Shown: positions 1 to 39,225 of the stretch, piece after piece
How the letters are laid out: every line of letters starts with the position of its first letter
How positions within the stretch are numbered: the first letter of the stretch is position 1
Virus record (IMG/VR): IMGVR_UViG_3300044492_000219
Coordinates: 1 to 39,225 of that record
From: a virus
DNA length: 39,225 nt
Direction: 5' to 3' (one strand)
The notes under the pieces: generated by a model
Databases searched by the model: none
What the model was told of the DNA's origin: nothing
Seen by the model: only the letters and a program-made list of their open reading frames with translations
Made by a program: the position numbers and the translations under genes

Positions 1-190
1 AGGCCCTAAGCGCGGGCGCGACCACCCCCCGGGCACGGGTGCGGAGCAGCCGCATCAGCGCGCACGGCTGCGCGGGGGCAAGCGCAGCGGGTGAGGCCCC
101 GCCGCGCCGGCCCGCGCGACGCTCCGCTCCGTTCCGTTCCGTGACCCCCCCCCCGTCTTTGACTTACCCCTAGACAAACTACGGGAAGCC

Positions 191-676
191 TCACGCCTCC
201 TGCACCACCCCCCCCTTCCATACCGCCTGCCGATCCCGCATCTCATACCCCAACCGGTGGAACGCCATATGATCCCCCTTGCTCGCAAACACCCACAAAT
301 TCTCCACCGCATTGTGCCGATCGTCCGTGTCCACATGGTGGACCACATACCCCGGTAACAGCGGAAACCCACACGCCTCCACCAGGGCCCGCGCCACGCG
401 CTGGCCCTGCCGCCACTGCACATACCGCGGGTTATAGATAGCCCGGTGATAACACCGAGGCGAACAATACCGCTCGTTCCGCGTCTGCCCCCCACAGTGC
501 GCACACGCCATCGGCGGCGCGGCCTCCCGCCCCCGCCGACGCGGCACCACCCGCGCGGCCTTCAACACGCGCGACACATACCCATACGTGCACCCATGCG
601 CCCCCGCGACTTCGCGCACCGTCCGCCCCAACTCGTAGTCCACCACCATCGCTAACCGGTCAATCCCCTTATTCAT
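191..676 (-). CDS. HNH endonuclease with N-terminal helix-turn-helix and zinc knuckle
   Basis: This is an HNH-family endonuclease of 161 residues. Three parts are visible: a helix-turn-helix around residues 17-41 (RTVREVAGAHGCTYGYVSRV), a four-cysteine zinc site (CAHC ... YCSPRC), and an HNH core (VVHHVDTDDRHNAVENLW followed by HMAFHR) near residues 110-140. The start is taken at the ATG at 676, which has AAGGTGG just upstream; an upstream extension to 715 is possible but has no such site. HNH proteins commonly sit beside phage terminases, either as packaging partners or as homing endonucleases. If the window is circular this gene lies between the small and large terminase genes, which favours a packaging role. 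The family call is firm; the role is inferred. Confidence 0.85.
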   Translation of the reverse strand: MNKGIDRLAMVVDYELGRTVREVAGAHGCTYGYVSRVLKAARVVPRRRGREAAPPMACAHCGGQTRNERYCSPRCYHRAIYNPRYVQWRQGQRVARALVEACGFPLLPGYVVHHVDTDDRHNAVENLWVFASKGDHMAFHRLGYEMRDRQAVWKGGVVQEA

Positions 677-972
677 CCCCCACCTTCTCGTATTCAGAAA
701 AATCCCCACCCCCACCCCGTCACGGACCCACGCACGTCAACCCGTCCGCCCAGAAGAGACCGGACTGGCACCCCCCTGGGCGAGCCATGGCCGGGGCCCA
801 GCGGGTCCCGGGGCGAGGTCGTCCGCCGGACTCGGCCTGGGATGGTGACTCGCTCTCGCTCGCTACTCACACGCGAACACACGAGTAGCCACGAGAGTAT
901 ACATGGACTCACGTCACAGATCCGATATGAGTCCTTCTGTTTAGTTGTCGCGTATCTGCGAGAGCCCTTCTA
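677..972. other. Gap between terminase small subunit and HNH gene, with an interrupted hairpin
   Basis: No convincing gene is seen in this stretch. It holds an interrupted inverted repeat at 853-897, where CTCTCG and CTACTC pair with GAGTAG and CGAGAG around a 14-base loop. A smaller hairpin at 965-982 (CCCTT/AAGGG) overlaps the end of the upstream gene. Neither is followed by a T-run on either strand, so they do not look like intrinsic terminators. The position between terminase-associated genes makes a packaging-site role possible but unproven. Confidence 0.4.
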
Positions 973-1545
973 CTACAAGGGTTCGCGGGGTATTGTGAGG
1001 GTATTGGGGCGGGTTATGGTGACCGGGTTCGAGGCGTTTTCGTTGCTATCCACTATATCTAGTGGTGCGGGGAGTCTGAGACTCTGTGAGACGCCGGCAA
1101 TACTCACGTCACCCGAGCCCACGACGACCGTAATGCCTTGGTTCTCGGGGTCAGGCGCAATGACGCCAACCGCGATGAGCGCATCGCGCATTGGACGATG
1201 CTCTCCACGCTTTACCGCAACGGTGAAGCTGCGAATCCAATCGACGGCGGCTTGGTGGGCATTGGCTTGGAGGACACCAAGGGCGGTACTTGTGGTTGGT
1301 TGGTGTTTAGCAATCACGGCGGAGACGCGCTGTTGACTGAGTCCGGTCACGCGTGCAATTTCCGACTGGGAGATTCGTTCGGTGTGTAACCGGAGGATCG
1401 TGACGGTTTCAGCGGTACTGGTCTTCGTGTGGGGCTTGCGGGTGGGGGCTCGCTTGGTGCCGTAGCGGCCTCGGTCTTGGGGTGTGGGGCTTACCGTGTC
1501 CACGTGGGCATTCTCGCACGGGTCCAGATTTATTTCACGTCCCAC
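973..1545 (-). CDS. Putative terminase small subunit (HTH protein)
   Basis: The protein has about 190 residues. A helix-turn-helix (ISQSEIARVTGLSQQRVSAV) lies in its first half. It is followed by a helical segment with KRGEHRPMRDALIAVGVI and a strand-rich region (ITVVVGSGDVSIAGV). This order of N-terminal HTH, helical oligomerisation segment and a KRG-type stretch resembles small terminase subunits, which bind the packaging site and recruit the large subunit. The GTG at 1545 is preferred because AGGGG lies 7 bases upstream; the GTG at 1551 lies too close to it. In a circular genome it would head the late operon leading to HNH and TerL. It could instead be an HTH transcription regulator. Confidence 0.55.
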   Translation of the reverse strand: MGREINLDPCENAHVDTVSPTPQDRGRYGTKRAPTRKPHTKTSTAETVTILRLHTERISQSEIARVTGLSQQRVSAVIAKHQPTTSTALGVLQANAHQAAVDWIRSFTVAVKRGEHRPMRDALIAVGVIAPDPENQGITVVVGSGDVSIAGVSQSLRLPAPLDIVDSNENASNPVTITRPNTLTIPREPL

Positions 1546-1564
1546 CTTCACACCCCTTGACTTG

Positions 1565-1583
1565 TTACATTCGTTGAATGTAA
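1565..1583. promoter_or_regulatory. Perfect inverted repeat, candidate operator between divergent transcription units
   Basis: TTACATTC and GAATGTAA form a perfect 8-base inverted repeat around a 3-base spacer. It sits in the 105-base gap between the leftward terminase-like gene and the rightward small-gene operon, where a regulator could control both directions. No convincing promoter boxes were found around it. Confidence 0.5.
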
Positions 1584-1618
1584 GATGTCTGTGTTGGATG
1601 CATGAGGCATTTGACGGT

Positions 1619-1640
1619 GGCGCCTGCAGAGACGGGCGCC
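1619..1640 (+). other. Short hairpin in the leader of the rightward small-gene operon
   Basis: GGCGCC at 1619-1624 pairs with GGCGCC at 1635-1640 across a 10-base loop. It lies 16 bases before the first gene of the operon, so in RNA it would fall in the 5' leader close to the ribosome-binding region. Its function is unknown. Confidence 0.35.
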
Positions 1641-1656
1641 GAGGGAAAAGAAAGTC

Positions 1657-2010
1657 ATGACGAAAACAGCGCGTGAAGCGGGGGTAGCGAGACTGGCGGA
1701 AGGGTTTATGGTCCCGCGCGTCTGGCAGTGTGACGTGTGGGAAATCGACGGGAATCAGGGTACGGCCTACGTGCCGGCGGATGCGGTCGGGATCGCGCGG
1801 ATAGATGGCGTGATTGACGATCGGCGGGTCGGCAAGTTTGCCGACTACTACGACGGGCAGACGATCTATTCGGCCACGTACCGCACGGGCGTGTGGTGCG
1901 CCCGGCTTTCAGCACCCGGGTATATGGACCAGACCGACGTGTCCGTGTTCGAGACCCGCGCTGAGGCTGAAGCGTATCTCGTGGAGACGTACGACACGGA
2001 GGGCAAGTAG
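1657..2010 (+). CDS. Hypothetical protein, first gene of small early operon
   Basis: The protein has 117 residues and no domain I recognise. It is acidic toward the C-terminus, with a segment TDVSVFETRAEAEAYLVETY of a kind often seen at the end of small uncharacterised phage proteins. The ATG at 1657 has AGAAAG a few bases upstream. The next gene starts 3 bases after its stop, so the two are probably cotranscribed. Codon use and composition match its neighbours. Function unknown. Confidence 0.75.
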   Translation: MTKTAREAGVARLAEGFMVPRVWQCDVWEIDGNQGTAYVPADAVGIARIDGVIDDRRVGKFADYYDGQTIYSATYRTGVWCARLSAPGYMDQTDVSVFETRAEAEAYLVETYDTEGK

Positions 2011-2012
2011 TC

Positions 2013-2228
2013 ATGACGCGAAGCACGGCAAGGCTTGCGGCCACGGTGTTTTTTGGCGGGACTGGCATTTATGCCGACTTGCCTACGGGCGCACGGTTCA
2101 AGTTTCCCACGAACGCGGCCGGAACGGTCTGCACCAAGACAAAAGACGGCTGGTACACCACGGACAACGGCGGGAAGTTCCGTACAGGTATGGGTACGGC
2201 CGTGATTACGCTTCCGGAGGGCAACTAA
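2013..2228 (+). CDS. Small hypothetical protein
   Basis: The protein has 71 residues with a beta-rich pattern (GIYADLPTGARFKFP, GWYTTDNGGKFRT), suggesting a small barrel or sheet fold. It has no signal peptide or membrane segment. It starts 3 bases after the preceding stop and ends just before the next ATG, so it belongs to the same operon. I recognise no family function. Confidence 0.7.
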   Translation: MTRSTARLAATVFFGGTGIYADLPTGARFKFPTNAAGTVCTKTKDGWYTTDNGGKFRTGMGTAVITLPEGN

Positions 2229-2230
2229 TC

Positions 2231-2545
2231 ATGCGAGGCCGACGTGTCAATTATGAGCGGGACGAGGCGACGTTTTCAGCGGACGCCTACACGGTGTCTG
2301 GTTGGGGCGAGGATATCGCGTTCGTTGTCCGTGGCTGGGAGACCGAACCGGACGAGGATACGGAGTGGAGCGGCTACGAAGTCCGGACGGGCCGGATCGT
2401 CGTGACGATGATTGGCGACGATGCCCGGCATGTCGTCGATATCGAGGACTTGACCCCACTGGACCGTGAGGACTACTGCGGCGAATGTGGCCAAGTCGGA
2501 TGTGCCCATGACGGCCTCGACCGCGACGACAGCGACAACGCGTAA
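2231..2545 (+). CDS. Hypothetical protein with C-terminal cysteine/histidine cluster
   Basis: The protein has 104 residues starting at the ATG at 2231, with GGAGG at 2216-2220 in the end of the previous gene. The middle alternates hydrophobic and polar residues as in a beta sheet (SGYEVRTGRIVVTMIGDDA). The C-terminus holds YCGECGQVGCAHDG, a compact Cys/His cluster that could bind zinc. An in-frame upstream extension overlaps other genes and is rejected. It is followed by the first structured intergenic element. Function unknown. Confidence 0.7.
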   Translation: MRGRRVNYERDEATFSADAYTVSGWGEDIAFVVRGWETEPDEDTEWSGYEVRTGRIVVTMIGDDARHVVDIEDLTPLDREDYCGECGQVGCAHDGLDRDDSDNA

Positions 2546-2650
2546 AGGATGACGGCAAGGCCCACACGGGCCTTGTAAATCCCGGGACTGGTCCGAACGC
2601 CAGTCACACATCACGCCTTATTTGGGATTGGGGCATAGACGAGGATTCAA
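2546..2650 (+). ncRNA. Structured intergenic element A (two hairpins, TCCGAACG loop)
   Basis: Hairpin 1 is CAAGGCCC (2556-2563), loop ACAC, GGGCCTTG (2568-2575). Hairpin 2 is GACTGG (2586-2591), loop TCCGAACG (2592-2599), CCAGTC (2600-2605). The element ends with GGCATAGACGAGGA before the ATG of the next gene. The same order of parts with compensatory stem changes occurs at 3661-3767. That pattern supports an RNA (or ssDNA) structure rather than simple sequence duplication. Neither hairpin is followed by a T-run, so intrinsic termination is unlikely. It may be a leader regulator or processing site between genes; no known riboswitch class is recognised. Confidence 0.6.
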
Positions 2651-2652
2651 TC

Positions 2653-3021
2653 ATGCGAGACCGACTCAGGACCGTTCGCTTCTCTCCGTACCGCAAGGGC
2701 CACGGGCCCACGTTTACCCTCCGCACGTATGACACCGGCCGGACCGGATACGGCGGGAAGTCCCTCATTGCGTATCAGCTCACCATGCGTGAACACGGGA
2801 AAACGCAAACCGTGTTCGAGGGTGCTGATTTCGGGTGCTCCCCGTTGCACGCCATCGACAGCGACCGGACGATCGTAGGCCTCATGTCGTTTCTCACGTT
2901 GCGGCCTGGGGACACCGATCGCGAGTATTTTGACGCCTACACGCCTGAACAGCTCGCCTATTGCTCGGCGCATGCTGAAGCGCTGGGCTGTGCCGTCGAT
3001 GGCCGATTCGGGGAGAACTAA
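2653..3021 (+). CDS. Hypothetical protein
   Basis: The protein has 122 residues. The segment VFEGADFGCSPLHAIDSDRT followed by GLMSFLTLRPGDTD and YFDAYTPEQLAYCSAHAEAL recalls a small uncharacterised protein that I associate with many environmental phages, where no function is assigned. It is soluble with no signal peptide. GAGGA lies about 8 bases before the ATG, inside the tail shared by elements A and B. It is followed closely by the next gene. Confidence 0.78.
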   Translation: MRDRLRTVRFSPYRKGHGPTFTLRTYDTGRTGYGGKSLIAYQLTMREHGKTQTVFEGADFGCSPLHAIDSDRTIVGLMSFLTLRPGDTDREYFDAYTPEQLAYCSAHAEALGCAVDGRFGEN

Positions 3022-3025
3022 CGCC

Positions 3026-3301
3026 ATGGAAACCATGAAACTGTCAACGTTTGTCGCGAACGCGTCAGAGCCGTACGCGTGGCCCGGCGGGTATCCCCGG
3101 TACCTCATTACGCACGACGGCGCCGCACTGTGTTTCACGTGTGTCCAATCCGAACGGCGCCTACTTCGGAACGCCTGCCGGAATCCGCAGGCGTATCACG
3201 GCTGGGTGCCGGCGGCGTTCGAGATCAATTGGGAAGACGTGGATCTCACGTGTGACCATTGCGGCAAGCACATTGAGTCTGCGTATGGAGAGACCCGCTA
3301 A
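3026..3301 (+). CDS. Hypothetical protein with paired Cys motifs
   Basis: The protein has 91 residues. It contains CFTC in the first half and CDHC near the end, consistent with a zinc-binding fold. The sequence EPYAWPGGYPRYLITHDGA is a recognisable opening of a small phage protein family without known function. GGGAG lies 11 bases before the ATG at 3026; a second in-frame ATG at 3035 is also possible. Its stop overlaps the next start as TAATG, indicating translational coupling. Confidence 0.78.
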   Translation: METMKLSTFVANASEPYAWPGGYPRYLITHDGAALCFTCVQSERRLLRNACRNPQAYHGWVPAAFEINWEDVDLTCDHCGKHIESAYGETR

Positions 3302-3660
3302 TGGCCACGACAGCAAGCCAACGGCGCGCGAAGTGTTTTCTTGACGCGTTCGTGCGGTCTGAATTTGTCGCGAATTGGACGGCCGAACGCACGAACGAAG
3401 GCTGCTACGCGCGATCTGGGACGGACGATCGCGATCGGCACGATCGGTGCTGGGAAGCCGCCGAAGACGGCGCCGACGGCATGACGCATGCCGAACATAT
3501 CAACGACTGGCGCCGAGCGCTCCCGGAGTATGTGCGCAGCATGCGACGGGGATACCGGTACGAGGCGCCAAACCGACTCATGGATGCCGTGCGGGCCGAG
3601 ATTGACGCGGTAGAGGCGTGGCACCTGGCCAACGGCTCGCTCTATCAGGAAATTGGATAA
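3301..3660 (+). CDS. Hypothetical protein
   Basis: The protein has 119 residues and is mostly helical and charged. A C-terminal segment (AEIDAVEAWHLANGSLYQEI) is of a type I have seen in small unassigned phage proteins. It is translationally coupled to the previous gene through a one-base stop/start overlap. It is followed by the second structured intergenic element. No enzymatic motif or membrane segment is seen. Confidence 0.76.
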   Translation: MATTASQRRAKCFLDAFVRSEFVANWTAERTNEGCYARSGTDDRDRHDRCWEAAEDGADGMTHAEHINDWRRALPEYVRSMRRGYRYEAPNRLMDAVRAEIDAVEAWHLANGSLYQEIG

Positions 3661-3767
3661 AGGGTGACGGGCACGGCCGCCAGGCCGTGTTAACCCCCGA
3701 GAGCCGGTCCGAACGCCGGCCAGATCCACGCCTGTAGGGGTTCCCGCGGGCATAGACGAGGACAGAG
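3661..3767 (+). ncRNA. Structured intergenic element B (two hairpins, TCCGAACG loop)
   Basis: Hairpin 1 is CACGGCC (3672-3678), loop GCCA, GGCCGTG (3683-3689). Hairpin 2 is GCCGG (3703-3707), loop TCCGAACG (3708-3715), CCGGC (3716-3720). Relative to element A the hairpin 2 stem changes A-T to G-C and T-A to C-G while the 8-base loop is identical. Hairpin 1 keeps pairing with a different sequence. The tail GGCATAGACGAGGA precedes the next start, as in element A. The pairing changes argue for selection on structure. Confidence 0.6.
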
Positions 3768-3971
3768 ATGACGACAGCACCACGGATGTATCGGATCATT
3801 CGGTTTCGACAGCACGGCCGGCCGCGCACGATGCGCCAACGGCTCACCTTGGAGGAAGCACAAGCGCATTGCCGCCGGGACGACACACACGGGCCTGGTT
3901 GGTTTGATGGGTACGACACGATGCGCGGCATTCCTGACCCGGACGACAATCGCGCGGAAGGTGGCCAGTAA
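3768..3971 (+). CDS. Small hypothetical protein
   Basis: The protein has 67 residues. The opening RMYRIIRFRQHGRPR, then LTLEEAQAHC and GPGWFDGYD, recalls a small phage protein of unknown function. The GAGGA in the shared element tail serves as its ribosome site. Its stop overlaps the next ATG (TAATG). Confidence 0.76.
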   Translation: MTTAPRMYRIIRFRQHGRPRTMRQRLTLEEAQAHCRRDDTHGPGWFDGYDTMRGIPDPDDNRAEGGQ

Positions 3972-4360
3972 TGGGCGAGCAATTGACAGACCTGATGTCA
4001 GGCGTCACGGTCACGAGCCGGTATGGCGCGAAGACGGTGCCGACTGACGACTGGCACCGAACGGCCACCGGCTACCGCGTCACGGTCCGGTATCAGCGGC
4101 GATCGTTCACGTTTGACTACTGGCACGGAAGCGCTATCACGGAGGCGCCCGAGGACCGGCCCGCGGATGTCATCGACAGCATTCTGAGTGACGCGCAAGC
4201 GGGCGAGGAGTCCTTCGAGGAGTTCTGCGGGAACTTCGGCTATGACACCGACTCGCGGACGGCTGAACGGACGTATCGTGCCTGCCAGCGGACCGCGCGT
4301 CACGTGCAACGCGTCTTTGGTGGCGACTACGAACGGTTCATTAACGCGGAACGCGGCTAG
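3971..4360 (+). CDS. Hypothetical protein
   Basis: The protein has 129 residues. It has a beta-rich N-terminal half (RSFTFDYWHGSAITEAPE) and a helical C-terminal half (ESFEEFCGNFGYDTDSRTAE, then TYRACQRTARHVQRVFG). This two-part pattern resembles an unassigned protein frequent in phage early regions. It is coupled to the previous gene by a one-base overlap and is followed by element C. No catalytic motif recognised. Confidence 0.78.
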   Translation: MGEQLTDLMSGVTVTSRYGAKTVPTDDWHRTATGYRVTVRYQRRSFTFDYWHGSAITEAPEDRPADVIDSILSDAQAGEESFEEFCGNFGYDTDSRTAERTYRACQRTARHVQRVFGGDYERFINAERG

Positions 4361-4458
4361 AAGGTCTCGGGCTTCGGTCTGCCCCTACGGGGGCAGTCCG
4401 AAGGGCGATTGACCTTCCCGAACGCCTGCACGGGACTGCGGGCACATGAGAGCACACA
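4361..4458 (+). ncRNA. Structured intergenic element C (long UACG-capped hairpin, divergent relative of A and B)
   Basis: CTTCGG (4372-4377) and CTGCCCC (4379-4385) pair with GGGGCAG (4390-4396) and CCGAAG (4398-4403) around a TACG tetraloop with one T-T mismatch. An outer helix AAGGTC (4361-4366) with GACCTT (4411-4416) closes it. CCGAACGCC follows at 4418-4426, matching the conserved loop of elements A and B, but its flanks do not form the same stem. The tail GGGCACATGAGAGCACACA before the next ATG resembles the shared tail. It is probably a diverged member of the family. Confidence 0.5.
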
Positions 4459-4779
4459 ATGACGACGTACACGCCCGAATGGGCACGGAACGACAATCCC
4501 ACCGCGACGATGAGCCATGCCGAGATGACGGCCTATTACAAAGCGCACAGCCTGGCGGGTGACGCGATGTTCGCGTGCCGGCCTGGCACGGACACGCCGG
4601 ACGCGATTATCGCGGGCTGGGGGGCCATCCTGAACGCCCTAGACGCGCGCAAGGGGAAAGCCACGCCCGCGCTGCGGGCCGAGGGCCGACGCCTGCGGAA
4701 CTTGACACGCGCCTGGCTGGCCGAACAGCCGCGGGACGCCCGGTTCGTGATGACGGACGACGAAAGCGAGGCGGCATAA
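4459..4779 (+). CDS. Hypothetical protein
   Basis: The protein has 106 residues and is helical and alanine-rich, with no recognised domain. The C-terminal part (LRAEGRRLRNLTRAWLAE) could form an amphipathic helix. Its stop overlaps the next start as TAATG, so the downstream gene is coupled. Function unknown. Confidence 0.72.
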   Translation: MTTYTPEWARNDNPTATMSHAEMTAYYKAHSLAGDAMFACRPGTDTPDAIIAGWGAILNALDARKGKATPALRAEGRRLRNLTRAWLAEQPRDARFVMTDDESEAA

Positions 4780-5033
4780 TGGCCGCTGATGCACTCGCCC
4801 GCGTCACGATCTTCCGTGGGCCGGCGTCCTGGATGATCGATATGCGCGACGATCCGAGCGGGACAGACACGCTCGCGCTATTCGGGACGACGATTTTACC
4901 GATGCCGTTTACACTTGCGGCCTCGCTCGACCGCGTGGTGCTGTCGCTTCGGCGGCAACACCCGGCGATCGTGATTCGGTTCGCCGAACCGCACGAGTTG
5001 GTCCGACGGGCCCGGATGGAAGCGCATCTATGA
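4779..5033 (+). CDS. Small hypothetical protein
   Basis: The protein has 84 residues from the ATG at 4779, which overlaps the preceding stop. The sequence DTLALFGTTILPMPFTLAA followed by HPAIVIRF suggests a compact alpha/beta protein. It ends in a four-base overlap (ATGA) with the next gene. No function recognised. Confidence 0.72.
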   Translation: MAADALARVTIFRGPASWMIDMRDDPSGTDTLALFGTTILPMPFTLAASLDRVVLSLRRQHPAIVIRFAEPHELVRRARMEAHL

Positions 5034-5272
5034 CGGTAATTCTCTATGCCGTCAACGAGGACGCGTACGTCATTGAGTGTGATGTGGACGCGCGTGGCGG
5101 CCTGGGGACACTGGTCCTCGGGCCGCGCGCCGAGGCGAGGCGCTTTCCTGACGTGCGGGCCGCCCTGACGTACTGGAAACGCCAAAGCACGGTCCAGCCG
5201 TTACGCACGGATGGCCAACCGAATCGGCCGCTCACGGCGTTCACGGTGGACGTACTGAGACTGGAGGATTGA
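5030..5272 (+). CDS. Small hypothetical protein
   Basis: The protein has 80 residues with an N-terminal beta pattern (MTVILYAVNEDAYVIECD) and no recognised domain. It overlaps the previous gene by four bases and its stop TGA overlaps the ATG of the next gene. It contains a GGAGG that serves the downstream start. Confidence 0.72.
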   Translation: MTVILYAVNEDAYVIECDVDARGGLGTLVLGPRAEARRFPDVRAALTYWKRQSTVQPLRTDGQPNRPLTAFTVDVLRLED

Positions 5273-5544
5273 TGGTCACTCACCCAAACCGAGGGAACGA
5301 CCCGTACCGGCCGGGCCGGACGCCACGGCCGGCGGAAATTCTCGCCGCACGTGCGGCGGCCAGCCTGACACAAACTGAGGCGGCCAAACTCGTACACTCA
5401 GCGCTCATCTCCTGGCAGCAATGGGAAGCCGGCACCCGGCGAATGCACCCGGCAACCTGGGAGCTGTTCTGGCGCAAGGTGGGGAAGGCGAAGCGGCCGG
5501 CGGTGGAGGAGGCCGCGCCCGTGATCGACGAGGACATCATCTGA
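5272..5544 (+). CDS. XRE-like helix-turn-helix protein
   Basis: The protein has 90 residues. A helix-turn-helix of the Cro/C1 or YdaS kind is visible (LTQTEAAKLVHSALISWQQW, then EAGTRRMHPATWELFWRKV). The TQTEAA...SWQQWEAG pattern is typical of XRE regulators. The ATG at 5272 is chosen because GGAGG lies 4 bases upstream; an upstream TTG at 5269 is less likely. It probably binds DNA and regulates the early operon, but its target is unknown. Confidence 0.75.
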   Translation: MVTHPNRGNDPYRPGRTPRPAEILAARAAASLTQTEAAKLVHSALISWQQWEAGTRRMHPATWELFWRKVGKAKRPAVEEAAPVIDEDII

Positions 5545-5575
5545 CGATCGAACGGACGGCATGACAGGAGGATCA

Positions 5576-5719
5576 ATGACAGAGCAAGAACGGGACATTA
5601 TTCGGCGACTGCGGCCCATTCCAGCGACGGCCTGGACCGTCGGGCAGTTTGTGACGACAGGTGATGCCGTCGGCGCGTATTGGAACGGGACCAAGTGGAC
5701 AGAGGGACATGCGCCTTAG
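5576..5719 (+). CDS. Small hypothetical protein (47 aa)
   Basis: This short open frame encodes 47 residues. AGGAGG lies just before its ATG at 5576, a strong ribosome site for its size. The protein has a charged helical start (TEQERDIIRRLRP) and an aromatic end (GAYWNGTKWTEGHAP). It lies in the operon with the same orientation and spacing as its neighbours. Function unknown. Confidence 0.55.
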   Translation: MTEQERDIIRRLRPIPATAWTVGQFVTTGDAVGAYWNGTKWTEGHAP

Positions 5720-5731
5720 AAGTGGGGCGAG

Positions 5732-6121
5732 ATGGACGTGAACAAACCCATGACCGTGGCGGCCTATCGCGTCCAGGATGCGTCTGGGCGGGGACCGTGG
5801 AGGCCTGGCCTCAGTCGCCAGTGGATGGACATGGCCGCTCCGGTCGGCCGCTTGTCGGAAACGCTGATGGACCTGATGACCGACGAGGATTTAGCCCTCC
5901 TGCCGCCCGGCTATCACTACGGCTTTGCGTGTCGATCCATGACAGCGCTCATGGCGTGGTTTCTGCCGCAGGAGATCGCCCGACTCCAAGCTCTCGGGTT
6001 TTATCCGGTCCGTCTCCTCGTAGACCGAGTCGTGAAGGAATCACCGACGCAGATGGTGACTGCCCGTCGCCGGCCGTTTACCGATGGGGCAACGCGCCTC
6101 AGTTGGCCGACCGTGGGTTAG
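5732..6121 (+). CDS. Hypothetical protein
   Basis: The protein has 129 residues. The sequence YRVQDASGRGPWRPGLSRQW, later LLPPGYHYGFACRSMTAL and AWFLPQEIARLQALGFYPV, recalls an uncharacterised protein found in many phage and prophage early regions. It is soluble with no signal peptide and starts 12 bases after the preceding stop. Function unknown. Confidence 0.78.
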   Translation: MDVNKPMTVAAYRVQDASGRGPWRPGLSRQWMDMAAPVGRLSETLMDLMTDEDLALLPPGYHYGFACRSMTALMAWFLPQEIARLQALGFYPVRLLVDRVVKESPTQMVTARRRPFTDGATRLSWPTVG

Positions 6122-6134
6122 ATAGGGCGATCCA

Positions 6135-6383
6135 GTGAGGATGGAGAGAAACTACAGGCAGGGGGGAGTCGAAAAGTTGACGTGTCCACTCCTAGGAAAC
6201 CAGGCCCTGCAGGCCGAACTCTTCGAGTTACAGGGGCGCGAAATCCACGCGCTCGCCGAGACGGCGAACGGGTTAGTCGAGGTGGCGAACGGGTTACAGA
6301 GCGGAATTCAATCACTCATGAAGTCTCATGAGATCGTGGGCCGGATGCTGGCGGCCACGGCCGAGCTGGCGGCGTTGTCGTAA
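6135..6383 (+). CDS. Coiled-coil hypothetical protein
   Basis: The protein has up to 82 residues from a GTG at 6135; the ATG at 6141 or a later TTG at 6177 are alternatives. The body is a heptad-rich helix (QAELFELQGREIHALAETA, then NGLVEVANGLQSGIQSL). A short near-repeat, NGLVEVANGL, is visible. It is the last gene of the rightward operon and faces the leftward zinc-ribbon gene across 3 bases. Two other small coiled-coil genes occur in the window, at 33095 and 38898. Confidence 0.6.
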   Translation: MRMERNYRQGGVEKLTCPLLGNQALQAELFELQGREIHALAETANGLVEVANGLQSGIQSLMKSHEIVGRMLAATAELAALS

Positions 6384-6386
6384 CGC

Positions 6387-6569
6387 TCAGGTGTCGTCGT
6401 CGGCGGCGGGAAGGAATCGCCGCGCGGGCGCTTCGTGCCCGCAATGCGAGCAGCGCGCATTATGCGATCGGTCTAAGTGAATCACGGTGATCGTCGGCGT
6501 GTTCTTCGCGCCGCAGCCGGGACAGACGAACCGGTGGACGAGTTCCACTTCCCACGGTTTGAGTTTCAC
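6387..6569 (-). CDS. Zinc-ribbon protein
   Basis: The protein has 60 residues with two CxxC knuckles (CPGCG and CSHCG) about 25 residues apart, the layout of a zinc ribbon. The GTG at 6569 is preferred because AAGGTGG sits just upstream; an upstream GTG at 6584 is possible. It is convergent with the early operon. It may be a nucleic-acid or protein-binding adaptor; no specific role can be assigned. Confidence 0.65.
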   Translation of the reverse strand: MKLKPWEVELVHRFVCPGCGAKNTPTITVIHLDRSHNARCSHCGHEAPARRFLPAADDDT

Positions 6570-6590
6570 GCGCCACCTTCCCACGCCGCG

Positions 6591-6689
6591 CTAGCCCGGC
6601 GGCGGCTCGAAATCGTTCAGCGTCAATCGCAGCCGCCAGTACGGATCGTCCCCGGTCGGGGCGATCCAGGTCCCCGGCCCGGGCGTCAA
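6591..6689 (-). CDS. Possible 32-residue mini-protein upstream of the zinc ribbon
   Basis: A TTG-initiated frame encodes 32 residues including TWIAPTGDDPYWRLRLTLND, which looks like real protein by composition. A longer frame on the same strand (6460-6723) overlaps it and extends into the zinc-ribbon gene; its tail looks like out-of-frame shadow. Its first part (VTKAEIDARAG) is also plausible, so a frameshift joining the two cannot be excluded. Confidence is low. Confidence 0.3.
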   Translation of the reverse strand: MTPGPGTWIAPTGDDPYWRLRLTLNDFEPPPG

Positions 6690-6852
6690 TCTCGGCTTTC
6701 GTGACCGCTAATCCGACACTCATCGCTGTCTCCGTTTCCGGTGTGCGCAGAACCCTTGGCAGGGTATCACCGACTCAGATCCTCACGCGAAAGTTGCAGA
6801 TGAAGGGGTTAACGGTTGCAGGTGCTTAAAACATTGAGAAAAAACGTCAACG

Positions 6853-6904
6853 ATTCGCCTTCACACGGCGAAGGTCCAGGGTTCGAGTCCCTGAGCGCCC
6901 ACCA
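6853..6904 (+). other. tRNA-Val(CAC) 3' half, likely attP core
   Basis: The anticodon stem TCGCC/GGCGA encloses loop TTCACAC with anticodon CAC. It is followed by variable loop AGGTC, T-arm CAGGG-TTCGAGT-CCCTG, acceptor strand AGCGCCC, A73 and encoded CCA. The 5' acceptor and D-arm are absent. This is therefore not a functional tRNA but the segment that restores a host tRNA-Val gene on integration. Confidence 0.8.
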
Positions 6905-6923
6905 CCCAAATACTTAGGAAAAA

Positions 6924-7019
6924 CCCAAAAACGGCCCAAAAATGCCTCCCAAAACGGCCCAAATTTCTGCAACTCACAAATTGCAAAAACAGGCGCAAAT
7001 TCACCAAAACGCGTTTTGG
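6924..7019. repeat. Direct repeat and 16-base palindrome inside attP
   Basis: CCCAAAAACGGCCCAAA at 6924-6940 and CCCAAAACGGCCCAAA at 6948-6963 are spaced about two helical turns apart. CCAAAACGCGTTTTGG at 7004-7019 is a perfect palindrome. They may be binding sites for an excisionase or accessory bending factor in the intasome. Confidence 0.5.
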
Positions 7020-7143
7020 CGGTTGCAGGTTTTGATGCGCGCACGAAAACCTCAATGTTTATGCGGGTCAAATGAGGTTGCAGGTTAAAAATGCTAGGGA
7101 ATTTGCGGAACTCCATAGAGCATCGCCCTGTCAGAAAAGCGGG

Positions 7144-7398
7144 TCAGCGGGGCATCTGTTTGGGCCGCGCCTGGACCGGCATCGGGGCCAGCGGGGCCTG
7201 CGGTCGACGTTCTTCCAACGGCTCCTGCTCGGCAATCTTGTAGGCCTTGGCCAAGATGACCGAGATGACGAACGACTTCGACACGCCGTACTTCATCGCG
7301 TCCGCTTCGACGTGCCGCTTAATCTCGCCCAGGACGCACGAGGGGAGCGCCTCGCGCCCCCCTTTGACCGGTCGCTGCCGACGATAGAAGAGCCCCAT
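7144..7398 (-). CDS. Ribbon-helix-helix-like small protein
   Basis: The protein has 84 residues. The segment VLGEIKRHVEADAMKYGVSK followed by SFVISVILAKAYKI fits the helix-turn-helix part of a ribbon-helix-helix DNA-binding fold (a GVSKS turn, then a hydrophobic helix). The C-terminus is proline-rich. It is the last gene of a three-gene unit with the integrase. It lies next to attP, where an excisionase or directionality factor would be expected. The fold call is moderate and the role is inferred. Confidence 0.55.
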   Translation of the reverse strand: MGLFYRRQRPVKGGREALPSCVLGEIKRHVEADAMKYGVSKSFVISVILAKAYKIAEQEPLEERRPQAPLAPMPVQARPKQMPR

Positions 7399-7814
7399 TA
7401 GACCGTCCCCTTCCCGGCTCGTTGCCGTCTCGACCGTGCCGCCTTCTTGAGCAGGCGTTGGAGTTTGGCTTGATTCTCAGGTTTCTGCGTCCAATGCTGA
7501 CCGGGCGCGTAGTGGCGCAGCTTCACGGGCGGGGCGAGGGGCGGCGCGTCCCGGGTCCCCTTGACCGGGGGCGCGCCCTTGGCGCGCGCCTGATGCTGTT
7601 TCGCGACGACCTGCTTCAATCTGGCTTTGTTCTCGGGTCGCTGGGTCCAGTGCGTGCCGTTGTACGTGTAGCCGGGCCGCACCCCCCCCAGGTTCTTTTC
7701 CACCCGCTTCCCAATGGCGGTCGCCGCTGTCGGATGATCGAACGGATTGCTGGTCAAGAGGTCTTCGAGCACGTCCGCCGCTTTGCGCAATTTCTTGATG
7801 TAGTCGTTAATCAT
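7398..7814 (-). CDS. Basic protein with duplicated HWTQ motif
   Basis: The protein has 138 residues and is strongly basic. Two copies of one motif are visible: HWTQRPENKARLKQVV (residues 55-70) and HWTQKPENQAKLQRLL (107-122), each followed by a Lys/Arg-rich stretch. The N-terminus is a helix (IKKLRKAADVLEDLL). I do not know the family function; a nucleic-acid-binding role is plausible from the charge and repeats. It overlaps the integrase stop by four bases and the next gene by one, so all three are translationally coupled. Confidence 0.65.
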   Translation of the reverse strand: MINDYIKKLRKAADVLEDLLTSNPFDHPTAATAIGKRVEKNLGGVRPGYTYNGTHWTQRPENKARLKQVVAKQHQARAKGAPPVKGTRDAPPLAPPVKLRHYAPGQHWTQKPENQAKLQRLLKKAARSRRQRAGKGTV

Positions 7815-8887
7815 GCGAGCCTCACGAGTTTCGGCCGGCCGACATTGGCCGGCGGGGGAGCCGGGGACGGAGTCGCCGGCGAGGGGAAAGCCGCATCGAG
7901 CGCGGCCTTGGCGCGCGTGCTGGCCGCTTGTCGGCTGTAGCGCCAGGTTTGTTTGGGCGAGGTGTGTAAGGCGAGTTCAGCGGCCCCACGTTCGTCGGCC
8001 GAATGCGTCACGATTGTCGTGACGAACAGATGCCGCAACGCGTACACGCTGAACGGAGCCACGCCCGCCGTCGCTTGCGCCGTGTGCAGGGCCTTGTAGA
8101 GCGCGGACCCAGAGAAACTCCCAAACGCCTTCGCCGCCGCGAACGCCTGTAAGGCCTCCCACGCCTCGGCGCTCACCGGCAGGGTGCGGGGCTTGGTGCC
8201 GCCGCCTTTCTTGCGTCCGTGGACCGTGACGGTCCGTGTCTGCGGATGCAGATCTTGAGGCCGCAAGCGTTTGAGAATGCCACTCGGCCACCCCGTGCGC
8301 CAGAGCACCGTGAGCCGCAAGCGCGTGAAATGATCGCGTGTGGTGAAGACGCGCAAACAGTCCAAGGCGGCTTGGACATCCTCCTGGGAGGGCAACACCA
8401 GCGGCAGTTCCTCCTCGCGATACGGGGGAATGTCACGCACGGGATTCGCCCCGCTCTTACCGTTGAGCACCGTGTAAAAGTCCAGCAGGGCGGTGCGATA
8501 CACATTGAGGGTGCCCGGTTTCGCGCCGGCCTTGCGTTTCTCTTCCAGGTGGTGACGCACTTCGAGACTCGTCACTGAGTCGCGCGTCCGCTGCCGGCCG
8601 AGCACATCGCGCCACCACTCGATGCGATGCGTGCGGTCGTAGAGCGTGGGCATTCCGGCTTTGGCTTTCAGGTATGCCTTGACGTCGGCGGCGAATGTCG
8701 CACCGTCATCCGCCGCCTGCTGGTCGAGCCCAAGTTGCGCAGCAGCCACCAAGTTCTTGCGCGCCTCGATGAGGGTCGCGAGCGTGGTCCCGGGCGGGAA
8801 ATGTCGCGAGACAAACTCGCCGCGCACTTTCGCGAACACTTGCCAGCCGTGTAACGTCTGGCGCACTCCTGGCGTTTTCTTTTCCAT
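7811..8887 (-). CDS. int: Tyrosine recombinase/integrase
   Basis: The protein has 358 residues, a normal length for phage integrases. There is a SAM-like core-binding region around residues 65-150. The catalytic domain has K226/K227 before RTLPV, the box YALRHLFVT with R285, H308, and the nucleophile candidate Y317 (TWRYSRQ). The first catalytic arginine, expected in the TGxRxGE box, is Pro201 here (TGWPSGIL). The first residue of the HxxR box is Tyr282. The C-terminus is Pro/Ala-rich. It should catalyse integration at the nearby attP. The altered box may mark a divergent subfamily or reduced activity. Confidence 0.9.
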   Translation of the reverse strand: MEKKTPGVRQTLHGWQVFAKVRGEFVSRHFPPGTTLATLIEARKNLVAAAQLGLDQQAADDGATFAADVKAYLKAKAGMPTLYDRTHRIEWWRDVLGRQRTRDSVTSLEVRHHLEEKRKAGAKPGTLNVYRTALLDFYTVLNGKSGANPVRDIPPYREEELPLVLPSQEDVQAALDCLRVFTTRDHFTRLRLTVLWRTGWPSGILKRLRPQDLHPQTRTVTVHGRKKGGGTKPRTLPVSAEAWEALQAFAAAKAFGSFSGSALYKALHTAQATAGVAPFSVYALRHLFVTTIVTHSADERGAAELALHTSPKQTWRYSRQAASTRAKAALDAAFPSPATPSPAPPPANVGRPKLVRLA

Positions 8888-8929
8888 TTTGTCGTCCTGT
8901 CTTCTATGAGCAGTAGTAGGTGGGAAACG

Positions 8930-9244
8930 CTATCCGGTCTTCTTGGCGGCCTTCAAACGCCGCCAAATTAAAGGACCCGCCAGACCGGCGGCGATATCAC
9001 ACTCAGGCAGACCGTTTACGTCGCTGGCGTGCAGGATTTGAATCGCTTGATCGATGAATTCCGCGTGGTCCTGATTGACTTCGCGTATTTCGGTCAAGCG
9101 TTGAAACGATTCCAGCGAACACTTGAGCGCGCGACGGCGCGTCAAGGTGCTCGGTGGCGTTGAGCGCGATTTCGATGAAGGCTTTTTGGAATGCTTGTTT
9201 GACGATAAGGGAACGACGAGATTGAGCCGCCGCCGGTGAGTCAT
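8930..9244 (-). CDS. Small helical protein, possibly the frameshifted C-terminus of the repressor
   Basis: The open frame has 104 codons from the ATG at 9244. Its first 40 codons overlap the repressor gene in another frame and look like shadow. The second part (FQRLTEIREVNQDHAEFIDQ, then AIQILHASDVNGLPECD and LIWRRLKAAKKTG) looks like genuine helical protein. Meanwhile the repressor frame turns into low-quality basic sequence at the same place. A frameshift near 9080-9110, natural or from an error, would join them. An independent overlapping gene is the alternative. Confidence 0.45.
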   Translation of the reverse strand: MTHRRRLNLVVPLSSNKHSKKPSSKSRSTPPSTLTRRRALKCSLESFQRLTEIREVNQDHAEFIDQAIQILHASDVNGLPECDIAAGLAGPLIWRRLKAAKKTG

Positions 9245-9491
9245 GCCGCCTGCCTTTACGAGTCGTGGGTGGTGAAGCGGCTTGACCAGGCGGCAGGAAG
9301 AATTCCGCCAGCGTCAAGCCGCGCACCGCCGCAATTGCGTCGAGTTTGTCGAAACAAGGGGGGAACTTTCCCGCAATCCACCCACTCACGGTGGAGGGGT
9401 CCACCCCGGCCAGCCGTGCCAGTGCCGCCGATTGCCCCCGCGTGGCGCGAATCTCCAAGAGCCGAAATCTCAATAAACCCAAAGCATTCAT
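9003..9491 (-). CDS. XRE-family repressor (CI-like)
   Basis: The protein has 162 residues from the ATG at 9491; a TTG at 9518 would add nine. A clear helix-turn-helix occupies the N-terminus (SAALARLAGVDPSTVSGWIA, then FPPCFDKLDAIAAVRGLTLA). It is transcribed divergently from a Cro-like gene across a gap with repeated TTGCG half-sites, the standard immunity arrangement. No LexA-type Ser/Lys protease domain is seen, so classical autocleavage is unlikely. The last 35 or so residues are basic and may be out of frame (see the overlapping entry at 8930). Confidence 0.7.
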   Translation of the reverse strand: MNALGLLRFRLLEIRATRGQSAALARLAGVDPSTVSGWIAGKFPPCFDKLDAIAAVRGLTLAEFFLPPGQAASPPTTRKGRRHDSPAAAQSRRSLIVKQAFQKAFIEIALNATEHLDAPSRAQVFAGIVSTLDRNTRSQSGPRGIHRSSDSNPARQRRKRSA

Positions 9492-9507
9492 GTTGGCGTC
9501 TTTTTTA

Positions 9508-9615
9508 TCACGCAACATTCTTGAGTGTCACGCAATTTCTCCTATGAACTGAACGCAGCCAAAAATTGACATTGACAGGCGGGTGGTGTACGGCTCAATA
9601 TTGCGCCGTGCGCAA
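9508..9615. promoter_or_regulatory. Immunity operators with TTGCG half-sites
   Basis: TCACGCAA occurs at 9508-9515 and 9528-9535, twenty bases apart. TTGCGC-CGT-GCGCAA at 9601-9615 is an inverted repeat of the same half-site and covers the GTG start of the Cro-like gene. Sites near both divergent starts suggest shared operators for the repressor and Cro-like proteins. Confidence 0.55.
9572..9601 (+). promoter_or_regulatory. Candidate promoter for the Cro-like gene and early operon
   Basis: A consensus -35 box TTGACA at 9572-9577 is followed after 18 bases by CAATAT at 9596-9601. Transcription would begin near 9608, the position of the GTG start codon, so the mRNA may be leaderless. A second overlapping TTGACA lies at 9566-9571. 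Confidence 0.5.
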
Positions 9616-9829
9616 CAAACGCCACTCCCCGGTCAAGCAGCGCGTGCGGCTCTATCTGGCCGAGCACGACATGACCCAAGACCAACTGGCGGCCCATGTG
9701 GGGATTACCGCCGGACACCTCTCCCACGTCCTGTCGCGGAAGCACACGCCGTCGCTGCGCGTGGCCGTGGCGCTCGAAAACATCACCGGGGTCTCCGTGC
9801 GTGAATTCCTCCCGTCGAGGGCGCGATGA
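9608..9829 (+). CDS. Cro-like XRE helix-turn-helix protein
   Basis: The protein has 73 residues from the GTG at 9608. The helix-turn-helix is clear (MTQDQLAAHVGITAGHLSHV followed by LSRKHTPSLRVAVALENIT). The size and position opposite a repressor gene fit a Cro-type regulator. A TTG extension to 9566 would overlap the promoter boxes and is rejected. It overlaps the next gene by four bases (ATGA). Confidence 0.75.
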   Translation: MRNKRHSPVKQRVRLYLAEHDMTQDQLAAHVGITAGHLSHVLSRKHTPSLRVAVALENITGVSVREFLPSRAR

Positions 9830-10128
9830 GCCTGCTGTCGCGTGCGGCCGAGACGTATGTGCCCCTGGCTACCCTCTGCGCCGACATTGGCTATCCGCCT
9901 GACCGGGTGGGGCAACGGAACCTACGCCGGCAGATTCGCCGCAAGGGCTTCGAGGTGCGTCGAGTCGGCAATGCGTTTTCCGTCCAGGTGAGCGTGTGGA
10001 CGGCCTATCTCCAACGCTGCGCCCAAGACAGCGCGCGGCATCGCACGACCATCGGCGCGCAGTCCAAGGCCCGGTGGGCCACCAGGCGCGAGGCCCGCGA
10101 ACCCGGCCCGCCGTTATGGAGGCCGTGA
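9826..10128 (+). CDS. Small basic protein, possible DNA-binding protein
   Basis: The protein has 100 residues and is rich in arginine. The segment LATLCADIGYPPDRVGQRNL then RRQIRRKGFEVRRVGNAFSV could be a winged or excisionase-like DNA-binding fold, but no family is recognised with confidence. It is coupled to the Cro-like gene by ATGA, so it may act in early control or excision. Confidence 0.55.
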   Translation: MSLLSRAAETYVPLATLCADIGYPPDRVGQRNLRRQIRRKGFEVRRVGNAFSVQVSVWTAYLQRCAQDSARHRTTIGAQSKARWATRREAREPGPPLWRP

Positions 10129-10211
10129 TTCTCATCGCCGTAGTGCTGGTGGTGTTTCTGTTGGGACAGATGGTGGACAGGCGTCCGATGGACGACGACG
10201 AGGAACCCTGA
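10116..10211 (+). CDS. Single-span membrane mini-protein (31 aa)
   Basis: The short frame encodes 31 residues: one hydrophobic segment (VILIAVVLVVFLLGQMV) followed by an acidic tail (MDDDEEP). It starts inside the end of the preceding gene and its stop overlaps the ATG of the exonuclease fusion gene. It is likely a membrane peptide of unknown role. Confidence 0.5.
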   Translation: MEAVILIAVVLVVFLLGQMVDRRPMDDDEEP

Positions 10212-11686
10212 TGCGGCTGACCCTGATTGACTTGTCCTCGTTAGCTTTTCCCATCTGGCACATGGCGGGCAGCGACCCGAACCCGAACGCCGTGTCTGAC
10301 CAGCTCGTGGCCCGGGTGCGGGCCCTCAGTGACGACCACACGGCCATCTGCTGTGATGCCGGTCGCTCGTTCCGCCACGACGTCTCGGTGGAGTACAAGG
10401 CCAACCGCAAGCCCGAAGAACGCGCCCCGCTGTACCACCAGATTGACCTGGCGCTCGACCGGTTGCGCGGTGATGGGTTTCCGATCTGGTTCGCTAAAGG
10501 GTTTGAAGCCGACGACATCATCGCCAGTGCCGCCCGGCGGGCGGTCGAGGCCGAGCACGACGTCTTGATTGTCTCGGCGGACAAAGACCTGCTGCAGCTC
10601 ATCGCGGACCGCGAGGCCGGCGGCGGGGCCGTCACGGCCAAATCCCTGAAGACCGGCGACATCATCGACGAGGCCGCCGTGGAAGCGCGGTTCGGCGTCC
10701 GCCCGGAGCAGATGTGTGACTACCTGACCATCGTCGGGGACGCGGCCGACAACGTGAAGGGCGTGGTGGGGATCGGCGAGAAGGGGGCGGCGCTGCTCCT
10801 GCAGAAGTGCGGCTCGCTCGACAATATCTACGAGCACTTGGACGACCTGGTGGCCGAGAAAACACTCAAGCCGTCCCAAGTGCTCTCGCTCAGAGCCTTC
10901 GAGTCGCGCCTGCAGGAAGTCCGCACGCTCATCACGCTGCGCACCGATGCGCCCGTCCCCTTTGACGAAATTCTGGAACCCCGTGTGCCCCTGGATGTGC
11001 CTGACATGACTGAAGACACTGCCCATACTGCCGAAACCGTCTACGACGATATCGACGAGGCGATGCCCACGGTGACGGCCCCCGCGCCTGACGCACCTGG
11101 GGCCCCATCCCCCCCGCCGCCACCCCCGCCGCCAGCGACAAAGCCGGTGGTGAACGGGACGCTGACGGTGCTGGACGGGCCGCCGCCGGACTGGAAAGTC
11201 GCGCTGGAGCCGACCTCAATGGCCGAAGCCATCACGCTGGCCAAGCACGCGTTTGACAGCAAGCAGTTCAGTGCCTACGGCACGCCGCAGGCCGTGCTGA
11301 TGGCCTTGCTCGCCGGCCGTGAACTCGGGCTCACGGCGATGGCGTCCCTGCGTGCCTTGCACATCATCGAAGGCAAGCCGACGATGTCCGCCGACTTGAT
11401 GCGGGCGCTGGTCATTAAGTCTGGGGCCGTGAAGTTCTTCCGCTGTACCGAGCGCACGGACACCTATTCGACCTGGCAGACGCAACGGGGCGACGATCCG
11501 CCCATCTCGGTCACCTACACGATGGACGATGCCCAGCGGGCCGGCGTCGTGAAACCGGGCAGCGGGTGGGTGAAGTACCCGGCCGATTTGCTCGTCGCCC
11601 GCGCATCGAGCAAACTCGCGCGGCTCGTCTGTCCCGACATCCTGCACGGAATCTTCACGCCGGATGAGCTAAAGGAGAATCTGTGA
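10211..11686 (+). CDS. Fused 5'-3' exonuclease and RecT-like annealing protein
   Basis: The protein has 491 residues in two parts. Residues 1-260 match the 5'-3' exonuclease (FEN/PIN) domain of DNA polymerase I: D7, D49, GFEADDII (97-104), SADKDLLQL (122-130), VGDAADN (175-181) and a helix-hairpin-helix at 183-197. A Pro-rich linker follows (about 286-312, with PPPPPPPP). Residues 331-491 look RecT-like: LLAGRELGLTAMASLRALHI, GKPTMSADLMRALV, and a conserved W with KYPADLLVARASSKLARL. It would resect DNA and load an annealing protein on the exposed strand. The exonuclease call is firm; the RecT-like call is moderate. Confidence 0.8.
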   Translation: MRLTLIDLSSLAFPIWHMAGSDPNPNAVSDQLVARVRALSDDHTAICCDAGRSFRHDVSVEYKANRKPEERAPLYHQIDLALDRLRGDGFPIWFAKGFEADDIIASAARRAVEAEHDVLIVSADKDLLQLIADREAGGGAVTAKSLKTGDIIDEAAVEARFGVRPEQMCDYLTIVGDAADNVKGVVGIGEKGAALLLQKCGSLDNIYEHLDDLVAEKTLKPSQVLSLRAFESRLQEVRTLITLRTDAPVPFDEILEPRVPLDVPDMTEDTAHTAETVYDDIDEAMPTVTAPAPDAPGAPSPPPPPPPPATKPVVNGTLTVLDGPPPDWKVALEPTSMAEAITLAKHAFDSKQFSAYGTPQAVLMALLAGRELGLTAMASLRALHIIEGKPTMSADLMRALVIKSGAVKFFRCTERTDTYSTWQTQRGDDPPISVTYTMDDAQRAGVVKPGSGWVKYPADLLVARASSKLARLVCPDILHGIFTPDELKENL

Positions 11687-12237
11687 CACCTCGTCGAGTC
11701 TCTTTGGCATCCGGCTTGAGATTTGGTCGGCTGATTGTCGTCCAGACCAGACCCCAACGACAAACACACGGCAGAACCGTCGCCGACGTTCGCTGCGATT
11801 GCGGCGCCATCATCACCGTGCTGCTTGGGAATCTCGCCAAGGGCGCGACAACATCGTGTGGATGCCGAAGACGTGACGTTTCCAAAACAAATGCCGCCAA
11901 CTGTGGCTACAGCGCAGTGACACGAACGCACGGCCAAAGCCTGACGCCGGAACACATCGCGTGGCGAGGCGCAAAAGGTCGTTGCTGTAACCCACGAAAT
12001 CACGCCTATCGCCACTATGGGGGGCGCGGCATCCAGATGTGCGACGAATGGAGGCGTAGCTTTGAAGCCTTTTTCGCCGCGATGGGACCGCGACCCAAAG
12101 GCTACACGCTTGAGCGTATGGATAACGACCTCGGATATGAACCCGGGAATTGCGTCTGGGCCACAAGAAAAACACAAGCGAATAATCGCCGTAGACCAGG
12201 CATTTACACCCCCGAAGAATTGCGAGAACACCAATGA
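11683..12237 (+). CDS. HNH/AP2-type homing endonuclease-like protein
   Basis: The protein has 184 residues. An N-terminal zinc-like region carries RCDCG and SCGC. The C-terminal half has a pattern seen in phage HNH/AP2 endonucleases: HYGGRGIQMCDEW, then GYTLERMDNDLGYEPGNCVW and TRKTQANNRR. It starts at a GTG overlapping the preceding stop. Its base composition is less GC-rich than its neighbours, consistent with a mobile insertion between recombination genes. Homing activity is inferred. Confidence 0.75.
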   Translation: MTPRRVSLASGLRFGRLIVVQTRPQRQTHGRTVADVRCDCGAIITVLLGNLAKGATTSCGCRRRDVSKTNAANCGYSAVTRTHGQSLTPEHIAWRGAKGRCCNPRNHAYRHYGGRGIQMCDEWRRSFEAFFAAMGPRPKGYTLERMDNDLGYEPGNCVWATRKTQANNRRRPGIYTPEELREHQ

Positions 12238-12686
12238 GCGAGACCGCGCTCACCGTGCTTGTGGAGATTCGCAACGCTCTGCGTGAACTCGTCGCGCAGC
12301 ACAAAGGCAAGGCGCCGGCCGTCATCCCACGGGCCATCAACCCCATTGCCCCAGACACCGAACTGGACAATCCCACGTACGGCGATCCGCCCGTCAAGAG
12401 CGCCCCTCGCGATTGGACGGGGGAATTTCGCGTCGGCCAGCGGATGAGCGAATGCGAACCCGTCCTGCTCGACCTGTTGGCGGAACGCTACGACTACTTC
12501 GCGACGAAAAACGACCGGGAGCAGGCGGTGACCGACAAGGGGCAACCGAAATCCGACTATGACCGGCGAGCCGCCGCGAAGGCCCGAGGTTGGGCTAAAC
12601 GCCTGCGTGCGGGGTACAGACCACGCACCCCGCCGCCGATGGATGAGACGCCAGAGTGGGGAGACTCTAATGACCCACCCTTCTGA
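12234..12686 (+). CDS. Hypothetical protein in the recombination block
   Basis: The protein has 150 residues. The central part reads PRDWTGEFRVGQRMSECEPV then LLDLLAERYDYFATKN, and the end is basic (RRAAAKARGWAKRLRAGYRP). Similar proteins follow recombination genes in other phages as far as I recall, without assigned function. It overlaps the homing-like gene by four bases. The position suggests a role with the RecT-like protein, which is inference. Confidence 0.7.
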   Translation: MSETALTVLVEIRNALRELVAQHKGKAPAVIPRAINPIAPDTELDNPTYGDPPVKSAPRDWTGEFRVGQRMSECEPVLLDLLAERYDYFATKNDREQAVTDKGQPKSDYDRRAAAKARGWAKRLRAGYRPRTPPPMDETPEWGDSNDPPF

Positions 12687-13023
12687 CACCCATACGCACC
12701 GCTGCCGCGCGTGCAGCACCGTCTACACCTGCCACGGCGAATGGGTGCCTGTGGACAATGCCGACGGCTGCACGAAGGCCGTCTGCTACTTCTACCACCT
12801 CGAAGGCCTCGACCGATGCGGCCCCTGCGAGACGGCCCATCTCCTGGACCTGCCCGATCTGGCGCGGATGATGGCGCACCCGCACTTCGGGGCGATTCGC
12901 CGCTTCCATGACGGCGATTGGCTGGTCGTGTTCGACGAGACCTCACACGGCCGCACCTGGCGGGGGAACAGTCTGGCGGAAGCCGTCTCGAAGTGGAGCG
13001 AGCAGTACGAGGCCCGGCCATGA
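12670..13023 (+). CDS. Cysteine-rich hypothetical protein
   Basis: The protein has 117 residues from the ATG at 12670. It contains CRAC and CGPC knuckles plus several histidines, suggesting zinc binding. The C-terminal part is a small sheet and helix (DWLVVFDETSHGRTW). It overlaps the previous gene by 17 bases and the next by four. Function unknown. Confidence 0.65.
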   Translation: MTHPSDTHTHRCRACSTVYTCHGEWVPVDNADGCTKAVCYFYHLEGLDRCGPCETAHLLDLPDLARMMAHPHFGAIRRFHDGDWLVVFDETSHGRTWRGNSLAEAVSKWSEQYEARP

Positions 13024-13232
13024 GCCATCTCACCGCCGGCATTGCGGGCGACGAGTTGATGCGGCGGCGGGCGGCGGGCCTCTGCACCGCTTGTGGCCTG
13101 ACGCCCGTCTTCGCGGTCAATGCCTCCCGCACCCTGCCGTGGCTGTGCGCCCGCTGTCGTGAGCGCGTGCCGAAAAAACCCCGCGTCAACACGACCGTGA
13201 AGAAGCCGGACGCACGCCGGGACACGGTATAA
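13020..13232 (+). CDS. Small zinc-finger-like protein
   Basis: The protein has 70 residues with CTAC and CARC pairs spaced as in a single zinc finger, and a basic tail (KKPRVNTTVKKPDARR). The ATG overlaps the preceding stop. It probably binds nucleic acid; the target is unknown. Confidence 0.6.
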   Translation: MSHLTAGIAGDELMRRRAAGLCTACGLTPVFAVNASRTLPWLCARCRERVPKKPRVNTTVKKPDARRDTV

Positions 13233-13259
13233 GCCTGATTCGCGCCGGGAGAGACGACT

Positions 13260-14321
13260 ATGAGAGCCGCGACGTTGTTTTCTGGCATCGGGGCACCGGA
13301 GCAGGCGATGCCGGGGTGGCAGTGGCTGTGGCACGCCGAGATTGAGCCCTTTCCTTCAGCGGTGATGGCCGTGAGGCATCCGCCGTCAGTGAACCTGGGA
13401 GATGTGACGAGCCATGATTTCTGCGAACGCGCATGCGCCATCGGGCGGCCAGATGTCGTTGTGTTTGGATCACCCTGTCAGTCCTTCAGTGTCGCCGGAC
13501 AACGGCTTGGCTTGGATGATCCACGCGGCAACCTGGCGCTCGTCGCCTTGGGAGTTCTTGCACGGCTTGAGCCGCGTTGGTTCGTCTTTGAAAACGTCCC
13601 CGGCCTCTTGTCGAGTGACGGCGGGCGAGACTTCGGGGTATTCCTGCGAGCAGTGGAAGACAGCAGGTATTGTGCGGCGTGGGCAGTGCTGGACGCGCAG
13701 TATTTCGGCGTGGCGCAGCGGAGGCAACGCGTGTTCGTTGTCGGCCATCTTGCAGACTGGCGGGCTCCCGCGGCGGTACTTTTTGAGCCCGAGAGCGTGC
13801 GCGGGCATTCTCCGACGCGCCGAGAAGCGCGGCAAGACGTTGCCCCCACACTTGGCGCAGGCCCTGGCAGCGGTGGCCGCACCTATGGCACCGATGCAGA
13901 CTCGTGTGAAAGCCTCGTCGCGATGACGCTCAACGGCAAGGGCGGCAGCGGACGGAGTGACGGCGAGTCAGAGACGTTCGTCACGCATTCCCTTCGTGCG
14001 GACGGGTTCGACGCAAGCGAGGACGGCACGGGGCGCGGAACGCCGCTGGTACCGGTGGCCTTCGACGCGCGGCAGTCGGACGAGTTGACAGCCGTGCGCC
14101 GATTAACGCCGGTCGAATGCGAGCGCTTGCAGGGATTTCCCGACGACTACACGAACGTCGCGTATCGCGGCAAACCGGCGGCCGACGGGCCACGCTACCG
14201 CGCGATCGGCAACTCCATGGCGGTGCCCGTGGTGCGCTGGATTCTTGCGCGGATCGCCCAAGTGGACGCACTCCAGGGCCATCGCGGACAAATGCCGTTG
14301 TCGTTCGAGGCCGTCTCATGA
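13260..14321 (+). CDS. DNA (cytosine-5-)-methyltransferase
   Basis: The protein has 353 residues with the ordered C5 methyltransferase motifs: I (LFSGIGAPEQA, 6-16), IV (SPCQSFSVAG with catalytic C73), VI (ENVP, 111-114), VIII (QRRQRVF, 153-159), IX (RRLTPVECERLQGFPDDYT) and X (GNSMAVPV). It transfers a methyl group from S-adenosylmethionine to cytosine. No restriction endonuclease gene is adjacent, so it looks like an orphan enzyme that protects phage DNA from host restriction. The variable region between VIII and IX sets the target, which cannot be read from sequence. Confidence 0.95.
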   Translation: MRAATLFSGIGAPEQAMPGWQWLWHAEIEPFPSAVMAVRHPPSVNLGDVTSHDFCERACAIGRPDVVVFGSPCQSFSVAGQRLGLDDPRGNLALVALGVLARLEPRWFVFENVPGLLSSDGGRDFGVFLRAVEDSRYCAAWAVLDAQYFGVAQRRQRVFVVGHLADWRAPAAVLFEPESVRGHSPTRREARQDVAPTLGAGPGSGGRTYGTDADSCESLVAMTLNGKGGSGRSDGESETFVTHSLRADGFDASEDGTGRGTPLVPVAFDARQSDELTAVRRLTPVECERLQGFPDDYTNVAYRGKPAADGPRYRAIGNSMAVPVVRWILARIAQVDALQGHRGQMPLSFEAVS

Positions 14322-14518
14322 TGCGCTGGCTCTTGCATCTGCTCGGCGTGGATGACGAGCCGGACCCGGCGTGGCGTCCGACTGGCGTCGTCTATAAATT
14401 CCACGGCCACGACGAAAGCAAAGCCCGCGCACGCTGGGAACAGCAGGAAGCCGAAGCCGCCGCCTGCCGCCAGTCGGCCCAGCGCCACATCAACACGAAT
14501 CCAGGGCCGCACTCATGA
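14318..14518 (+). CDS. Small hypothetical protein
   Basis: The protein has 66 residues starting at 14318 (a second ATG follows at once). It begins with a short hydrophobic stretch (MMRWLLHLLGV) and continues with a charged helical segment. It overlaps the methyltransferase stop and, by four bases, the next gene. Function unknown. Confidence 0.55.
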   Translation: MMRWLLHLLGVDDEPDPAWRPTGVVYKFHGHDESKARARWEQQEAEAAACRQSAQRHINTNPGPHS

Positions 14519-14898
14519 CGGACTACTCCGAGCGTTTCTTGCTGTTCTGGAGCAGCTACCCCAAACGCGTGGGCAAGGGCGCGGCGTGGAAGGCCTGGGT
14601 GAAATTAGACCCGCCGGCGCTGGTCATTGACGCCATGTTGACGGCGCTCGCGTGGCAGATCCATCAACCCAAGTGGCGCAAAGATGGCGGCGAATTCATT
14701 CCGTACCCGGCGACCTGGTTGAACGCCCGCCGCTGGGAAGACGAACCGCTGACGGCGACGGGGCCGGCAAAGGTCGATTGGTGGGACGAGTGTAAACAGG
14801 TCCACGGGGTAGACGCTGAGGGCGTGCCGGTGTGCGGGCAATCGTATTGGCATCATCAACGGATGGCGCGCGAACGTAGCGAAGGCGACAGCGTATGA
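14515..14898 (+). CDS. Phage replication-associated protein (helicase-loader C-terminal type)
   Basis: The protein has 127 residues. The sequence FLLFWSSYPKRVGKGAAWKA followed by IPYPATWLNARRWED is the motif pair seen at the C-terminus of many phage replication proteins (DnaD/DnaT-like or O-like). Here it stands alone without an N-terminal origin-binding domain. It may recruit the host helicase. Coupled to the previous gene by ATGA. The family resemblance is good; the activity is inferred. Confidence 0.65.
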   Translation: MTDYSERFLLFWSSYPKRVGKGAAWKAWVKLDPPALVIDAMLTALAWQIHQPKWRKDGGEFIPYPATWLNARRWEDEPLTATGPAKVDWWDECKQVHGVDAEGVPVCGQSYWHHQRMARERSEGDSV

Positions 14899-15383
14899 GG
14901 TTCGCGAACTGATGGATAAGCCGAGTGGCTATCACCGCACGCCGCGCAATTGTTGGCGCGATTTCTTGAGGAAGCGAACACATGCGTTTCTATCCGGTCC
15001 ACCGCTGCGCACGGGTTCACAGCCCGGTCCACGGTGCCGGCAACAGGGCGAACGGGTGGCGCGTGCCAAACCGATGGTCTCGGGCAAGCCGAGACTCACG
15101 CGTCCCGGTCTGGTCGAGGAGCACATTGAGCAACTTTTGGCGCGATTTTTTACGTGCGCGCACCAGTCGTTCACTGTCATTCCGGCAAGGGCAGTTACCA
15201 CGCCAACTGCTTCCCTTGTGACCGTTGGCGACCAGATGGCTGTTGACTGATCGATCACGCGGGTCCTTCGACACCCGCGGTACGGCAACACTTCCGAGCG
15301 TCTTCGAAGACATCGGGGGTATGGGCGTTGTGTGATCAGTGGAAGAAAAAAACGCGCCGAATGCGAATTCGCGAGGCCCAATC
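14899..15383. other. 485-base stretch without a confident gene
   Basis: Several short frames exist (for example 14912-15250 and 14982-15221) but none has convincing composition over its full length. Fragments such as SPHAAQLLARFLEEAN and HCHSGKGSYHANCFPCDRW appear in different frames and look protein-like, suggesting a decayed or frameshifted gene. An imperfect repeat around TTGGCGCGATTT occurs at about 14951 and 15134. No promoter or terminator is recognised. Confidence 0.4.
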
Positions 15384-15725
15384 ATGACGCGCACTGACAT
15401 TGACGAGTCCGTCACCCATCGCCTGACCCTGATTGAAGGGATGCTCCGGCACGCGCAGGTGCTCTGCGGCAACCGCCTCACGAATCTCTGCGACCTCGCC
15501 GTGGCCTCGCCTGGCCTCATCGTGTCGCTCTATCTGGAGGCGCGTGAAGCGATTGAGGCGTCGGGCGCTCCTGAGGACGCGAAAATCGTCATGCGTCGAA
15601 GTGTGCAGTTTCAGGTCACACAGCTCCTCGACGTGGTGCTCACGGTCGTCAGCGCTGAAGACCCGAGACAGGCACTCGCTGAACATTGGACCCAGCCGTC
15701 CTCCCTCGGCGAGTCGGTGCATTGA
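15384..15725 (+). CDS. Hypothetical helical protein
   Basis: The protein has 113 residues from the ATG at 15384 (GAGG lies upstream); a GTG at 15339 would add 15. It is all-helical by pattern (THRLTLIEGMLRHAQVLCG, QVTQLLDVVLTVVSAED). It overlaps the next gene by one base. No domain recognised. Confidence 0.65.
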   Translation: MTRTDIDESVTHRLTLIEGMLRHAQVLCGNRLTNLCDLAVASPGLIVSLYLEAREAIEASGAPEDAKIVMRRSVQFQVTQLLDVVLTVVSAEDPRQALAEHWTQPSSLGESVH

Positions 15726-15907
15726 TGGCGACGAGCTGTGCGTTTGACGATTGTCGGCGTGGTGCGGAATCGGCGTCTCAGCCTGGCATGGTGCGCATCA
15801 CCGGCCAGTGGGTATGCGCGGTGTGCTGGTGGGGGCACCCGTCGCGACAACCCAAACTCACGCTCACAAGGGCTCCCCTCCGGAAACAAACACGGCGGAC
15901 CGCATGA
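15725..15907 (+). CDS. Small cysteine-rich protein
   Basis: The protein has 60 residues with Cys/His positions (CAFDDC, CAVCWWGH) that could bind zinc, and a basic tail. It is coupled on both sides: TGATG with the previous gene and ATGA with the following mini-frame. Function unknown. Confidence 0.55.
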   Translation: MATSCAFDDCRRGAESASQPGMVRITGQWVCAVCWWGHPSRQPKLTLTRAPLRKQTRRTA

Positions 15908-15945
15908 GACGGCTCCCTCTCTACAGCCAAGACACGCGGCCATGA
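15904..15945 (+). CDS. 13-residue mini-frame coupling into the sigma factor
   Basis: An ATG inside the end of the preceding gene opens a 13-codon frame (MRRLPLYSQDTRP) whose stop overlaps the sigma factor start as ATGA. It may serve only to carry ribosomes to the sigma gene. No protein function is proposed. Confidence 0.3.
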   Translation: MRRLPLYSQDTRP

Positions 15946-16616
15946 GCGCCCAACAGTGCACGGGTCATGATCGCGTCGTGGCCGGGATGCCATTTGTCAC
16001 CACGCTGGCGCGTCGGTTGGCCTCGTCGCGGCACAAGTTGGAGGTGGACGACTTGGTGCAGGACGGGTTGGTGGGGCTGATGGCCGCCGCCGCTCGCTTT
16101 GAACCGGCCCGTGGCATCCCCTTTGAGGCGTTTGCGACGTCACGGGTTCGTGGTGCGATGGTGGACGGGCTGCGCCGTGCCGCTTGGCCGCGCCAGGTGC
16201 GGCGGATGCGGCGAGAACTCCACGCCGCGCGCACGCGCCTGCGTCAAGAATTGGGCGCTGAACCCACCTTGGAAGAGTTGGCGGGGCGGTTGCGCCTGGC
16301 CGTCGTCCCGCTCCTGCGGCGTCTCCAGCGCATCAGTGCGATGGAGGACACGGTCCGGCCGCCGGCCTCTCCGGCCCCACCCACGCCTGATGTGTTGTAC
16401 GTGGAACAGGAAGCCCGCGCCCGGGTGCGCCGAGGCCTCGCGGGCCTCCCGCCCAGGGACCAGGTGCTTATCCAACGGTACTATTTCGACGAGACAACGA
16501 TGGCGGTGATTGCCGCCGAACTCGGCGTGACGCCATGTCGCGTCTCGCAACTACACCAACGGGCGCTCCGGCGACTCCGGGGCCTGCTCGCCACGACGCC
16601 ACCCGTGACCCCCTGA
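15942..16616 (+). CDS. RNA polymerase sigma factor, FliA/sigma-28-like
   Basis: The protein has 224 residues. Region 2 is visible at 34-82 (EVDDLVQDGLVGLMAAAARF, then GIPFEAFATSRVRGAMVDGL), region 3 at 104-132 (LGAEPTLEELAGRL), and region 4 at 167-215 (GLPPRDQVLIQRYYFDETTM, then ELGVTPCRVSQLHQRAL). The GA(M/I)xDGLR signature is typical of the FliA/WhiG group. It would direct host RNA polymerase to alternative promoters, most simply the late genes that converge on this operon. Promoters of this class were not identified by eye. Confidence 0.9.
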   Translation: MSAQQCTGHDRVVAGMPFVTTLARRLASSRHKLEVDDLVQDGLVGLMAAAARFEPARGIPFEAFATSRVRGAMVDGLRRAAWPRQVRRMRRELHAARTRLRQELGAEPTLEELAGRLRLAVVPLLRRLQRISAMEDTVRPPASPAPPTPDVLYVEQEARARVRRGLAGLPPRDQVLIQRYYFDETTMAVIAAELGVTPCRVSQLHQRALRRLRGLLATTPPVTP

Positions 16617-16627
16617 CTGGAGTGATT

Positions 16628-17062
16628 ATGCCGACCCGTCCGACTGTCTTGCGTTTGGCCTTGTGCGCACTCGTCCTGGCCGGGGCCTGGGCGTGCGGCG
16701 ATACCATCGTCAACATCCCGAACCCGACCCAAGCGACCCCGCTCGATACCAAGCCCGCGGTCATTACGAGCCGATTGGAATTTCGTGTTACGGGCAATGC
16801 CACGTCCGCCCGCATCCGGTACAGCACGCCGCTGGACGGCCTGGTGCAAACGACCACGACGCTGCCGTTTTTCACGTCGTTCAACACGACGTCGGACAAT
16901 CTGTTCCTCTCGCTCGAAGTGACGCCGATCAATTACTCGGCCATCGTGAACAATCCGTTTCTCTCGGCGCAGATTCTCGTCAACAACACGCTGTTTCGTG
17001 AGGCCACGTCCACGGATTTCCTGCTCTATACGATTTCGGTGAATGGCGTCTGGCGCAGATGA
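16628..17062 (+). CDS. Exported protein, putative lipoprotein
   Basis: The protein has 144 residues. A signal sequence with a hydrophobic core (LRLALCALVLAGAWAC) ends at C23, though the lipobox is not canonical (AWA before Cys). The mature part begins GDTIVNIPNPTQATP and is then beta-rich and Thr/Asn-rich, possibly an Ig-like fold. A linker of this style is one I associate with Acidobacteriota or Gemmatimonadota lipoproteins. Such a phage gene could alter the host surface or block superinfection; this is inference. Confidence 0.7.
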   Translation: MPTRPTVLRLALCALVLAGAWACGDTIVNIPNPTQATPLDTKPAVITSRLEFRVTGNATSARIRYSTPLDGLVQTTTTLPFFTSFNTTSDNLFLSLEVTPINYSAIVNNPFLSAQILVNNTLFREATSTDFLLYTISVNGVWRR

Positions 17063-17271
17063 CGCCGCACTGTGGCGCGTGTTTACACTGGAAGAGACGC
17101 TACGACGACGCACACGGACGAGGCCGGGGCACGTGCTGGGATGCCGTCCCCTGCGTGATGACGCACGAAGACGACGCGTGTGACGCGTTCCAAGACCGGC
17201 TCGCCAACCGGGCCGAATTCGAGGCCATGGCGGACACGTTGCGGCGGACAACACCACGGATGGAGCCGTAA
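17059..17271 (+). CDS. Small cysteine-rich protein
   Basis: The protein has 70 residues with CGAC and further cysteines (TCWD, PCVM, ACDAF), suggesting a zinc-bound or disulphide knot. It overlaps the previous gene by four bases and the next by one. Function unknown. Confidence 0.6.
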   Translation: MTPHCGACLHWKRRYDDAHGRGRGTCWDAVPCVMTHEDDACDAFQDRLANRAEFEAMADTLRRTTPRMEP

Positions 17272-17465
17272 TGGTCCGCTGGCATCGACGCGAAGACGCT
17301 CTGCCGTGCGAGTGCCTCACCACCGTGAGACTCCTCTGCGCGCGACCGTCCCGGTGGACGCTGACGAAGGACGCCGAGACGAAGCGCGCGTGTACCGCGC
17401 ACGCGGTGTTGCTCGAACGTGAAGGCTGGATTCGGCAGTGGCCGGTGGAGTTGGGAAGTTTCTAG
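17271..17465 (+). CDS. Small hypothetical protein
   Basis: The protein has 64 residues with no recognised domain. It begins at an ATG overlapping the preceding stop (TAATG) and contains CECL and two other cysteines. Coupling supports it as a real gene more than its sequence does. Confidence 0.5.
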   Translation: MVRWHRREDALPCECLTTVRLLCARPSRWTLTKDAETKRACTAHAVLLEREGWIRQWPVELGSF

Positions 17466-17487
17466 ATCTGCGATGAGAGAGACTGAA

Positions 17488-17877
17488 ATGAACGATAAAA
17501 GACGGACACAGGCTCTACCGGCAACTCGTCACGCGGATCTGGTGTATTTCTGGGACGCACCGGACGACCACGATGAGCGTGATTTCAGCGAGCCAATCAT
17601 CGGATGGTTGATTGATTGGGATAGTAACGACGGTATGCCTTTCGCACAACCAATTGTGATAGACGGCCCGATCGATAACCGCGCGTACTGCGTGGCATAT
17701 ACAACGATGGCCGGAAAGGTGTGGTACCAATTTCTCGGCGATCGTGGTTTCCTTACGTGGGAAGAGGCGCGTGACTACGGTCGCGAAGCGCAACGAAAGT
17801 TGAGCGCGGCGCGAGAGGAACGTCGGCAGCGCAAAGCTGCCAAGAATGTCAATGAAGCGCCTACAGCCGCTCGATGA
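17488..17877 (+). CDS. Hypothetical protein, last gene of the rightward operon
   Basis: The protein has 129 residues from the ATG at 17488; an ATG at 17473 is an alternative. It is acidic in the first half (YFWDAPDDHDERDFSEPIIG) and ends in a basic helix (REAQRKLSAAREERRQRKAA). Base composition is lower in GC than its neighbours, possibly a recent acquisition. Its end overlaps the convergent nuclease gene by 17 bases. Confidence 0.7.
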   Translation: MNDKRRTQALPATRHADLVYFWDAPDDHDERDFSEPIIGWLIDWDSNDGMPFAQPIVIDGPIDNRAYCVAYTTMAGKVWYQFLGDRGFLTWEEARDYGREAQRKLSAAREERRQRKAAKNVNEAPTAAR

Positions 17878-18142
17878 GCGGGGCACGACACCGGTCGGGA
17901 AACCGCCACACCTCGCGTGAGGCGTTCGACGGCACCGGCATCAGTTGCAGCGCCTCGCGCTCCAACGCGCTCGCGTACTTGCTGCCCGACTTCACGCTGA
18001 TGAACCGAATCGACACGGCGTCCCAGGCGACCAAGTCCGCGGGGCCTTTTGACGCTGCCGCCCGACACACGGAGAACCCCGCCGCTTCGAGCAATGCGCG
18101 AGCGCGATGTTCCGCGCGTCGGCCTTTGTGCGCGGCGTTCAT
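17861..18142 (-). CDS. PD-(D/E)XK nuclease-like protein (Holliday junction resolvase-like)
   Basis: The protein has 93 residues from the ATG at 18142. The pattern GRRAEHRARALLEAAGFSVC, then SKGPADLVAW and RFISVKSG fits the compact PD-(D/E)XK fold of archaeal-type resolvases and VRR nucleases. A Ser stands where Glu or Gln usually precedes VK. It is the last gene of the late operon, after the holin-like gene. It may cut branched DNA before packaging. Confidence 0.65.
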   Translation of the reverse strand: MNAAHKGRRAEHRARALLEAAGFSVCRAAASKGPADLVAWDAVSIRFISVKSGSKYASALEREALQLMPVPSNASREVWRFPDRCRAPLIERL

Positions 18143-18339
18143 CAGATGAGCGCGAACGCGCGCAAGAGCCAGAGCACGATGAGCAACACGACGACGACGG
18201 TGAGCAGCGTCTTGATGGGCGGCGCCATCGGCACGTACGTGGTGACGAGCCAGAGACACACGCCGAGCACCACAATCACGACAAGGAGCCGAATAATGTC
18301 TGGCGTTACAACGGATTGCAGCGCGAGGAGCGTCATCAT
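18142..18339 (-). CDS. Two-span membrane protein, holin candidate
   Basis: The protein has 65 residues from the ATG at 18339 (or 18336). It has two hydrophobic segments (LLVVIVVLGVCLWLV and LLTVVVVLLIVLWLLRAF) separated by TTYVPMAPPIK. Proteins of this layout are common in bacteria and phages without proven function. Its position at the end of the late operon makes it the best holin candidate. No endolysin was recognised beside it. Confidence 0.6.
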   Translation of the reverse strand: MMTLLALQSVVTPDIIRLLVVIVVLGVCLWLVTTYVPMAPPIKTLLTVVVVLLIVLWLLRAFALI

Positions 18340-18341
18340 GG

Positions 18342-19652
18342 TTATTTCCCCTGTAAGAACATCAAGGTGAGGGCGCGCTGCAGAGTCGCGGGCAATCCGC
18401 TGCCGCCCCACTGTGAGAGTTTCCCAAGTTCATTCATCCCGATCGCCCCGCCAGCCATGACCGTTGGTTCACGGAGGGCCCGCGCGGCCAGCGCGGCAGC
18501 GGCGACCTTCGGGGAGCCCTGCGCGAGCGCGGTCGCCCCCGTGAAGGCCGTGGCAATATTCTCCAACCCGCGCGCCGGAATATCCGCCCGGCCCCGCGCA
18601 CCCAATTGCGCGCCTTTGAGGCCCATGATGCGCTGGTTCAGGGCGCTGGTCCCTGGCGCGACTTTCTCAATCGTGCGATTCGCTGACTTCGCTAATGCGA
18701 TCGGGAGTCGCTCTTTGACACCGAGACGGCCCCCTGTCGGGAGCGCGCGACGGGCCGCATCCGAAATGTCATCCCAATAGACTTTGGCCTGATTCAGATC
18801 GCTTGGCGAGATGCCGCGTGGGTGCTCGTCAAAGAACTTTCGCGCGAGTTCAAAATCGGCCGGGCCTTTTCCCCCGCCCCCGAGCCGTTGCTGATGGTAG
18901 CCAGGGCGCACTTCTTCAAACGCATCAGCCAAAATGCCCGTGGGCAACACGCTGGCGCGTTGATCGGCCGCTTGCAGTAACGCCTCTTTCTCACGACCGG
19001 TGGCCTGAATCAGTCTGCCGGCCTTCTCCGCCCCGCCCATGGTCGGCATGATCCGCTCATCGACCGCCACACGTCCGATCTTGTCGCGCCCAAACTTGCG
19101 AGCGATCGGCGCATTAATACGGAGGGCTCCTTCCATCACGGGCGCAGCCACGCCGCGCAGGACGCGCCCCGCCCCACGGAGGGTGGCTGGCACCACCTCG
19201 TTTGTCGCGACCGTGCCCGCGGTTTCCGCCAACCCCCCGGCGACGTTCCCGCCTCGAATCGTATCGGCGGCATGGGCCAGTTGTGGTCCGACGAAGGGCA
19301 CCCAGTTGAGCGCGCTCGTGCCTTCATTGCCTTGTTGGGCCAAGGTGTTCAGCCGCTCGCTCTCGTTGGCGAGGCTCTTACCCACGCCAACGGCGGTATC
19401 AACGGGATGCCTGATGGTGTGCCATGCCCCCTCGGCCGCGCCTGTGAGCGCATCAATAGGATGGAAAGTCCGCTGGAACCCTTCGCTGATACGCGACATC
19501 GTGGAGGCGTGTTCAGACGGCGGCGTCTTCGTCGCCAGATCCTGATACTCGGGATACTTTGCGACGACGGCCTTTTCCAGGTCGGCATCCGACATATCGT
19601 CATACGCGCCGGGATACTTGGCCCGCATAAGGGCCGCGAGACCTTGAGGCAT
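18342..19652 (-). CDS. Putative internal virion/structural protein
   Basis: The protein has 436 residues. The N-terminus has MRAKYPGAYDDMSDADLEKA, a short module I associate with phage structural or ejection proteins. The rest is Ala/Gly-rich with amphipathic helices and one hydrophobic region. It follows two other large low-complexity proteins in the late operon, an arrangement like the ejection proteins of P22- and T7-like phages. Its start overlaps the preceding stop. The role is inferred from context. Confidence 0.65.
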   Translation of the reverse strand: MPQGLAALMRAKYPGAYDDMSDADLEKAVVAKYPEYQDLATKTPPSEHASTMSRISEGFQRTFHPIDALTGAAEGAWHTIRHPVDTAVGVGKSLANESERLNTLAQQGNEGTSALNWVPFVGPQLAHAADTIRGGNVAGGLAETAGTVATNEVVPATLRGAGRVLRGVAAPVMEGALRINAPIARKFGRDKIGRVAVDERIMPTMGGAEKAGRLIQATGREKEALLQAADQRASVLPTGILADAFEEVRPGYHQQRLGGGGKGPADFELARKFFDEHPRGISPSDLNQAKVYWDDISDAARRALPTGGRLGVKERLPIALAKSANRTIEKVAPGTSALNQRIMGLKGAQLGARGRADIPARGLENIATAFTGATALAQGSPKVAAAALAARALREPTVMAGGAIGMNELGKLSQWGGSGLPATLQRALTLMFLQGK

Positions 19653-20896
19653 CAGTCGCCGCCTTTCTGCCGAATCCCGAGCGGGTCAGACTTGCCACCT
19701 TGCGCAACACCACCAGCACCACCGTCGCGTCCACCAGCCCCACTATTCGGGGTCTTCGCCGGCTCATCAGCAGACCCATCCATGCCTTGCATAATCTTGG
19801 TGATGCGCGCCATTTTTCGGTCGCGCACTGATTTGGAATCTCCAGGCTGCGGGAGGCCAGACCGTACACTGGCGACGTCTTGTTCAGTCAGGACTCCGGT
19901 ATGCCCGACCGCACGGGCGAGCAGTGGCGTGAACATCTGTACGAGCGCTTGATATTCCGAGACGTCGTCATTCAAGTTGGCTTGGGCTTCCAGTTTTGCG
20001 GCCCCGCCGGCCATTTTGGCCAGCACGCCTTGGCCGGTATTGATCTTCTCGGAGAGTTCCGCAATCGACTGTAAGACGGCCGACGACCGCCCAACCGCCG
20101 CTTGGCGATTGCGCGTGTCAGTGGTTGGCGCGGCGGCGAACTCCTGGCCGGCCGCTTGCTCGCGCGTCAGTACCCGCGTGATGGGATTGCCATCCGCATC
20201 GACGGTCTGAATCCGCACGACCGGTGGTGCCGACCGTGCGGCATCGTCCGCTTGGCCGTAGTCTTTCCTGGCTTGCACGATTTGCTGGGACGTGGGATTT
20301 GGTCCGTATGTCCGTGTCACGAAGTCTTCGAAACTTCCCACGCCAGGCGGCTCCTTCGGCCGCACGCTGGCCTCGCGCTCCAGAATGGTGCGCATCGTGG
20401 CTTCGTCGAGACGTTGGTTCACATCCTCGCGCGTGTCCGGCCGTGCGTCCCAGTCACCAATCCGGACCGAGCGCACTTTGCCTTGACGGACGGCGGGCGG
20501 GGACACACCCATCACGTTCGTCCCTGGCAGCGGCGGCAAACCGATGGCGGGCGTGGCCTTCTCGTTCAACCCTTGCGTGGCTGGGTCCACGAGTTCACTA
20601 AATGGGCGGCCCTGCATCGCGGCGAGTTGGTCTTTTGCGGTCGTGCGCTGGTCAGTGTCCGCCTGCCGTTTCGCTTGGTCGGCGAGTCGCGCATTCGTCA
20701 CCGCGTCCTGGCCATGCTGATATTCCGTTTCTTTCGCAGCACGCTCATCCTGCTGCTGCGCCCGTGTCCGCTGAAACGCCTGTTCCTCGGCGCGCTGCTG
20801 GAGTTCCTGTTCCAGCATCCGCTGCTTGACGATTTCCAGGAGCGCGTCCTTGACGCCCCCGGCCGCATAGCCGCCGGCGAGTCCCATCCCTGGCAT
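19652..20896 (-). CDS. Putative internal virion/structural protein with coiled coil
   Basis: The protein has 414 residues from the ATG at 20896, which overlaps the preceding stop (TAATG); a longer upstream frame is shadow. Residues about 20-90 form a Gln/Glu/Arg-rich coiled coil (EQELQQRAEEQAFQRTRAQQ). The C-terminus is Gly-rich. It is probably an ejection or core protein from its position between similar proteins. Confidence 0.65.
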   Translation of the reverse strand: MPGMGLAGGYAAGGVKDALLEIVKQRMLEQELQQRAEEQAFQRTRAQQQDERAAKETEYQHGQDAVTNARLADQAKRQADTDQRTTAKDQLAAMQGRPFSELVDPATQGLNEKATPAIGLPPLPGTNVMGVSPPAVRQGKVRSVRIGDWDARPDTREDVNQRLDEATMRTILEREASVRPKEPPGVGSFEDFVTRTYGPNPTSQQIVQARKDYGQADDAARSAPPVVRIQTVDADGNPITRVLTREQAAGQEFAAAPTTDTRNRQAAVGRSSAVLQSIAELSEKINTGQGVLAKMAGGAAKLEAQANLNDDVSEYQALVQMFTPLLARAVGHTGVLTEQDVASVRSGLPQPGDSKSVRDRKMARITKIMQGMDGSADEPAKTPNSGAGGRDGGAGGVAQGGKSDPLGIRQKGGD

Positions 20897-21855
20897 TAGC
20901 GGCCTCCTGTCGTCGGCGGCCGGTAGCCGCCCAGGGCGCCGGCCGCGCCTGTGCCCAGCGCGCCGAGCTGCATCAACTTGTCGAGCCACCCGGACTTGGG
21001 CGGGGGCGTGAGCGCGGGCGTGGGCATCGACGGGAATTGCTTATCACTGCCCGAAAGCAGCCGCTGCTGCGCCGCACGATACGCTTCGTCGCCGAGACTC
21101 GACATGTCCGGCCGGCCGCCCGACACCGTCCCCATGTGTGAGGCCAGATGCGCAGGCGGGGTGACTTTCATCGGCCCGGCTTTCACAAATTCGCCCCACG
21201 CCGCTTGCCGACGGGCCTGGTCTTCCAAGTCCTGCCCGGTCGTCTTTTGGTTGATGGCGTTCTGCCGGTCGCTTTCGACTTGGCGCTGCCGCAACGTATC
21301 GGCCTGGAGATTGAGGCCGGCTTCGCGTTCACGGCCTTGCGCCGCGCCCTGCTGATAACCCGACAGAATCTGTCCGACGGATCCGAGTTTGCCGAGCGTG
21401 CCCAGCGTCCCGGCGCCTTTCGCGGCGAGCGGCACCGCCGTGCTCGCGCCCGCGCCGCCGGCGCCTGCGGCCCCACTCGCCCCGCCAAACGACACGCCCG
21501 CCATCGGACTTGACCCGAGCGTCGAGCTGGCCGCGCCGCCCGTGGCGGCGGCAGCCCCGGTACCCGCCCCGCCTCCAAACAAGCCTGGCGCGGCGGCGGC
21601 CCCCAACCCCGTGACGGCGGCGGACCCCAGCCCGACTCCGACAAACGCTTTCATCCACCACGGCATCCCGCCGCCCTCGGAGGCCGGCACCCACGAGCCT
21701 TGTCCGCTCGCTGCGTCAGCCTGCATCGCCTCGTCGAGCGACGAAAACCCACTCGCCGGCCCGAGGTAATTGAAGGCTTCAATATTCCGCGTTTCGGGCT
21801 GCCACTTGCGCAGTTGCCCGTCCGGCCCGGTGATGGATTCGCCTGGTGTCGGCAT
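20896..21855 (-). CDS. Putative internal virion protein, Gly/Ala-rich with membrane segment
   Basis: The protein has 319 residues. After a soluble N-terminus there is a hydrophobic segment (WWMKAFVGVGLGSAAVTGLG) and a long Gly/Ala-rich stretch, then a helical region. Such proteins in podovirus-like phages can insert into the host membrane during DNA ejection. The role is inferred from composition and gene order. Confidence 0.65.
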   Translation of the reverse strand: MPTPGESITGPDGQLRKWQPETRNIEAFNYLGPASGFSSLDEAMQADAASGQGSWVPASEGGGMPWWMKAFVGVGLGSAAVTGLGAAAAPGLFGGGAGTGAAAATGGAASSTLGSSPMAGVSFGGASGAAGAGGAGASTAVPLAAKGAGTLGTLGKLGSVGQILSGYQQGAAQGREREAGLNLQADTLRQRQVESDRQNAINQKTTGQDLEDQARRQAAWGEFVKAGPMKVTPPAHLASHMGTVSGGRPDMSSLGDEAYRAAQQRLLSGSDKQFPSMPTPALTPPPKSGWLDKLMQLGALGTGAAGALGGYRPPTTGGR

Positions 21856-21864
21856 GGGTCTCTC

Positions 21865-22923
21865 CTACTTCGGGCCGTTCAGGAGCTTGTCCTGATACCA
21901 CTTCTCGAATTCCGTCTGCATATTCGCGTAGTCGAACCCCGTCCGATCGGCGGCGGTATCGGCGGCCGACCCAATCTGGTACCGGTTCGTGTCGTTCTGA
22001 AGGTTCCCCAAGTAGCGCCGCAGTTCCAGGTCGCTCATGCCGAGCAGTTGCTGTATCTGCGTGGCGTAGGCTTGATTGGCGTTCGATTGCCGCCGAATCT
22101 CCGCGTCGGTGTCCGTCTTGTAGAGGTCGAGTTCATTATTGACCCGCGCCAGTTCCATCTCCAGCGCCGCGGCGTCTTCGAAGTTGCCCTGCTTCTGCGC
22201 CATGTCGAGCGCGCGCTGCAATTCGGCGCGGCGGTCAGACATGGCCTTGTCGACATACTCGCCCGTGAACTTGGCGGTACTCTCCCCCGCCGCTTGGCGC
22301 AACCCTTCCGCCTGACCTTGGAACCCGCCCGACCCGGCGAGGCCGGTGATGCCGGCCTGTTCAGCGGCCTTCGCCCGGTCCACCCCCAAGTCCCGCATCA
22401 TGGAATTCCGATACGCCATGACCGGCATGGATGTGGCGGCGGCCTTCCCGGCTTCTTCCGCCGTCGGGCCGCTGAGCAGTTTCACAATTTGGTCATGGAC
22501 CATTTGGTCGAATTCACTCGGCGCGGGTTTATTGATGGTCGTGTTCGGCCGGGGAATCGACGAGCCCCCCGTGGACGGCCCGGACGTATGCAGAAGCTGG
22601 TTGATGATGTCGCGATAGGCGTCCGAGACGGTGCTGCCGCCACTTGGTGGCGGCGGGGCGGCGGCCGGCGAACGGTCTTCGGCCGTGCCGGTCGACGTGG
22701 AGCTGCCCGTGGTCGGCGGCGCGGGCACGGCCGGCGGCGGATTCGACGGCCCACCTTCAGGTGGCGCATACGGATCGATGGGCGGCGCGACCGCGTCGTC
22801 CATCCATTGATTGCCGTACCATTTCCCGGGCCCCTTGGCGTAACTTGGCGGCGGCGGGGGTGGCGTGTTCTGGTAGTCCTCCAGCGTCTTGGGCGGCGTG
22901 TACGGCGCGGTCGCGATGGCCAT
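21865..22923 (-). CDS. Structural protein with Pro-rich N-terminus and coiled coil
   Basis: The protein has 352 residues. The first 100 are Pro/Ser-rich and disordered. Residues about 225-330 are long helices (RRAELQRALDMAQKQGNFED, NNELDLYKTDTDAEIRRQSN). It lies between the fibre-like protein and the internal virion genes, so a tail or ejection role is likely. It overlaps the previous gene by one base. Confidence 0.65.
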   Translation of the reverse strand: MAIATAPYTPPKTLEDYQNTPPPPPPSYAKGPGKWYGNQWMDDAVAPPIDPYAPPEGGPSNPPPAVPAPPTTGSSTSTGTAEDRSPAAAPPPPSGGSTVSDAYRDIINQLLHTSGPSTGGSSIPRPNTTINKPAPSEFDQMVHDQIVKLLSGPTAEEAGKAAATSMPVMAYRNSMMRDLGVDRAKAAEQAGITGLAGSGGFQGQAEGLRQAAGESTAKFTGEYVDKAMSDRRAELQRALDMAQKQGNFEDAAALEMELARVNNELDLYKTDTDAEIRRQSNANQAYATQIQQLLGMSDLELRRYLGNLQNDTNRYQIGSAADTAADRTGFDYANMQTEFEKWYQDKLLNGPK

Positions 22924-23348
22924 TACTGTCCCCTCAGCATCCGCAGATGCACATCCCGCTCAGTCGGCGACGGCGCCCCGGTTTGCTGGGCGTCCAGTTC
23001 CGCCATGACTTGCGCGAACAAGTCTGAGGACGCGGGGCCGGCCATACCCTCCGTGCTGGGGTCGTTCGACGACGACGGGCGGCGCGCGGGGGTATTACTC
23101 CCCGTCCCCGGCGCATCGCGCATCCGCGTTTCCCAATAGTCCGTATTGGTCCCATTGAGCCCCGACGGACCCGTCAAGTAGTTCCGCCAGTTCGCTTCGT
23201 TCTCCGCCCCGCCAACCCAGGGCAAGTTCTTGTACTTGTCAATGAGCGCGTCCACCGGCGAACCAGGTGGCGCAGGCGCGGGGGCCACATTCGGCTTCGC
23301 CAGTGGGTCATTCGGGCCAGGCGGCGGACGATACGGGGAGGTCGCCAT
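22923..23348 (-). CDS. Small Pro-rich structural or hypothetical protein
   Basis: The protein has 141 residues, Pro- and Ser-rich with a short helical end (SSDLFAQVMAELDAQQTG). It is coupled on both sides by overlapping start and stop codons. Composition resembles the N-terminus of the next protein. No function recognised. Confidence 0.6.
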   Translation of the reverse strand: MATSPYRPPPGPNDPLAKPNVAPAPAPPGSPVDALIDKYKNLPWVGGAENEANWRNYLTGPSGLNGTNTDYWETRMRDAPGTGSNTPARRPSSSNDPSTEGMAGPASSDLFAQVMAELDAQQTGAPSPTERDVHLRMLRGQ

Positions 23349-24391
23349 TAGTCTGTCTCCTCCAGATGATGGTGAATGATGACTTCATCCACCTCGCACG
23401 TGACATTGACCAAGACGGTCGTCGCATTGACGGTACTGGCCCAGAGGCCGCTCAAGGGGCTCACGTGCAAAATGGCCTCGCCTGGATTGCTATAGACGAC
23501 CGCCGACGTGTTGCCTGCGCCTTGGTTCAGGAGACACATGGACGCAAAGTAGGCCGCGACGGTCCAGCCCGTGGGTAATGTGACGATCAGTTCGTTCGGG
23601 GTCCCCGTGACGGACGTCTGCTGCAGCATGACCATGTAGTGCAGCGTCTGGCCGACCAAGGCGTACCGATGCGTGAGCACGTCGGACGCCTCCACCCCCC
23701 AGGCCGTGCCCGCCCCCACCGAGAAGAAATTCGAGGCGTTATAGGGCACCGCCGTCCAGTCGCCCATCGCGGCGGCTCGGCCGTGCTGAAAGACACTCTC
23801 GATATAGCCGCGTTCAAAGCGTTGCGTAAACCCGCCCGGTCCGCCGAGCCAGACTTCCGCGAGACTCACGTCCCGGCGGACTTCGTAATGGCCACCCGTC
23901 CACACAATCAAGAGCGGGCGGTCGCCATTAGTGACGTTGTCAAACAGGAGCGCCGGGCCGGCGCTGACGCTCGCCGAGAGCATCTCCCACGCGTGTCGGC
24001 CGGCACTGGCCTCGGGGGCCAAACGTAGCCCGGGCCCCGTCGGATTGGGCCCGCCGCCCACGTTCCCAATCCGCACCAGCGCGGTCAGGGGCTGATTGAG
24101 CGCGTTGCGATACCGAATCGTCAGATAGGGCGTCTGGTCGGTCGGCGTCGACTGAATATCAATCCGCGTGCCGAGCGCGAGATTCCGCACAAACGACGAC
24201 GGGTTCTTCAGTTCGTCCCGTACGGTCACGGGCCCATCGACGACCACGTTCTCGGCCGTAATCGCTCCGTGGCCACCCTGGTCAGTGTGCTGCTGGCGCA
24301 GAAACGTATTGACCTTCGTGACGAGGCCGTCGAGTTCCTGGACGGTCATCTCGTCGAGGGTCGCCGGGTTATCGAGATACGGGAGCGCCAT
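23348..24391 (-). CDS. Putative tail fibre or head-fibre-like protein
   Basis: The protein has 347 residues. An N-terminal helix (EMTVQELDGLVTKVNTFLRQ) is followed by beta-rich sequence typical of fibres and tail appendages, ending in a His-rich stretch (HHHLEETD). It follows the nozzle-like gene, where fibres are common. It may bind the host surface; no enzymatic motif is seen. Confidence 0.6.
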   Translation of the reverse strand: MALPYLDNPATLDEMTVQELDGLVTKVNTFLRQQHTDQGGHGAITAENVVVDGPVTVRDELKNPSSFVRNLALGTRIDIQSTPTDQTPYLTIRYRNALNQPLTALVRIGNVGGGPNPTGPGLRLAPEASAGRHAWEMLSASVSAGPALLFDNVTNGDRPLLIVWTGGHYEVRRDVSLAEVWLGGPGGFTQRFERGYIESVFQHGRAAAMGDWTAVPYNASNFFSVGAGTAWGVEASDVLTHRYALVGQTLHYMVMLQQTSVTGTPNELIVTLPTGWTVAAYFASMCLLNQGAGNTSAVVYSNPGEAILHVSPLSGLWASTVNATTVLVNVTCEVDEVIIHHHLEETD

Positions 24392-26364
24392 CAGCGGGCG
24401 CCCTCTTCGAGTTCATCGGCCCCAATCCACACGTCGAGTTCGAACGTCTGGTCGAGCGCCGAGCCGTCCCCGAGCGTGACCTGCAGCGCAAGCAAGTCGG
24501 CCGCGTCGGTCGCGTCGTAGAATTTGCGCACGCGCGTCTCGGGCCCGCTGGCGACGAGCGATTGCGTCGTCGACGTCGACGTCAGGCCAAAATTCTTGAC
24601 GAGGCCTTGCGTGATGGTCGCCGGCCCGGCTTTGGCCACCAGATACGCTTCCATGATGCGCTTCACCCGGCGCAGCGTGCCGCCCACGAACGGCCGCGAC
24701 TGAATGCGCGCCTGATACGGTGTGCCCGCATCGGTATTGAGCGTGCCGTCCTGCCGCAACAGTTGTTGCGTGCCGGCCGCCACGGTGAAGTTGCCGACAT
24801 ACGGCACTTGGGCCAGGGGCCGCACGGCATCGAGCGTTTTCGCAAACATGACGGCGCAATGGGCCTGCGCGAGAATGCCGTCATAGACCGACCAGCCATA
24901 CCGGAGAATGGACCCGCCTTCCATCCGGCCGCGCGAGACGTCGAGCGTGAGCAGCGTATCGGGCCGACCGCTCGTGCCGGTCGCGATCCACCAGAGCACG
25001 AGCTTGCGGGCGGCGTCATAGATGCCAAACGCGACGTGCCCCGCATTCAGGTTGACGGTCTGCCAGATGTCAAAGACGTCTTTGCCCATCCACTCGATCG
25101 TGCGGCCGACGCTGATGCGGCGGGGCCCGTCCCCGGGGTCGAGAAAATAGAGCGCGGGTTGGCCGTCCTGGTCCTCGCCGATGACCTGCGACCAGTGACT
25201 GACGGAGCCATAGGCGGTCGTCATCACGACACGGGCAAAGGGCGCAATCGGGTCCCCGGTCGGCACGAGCATGTAGATGCCTTTGCTTTGAAAGGCATAC
25301 ATGCGATTGTTCAACGGGCCCGCGAGACCCCGGTCAACCCCACCGCCGCTCGGATTGCAATCAATCCAGCCCTGTTGCGTGAGGGTGTTACTCACCCGTT
25401 CGTCGTCGCCCGTCTCGGAACTGCCGAGCGCCGGCGAGAAATAGATCCGACCCGCAACGGGGGCCATGGCATCGCCCGCCGCTGACTCCCAGACGCCAAA
25501 GCCAAACAAATGCAGGCCGTCACTGCCGAGAAATTTCACGGACGGGAACGGCGTGTTCGCCCCCACGAGCGGCGAGAGTTCGCCGAGCGCATAGTCGGCC
25601 GGGTTGACCGTGTCGTAAAAGTCGGGCGGGCCGCCAACCGCGATATTCCCTGACAAGGCGTAGTAGGCCAAGTCATCCGCCGACCCGTGATATTGGAAAT
25701 GCGTTTCCCCCTCCCCAAGACTGGTCCCTGGCATGAGGTGGGCCGAGTCGCCCGTCCCCGACGGCGTGAACGGCGTGGCCGCGCTGAGGTTCGATTGGCT
25801 CACGATCACGCCGCCGACAATGCGCTTCGTTTGGTAGCGGTAGTAACGCAGGACCGCCGGATAGGTGCCGACCCCACTGTCGTTCACGAGCGGAGCGCCC
25901 GGGGCCGCCAGGCCTGTGCGGCGAATGAACATGGTGCTGTACGCCGGGTCGTACGCATGGAGGCGGTTGGCGGCGGAATTGTAGGCGATGAAGAGTTTGC
26001 CGTGATGTTGGACAAACGTCGTCATGTAGCCCCGGCCCGGCTCTTCATACGGGTCGTAGGGGACCAACCTGATGGCCGCCGCCACGGGCACGCGCAAGAT
26101 GGTGCCGGTCGTATCCACGAGAAAGAGTTCTTCTTTGGTTTCGTCCTGGCCCGGGAGAAACGCCGCCAGCGCGAAGTACCCCGTGAAGGCATCGCCGGTG
26201 AGCGTGACCGCTACGGACCCGTCACGTTTTTTCCCGAGCGCGCCCGTGAAGCGCCAATTCTGCGCGACGACCGCCATATCGTCCGGGACGGCGAGGGGAC
26301 TGTCGAACCCATTCCGGCCGAGACAGACCGTCCATTCGAGCGGGCGGGTCTGCTTCGTCGCCAC
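24391..26364 (-). CDS. Putative tail nozzle / tail stabilisation protein
   Basis: The protein has 657 residues and is beta-rich throughout, with an opening (GRNGFDSPLAVPDDMAVVAQ NW) and propeller-like repeats typical of P22 gp10 or T7 gp12-type nozzle proteins. It lies directly after the adaptor-like gene, as in short-tailed phages. It would form the distal tail tube. The call rests on size, composition and gene order. Confidence 0.65.
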   Translation of the reverse strand: MATKQTRPLEWTVCLGRNGFDSPLAVPDDMAVVAQNWRFTGALGKKRDGSVAVTLTGDAFTGYFALAAFLPGQDETKEELFLVDTTGTILRVPVAAAIRLVPYDPYEEPGRGYMTTFVQHHGKLFIAYNSAANRLHAYDPAYSTMFIRRTGLAAPGAPLVNDSGVGTYPAVLRYYRYQTKRIVGGVIVSQSNLSAATPFTPSGTGDSAHLMPGTSLGEGETHFQYHGSADDLAYYALSGNIAVGGPPDFYDTVNPADYALGELSPLVGANTPFPSVKFLGSDGLHLFGFGVWESAAGDAMAPVAGRIYFSPALGSSETGDDERVSNTLTQQGWIDCNPSGGGVDRGLAGPLNNRMYAFQSKGIYMLVPTGDPIAPFARVVMTTAYGSVSHWSQVIGEDQDGQPALYFLDPGDGPRRISVGRTIEWMGKDVFDIWQTVNLNAGHVAFGIYDAARKLVLWWIATGTSGRPDTLLTLDVSRGRMEGGSILRYGWSVYDGILAQAHCAVMFAKTLDAVRPLAQVPYVGNFTVAAGTQQLLRQDGTLNTDAGTPYQARIQSRPFVGGTLRRVKRIMEAYLVAKAGPATITQGLVKNFGLTSTSTTQSLVASGPETRVRKFYDATDAADLLALQVTLGDGSALDQTFELDVWIGADELEEGAR

Positions 26365-27354
26365 CTACCACCGGCCTGTCGGAAAATTCACGCCATCATG
26401 GTCGAGATTGTTGCTGCGGTCGCGCAGCCGGCCGACGCGCGGGCGATAGTCGGGCGGATTGATCACCCGGTCGCGTAGATACTTCAACTTCTGTTGGTAG
26501 CCCGCCGCCGCCATGGCCACGCGGGAATCGTCCCGATATTCGTACTCCCGCATCCGCGCGTAGTCGGTCAGGATGTATTGGAAGTCGACCGGAATCTGCG
26601 GAATCGGGGTCGTCGCCGACAAATCCGCCAGCAAGACCGGGCCGTCGGCCACGTAGGTGTCCGTGCCGCTCGGGGTCGGCCAGAGGCGAATCAGTTCATA
26701 GCGGCTCGTCGTCTCGCCCTGCGGGATTTGCGCAATCAGGTTCCCGCCCGTGGCCGCATCGTACACATTGATGAGGGTGCCGAGCTGCGGCGGCTGATCG
26801 AGTTGGATGTCCTGAATCATCCGGTAGTCGTTGAAGCCGCCAATCTTGACGCGTCCGAGTCCGGTGATGAGCGCCGATTGCGGCGGGAACGGGAAATACT
26901 CCTCGCGTCCTGCGCCACGCACCGTAATGTTGAGGGTGGGCGTGAGCGCGCCTGGGACTTCGGTATCGGCCCAGAGTCCGGTGCCGGCGGGCGTGCGCAA
27001 GGCGGGCCCCACCCCGTAGCGCACGTAATGGGTCGGCGTGCCGGAGGAGTCTTCCTGCGGGTCGATGGTCCGAAACTCATCAGCGGTCATCAGGCGCAAT
27101 CGGGTGGGATTGGTCTGATTCACGAGTTGGTCGATTTGCACGAGGATTTGCGGCACCCCGTAGACCTTCAGGCCTGGCACGGACGTGAACGTGACGGTCC
27201 CCATGCGTAGGGGCGCGAGTTCCGGCATCGACAGCAAATACCGATAGCCTTCATTGCAGTAGCGAGTCAGACGCGTGGTAACGGCGGCCGACGGCGTGCC
27301 GTCGCTATAGCCCAGATCGGAGTAGAGCGCATTCAGCAGGTCCGTTAGTGTCAT
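26365..27354 (-). CDS. Head-tail adaptor / tail tubular protein A-like
   Basis: The protein has 329 residues. The N-terminus (LLNALYSDLGYSDGTPSAAV then RLTRYCNEGYRYLLS) is typical of adaptor proteins that sit under the portal in short-tailed phages. The rest is beta-rich with a helical end (YARMREYEYRDDSRVAM). It is followed by the nozzle-like gene. The fibre gene ends in its start by four-base overlap. Confidence 0.7.
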   Translation of the reverse strand: MTLTDLLNALYSDLGYSDGTPSAAVTTRLTRYCNEGYRYLLSMPELAPLRMGTVTFTSVPGLKVYGVPQILVQIDQLVNQTNPTRLRLMTADEFRTIDPQEDSSGTPTHYVRYGVGPALRTPAGTGLWADTEVPGALTPTLNITVRGAGREEYFPFPPQSALITGLGRVKIGGFNDYRMIQDIQLDQPPQLGTLINVYDAATGGNLIAQIPQGETTSRYELIRLWPTPSGTDTYVADGPVLLADLSATTPIPQIPVDFQYILTDYARMREYEYRDDSRVAMAAAGYQQKLKYLRDRVINPPDYRPRVGRLRDRSNNLDHDGVNFPTGRW

Positions 27355-29399
27355 GGCAAGCCACTCACGAGCAACGCACCATTCACGTCCGTGCGGCCTT
27401 GGAGATTCGCTAAGGGCGTGAGCGGCGTCACGCCGCCGGTCGGCGTCATATTCGCCACCAGCAGCGCGCCATTTCCATCCGTACGGCCCTGAATATTCGC
27501 GAGCGGCGTCACGGCGGTTGGATTGCCAGCCGAGGCAATCGGCGTGACCACGAGCGCGCCGTTCGCATCCACCCGTCCCCGCAGATTCGCGAGCGCCGTG
27601 CGCTGCGTATAGAACCCGGTCGAGACCACGCTCGTAACGACCACCGCCCCGGTGTCATCGACGCGAATCGGCAGTTGCGCGAGCGGGGTAAGCGGCCCGA
27701 GCGCCCCGGTAGTACCTGGCGAGACCACCAGCGCGCCGAGGCTAATCGTCCGACCGAGCGCATTCGCGAAGGGACGTGGCGGCCCGATCACCCGGTCGGG
27801 CGTGAGCCGCAGCGCGTAGTGCTGGCTAATCTCCGTGGCCGTCAACACGCGCGGATAGATCGCGATGTCTTGGAGCGAGCCAATCCACGAGCGCGGGTCA
27901 TCGTGAAACGCGGCGAGCGCCAGTGGTCCACCCCCTGGTCCCCCCATCGCCGCGAGCGCCTGTGCTGTCCCGATGGGGACGCCTTGCACATAGAACTGCA
28001 CGCCCATCGCGACACTGGCGCTGACCGCCATATGGACCCACGCGCCGAGCGTCGGGGCCTGCGGCACGGTCACGCTGAACGTGAGCACGGCGGTCCCGTT
28101 GTGGTACGTCAGTCGGAATGTCGTCGGGAGATCATCGCGGCGTTCCCAGATGTATTCCCCGCCGAAATAAATCTCGGCGGTAATGATCCCCATGTTGGAG
28201 CCACTCGGCGTCGTGGTATAGCCCCACGCTTCGAGCGTGATGGCGGGGGCGGCCACCGGCAGGCTGGGCGGCAGGAGTTGCCCCGGCACAGCGAACGTCA
28301 TCGCGCGGGACGATCCGATGCCGGGCTGGTTGACCGTCACCGGGCCGGCGATCGGCGCATGACGCGTGCCCGCCAAATCGCGGGCGGCCGTGCTGCCATT
28401 CGGATCATCGAGCGGCCAGTAGGCGGACGCGCCATCGGCCAGAACGCGCGTTTGATAGGGTGACAGGGGTGGGGGTGGAGGCGCAGGCGGCCCCACCATG
28501 AACTCCACTTCCAGTTCAAACGGATTCGTCGTGCGAGTGCCCGACACGCCGAGCAGTCGGTAGTAGCGATAATCGGTCGCGTTCGTCGCGAAGCCGCCGA
28601 AAGAGGTGAGCGACCCAGGGGCGGCCACGGCCGCGCCCAGGACCACCGTGCCACTCAGGTCGATCCAAGTGGAGTTATTGGTACTCCCCTGAAATTTCCA
28701 ACTCCCCTGGTCGCTGACGGCGGCCGAGATAAACACGCGGGCTTCTTGCACGAGGTACGACGCGCCCAAGTCAAACGACATCCATCCCCCGGCGGCCCCG
28801 CCGGCCGACCAGAAGGCTTCGTTGGCGAGACTGCCGTTAATGAGATGGGCGGCTGACCCCGCTCCCCAGGTGAGTCCCCCCCCAATCGCCGTCGTGATGG
28901 TCCCGGTGCGATTCCCACTCCCGAGGGCGTGGGTATAGGAGGTGGTCCCGCCCTCGTCAATCTTGAACTCAAATTCATAGATCCACGGCGTGCCACTCGC
29001 CGGCCCCGTCACCTGAAACAGCCGGTAGAAAATGTAGCCGGTCGTATTGCCGGCGAGACTCGTCATCGTCTGGGTCGTGACCCCGCCGAGCGTGAACGTG
29101 CTGCCGATGTCCGTCCACGTCGTGCGATCGTTGCTGCCCTGCCACTTCCACGTGCCGTGCGTGGTCGCGGCGGATTGATACATCTTGGCTTCGTCGATGA
29201 TCTTTATCGACGCGAACCAGAACTCCACGATGTAGGCCGAGCCGAGTCCAAAGAAGAAGGCATTCGTGCTCGTGTTGCCATCCACCGCCGCGCTCAACAC
29301 GGTGTTGAGCCCAATCGCCGGGGCCCCCGTCACCGTCACCTGCACGAGCGTCGGCGTGCGATTGCCCGAGCCGCCTGGATTTGCGTAGGACGTCGCCAT
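27351..29399 (-). CDS. Tail fibre with discoidin-like, LamG-like and 30-residue repeat regions
   Basis: The protein has 682 residues. Two tandem F5/8-type (discoidin-like) domains lie at about 45-150 and 165-305 (WKWQGSNDRTTWTDIGS and WKFQGSTNNSTWIDLSG mark them). A LamG/concanavalin-like domain lies at about 318-535 (AYWPLDDPNG, WVHMAVSASVAMGVQFYV). The C-terminus has five 30-residue repeats from 544, with consensus LANLxGRxDxNGALLV. These carbohydrate-binding folds point to a receptor-binding role. Its placement before the adaptor is unusual for a fibre. Confidence 0.8.
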   Translation of the reverse strand: MATSYANPGGSGNRTPTLVQVTVTGAPAIGLNTVLSAAVDGNTSTNAFFFGLGSAYIVEFWFASIKIIDEAKMYQSAATTHGTWKWQGSNDRTTWTDIGSTFTLGGVTTQTMTSLAGNTTGYIFYRLFQVTGPASGTPWIYEFEFKIDEGGTTSYTHALGSGNRTGTITTAIGGGLTWGAGSAAHLINGSLANEAFWSAGGAAGGWMSFDLGASYLVQEARVFISAAVSDQGSWKFQGSTNNSTWIDLSGTVVLGAAVAAPGSLTSFGGFATNATDYRYYRLLGVSGTRTTNPFELEVEFMVGPPAPPPPPLSPYQTRVLADGASAYWPLDDPNGSTAARDLAGTRHAPIAGPVTVNQPGIGSSRAMTFAVPGQLLPPSLPVAAPAITLEAWGYTTTPSGSNMGIITAEIYFGGEYIWERRDDLPTTFRLTYHNGTAVLTFSVTVPQAPTLGAWVHMAVSASVAMGVQFYVQGVPIGTAQALAAMGGPGGGPLALAAFHDDPRSWIGSLQDIAIYPRVLTATEISQHYALRLTPDRVIGPPRPFANALGRTISLGALVVSPGTTGALGPLTPLAQLPIRVDDTGAVVVTSVVSTGFYTQRTALANLRGRVDANGALVVTPIASAGNPTAVTPLANIQGRTDGNGALLVANMTPTGGVTPLTPLANLQGRTDVNGALLVSGLP
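27354..27770 (-). repeat. 90-base tandem repeats in the tail fibre gene
   Basis: Residues 544-682 divide into units of 29, 30, 30, 30 and 20 residues with aligned motifs (FANALGRTISLGALVV, LAQLPIRVDDTGAVVV, LANLRGRVDANGALVV, LANIQGRTDGNGALLV, LANLQGRTDVNGALLV). The copies nearest the C-terminus are most alike, suggesting recent expansion. Confidence 0.75.
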
Positions 29400-29432
29400 C
29401 AGCGGCTCGGCAGCGAGGTCGACATTCCGCCG

Positions 29433-30059
29433 TTACATCCCAAACTCGGCAGCGGTACTCGGCAGCGCCTGCTTGGCCATCGCCAGCAACTCGGCCGATT
29501 CGCGAGTCATGACGACGTCCAGTTGCGCACTCATGGCCTTCAGCTCGGCCTTCATCGCCAAGAGTTGTTCCGCCATGTGCTCGGGTTTGACGGCATCCTG
29601 GCCTTCGTTCAGTTCCTTACAGGCCAGGGTTAATGAGATGGGCAGATTCATCCGCTCATCCATCGACACGTGCGGCAGCATCACAAACCGGCGCTTCGGC
29701 GTGATGTCGACGCCGTATTTCTGGTCGCCGCGCCACGCCTTGCTCACCGTCAGGCTGTTGAGGGCCTCGATTTCGGTCGGGGTCAACTGCGATTCATCCT
29801 GCCGGCAGCCGCAGAACCACGTCTCGCGATCGAGCTTGGCTTTCGGATGCGTGCGTTCGCCTTCAGGATGGGAAAACGGGCTGATGCCATCGGTATAGGC
29901 GTTCGACTGGCGCACCGTGCGGTTCTGCGCCTCGACCATCGCCTGCTGGGCTTCGAGTAATTTGGCCAGGGCGTCCGTGTGGCTCCCGCCGCCGAGCTTA
30001 TCCAGGAGTCGAGTAAATTGGGCCTCAGTCAGTGCCGGCCCGGGCGTTCTTGTGTCCAT
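29433..30059 (-). CDS. Hypothetical virion-region protein
   Basis: The protein has 208 residues from the ATG at 30059, which has AGAGGAAAGGG upstream; a longer frame to 30167 overlaps the decoration gene. The C-terminal third is helical (EHMAEQLLAMKAELKAMSAQ). It contains FCGC in the middle. It lies between decoration and fibre genes. Function unknown. Confidence 0.65.
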   Translation of the reverse strand: MDTRTPGPALTEAQFTRLLDKLGGGSHTDALAKLLEAQQAMVEAQNRTVRQSNAYTDGISPFSHPEGERTHPKAKLDRETWFCGCRQDESQLTPTEIEALNSLTVSKAWRGDQKYGVDITPKRRFVMLPHVSMDERMNLPISLTLACKELNEGQDAVKPEHMAEQLLAMKAELKAMSAQLDVVMTRESAELLAMAKQALPSTAAEFGM

Positions 30060-30129
30060 AGATACCCTTTCCTCTGAGGCCGCCGCGACGGCCACAATTC
30101 CGCCGCGACGGCCTCCCGCTCTGGGGCGC

Positions 30130-30870
30130 TCAGTCGATGAGGATAAACACGGCCTGGTTGCGGCCATCGACGCCCGTCACCAGCATCGTGCCGACGACCG
30201 GAGTCGCCGCCGCCGCGCCGTCAATGACCGCCGCGCCGGCGGCCGTGCCGGGCACGACAATCGCGAGGCCCACGTCGGGCGTGCCCGCAATGAGCGCGAC
30301 CCCGGTGCCCCGCGTCTGAATCCAGTCGTACTGGTTCGCCGGCGTGGCCGAGGTCGCGACCCCGACGCACGCGCCCGTGAGCGTGGTGATGGGATTCTGA
30401 ATCACCCTGCTGTAGGGATTCGCGACCAGGTCCACTTTGCTCGTCGCGACGACCAGCCCGACGTCAATCGGCTGGCTCAGCGTGAGGAGGAGCGCGGCAC
30501 TGGCATTGGCCGCCAGGTGGGACGCAATCTGGTACTTGAGTCCCGCGCCCGGGCCGCTCGAAATGACGGCCCAGCCGCCGGCATACTGGTTGGCCGTCGC
30601 CGCGGTCGCGCCCAGCACGACCGTGAAGGACGTCGCGCCGATATCCACCGTGGTCCCGCCGACGGGCGCGAGGTTCTGATGGAGCGCCACTTGCGCGGGC
30701 GCTTGCAGCCAATTCCCCGCGACGAGTGGCGCGACCCCGGCCTGAACATACCGATACGTATTGCCAAAGCTATCGACCGCTTTGGTGCCGAGCGTGTGCT
30801 TGGCCGTGGTCGACGACGTGCCGAGCCCTTGTCCAAACGACTGTGCATCGCCAGTAAGTGAGAGTGCCAT
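30130..30870 (-). CDS. Putative capsid decoration protein
   Basis: The protein has 246 residues, is Ala/Val/Gly-rich and beta-patterned throughout, with no charged coils. It sits directly after the major capsid gene, where decoration or cement proteins are usual. No sequence motif proves the role. The upstream gap is 33 bases. Confidence 0.6.
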   Translation of the reverse strand: MALSLTGDAQSFGQGLGTSSTTAKHTLGTKAVDSFGNTYRYVQAGVAPLVAGNWLQAPAQVALHQNLAPVGGTTVDIGATSFTVVLGATAATANQYAGGWAVISSGPGAGLKYQIASHLAANASAALLLTLSQPIDVGLVVATSKVDLVANPYSRVIQNPITTLTGACVGVATSATPANQYDWIQTRGTGVALIAGTPDVGLAIVVPGTAAGAAVIDGAAAATPVVGTMLVTGVDGRNQAVFILID

Positions 30871-30903
30871 GATGTCTACTCCTGAAGTGGAAAGTGGCGA
30901 GGC

Positions 30904-31908
30904 TCAGCCCGCGCAGTTGTAGACCACGCCGAGGTAGCGGGGTCCGTTGAAGCCCAGGTTGCCGAAGGTGTACACCTTCGTCACTTCAGTGAGCTGATTG
31001 GCCGGGTCGACCGGGGGCATCATCTTCATCCACGCGCCCGAGAGCACCGTGAACTTGATGGCCTTTGGATTGAAGAACCGCACTTCATTGGCCGGCGCGT
31101 CCTCGTCGTACATCAAGTCGCACTTGCCCTTGAACTGAATCGCGTCGTTGAGGAAGCCGATGTCGCCGCCGGTCGCCTTCGCGCCGCGTTCAATCTTCTC
31201 GACCGCGACGAGCAAGCCTTCATACGCGGCGAAGGTCGTCGCATCGGTGATGGCCGCCGTCGGGACCATATCCACGCCGCCCAGCGAGCACTGATTGAAG
31301 GTCGTCGTCATTGCCTGGCGCAGGTTGTCGTAGATGACAGCGGTTTTCGCGCCCGAGTTGGCGCGATTGCGGGCGAAGGTAAAGAGCGCGCGGTTCACGC
31401 CGCCGACGGTGCCCGTGGTGGGATTGTTCGCGATGAGCCGCGTGACCCCGTCGAAATTGTTGCCTTGGCCATCTCCGGTCCACGCCTGCCGGTTCATCAC
31501 CGCCGTCGCCGTGTCTTTGGCGTTTTCGAGCTTAGCCGCGATGACATCAAACTTCTGTTCGCCTTTGTTGCGGGCCGTCTCCAACGTGGAGATGACGACC
31601 GTGCCGGCGCAGATGCGCTGGTTGAACTGGAAGGCGTCAAAGGTATCGATGCGGGTCGTCGGGATGGTGTCCATTTCGGCAATCATCCCGAAGTTGGTGT
31701 TCTCGGCGTATTCGATGGGGTACTCGAAGATGCGGCCCCCGGTCACGTCTTCCTTGAAGCCGGTATAGCGCGCCTTCCCATTGCCGTCCGGGTCGGCGAG
31801 CATCCGCAAGAGCGCGCGGCTGTTGAAGACGTTGTTGGTGGGTCGGCCCGTGCCGACAATCGATTCAAACGTTGACGCAATGAGTTGACCCAGATTTGGA
31901 TCGGCCAT
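30904..31908 (-). CDS. Major capsid protein (HK97-fold type)
   Basis: The protein has 334 residues, a usual length for HK97-fold capsid proteins. Typical features are an N-terminal helix, an extended E-loop-like region (GGRIFEYPIEYAENTNFGM), a long spine helix (EQKFDVIAAKLENAKDTATA) and a C-terminal beta region ending in RYLGVVYNCAG. It follows a scaffold-like gene and precedes a decoration-like gene. It forms the shell. The call is from gene order and pattern. Confidence 0.8.
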   Translation of the reverse strand: MADPNLGQLIASTFESIVGTGRPTNNVFNSRALLRMLADPDGNGKARYTGFKEDVTGGRIFEYPIEYAENTNFGMIAEMDTIPTTRIDTFDAFQFNQRICAGTVVISTLETARNKGEQKFDVIAAKLENAKDTATAVMNRQAWTGDGQGNNFDGVTRLIANNPTTGTVGGVNRALFTFARNRANSGAKTAVIYDNLRQAMTTTFNQCSLGGVDMVPTAAITDATTFAAYEGLLVAVEKIERGAKATGGDIGFLNDAIQFKGKCDLMYDEDAPANEVRFFNPKAIKFTVLSGAWMKMMPPVDPANQLTEVTKVYTFGNLGFNGPRYLGVVYNCAG

Positions 31909-31936
31909 GGTGGAAAACTCCCGGAAGACCGACGCG

Positions 31937-33007
31937 CTAGAACGTCACGCCGAATTCCGCCGCCTTCTCGCGAAGGATGTCGGCCGTCGTGCGTGGGCTC
32001 GTCGGACCGCTGTCGGCGGTCGGGCGTCGGGTGGGCGAGAGCGACGACGTCGCCGCGCGCCCTTTTTGACTGAGTTCGTCCAACACCGCCTGCCGGATCT
32101 TGGTGTCACGCGTGGGCAGGTAGGACTCCTTATAGGCGCGCAAGTACGCCCCCTGGAGCCCGTACCGCTTGTCGTTTGTCATGATCTCCGCAATCTTCGG
32201 CCGCAGCTCGGCGAACCCTTCCATCTCGGCGACTTCGGCGAAATCCGCGCGGGCGCGGGCATCGATGCGGCCGAGAAAGGCTTGGTGTTCCTGCTGTTGC
32301 TGTTGGTCGCGGAAGGGCTGCAGTTCTTTGCTGACGTTCCCCTGGATTTGGCTGAGCAGCCACTGGTCCCGACGGGCTTGCTGTTCGGCGCTGTAGGTAT
32401 GGGCAATCTGCCCATTTTCCAGTTGGACAGCGATGTCGGGTTGCGGTTGCTCGGTCGGGGCCGGCGACGACGCGCCCGTCGGCGCGGGTCGCGCGGCTCC
32501 GTTCTGACCGTTCGGTACGAGCTGATAGCCCAGTTCGCCCGCTAGGTTCTGGAGGAACCGCTGCGGGTGGCTGGTGAGGTCTTTCAGCGTCGGGATGAGG
32601 GTCGAGAATTCATCTGGGGTGAACTCACGTTTGAGTTGCAGCCACGGGCCGTGTTCCTGTTCGAAGGCCGCACGGGTCTCCTGGGCGACCTTCTCGCGGG
32701 TGCGCTCCAGAATCTTCTTGTGGCGATCGACGGGAATCGGACCGACGGGCGGGGTGGACAGGTCCGCATCCGGGTCAGGTGCCGCCGCTATCGGTGGCGT
32801 CCGAGGGTCAGGTGATCCGGGGGGTACCGCTGGCGAGGCGGCGGGAGCGGCCGGGCCGCCTGGGGTGGCGGGCGCATTGGGCGTCGGGGGTACCGAGGCT
32901 GTCTGCGCGGCGGCCCCAGACGAGAGGGCCTGCACGATATCGCCGTGAGAAGACAGCGGAGCCGGGGCGGCCGATGTCGCCGAACCCGTCGAACCAGTGT
33001 CTTCCAC
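31937..33007 (-). CDS. Putative scaffolding protein
   Basis: The protein has 356 residues from a GTG. The first 90 are Pro/Ala-rich and disordered. The rest is charged and helical with long coils (HKKILERTREKVAQETRAAF, RDQQQQQEHQAFLGRIDARA). It lies immediately upstream of the capsid gene, the normal place for a scaffold that guides shell assembly and leaves before packaging. No ribosome site is obvious before the GTG. Confidence 0.7.
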   Translation of the reverse strand: MEDTGSTGSATSAAPAPLSSHGDIVQALSSGAAAQTASVPPTPNAPATPGGPAAPAASPAVPPGSPDPRTPPIAAAPDPDADLSTPPVGPIPVDRHKKILERTREKVAQETRAAFEQEHGPWLQLKREFTPDEFSTLIPTLKDLTSHPQRFLQNLAGELGYQLVPNGQNGAARPAPTGASSPAPTEQPQPDIAVQLENGQIAHTYSAEQQARRDQWLLSQIQGNVSKELQPFRDQQQQQEHQAFLGRIDARARADFAEVAEMEGFAELRPKIAEIMTNDKRYGLQGAYLRAYKESYLPTRDTKIRQAVLDELSQKGRAATSSLSPTRRPTADSGPTSPRTTADILREKAAEFGVTF

Positions 33008-33037
33008 GTCGGGAAGAATGCGCTATTTCAGGGGGAG

Positions 33038-33055
33038 GTGTCAAGAATTTGACAC
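33038..33055. promoter_or_regulatory. TTGACAC palindrome, candidate operator
   Basis: GTGTCAA and TTGACAC form a perfect 7-base inverted repeat around GAAT. It lies between the scaffold gene (leftward, from 33007) and the coiled-coil gene (rightward, from 33095). A near-identical palindrome lies upstream of the large terminase. Confidence 0.55.
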
Positions 33056-33094
33056 TTACCGTCATGTTTTTGGCAGTGACGCGCGGAGGCCTCG

Positions 33095-33322
33095 GTGAGT
33101 AAGGTTACCCCTATGACGCAGGCTGATATTGAAGAGATGTTGCGAAACCTCGCGGAGACCACCCGCTATCTGCGGGAGAGCGGCCGACGCATTCGCGAGG
33201 CGGCCGAACACATCGTCGCCGTGGCGGATCACCTCCAGGAGATCACTGCGCGCACCGACGCCGCCATCACGGCGGGGTTGACGCACCTCCACGGCGAGGA
33301 CGACCCCGGAGAGAGCGCGTGA
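33095..33322 (+). CDS. Small coiled-coil protein, opposite to the late operon
   Basis: The protein has 75 residues from a GTG with GGAGG 5 bases upstream; an ATG at 33113 is an alternative. The body is a charged heptad helix (DIEEMLRNLAETTRYLRESG, then REAAEHIVAVADHLQEITAR). It runs against the surrounding late genes, which implies its own promoter. It resembles in style the coiled-coil genes at 6135 and 38898. Function unknown. Confidence 0.65.
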   Translation: MSKVTPMTQADIEEMLRNLAETTRYLRESGRRIREAAEHIVAVADHLQEITARTDAAITAGLTHLHGEDDPGESA

Positions 33323-33419
33323 GGGAATCGTTCATGTCACGTCGCGCATCACGAGCCCCCCGCGTGACGCGCACGCCCCAGTGACCAAGGACATGCGCGT
33401 CACGGCCTCCGCGTCGTGG

Positions 33420-33863
33420 TTATTTGGGCGTCGGCTCCATGCCGTCGTCGGGCAGGGTATTATCCGGATACCCCGGCCGACCGCCTGGCAGGCTGTTGTC
33501 CGGCTTGCCCGGTCGGCCGCCCGGCAGCGTATGGTCCGGCACCAGAATCAGCCCCAAGCAGGCCAGCCACTTCACCATGTACTTGCGCCCTGGCACAATC
33601 GGCAACTGCGCGGCGTACGGCGGCAAACTATTGTCGGGCTTCTCGGTCGGGTCGTACGGAAACACCGGGAGTTGGACGGCTTGCCCGGGGGGTGGCAGAT
33701 AGATGGGCTGCGACGGATGGCCGCCACCGCCATACACGGGGAGCTGCCCCGCGCTGGGGGGAGTGATGTAAATAGGCTGCGTGGGGATGCCGCCCACGCC
33801 GGGGAGCGAGTTGTCGACGTGCCCCCCATCCAAGAACGTAATGACCGCGAGACGTGATGCCAT
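33420..33863 (-). CDS. Pro/Gly-rich repeat protein
   Basis: The protein has 147 residues from the ATG at 33863. Short repeats are visible: VDNSLPGVGG, QPIYITPP and QPIYLPPP, PDNSLPP, PDHTLPGGRPG, PDNSLPGGRPG, PDNTLP. The sequence is disordered and lacks Cys clusters. Similar repeat proteins occur near capsid genes in other phages to my recollection. Function unknown. Confidence 0.7.
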   Translation of the reverse strand: MASRLAVITFLDGGHVDNSLPGVGGIPTQPIYITPPSAGQLPVYGGGGHPSQPIYLPPPGQAVQLPVFPYDPTEKPDNSLPPYAAQLPIVPGRKYMVKWLACLGLILVPDHTLPGGRPGKPDNSLPGGRPGYPDNTLPDDGMEPTPK

Positions 33864-33938
33864 GGTTTCTCCTTGAGAAGTGAGACTAAATTGGTTGACG
33901 GACGCGGGTGGTGAAACACAATCACACATGGTGGACCC

Positions 33939-34703
33939 TCATGTTTGCGTGAACCGCAGCCTGCACGCGCAGACGTAGACGATTTGGTCGTCGGTGACCG
34001 ACTCGCGGATGGCGGTGTCTTCCCCGATCCGCCCCCCGTAGCAAATTCGGCAAAAGAGTGTGCGGCTGAGACGGTACCGATGGAGCAGGCGGCGGTAGGC
34101 GCGGATAATGTCGGCATCGCGCCGGTCGAGCAGCACAGTCGGCGTGGCCGTCGGTTGGCCGTGCGCGTCGAAGAGCATCCCGCTGGTTTTGTCGGTCTCG
34201 ATGGGTGTGGCGAACGTGCGGAGCTGGTCGGTCGTGCCGACGGGCGCGCGGTACTCGCGCACGCCGCAGCGGCATTCGACGCGGACGCCGGCCGCGTCAA
34301 TCCGGGTCTTGCACCCGCTCGGGCGGTTTGCTTCCCAGCAGGTGTCGCAGCCGAGCGTTTCGATGAGGCCGTAGCGGGCGAGCACGGCTTCGTGCGCCTG
34401 CAGAATCTCGGCCGAGTGCTGGTTGAACGGTTGCGGCGGGACGGGGAGGTTCGCCGCTGCCACCTTGGCCGCTTCCGCCGCCGCCATCGCCTCCAAATCC
34501 ACCTCGGGCCCAGTGGTGGACTCCTGCTGATTCTTCATCCGCAGGCCTCGCGCATTGAGCAGCGCGAAGTACTCGCGCTTTGTCATGTCCTGCGCGGGAA
34601 TCGGCTCGACATCGACGTTGGTGAGACACCCGTCGGGCAATTTGTCCACGTCCCAGATCCGATCGGAGTGGACGGCCGGCGCGACGGGTGTCTTATCCTT
34701 CAT
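33939..34703 (-). CDS. Hypothetical protein with cysteine pairs
   Basis: The protein has 254 residues. Cysteine pairs CDTC and CRCG lie in the middle, and CRIC and CAC at the end, enough for two zinc sites. The N-terminal third is soluble and partly Ala-rich. It lies between portal-proximal small genes and the repeat protein. Its start overlaps the preceding stop (ATGA). Function unknown. Confidence 0.7.
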   Translation of the reverse strand: MKDKTPVAPAVHSDRIWDVDKLPDGCLTNVDVEPIPAQDMTKREYFALLNARGLRMKNQQESTTGPEVDLEAMAAAEAAKVAAANLPVPPQPFNQHSAEILQAHEAVLARYGLIETLGCDTCWEANRPSGCKTRIDAAGVRVECRCGVREYRAPVGTTDQLRTFATPIETDKTSGMLFDAHGQPTATPTVLLDRRDADIIRAYRRLLHRYRLSRTLFCRICYGGRIGEDTAIRESVTDDQIVYVCACRLRFTQT

Positions 34704-34906
34704 CTTCCAGCTCCAGCTTCCCAGGCATCGTAGACACGTTTGTATTCAGGCCCTGGACTGCTGCCGTCCGCCGCGTACACGCGGATGAACGTCCACAACG
34801 CCACCCTCCGGGGTAGGGCCCATGCGATGAACATTGGGAACCGTTCCGTCGAGAACCAGTACCACCACGCTCTCGGCCCCCAACCACTCGTCCACAATCG
34901 CCACAT
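34700..34906 (-). CDS. Small aromatic-rich protein
   Basis: The protein has 68 residues from the ATG at 34906, which has GAGAGG just upstream. It is rich in Trp and Phe (WWYWFSTERFPMFIAWALPR then ALWTFIRVYAADG) and ends PEYKRVYDAWEAGAGR. Its stop overlaps the next start. A frame starting at 34928 overlaps most of it, but its sequence looks less protein-like. It may be membrane-associated; function unknown. Confidence 0.6.
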   Translation of the reverse strand: MWRLWTSGWGPRAWWYWFSTERFPMFIAWALPRRVALWTFIRVYAADGSSPGPEYKRVYDAWEAGAGR

Positions 34907-34924
34907 ATCGGCCTCTCTTGTCGC

Positions 34925-35182
34925 TCATGCGTCCAGCGCCCCGCGAATCGCCGTCCAGGCCTCATCGTTGGCATCAATCGTGAGCCCTTCGCCGCTGCGC
35001 AACAGCAACCGAATCGTTTTATTCGGCGCATCGCCCGCGTCGGTCGCGGCATCGATGGCCGACAGGCGTACCCACACCGTACGACCGCCGCCGGTCGCGA
35101 CGAGGGAGTGCGTCGAAAGCGCTTTCGCGTCCTTGTCGGCAAACGACGGGGCCAGGTCGTCAGAGTCTTTGCTTTTCGTCAT
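34925..35182 (-). CDS. Small hypothetical protein
   Basis: The protein has 85 residues. The pattern GRTVWVRLSAIDAA then IRLLLRSGEGLTIDANDEAW suggests a small beta-rich fold. It is coupled to the portal gene by four-base overlap. Function unknown. Confidence 0.7.
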   Translation of the reverse strand: MTKSKDSDDLAPSFADKDAKALSTHSLVATGGGRTVWVRLSAIDAATDAGDAPNKTIRLLLRSGEGLTIDANDEAWTAIRGALDA

Positions 35183-37176
35183 CGTCCCCCTCCAATTTGA
35201 TGTTGCATTGAGTGCTTATTGAGCGGTTCCTGTAATTGTGCGCTACCGCCATGTTCCGTATTCGGCGCGGGTGCCGGCTCAGGCGTGGGCGGCGTGCTGG
35301 GCGTGTTCGCCGCATCGGCCAAGAGTGCCGGGTCACCGAGTTGCATCGCGAGCGTTTGCTTCACGGCCGCCGGGTCAATCTGGAAGCCCGACTGCTGAAG
35401 CAACGACACGACCATGGGGTTGGTCAGATCCTCGGCCTTGAAACTGAGCGAGATGCGCGGCTTCTCGGGTGGCGGGGCCTGTGGCGGCGGCGGTTGCTGG
35501 AGATGCCGCGCCGGATCTTCCCCAAAGGCGACATAGACGTCACGCAACCCTTCGAGCCGGTTATTAAACGGGTCATTGGCCGTGAGTTGGTACCGGTCGA
35601 GCGCCATCTTGCGTTCGGCTTGCTGGTCGAGCCGCTTGGCGCTGTCGGGCTTGACGTTGTAGACAAACTTGCCGGGCACGGTGAGCCGATTCCAGGCCTG
35701 CATCTGTTTCGCGCCCCCGGGGCCGGCCAACTCCACGTAGTCCATGTCGTCGGCGAACAGTTGGATCAACCCGCCGAGCGCCGAGACGATGCTCACGAAC
35801 CAGCGCAGTACTTTGTCGCGCTCCTTATCGAGGCGGATGTCCGTCGCCTGATTCATGTACGTGAGTTCGGTCGCCGTCTTGCTGCCCTGCTCGGTGATGC
35901 CGGATTGGTTTTGCCCGAGCGCCCACGCCCGGTCGATGTCGCGCATGGAGATGTCGGAGGCAATCGAGGTGTCGCGCGGGAGGGTCGGCAGCGCAATCAT
36001 CTCGATGATTTCGTGCGGGGCCCCATCCGTGAGAATGATGGACTGCACTTCGCCCTGTTCAAGTTTCGCAATCGTCGCCGGATCGATGCGGCCCCGGTCG
36101 ACGCCCCGCATCGGGAGCGCCCGGCGTTTCTGCTGCATCTGAATCGTGCGCGTTTGGCTGAGTTCATCAACCGCTGGGCGCGACATTTGACAGTCGCTTT
36201 TCGGAAAGTGCGAATCCGGGGTGTACCGGAGCGTGAGCACCTTGATGGGGAACCCCTCGATGCCAAGGAGATGGCCACTCTGCGGATCGAGCCGCTGATA
36301 CGGCGAATCCTCATGCACGCGTGGCGCGTCTTCGCCTTCGACGAGCACCAGATGCCGGACAATCCGCCGGTCGGTGACGGTGGGGTCGATGCGGTACGCC
36401 CAGTACCAGATTTCCGTCACGGCCTTGCCTGGCCGACCGACGTGGTGCTTGGACGTGTCAATCAGCAGGTCCTGGTCGTACTGACTGCCGGCCTCGCTGG
36501 ACGGCGGATGCACGTCACTGAGGGTCGCGAGTTCCTGGTCGTCCACGAAGGATCGGAAGCCGAGCCAGTCGGCCTGCTGGTAATTGCTGCGGATGAACCC
36601 GGACGGCACGAGCAGTTTCGCGGGCGAGCCGCGCTCGATGTAGTAGCAACTGTGCGAGACCGTCGGCGGCAGCCCCGGTGCGGTCGGGGGGGTGACGCTC
36701 GCGGTGTAGCCGACTTTCACCCAGGCGAGACCGGCCGGGCAAATGACGTCGGACAAGCACTCATCGACCGCCGAGAGCACGTCGGTGTCGTCTGGGCCGA
36801 GTTTCTGATTGAGCACGGCGTTGAAGACCGGCACGGCCGCCGCGCTGTCGGGATTGCGCGGGGTGAGCACGACTTCGGGCACCTTATAGAAGAGCTGTGC
36901 TTTCTTCTGTTCGGTTTTCTCGTAATCGATATTGACCTGCGTCGTGTCGCGGAGTTCAAACCCTTGCGCCTGACGGTACCCGCCCGTGTAGCGTTTCAGG
37001 TTTTCGCGCCAGTCGGGCAGTTCCTTCTTCAACTCGTCGCGGGCGGCGGCGATTTCCCCACGCCAGAAGGCGAGCGAGCCGGGGCCATCGAGCGGCAAGG
37101 GGAGCCGGGTCGGATCGACCGGCGCGACCTCGGGCGCAGCGTCAGGGAGATAGTCGGGCGCAATCTCGGTGGTCAT
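35179..37176 (-). CDS. Portal protein
   Basis: The protein has 665 residues, the size of P22-type portals. Consistent features are an N-terminal helical region (RENLKRYTGG, QVNIDYEKTEQKKAQLFYKV), a central RTIQMQQKRRALPMRGVDRG region, a long helical segment (TATELTYMNQATDIRLDKER) and a disordered Pro-rich C-terminus. It overlaps the terminase stop and precedes small head genes. It forms the dodecameric ring for DNA entry. Confidence 0.85.
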   Translation of the reverse strand: MTTEIAPDYLPDAAPEVAPVDPTRLPLPLDGPGSLAFWRGEIAAARDELKKELPDWRENLKRYTGGYRQAQGFELRDTTQVNIDYEKTEQKKAQLFYKVPEVVLTPRNPDSAAAVPVFNAVLNQKLGPDDTDVLSAVDECLSDVICPAGLAWVKVGYTASVTPPTAPGLPPTVSHSCYYIERGSPAKLLVPSGFIRSNYQQADWLGFRSFVDDQELATLSDVHPPSSEAGSQYDQDLLIDTSKHHVGRPGKAVTEIWYWAYRIDPTVTDRRIVRHLVLVEGEDAPRVHEDSPYQRLDPQSGHLLGIEGFPIKVLTLRYTPDSHFPKSDCQMSRPAVDELSQTRTIQMQQKRRALPMRGVDRGRIDPATIAKLEQGEVQSIILTDGAPHEIIEMIALPTLPRDTSIASDISMRDIDRAWALGQNQSGITEQGSKTATELTYMNQATDIRLDKERDKVLRWFVSIVSALGGLIQLFADDMDYVELAGPGGAKQMQAWNRLTVPGKFVYNVKPDSAKRLDQQAERKMALDRYQLTANDPFNNRLEGLRDVYVAFGEDPARHLQQPPPPQAPPPEKPRISLSFKAEDLTNPMVVSLLQQSGFQIDPAAVKQTLAMQLGDPALLADAANTPSTPPTPEPAPAPNTEHGGSAQLQEPLNKHSMQHQIGGGR

Positions 37177-38804
37177 CGCAGGGCGGCCTCACGGAGTTGT
37201 TGAATGTCCCACGCGACCGAGCCTCGGATGGGCGCTTTCGGACGCGGCGTACTGGCCGGCCCAGGGCGGGAATTCGCGCCATAGCGCCACGCATCGGCCG
37301 CATGGTCGTCGCCATCGGTCTCGACGTCATCGGCATCGTGCGTGGACTGTTCCTGAATGGGAATGGTGCGCAGAAAGTAGCGGCAGGATGGGTCGACCGT
37401 GAGCCAGGGCTTGCCGTCGGGGGCCGTGCGCAACAAGTCATGGCAATTCTGCCAGCCGTTCTTCCCGCGCTGATTGTCGGCCTTGCGCATCGGCAAGCCG
37501 GCGCTGCGGAACGTCTCGACAATGGCGCGGCCATGGTCTTGGCCCGTCTTGTTCCACATGGACGGGTCGCCCGCGACGTAGCGGAGCCGACCCATCTCGC
37601 CGAGCAGCGTCCGGGTGATGGTGACCATCTTCTGCGCGACGTCGACTGGGTCTTCCTGCTGACCTTTCAACTCACGCGCGAGGTGGAGATGGCCGTCGGC
37701 CAGCACGGCCCACCACAACACGCAATACGGTTGGTTGTACCCCCAGTCCATCGACGCGAACCACTCGGTGCCGGCGGGAATGACGCGCGATTTGACGTGC
37801 CATTCCTGGCCGTTGTGGAACGTCTTGAACGCGCCGAAGAACGCGCCTTCGAAGACTGACCAATCGCCTTCGAGGAGCTGACTTCGGCGCGGTTCCGGCA
37901 TCTGGTCGAGGTTCTCGCGGTAGGTCAGATCGATGTACGGATTGTCGTCGACCTTGGCCTGGACGAAGGTGTGCCACTCGGGCTTGTACTTCGGGTAGGT
38001 GTCGGGATTGGGCTGTTTGGTAATGAAAAAGTCCCGCACCCAGAGCGCCCCACGCGGCCCCGGGTTACTCGCCGCCCAGACTTTCGGGCCGCCGAGCGCG
38101 GTGATGACCGCCGGGTTGCTCGTGCGGGCGCGGCTGAACAGTTCGATCATGTCGCCCTCGTCGTAGGTGACGAGTTCGTCGGGGACGATGATGTCGTATT
38201 CGCGCGACAGGTACGACTCTTTGGCCTGCTTGTCGTCCATGTGGCCGCCGACAATCGTGGCCCCCGTGCGGGGAAAGTACAGCCGCCGCTCGCCCCGGTT
38301 GTATTTCGCCCCAAACAGGTGCGCGTCTCGCTCCATCTTGAGCAGATGCGTTTCTTCGAGGTCCTTGTAGTTGGCGCGGATGATGAGGGCCGACAGATGC
38401 CGCACGCGGAGACAATAACTGTAGAGGGCCCAGCGCAGGACGTGCGACTTGGCCCCGCCGGCCGCCCCGCCATAGAGCGTGCGCACGCAGGCCCGTTGCG
38501 CTTCGAAGAATTCGACTTGCCGGGGCGTGGGCAGAAACACAAACCGGTCGGTCTCGCCCGAGCGGATGCGGATGCCCCAGGCTTCCTGGCGCGCGGCACA
38601 GGCGAGGGTGGGACACACCCATTGGCCGAGCGCGTTTTGCCAGAAGGCCTTGCCGCACCAGCAGCATTTGGCGTGGGGGTGCCAGACGATCGGGCCGTGA
38701 TGCACCGGCGCAGGTGGCAGCGTGACGGTCGCGGGCACGGCCACGACCGAGGGCAAGGGCGGTTTCCAGCCTTTTTTTTTGCGTCCGGAGCCGGCGCCTC
38801 CCAC
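37173..38804 (-). CDS. Terminase large subunit with N-terminal zinc finger
   Basis: The protein has 543 residues from the GTG at 38804 (opening VGGAGSGRKKKG). An N-terminal finger has cysteines at about 48, 50, 64 and 69. The ATPase shows Walker A GGAAGGAKSH (112-121), Walker B IIVPDE (205-210) and coupling ASNPG (245). The nuclease shows D353 (SMDWGYNQ), D413 (AGDPSMW) and D499/D500 (DDHAADAW). It cuts and pumps DNA into the capsid. A longer frame to 39008 is rejected since its first 68 residues overlap an opposite gene. Confidence 0.92.
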   Translation of the reverse strand: MGGAGSGRKKKGWKPPLPSVVAVPATVTLPPAPVHHGPIVWHPHAKCCWCGKAFWQNALGQWVCPTLACAARQEAWGIRIRSGETDRFVFLPTPRQVEFFEAQRACVRTLYGGAAGGAKSHVLRWALYSYCLRVRHLSALIIRANYKDLEETHLLKMERDAHLFGAKYNRGERRLYFPRTGATIVGGHMDDKQAKESYLSREYDIIVPDELVTYDEGDMIELFSRARTSNPAVITALGGPKVWAASNPGPRGALWVRDFFITKQPNPDTYPKYKPEWHTFVQAKVDDNPYIDLTYRENLDQMPEPRRSQLLEGDWSVFEGAFFGAFKTFHNGQEWHVKSRVIPAGTEWFASMDWGYNQPYCVLWWAVLADGHLHLARELKGQQEDPVDVAQKMVTITRTLLGEMGRLRYVAGDPSMWNKTGQDHGRAIVETFRSAGLPMRKADNQRGKNGWQNCHDLLRTAPDGKPWLTVDPSCRYFLRTIPIQEQSTHDADDVETDGDDHAADAWRYGANSRPGPASTPRPKAPIRGSVAWDIQQLREAALR

Positions 38805-38823
38805 GCGCGTCAGTCTACGCCGA

Positions 38824-38852
38824 GTGTCAAAAAATTGACAGTCGCCTGTCAA
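38824..38852. promoter_or_regulatory. TTGACA palindrome plus extra half-site, candidate operator
   Basis: GTGTCAA (38824-38830) and TTGACAG (38835-38841) form an inverted repeat around AAAA. A further TGTCAA half-site lies at 38847-38852. It sits between the divergent large terminase (leftward) and coiled-coil gene (rightward), like the palindrome at 33038. Confidence 0.55.
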
Positions 38853-38897
38853 AAGAGCGTCAGTGACGGCCCGCCGTGAGTTTGGTAGCGTGGCGTC

Positions 38898-39077
38898 ATG
38901 TCGGTGATGGTGAGCGAACTGTATAGGACCGACCTCGCGACGAAGGCGGATCTGGCCGACCTCCGGACGGCGATGGCCGAACTGAAGGCCGACCTCATCC
39001 GGGTCCAAGTGACGACGATGATCGCGATGACGGCCATCTACGGCGGGCTCGTGGCCGTACTGAAACTGTTTGCCTAA
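38898..39077 (+). CDS. Small coiled-coil membrane protein (59 aa)
   Basis: The protein has 59 residues from the ATG at 38898. A heptad helix (TKADLADLRTAMAELKADLI) leads to a hydrophobic C-terminal segment (MIAMTAIYGGLVAVLKLF). Small proteins with this layout are widespread in bacteria and phages without a defined role. It lies opposite the late operon, next to a TTGACA palindrome, and is followed in 2 bases by another plus-strand gene. A holin or membrane-anchoring role is possible but unproven. Confidence 0.6.
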   Translation: MSVMVSELYRTDLATKADLADLRTAMAELKADLIRVQVTTMIAMTAIYGGLVAVLKLFA

Positions 39078-39079
39078 TC

Positions 39080-39225
39080 ATGACCATCTCTGACGCGCTG
39101 TCGCTCCTCTCGACGTTCCAGGCGAAGCATGGGGACGTGGACGTGTTCTTCGACTGTCCGCACTGCGGCAAATCGTTCCCGCCGAACGTCATCCAGGCGC
39201 TGGCGGTCCGCCTTGGGTCGGTACC
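39080..39225 (+). CDS. Partial small protein with CxxC, open at the window edge
   Basis: The frame encodes at least 48 residues (opening MTISDALSLLSTFQAKHGDV, then FFDCPHCGKSFPPN) and runs off the end. If the end is joined to base 1 the frame stays open and stops at 92-94, giving 79 residues with a basic tail. The CPHC pair suggests a zinc knuckle, but only one pair is seen. Function unknown. Confidence 0.55.
   Translation, partial: MTISDALSLLSTFQAKHGDVDVFFDCPHCGKSFPPNVIQALAVRLGSV

Follow-up and report, generated by a model that had tools for sequence, protein, structure and literature searches.

A phage protein joining a FEN-type 5′ nuclease to a RecT-type annealing domain: a candidate single-chain recombinase

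The recombination systems known to us keep exonuclease and annealing protein apart as two proteins, which makes the hand-over of single-stranded DNA between them hard to isolate. A gene in the viral record IMGVR_UViG_3300044492_000219, analysed here over its full 39,225 nucleotides (the window), raises the question of whether both halves of such a system can be carried by one polypeptide and, if so, what this polypeptide would do. A first-pass annotation had read positions 10211..11686 (+ strand) as a FEN-type nuclease and a RecT-like domain in a single chain. Indeed, the gene is one uninterrupted open reading frame of 491 codons (GC3 0.84), and profile, fold and comparative evidence agree on its two-domain nature. 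The domain borders proposed at that time, residues 1-260 and 331-491, are also correct, with Pfam matches spanning residues 3-252 and PHROG matches spanning residues 357-489.

Two domains and a disordered linker

The N-terminal half of the protein (residues 3-252; 10217..10966, + strand) belongs to the FEN/Pol I 5′-nuclease family by sequence, fold and active-site residues. It matches PF02739 (5_3_exonuc_N, 3e-25) and PF01367 (5_3_exonuc, 1e-21) in Pfam, scoring 89 and 77 bits against the respective curated cut-offs of 34 and 40, and Taq Pol, Xni and T5 FEN are matched by sequence in the PDB. The modelled domain finds its best fold match in ExoIX (3zdb; TMt 0.82), while T5 FEN (1exn) is matched at 0.70. 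The acidic residues had been described as intact, and nine metal-binding carboxylates (D7, D49, E99, D101, D102, D124, D126, D177 and D180) are present in the window protein and all kept in 50/50 fused sequences that are complete at the FEN region. Characterized FEN enzymes favor flaps, nicks and gaps, and are non-processive on blunt ends, unlike lambda exonuclease.

The two domains are joined by a linker of about residues 262-326 (10994..11188, + strand), earlier described as Pro-rich, which is rich in both Pro and Ala and is predicted to be disordered, with pLDDT below 50 in the model. Across the fused relatives this segment varies from 34 to 196 residues in length while remaining rich in Ala and Pro, and it is the fastest-evolving part of the protein (dN 0.50-0.56 between the window protein and its 72-76% identical relatives). 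In a full-length model built from a 9-sequence alignment the FEN domain is well folded, and at a pTM of 0.52 the relative placement of the domains is uninformative.

The C-terminal half (residues 327-491; 11189..11683, + strand) is a RecT/Red-beta-type single-strand annealing domain, recognized through profiles, AF2 modelling and Foldseek. Residues 357-489 match the RecT-like PHROG 561 (2.8e-28) and PHROG 4171 (4e-19). The window's own domain, searched alone, falls below detection by Pfam RecT, which is matched by 6/8 close relatives (best 8e-4); likewise, the domain alone returned no match against the PDB by phmmer, and profiles were needed. With a profile built from 65 homologues, lambda Bet is matched in the PDB (7ujl, E=3e-6), and the AF2 domain model made from the 65-homologue alignment has a pLDDT of 92. 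Its elements follow the order helix, β-hairpin, helix, three-stranded sheet and helix; the Rad52 SSAP fold has been described by the same five, namely a helix, a β-hairpin, a helix, a three-stranded antiparallel sheet and a packed helix (PMC9870868). The two best PDB matches of the model in Foldseek are lambda Red-beta (7ujl, E 4e-5) and the RecT of a Listeria phage (LiRecT; 7ub2), both with a probability of 1.00. Seven RecT residues (G369, R370, E371, R381, W453, R471 and E486) are invariant in 52/52 fusions. The lambda Bet profile match, the AF2 fold and the Foldseek matches rule out a family unrelated to RecT, and the identity first suggested for this domain is upheld by profile search and structure prediction alike. 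By sequence and fold, the C-terminal half is thus a member of the RecT/Red-beta superfamily (Rad52 SSAP superfamily), for which binding of single-stranded DNA, multimerization and annealing are predicted. The fused domain is short, ending straight after the core without the C-terminal extension that standalone relatives have; Red-beta requires a C-terminal domain for recombination (PMC5052646).

Recurrence and origin of the fusion

The same architecture occurs on independent IMG/VR contigs at 96%, 72-76%, 43-48% and 33% identity to the window protein. After an added search by way of the neighboring partner gene (below), the set comprised 77 fused ORFs, a figure that counts some contigs twice; these reduce to 52 distinct sequences and to 36 clusters at 70% identity. 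The domain order, for which a search in other phages had been proposed, is thus found in 52 distinct homologues within IMG/VR. About fifty distinct relatives share the fusion, so it is not a mistake of assembly. That two genes were joined by an assembly or frameshift artefact has a negligible probability: nothing was found in favor of it, and it is ruled out by the 52 distinct fusions, their independent contigs and differing linkers, and a UniProt entry. This entry, A0A6J5MUB0 from an uncultured Caudovirales phage (462 residues), aligns over its full length at 42% identity and very probably belongs to the same fusion family, although it is annotated by its nuclease half alone as a 'PIN_53EXO domain containing protein'. 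Other long N-terminal extensions that precede RecT in the collected loci (e.g. L066, 737 residues) are the product of stop-to-stop reading in GC-rich DNA and not a second kind of fusion.

Both the FEN and RecT halves are under purifying selection. Between the window protein and its 72-76% identical relatives, dN is 0.14-0.18 for FEN and 0.18-0.21 for RecT against a dS of 0.85-1.25. In a tree of the annealing domain with 74 rows, one clade (99/98) unites all fused rows with two contig-edge rows and excludes the 47 standalone RecT rows; a single origin of the fusion would be the simplest reading.

The fusion recurs in uncultured viruses, but 50,697 annotated phage records, queried with two divergent fusions, contained none that spans both halves, nor did any plasmid sequence cover both. 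Among bacteria, 781 genomes were searched, drawn from the phylum of an Acidobacteria MAG (L093) and from the class to which a Rhodospirillales MAG (L095) belongs; the fusion was not found in them, and nine genomes had unfused RecT only. A search of genome contigs for the fusion returned Pol I FENs or no matches. The remark in the first-pass annotation that the fusion seemed undescribed also stands for the open-access papers searched: no account of the fusion was found in them, and A0A6J5MUB0 carries the fusion without being named as such.

An early operon with an SSB-tipped partner

Late genes of this temperate-type phage, among them the terminase (37173-39008), are encoded on the strand opposite to the fusion, which itself sits in the early lytic operon. 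The fusion lies closely downstream of a gene for a Cro-like HTH protein that heads the early rightward operon (9566..9829, + strand), beyond which a CI-like repressor and the tyrosine integrase expected of a temperate-type phage (7811..8887, - strand) are encoded on the opposite strand. The ATG of the fusion overlaps the TGA of a small upstream ORF for a hydrophobic peptide of 31 residues (10116..10211, + strand), and the two probably form one transcription unit with translational coupling. A C5 cytosine methyltransferase recognized by Pfam (13260-14321, + strand) and a replication-initiation-like gene (14515-14898) are found further along the window. Near the switch to the opposite-strand late genes there is also a sigma-70 family factor (15738-16616, + strand) that bears Sigma70 regions r2, r3 and r4 and matches PHROG 351 (E=1e-27).

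Immediately downstream of the fusion, and before the partner gene, is an HNH endonuclease gene (11683..12237, + strand; PHROG 374, E=2e-52), which is an insert and stands outside the recombination module. Its last 39 nt (12199-12237; GIYTPEELREHQ-stop) are a repeat of the fusion gene's 3′ end, with 34/39 identities to the end of the fusion in the related contig L002 and 33/39 to that in L007 but just 22/39 to the window's own. On this sequence evidence, the HNH gene seems to have inserted behind the recT part in the manner of a homing element, carrying a recoded 3′ end along. Other genes follow the fusion directly elsewhere, where a MT-A70 methyltransferase-like gene (L002, 9473-10480) and a PAPS-reductase-like gene (L003, 9488-10309) were each assigned by eye; such methyltransferase and PAPS-reductase-like genes are cargo that varies from phage to phage, within or close to the recombination operon. 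An extended array of imperfect ATxAATxDATxAATWAAT-type repeats is found in an ORF of contig L008 (5462-7030, + strand), which possibly encodes a repeat-structured protein.

The conserved partner of the fusion is a gene for a protein of 150 residues (family A7; 12234..12686, + strand) whose C-terminal end reads NDPPF, encoded at 12669..12683 (+ strand) and similar to the SSB tips DDDIPF and NDYPPF. A search of 22 members of this family found no Pfam, PHROG or PDB match, to an OB-fold ssDNA-binding domain or otherwise. An ending of the form [DE]x0-2PF (e.g. DDDIPF, ADDIPF, DSEIPF and NDPPF) is displayed by 10/24 members, including that of the window, and by 33/16,079 ORFs of the fetched loci with the family members counted in. 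In phage HK620, an SSB deprived of its NDYPPF tip gave about tenfold lower Sak4 recombineering (PMC5928155).

Almost every fusion has a member of the partner family beside it; no standalone-RecT locus from the first search does. A search with the partner family returned 71 contigs, comprised of 49 with FEN-RecT fusions, 4 with a contig-edge RecT, 4 with a standalone RecT and 14 that matched neither profile. Two of these 14 (L233 and L252) present the order YqaJ exonuclease, canonical RecT and partner, the RecT of L233 being assigned by eye from its likeness to that of L252, and two further contigs (L241 and L249) present RecT, a PDDEXK_1 exonuclease and the partner. Since the partner accompanies YqaJ/RecT and RecT/PDDEXK_1 pairs elsewhere, it marks operons of a nuclease and an SSAP. 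In five contigs (L241, L244, L247, L248 and L249), a PDDEXK_1/DUF2800-type exonuclease (phrog_69) comes after a RecT or other SSAP-like gene and before an SSB-tipped partner, a less known arrangement of exonuclease and SSAP.

In phages of Firmicutes, recT adjoins genes for YqaJ or DUF3799, and in phages of Gram-negative bacteria it adjoins recE-type exonucleases (PMC8093625). The 21 fusion records examined for such genes each contain exactly one PF02739 domain, the fused one. No RecE/YqaJ gene, DUF3799 or classical SSB was found in them, nor a confident PDDEXK_1 (one sub-threshold match, in G002). The absence of a Pol A polymerase domain from the same 21 records rules out a split Pol I. Conversely, no FEN was found in 28 standalone-RecT records. 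Given that YqaJ-RecT and RecT-PDDEXK operons share its partner gene, the RecT-fused FEN appears to stand where such modules usually have their exonuclease.

Proposed function and relation to known systems

We consider it reasonably probable that the protein is a resection-and-annealing recombinase of the phage in one polypeptide; its catalytic activities, direction of action, multimerization, strand hand-over and role in recombination are what we infer from the families, folds and gene setting. With metals held by the nine carboxylates, the FEN domain would degrade the 5′ strand, starting at double-strand ends, nicks or gaps, and expose 3′ single strands beside the tethered RecT/Red-beta-type domain. 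This domain would then multimerize on the exposed strands and anneal them to complementary DNA, and the FEN may also trim the 5′ flaps that remain after annealing. The long and flexible linker could leave one nuclease active while annealing domains build a filament, and the downstream SSB-tipped protein probably links the intermediate to partners that bind single strands or serve host repair. In the early operon, the fusion would thereby stand in for the two-gene pair of exonuclease and RecT. Some points weigh against this scheme, namely the preference of characterized FEN enzymes for flaps, nicks and gaps and their lack of processivity on blunt ends, the failure of the window's RecT domain to reach Pfam RecT by itself, the shortness of that domain, and the uninformative domain placement in the full-length model.

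The main rival to this scheme places the nuclease after annealing, with the host's RecBCD/AddAB and RecJ making the single strands, RecT annealing them and FEN cutting the displaced 5′ flaps for ligation. We hold this to be the less probable course, though one of real weight. FEN families favor 5′ flaps, which counts for such post-annealing trimming, and a flexible linker fits this work equally well; moreover, in a model of T7/T3 recombination gp2.5 first mediates annealing and gp6 then cleaves the non-homologous 5′ overhang (PMC3276506). Nevertheless, the search of the 21 fusion records turned up no other recombination exonuclease, and the FEN occupies the position of YqaJ/PDDEXK in sister operons with the same partner, although both roles may coexist. 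It is improbable that the FEN instead serves replication by removing RNA primers or processing Okazaki fragments, with RecT just an anchor to the single-stranded DNA of the fork. The family match to the primer-removal domain of DNA polymerase I, the replication-initiation-like gene nearby and the frequent encoding of SSAPs near replication genes (PMC8093625) would suit this role, but no Pol A polymerase accompanies the fusion in the 21 records, the function should be available from the host's own Pol I and RNase H, and the operon resembles modules of exonuclease and SSAP. Far less probable still is a protein devoted to annealing or to nuclease activity alone, its other domain having decayed. 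The missing C-terminal extension of the SSAP domain is the feature that would speak for such decay, and it is opposed by the conserved FEN carboxylates, the seven conserved RecT residues, the purifying selection acting on both halves and the retention of both domains together across 36 clusters.

The resection-and-annealing reading leads to a broader one, which we regard as evenly balanced: that of a natural single-chain recombinase in which a FEN replaced the PD-(D/E)XK exonuclease and became joined to RecT, so uniting resection, annealing and flap trimming in one enzyme accompanied by a new family of SSB-tipped partners, widespread in uncultured viruses and absent from the annotated phages searched. 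A natural fusion sets the stoichiometry of the two halves at 1:1 and opens their coupling to direct tests with split domains and point mutants. The fusion further suggests that these modules can exchange their nuclease half for one of an unrelated fold, and the gene is a candidate single-gene tool for recombineering with double-stranded DNA.

Among known proteins, the 5′-nuclease domain of DNA polymerase I, ExoIX (Xni) and the T5 D15 FEN share the family and fold of the N-terminal half; in Pol I this nuclease is joined to a polymerase and in ExoIX and T5 D15 it stands alone, whereas here it is joined to an annealing domain. Homologous annealing domains (28-34% identity over ~170 residues) are found in the standalone RecT-like proteins of Gordonia phage TillyBobJoe (gp57), Thermobifida phage P1312 and Salinibacter phages, which, unlike the fusion, are encoded by a separate gene and bear an extra C-terminal tail. 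In the Gordonia and Thermobifida phages this RecT adjoins a RecE/exoVIII-type exonuclease, as with TillyBobJoe gp57 next to the RecE-like gp56. In phage T7, gp6 is a FEN-family exonuclease and gp2.5 is an OB-fold, SSB-like protein that is not of RecT type. There, as in the fusion, a 5′ exonuclease works with an annealing protein, and patch repair in vitro needs both gp6 and gp2.5 (PMC3276506), but T7 uses two genes and an OB-fold annealer where the fusion has a RecT fold. The earlier claim that the FEN is unlike the usual partners of annealing proteins stands for its FEN/PIN rather than PD-(D/E)XK fold, and yields to the precedent of gp6 with gp2.5 (PMC3276506) as regards the pairing itself. 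In its proposed working the fusion resembles the pairs RecE/RecT and lambda Red (exo/bet), which also combine a 5′ nuclease with an annealing protein of the RecT/Red-beta superfamily in an early phage operon. The nucleases of lambda Red, RecET and YqaJ are of the PD-(D/E)XK type, in contrast to the FEN/PIN fold of the fusion, and lambda Red and RecET are each built from two separate genes, whereas the fusion is a single ORF in the window and in all complete relatives of its clade.
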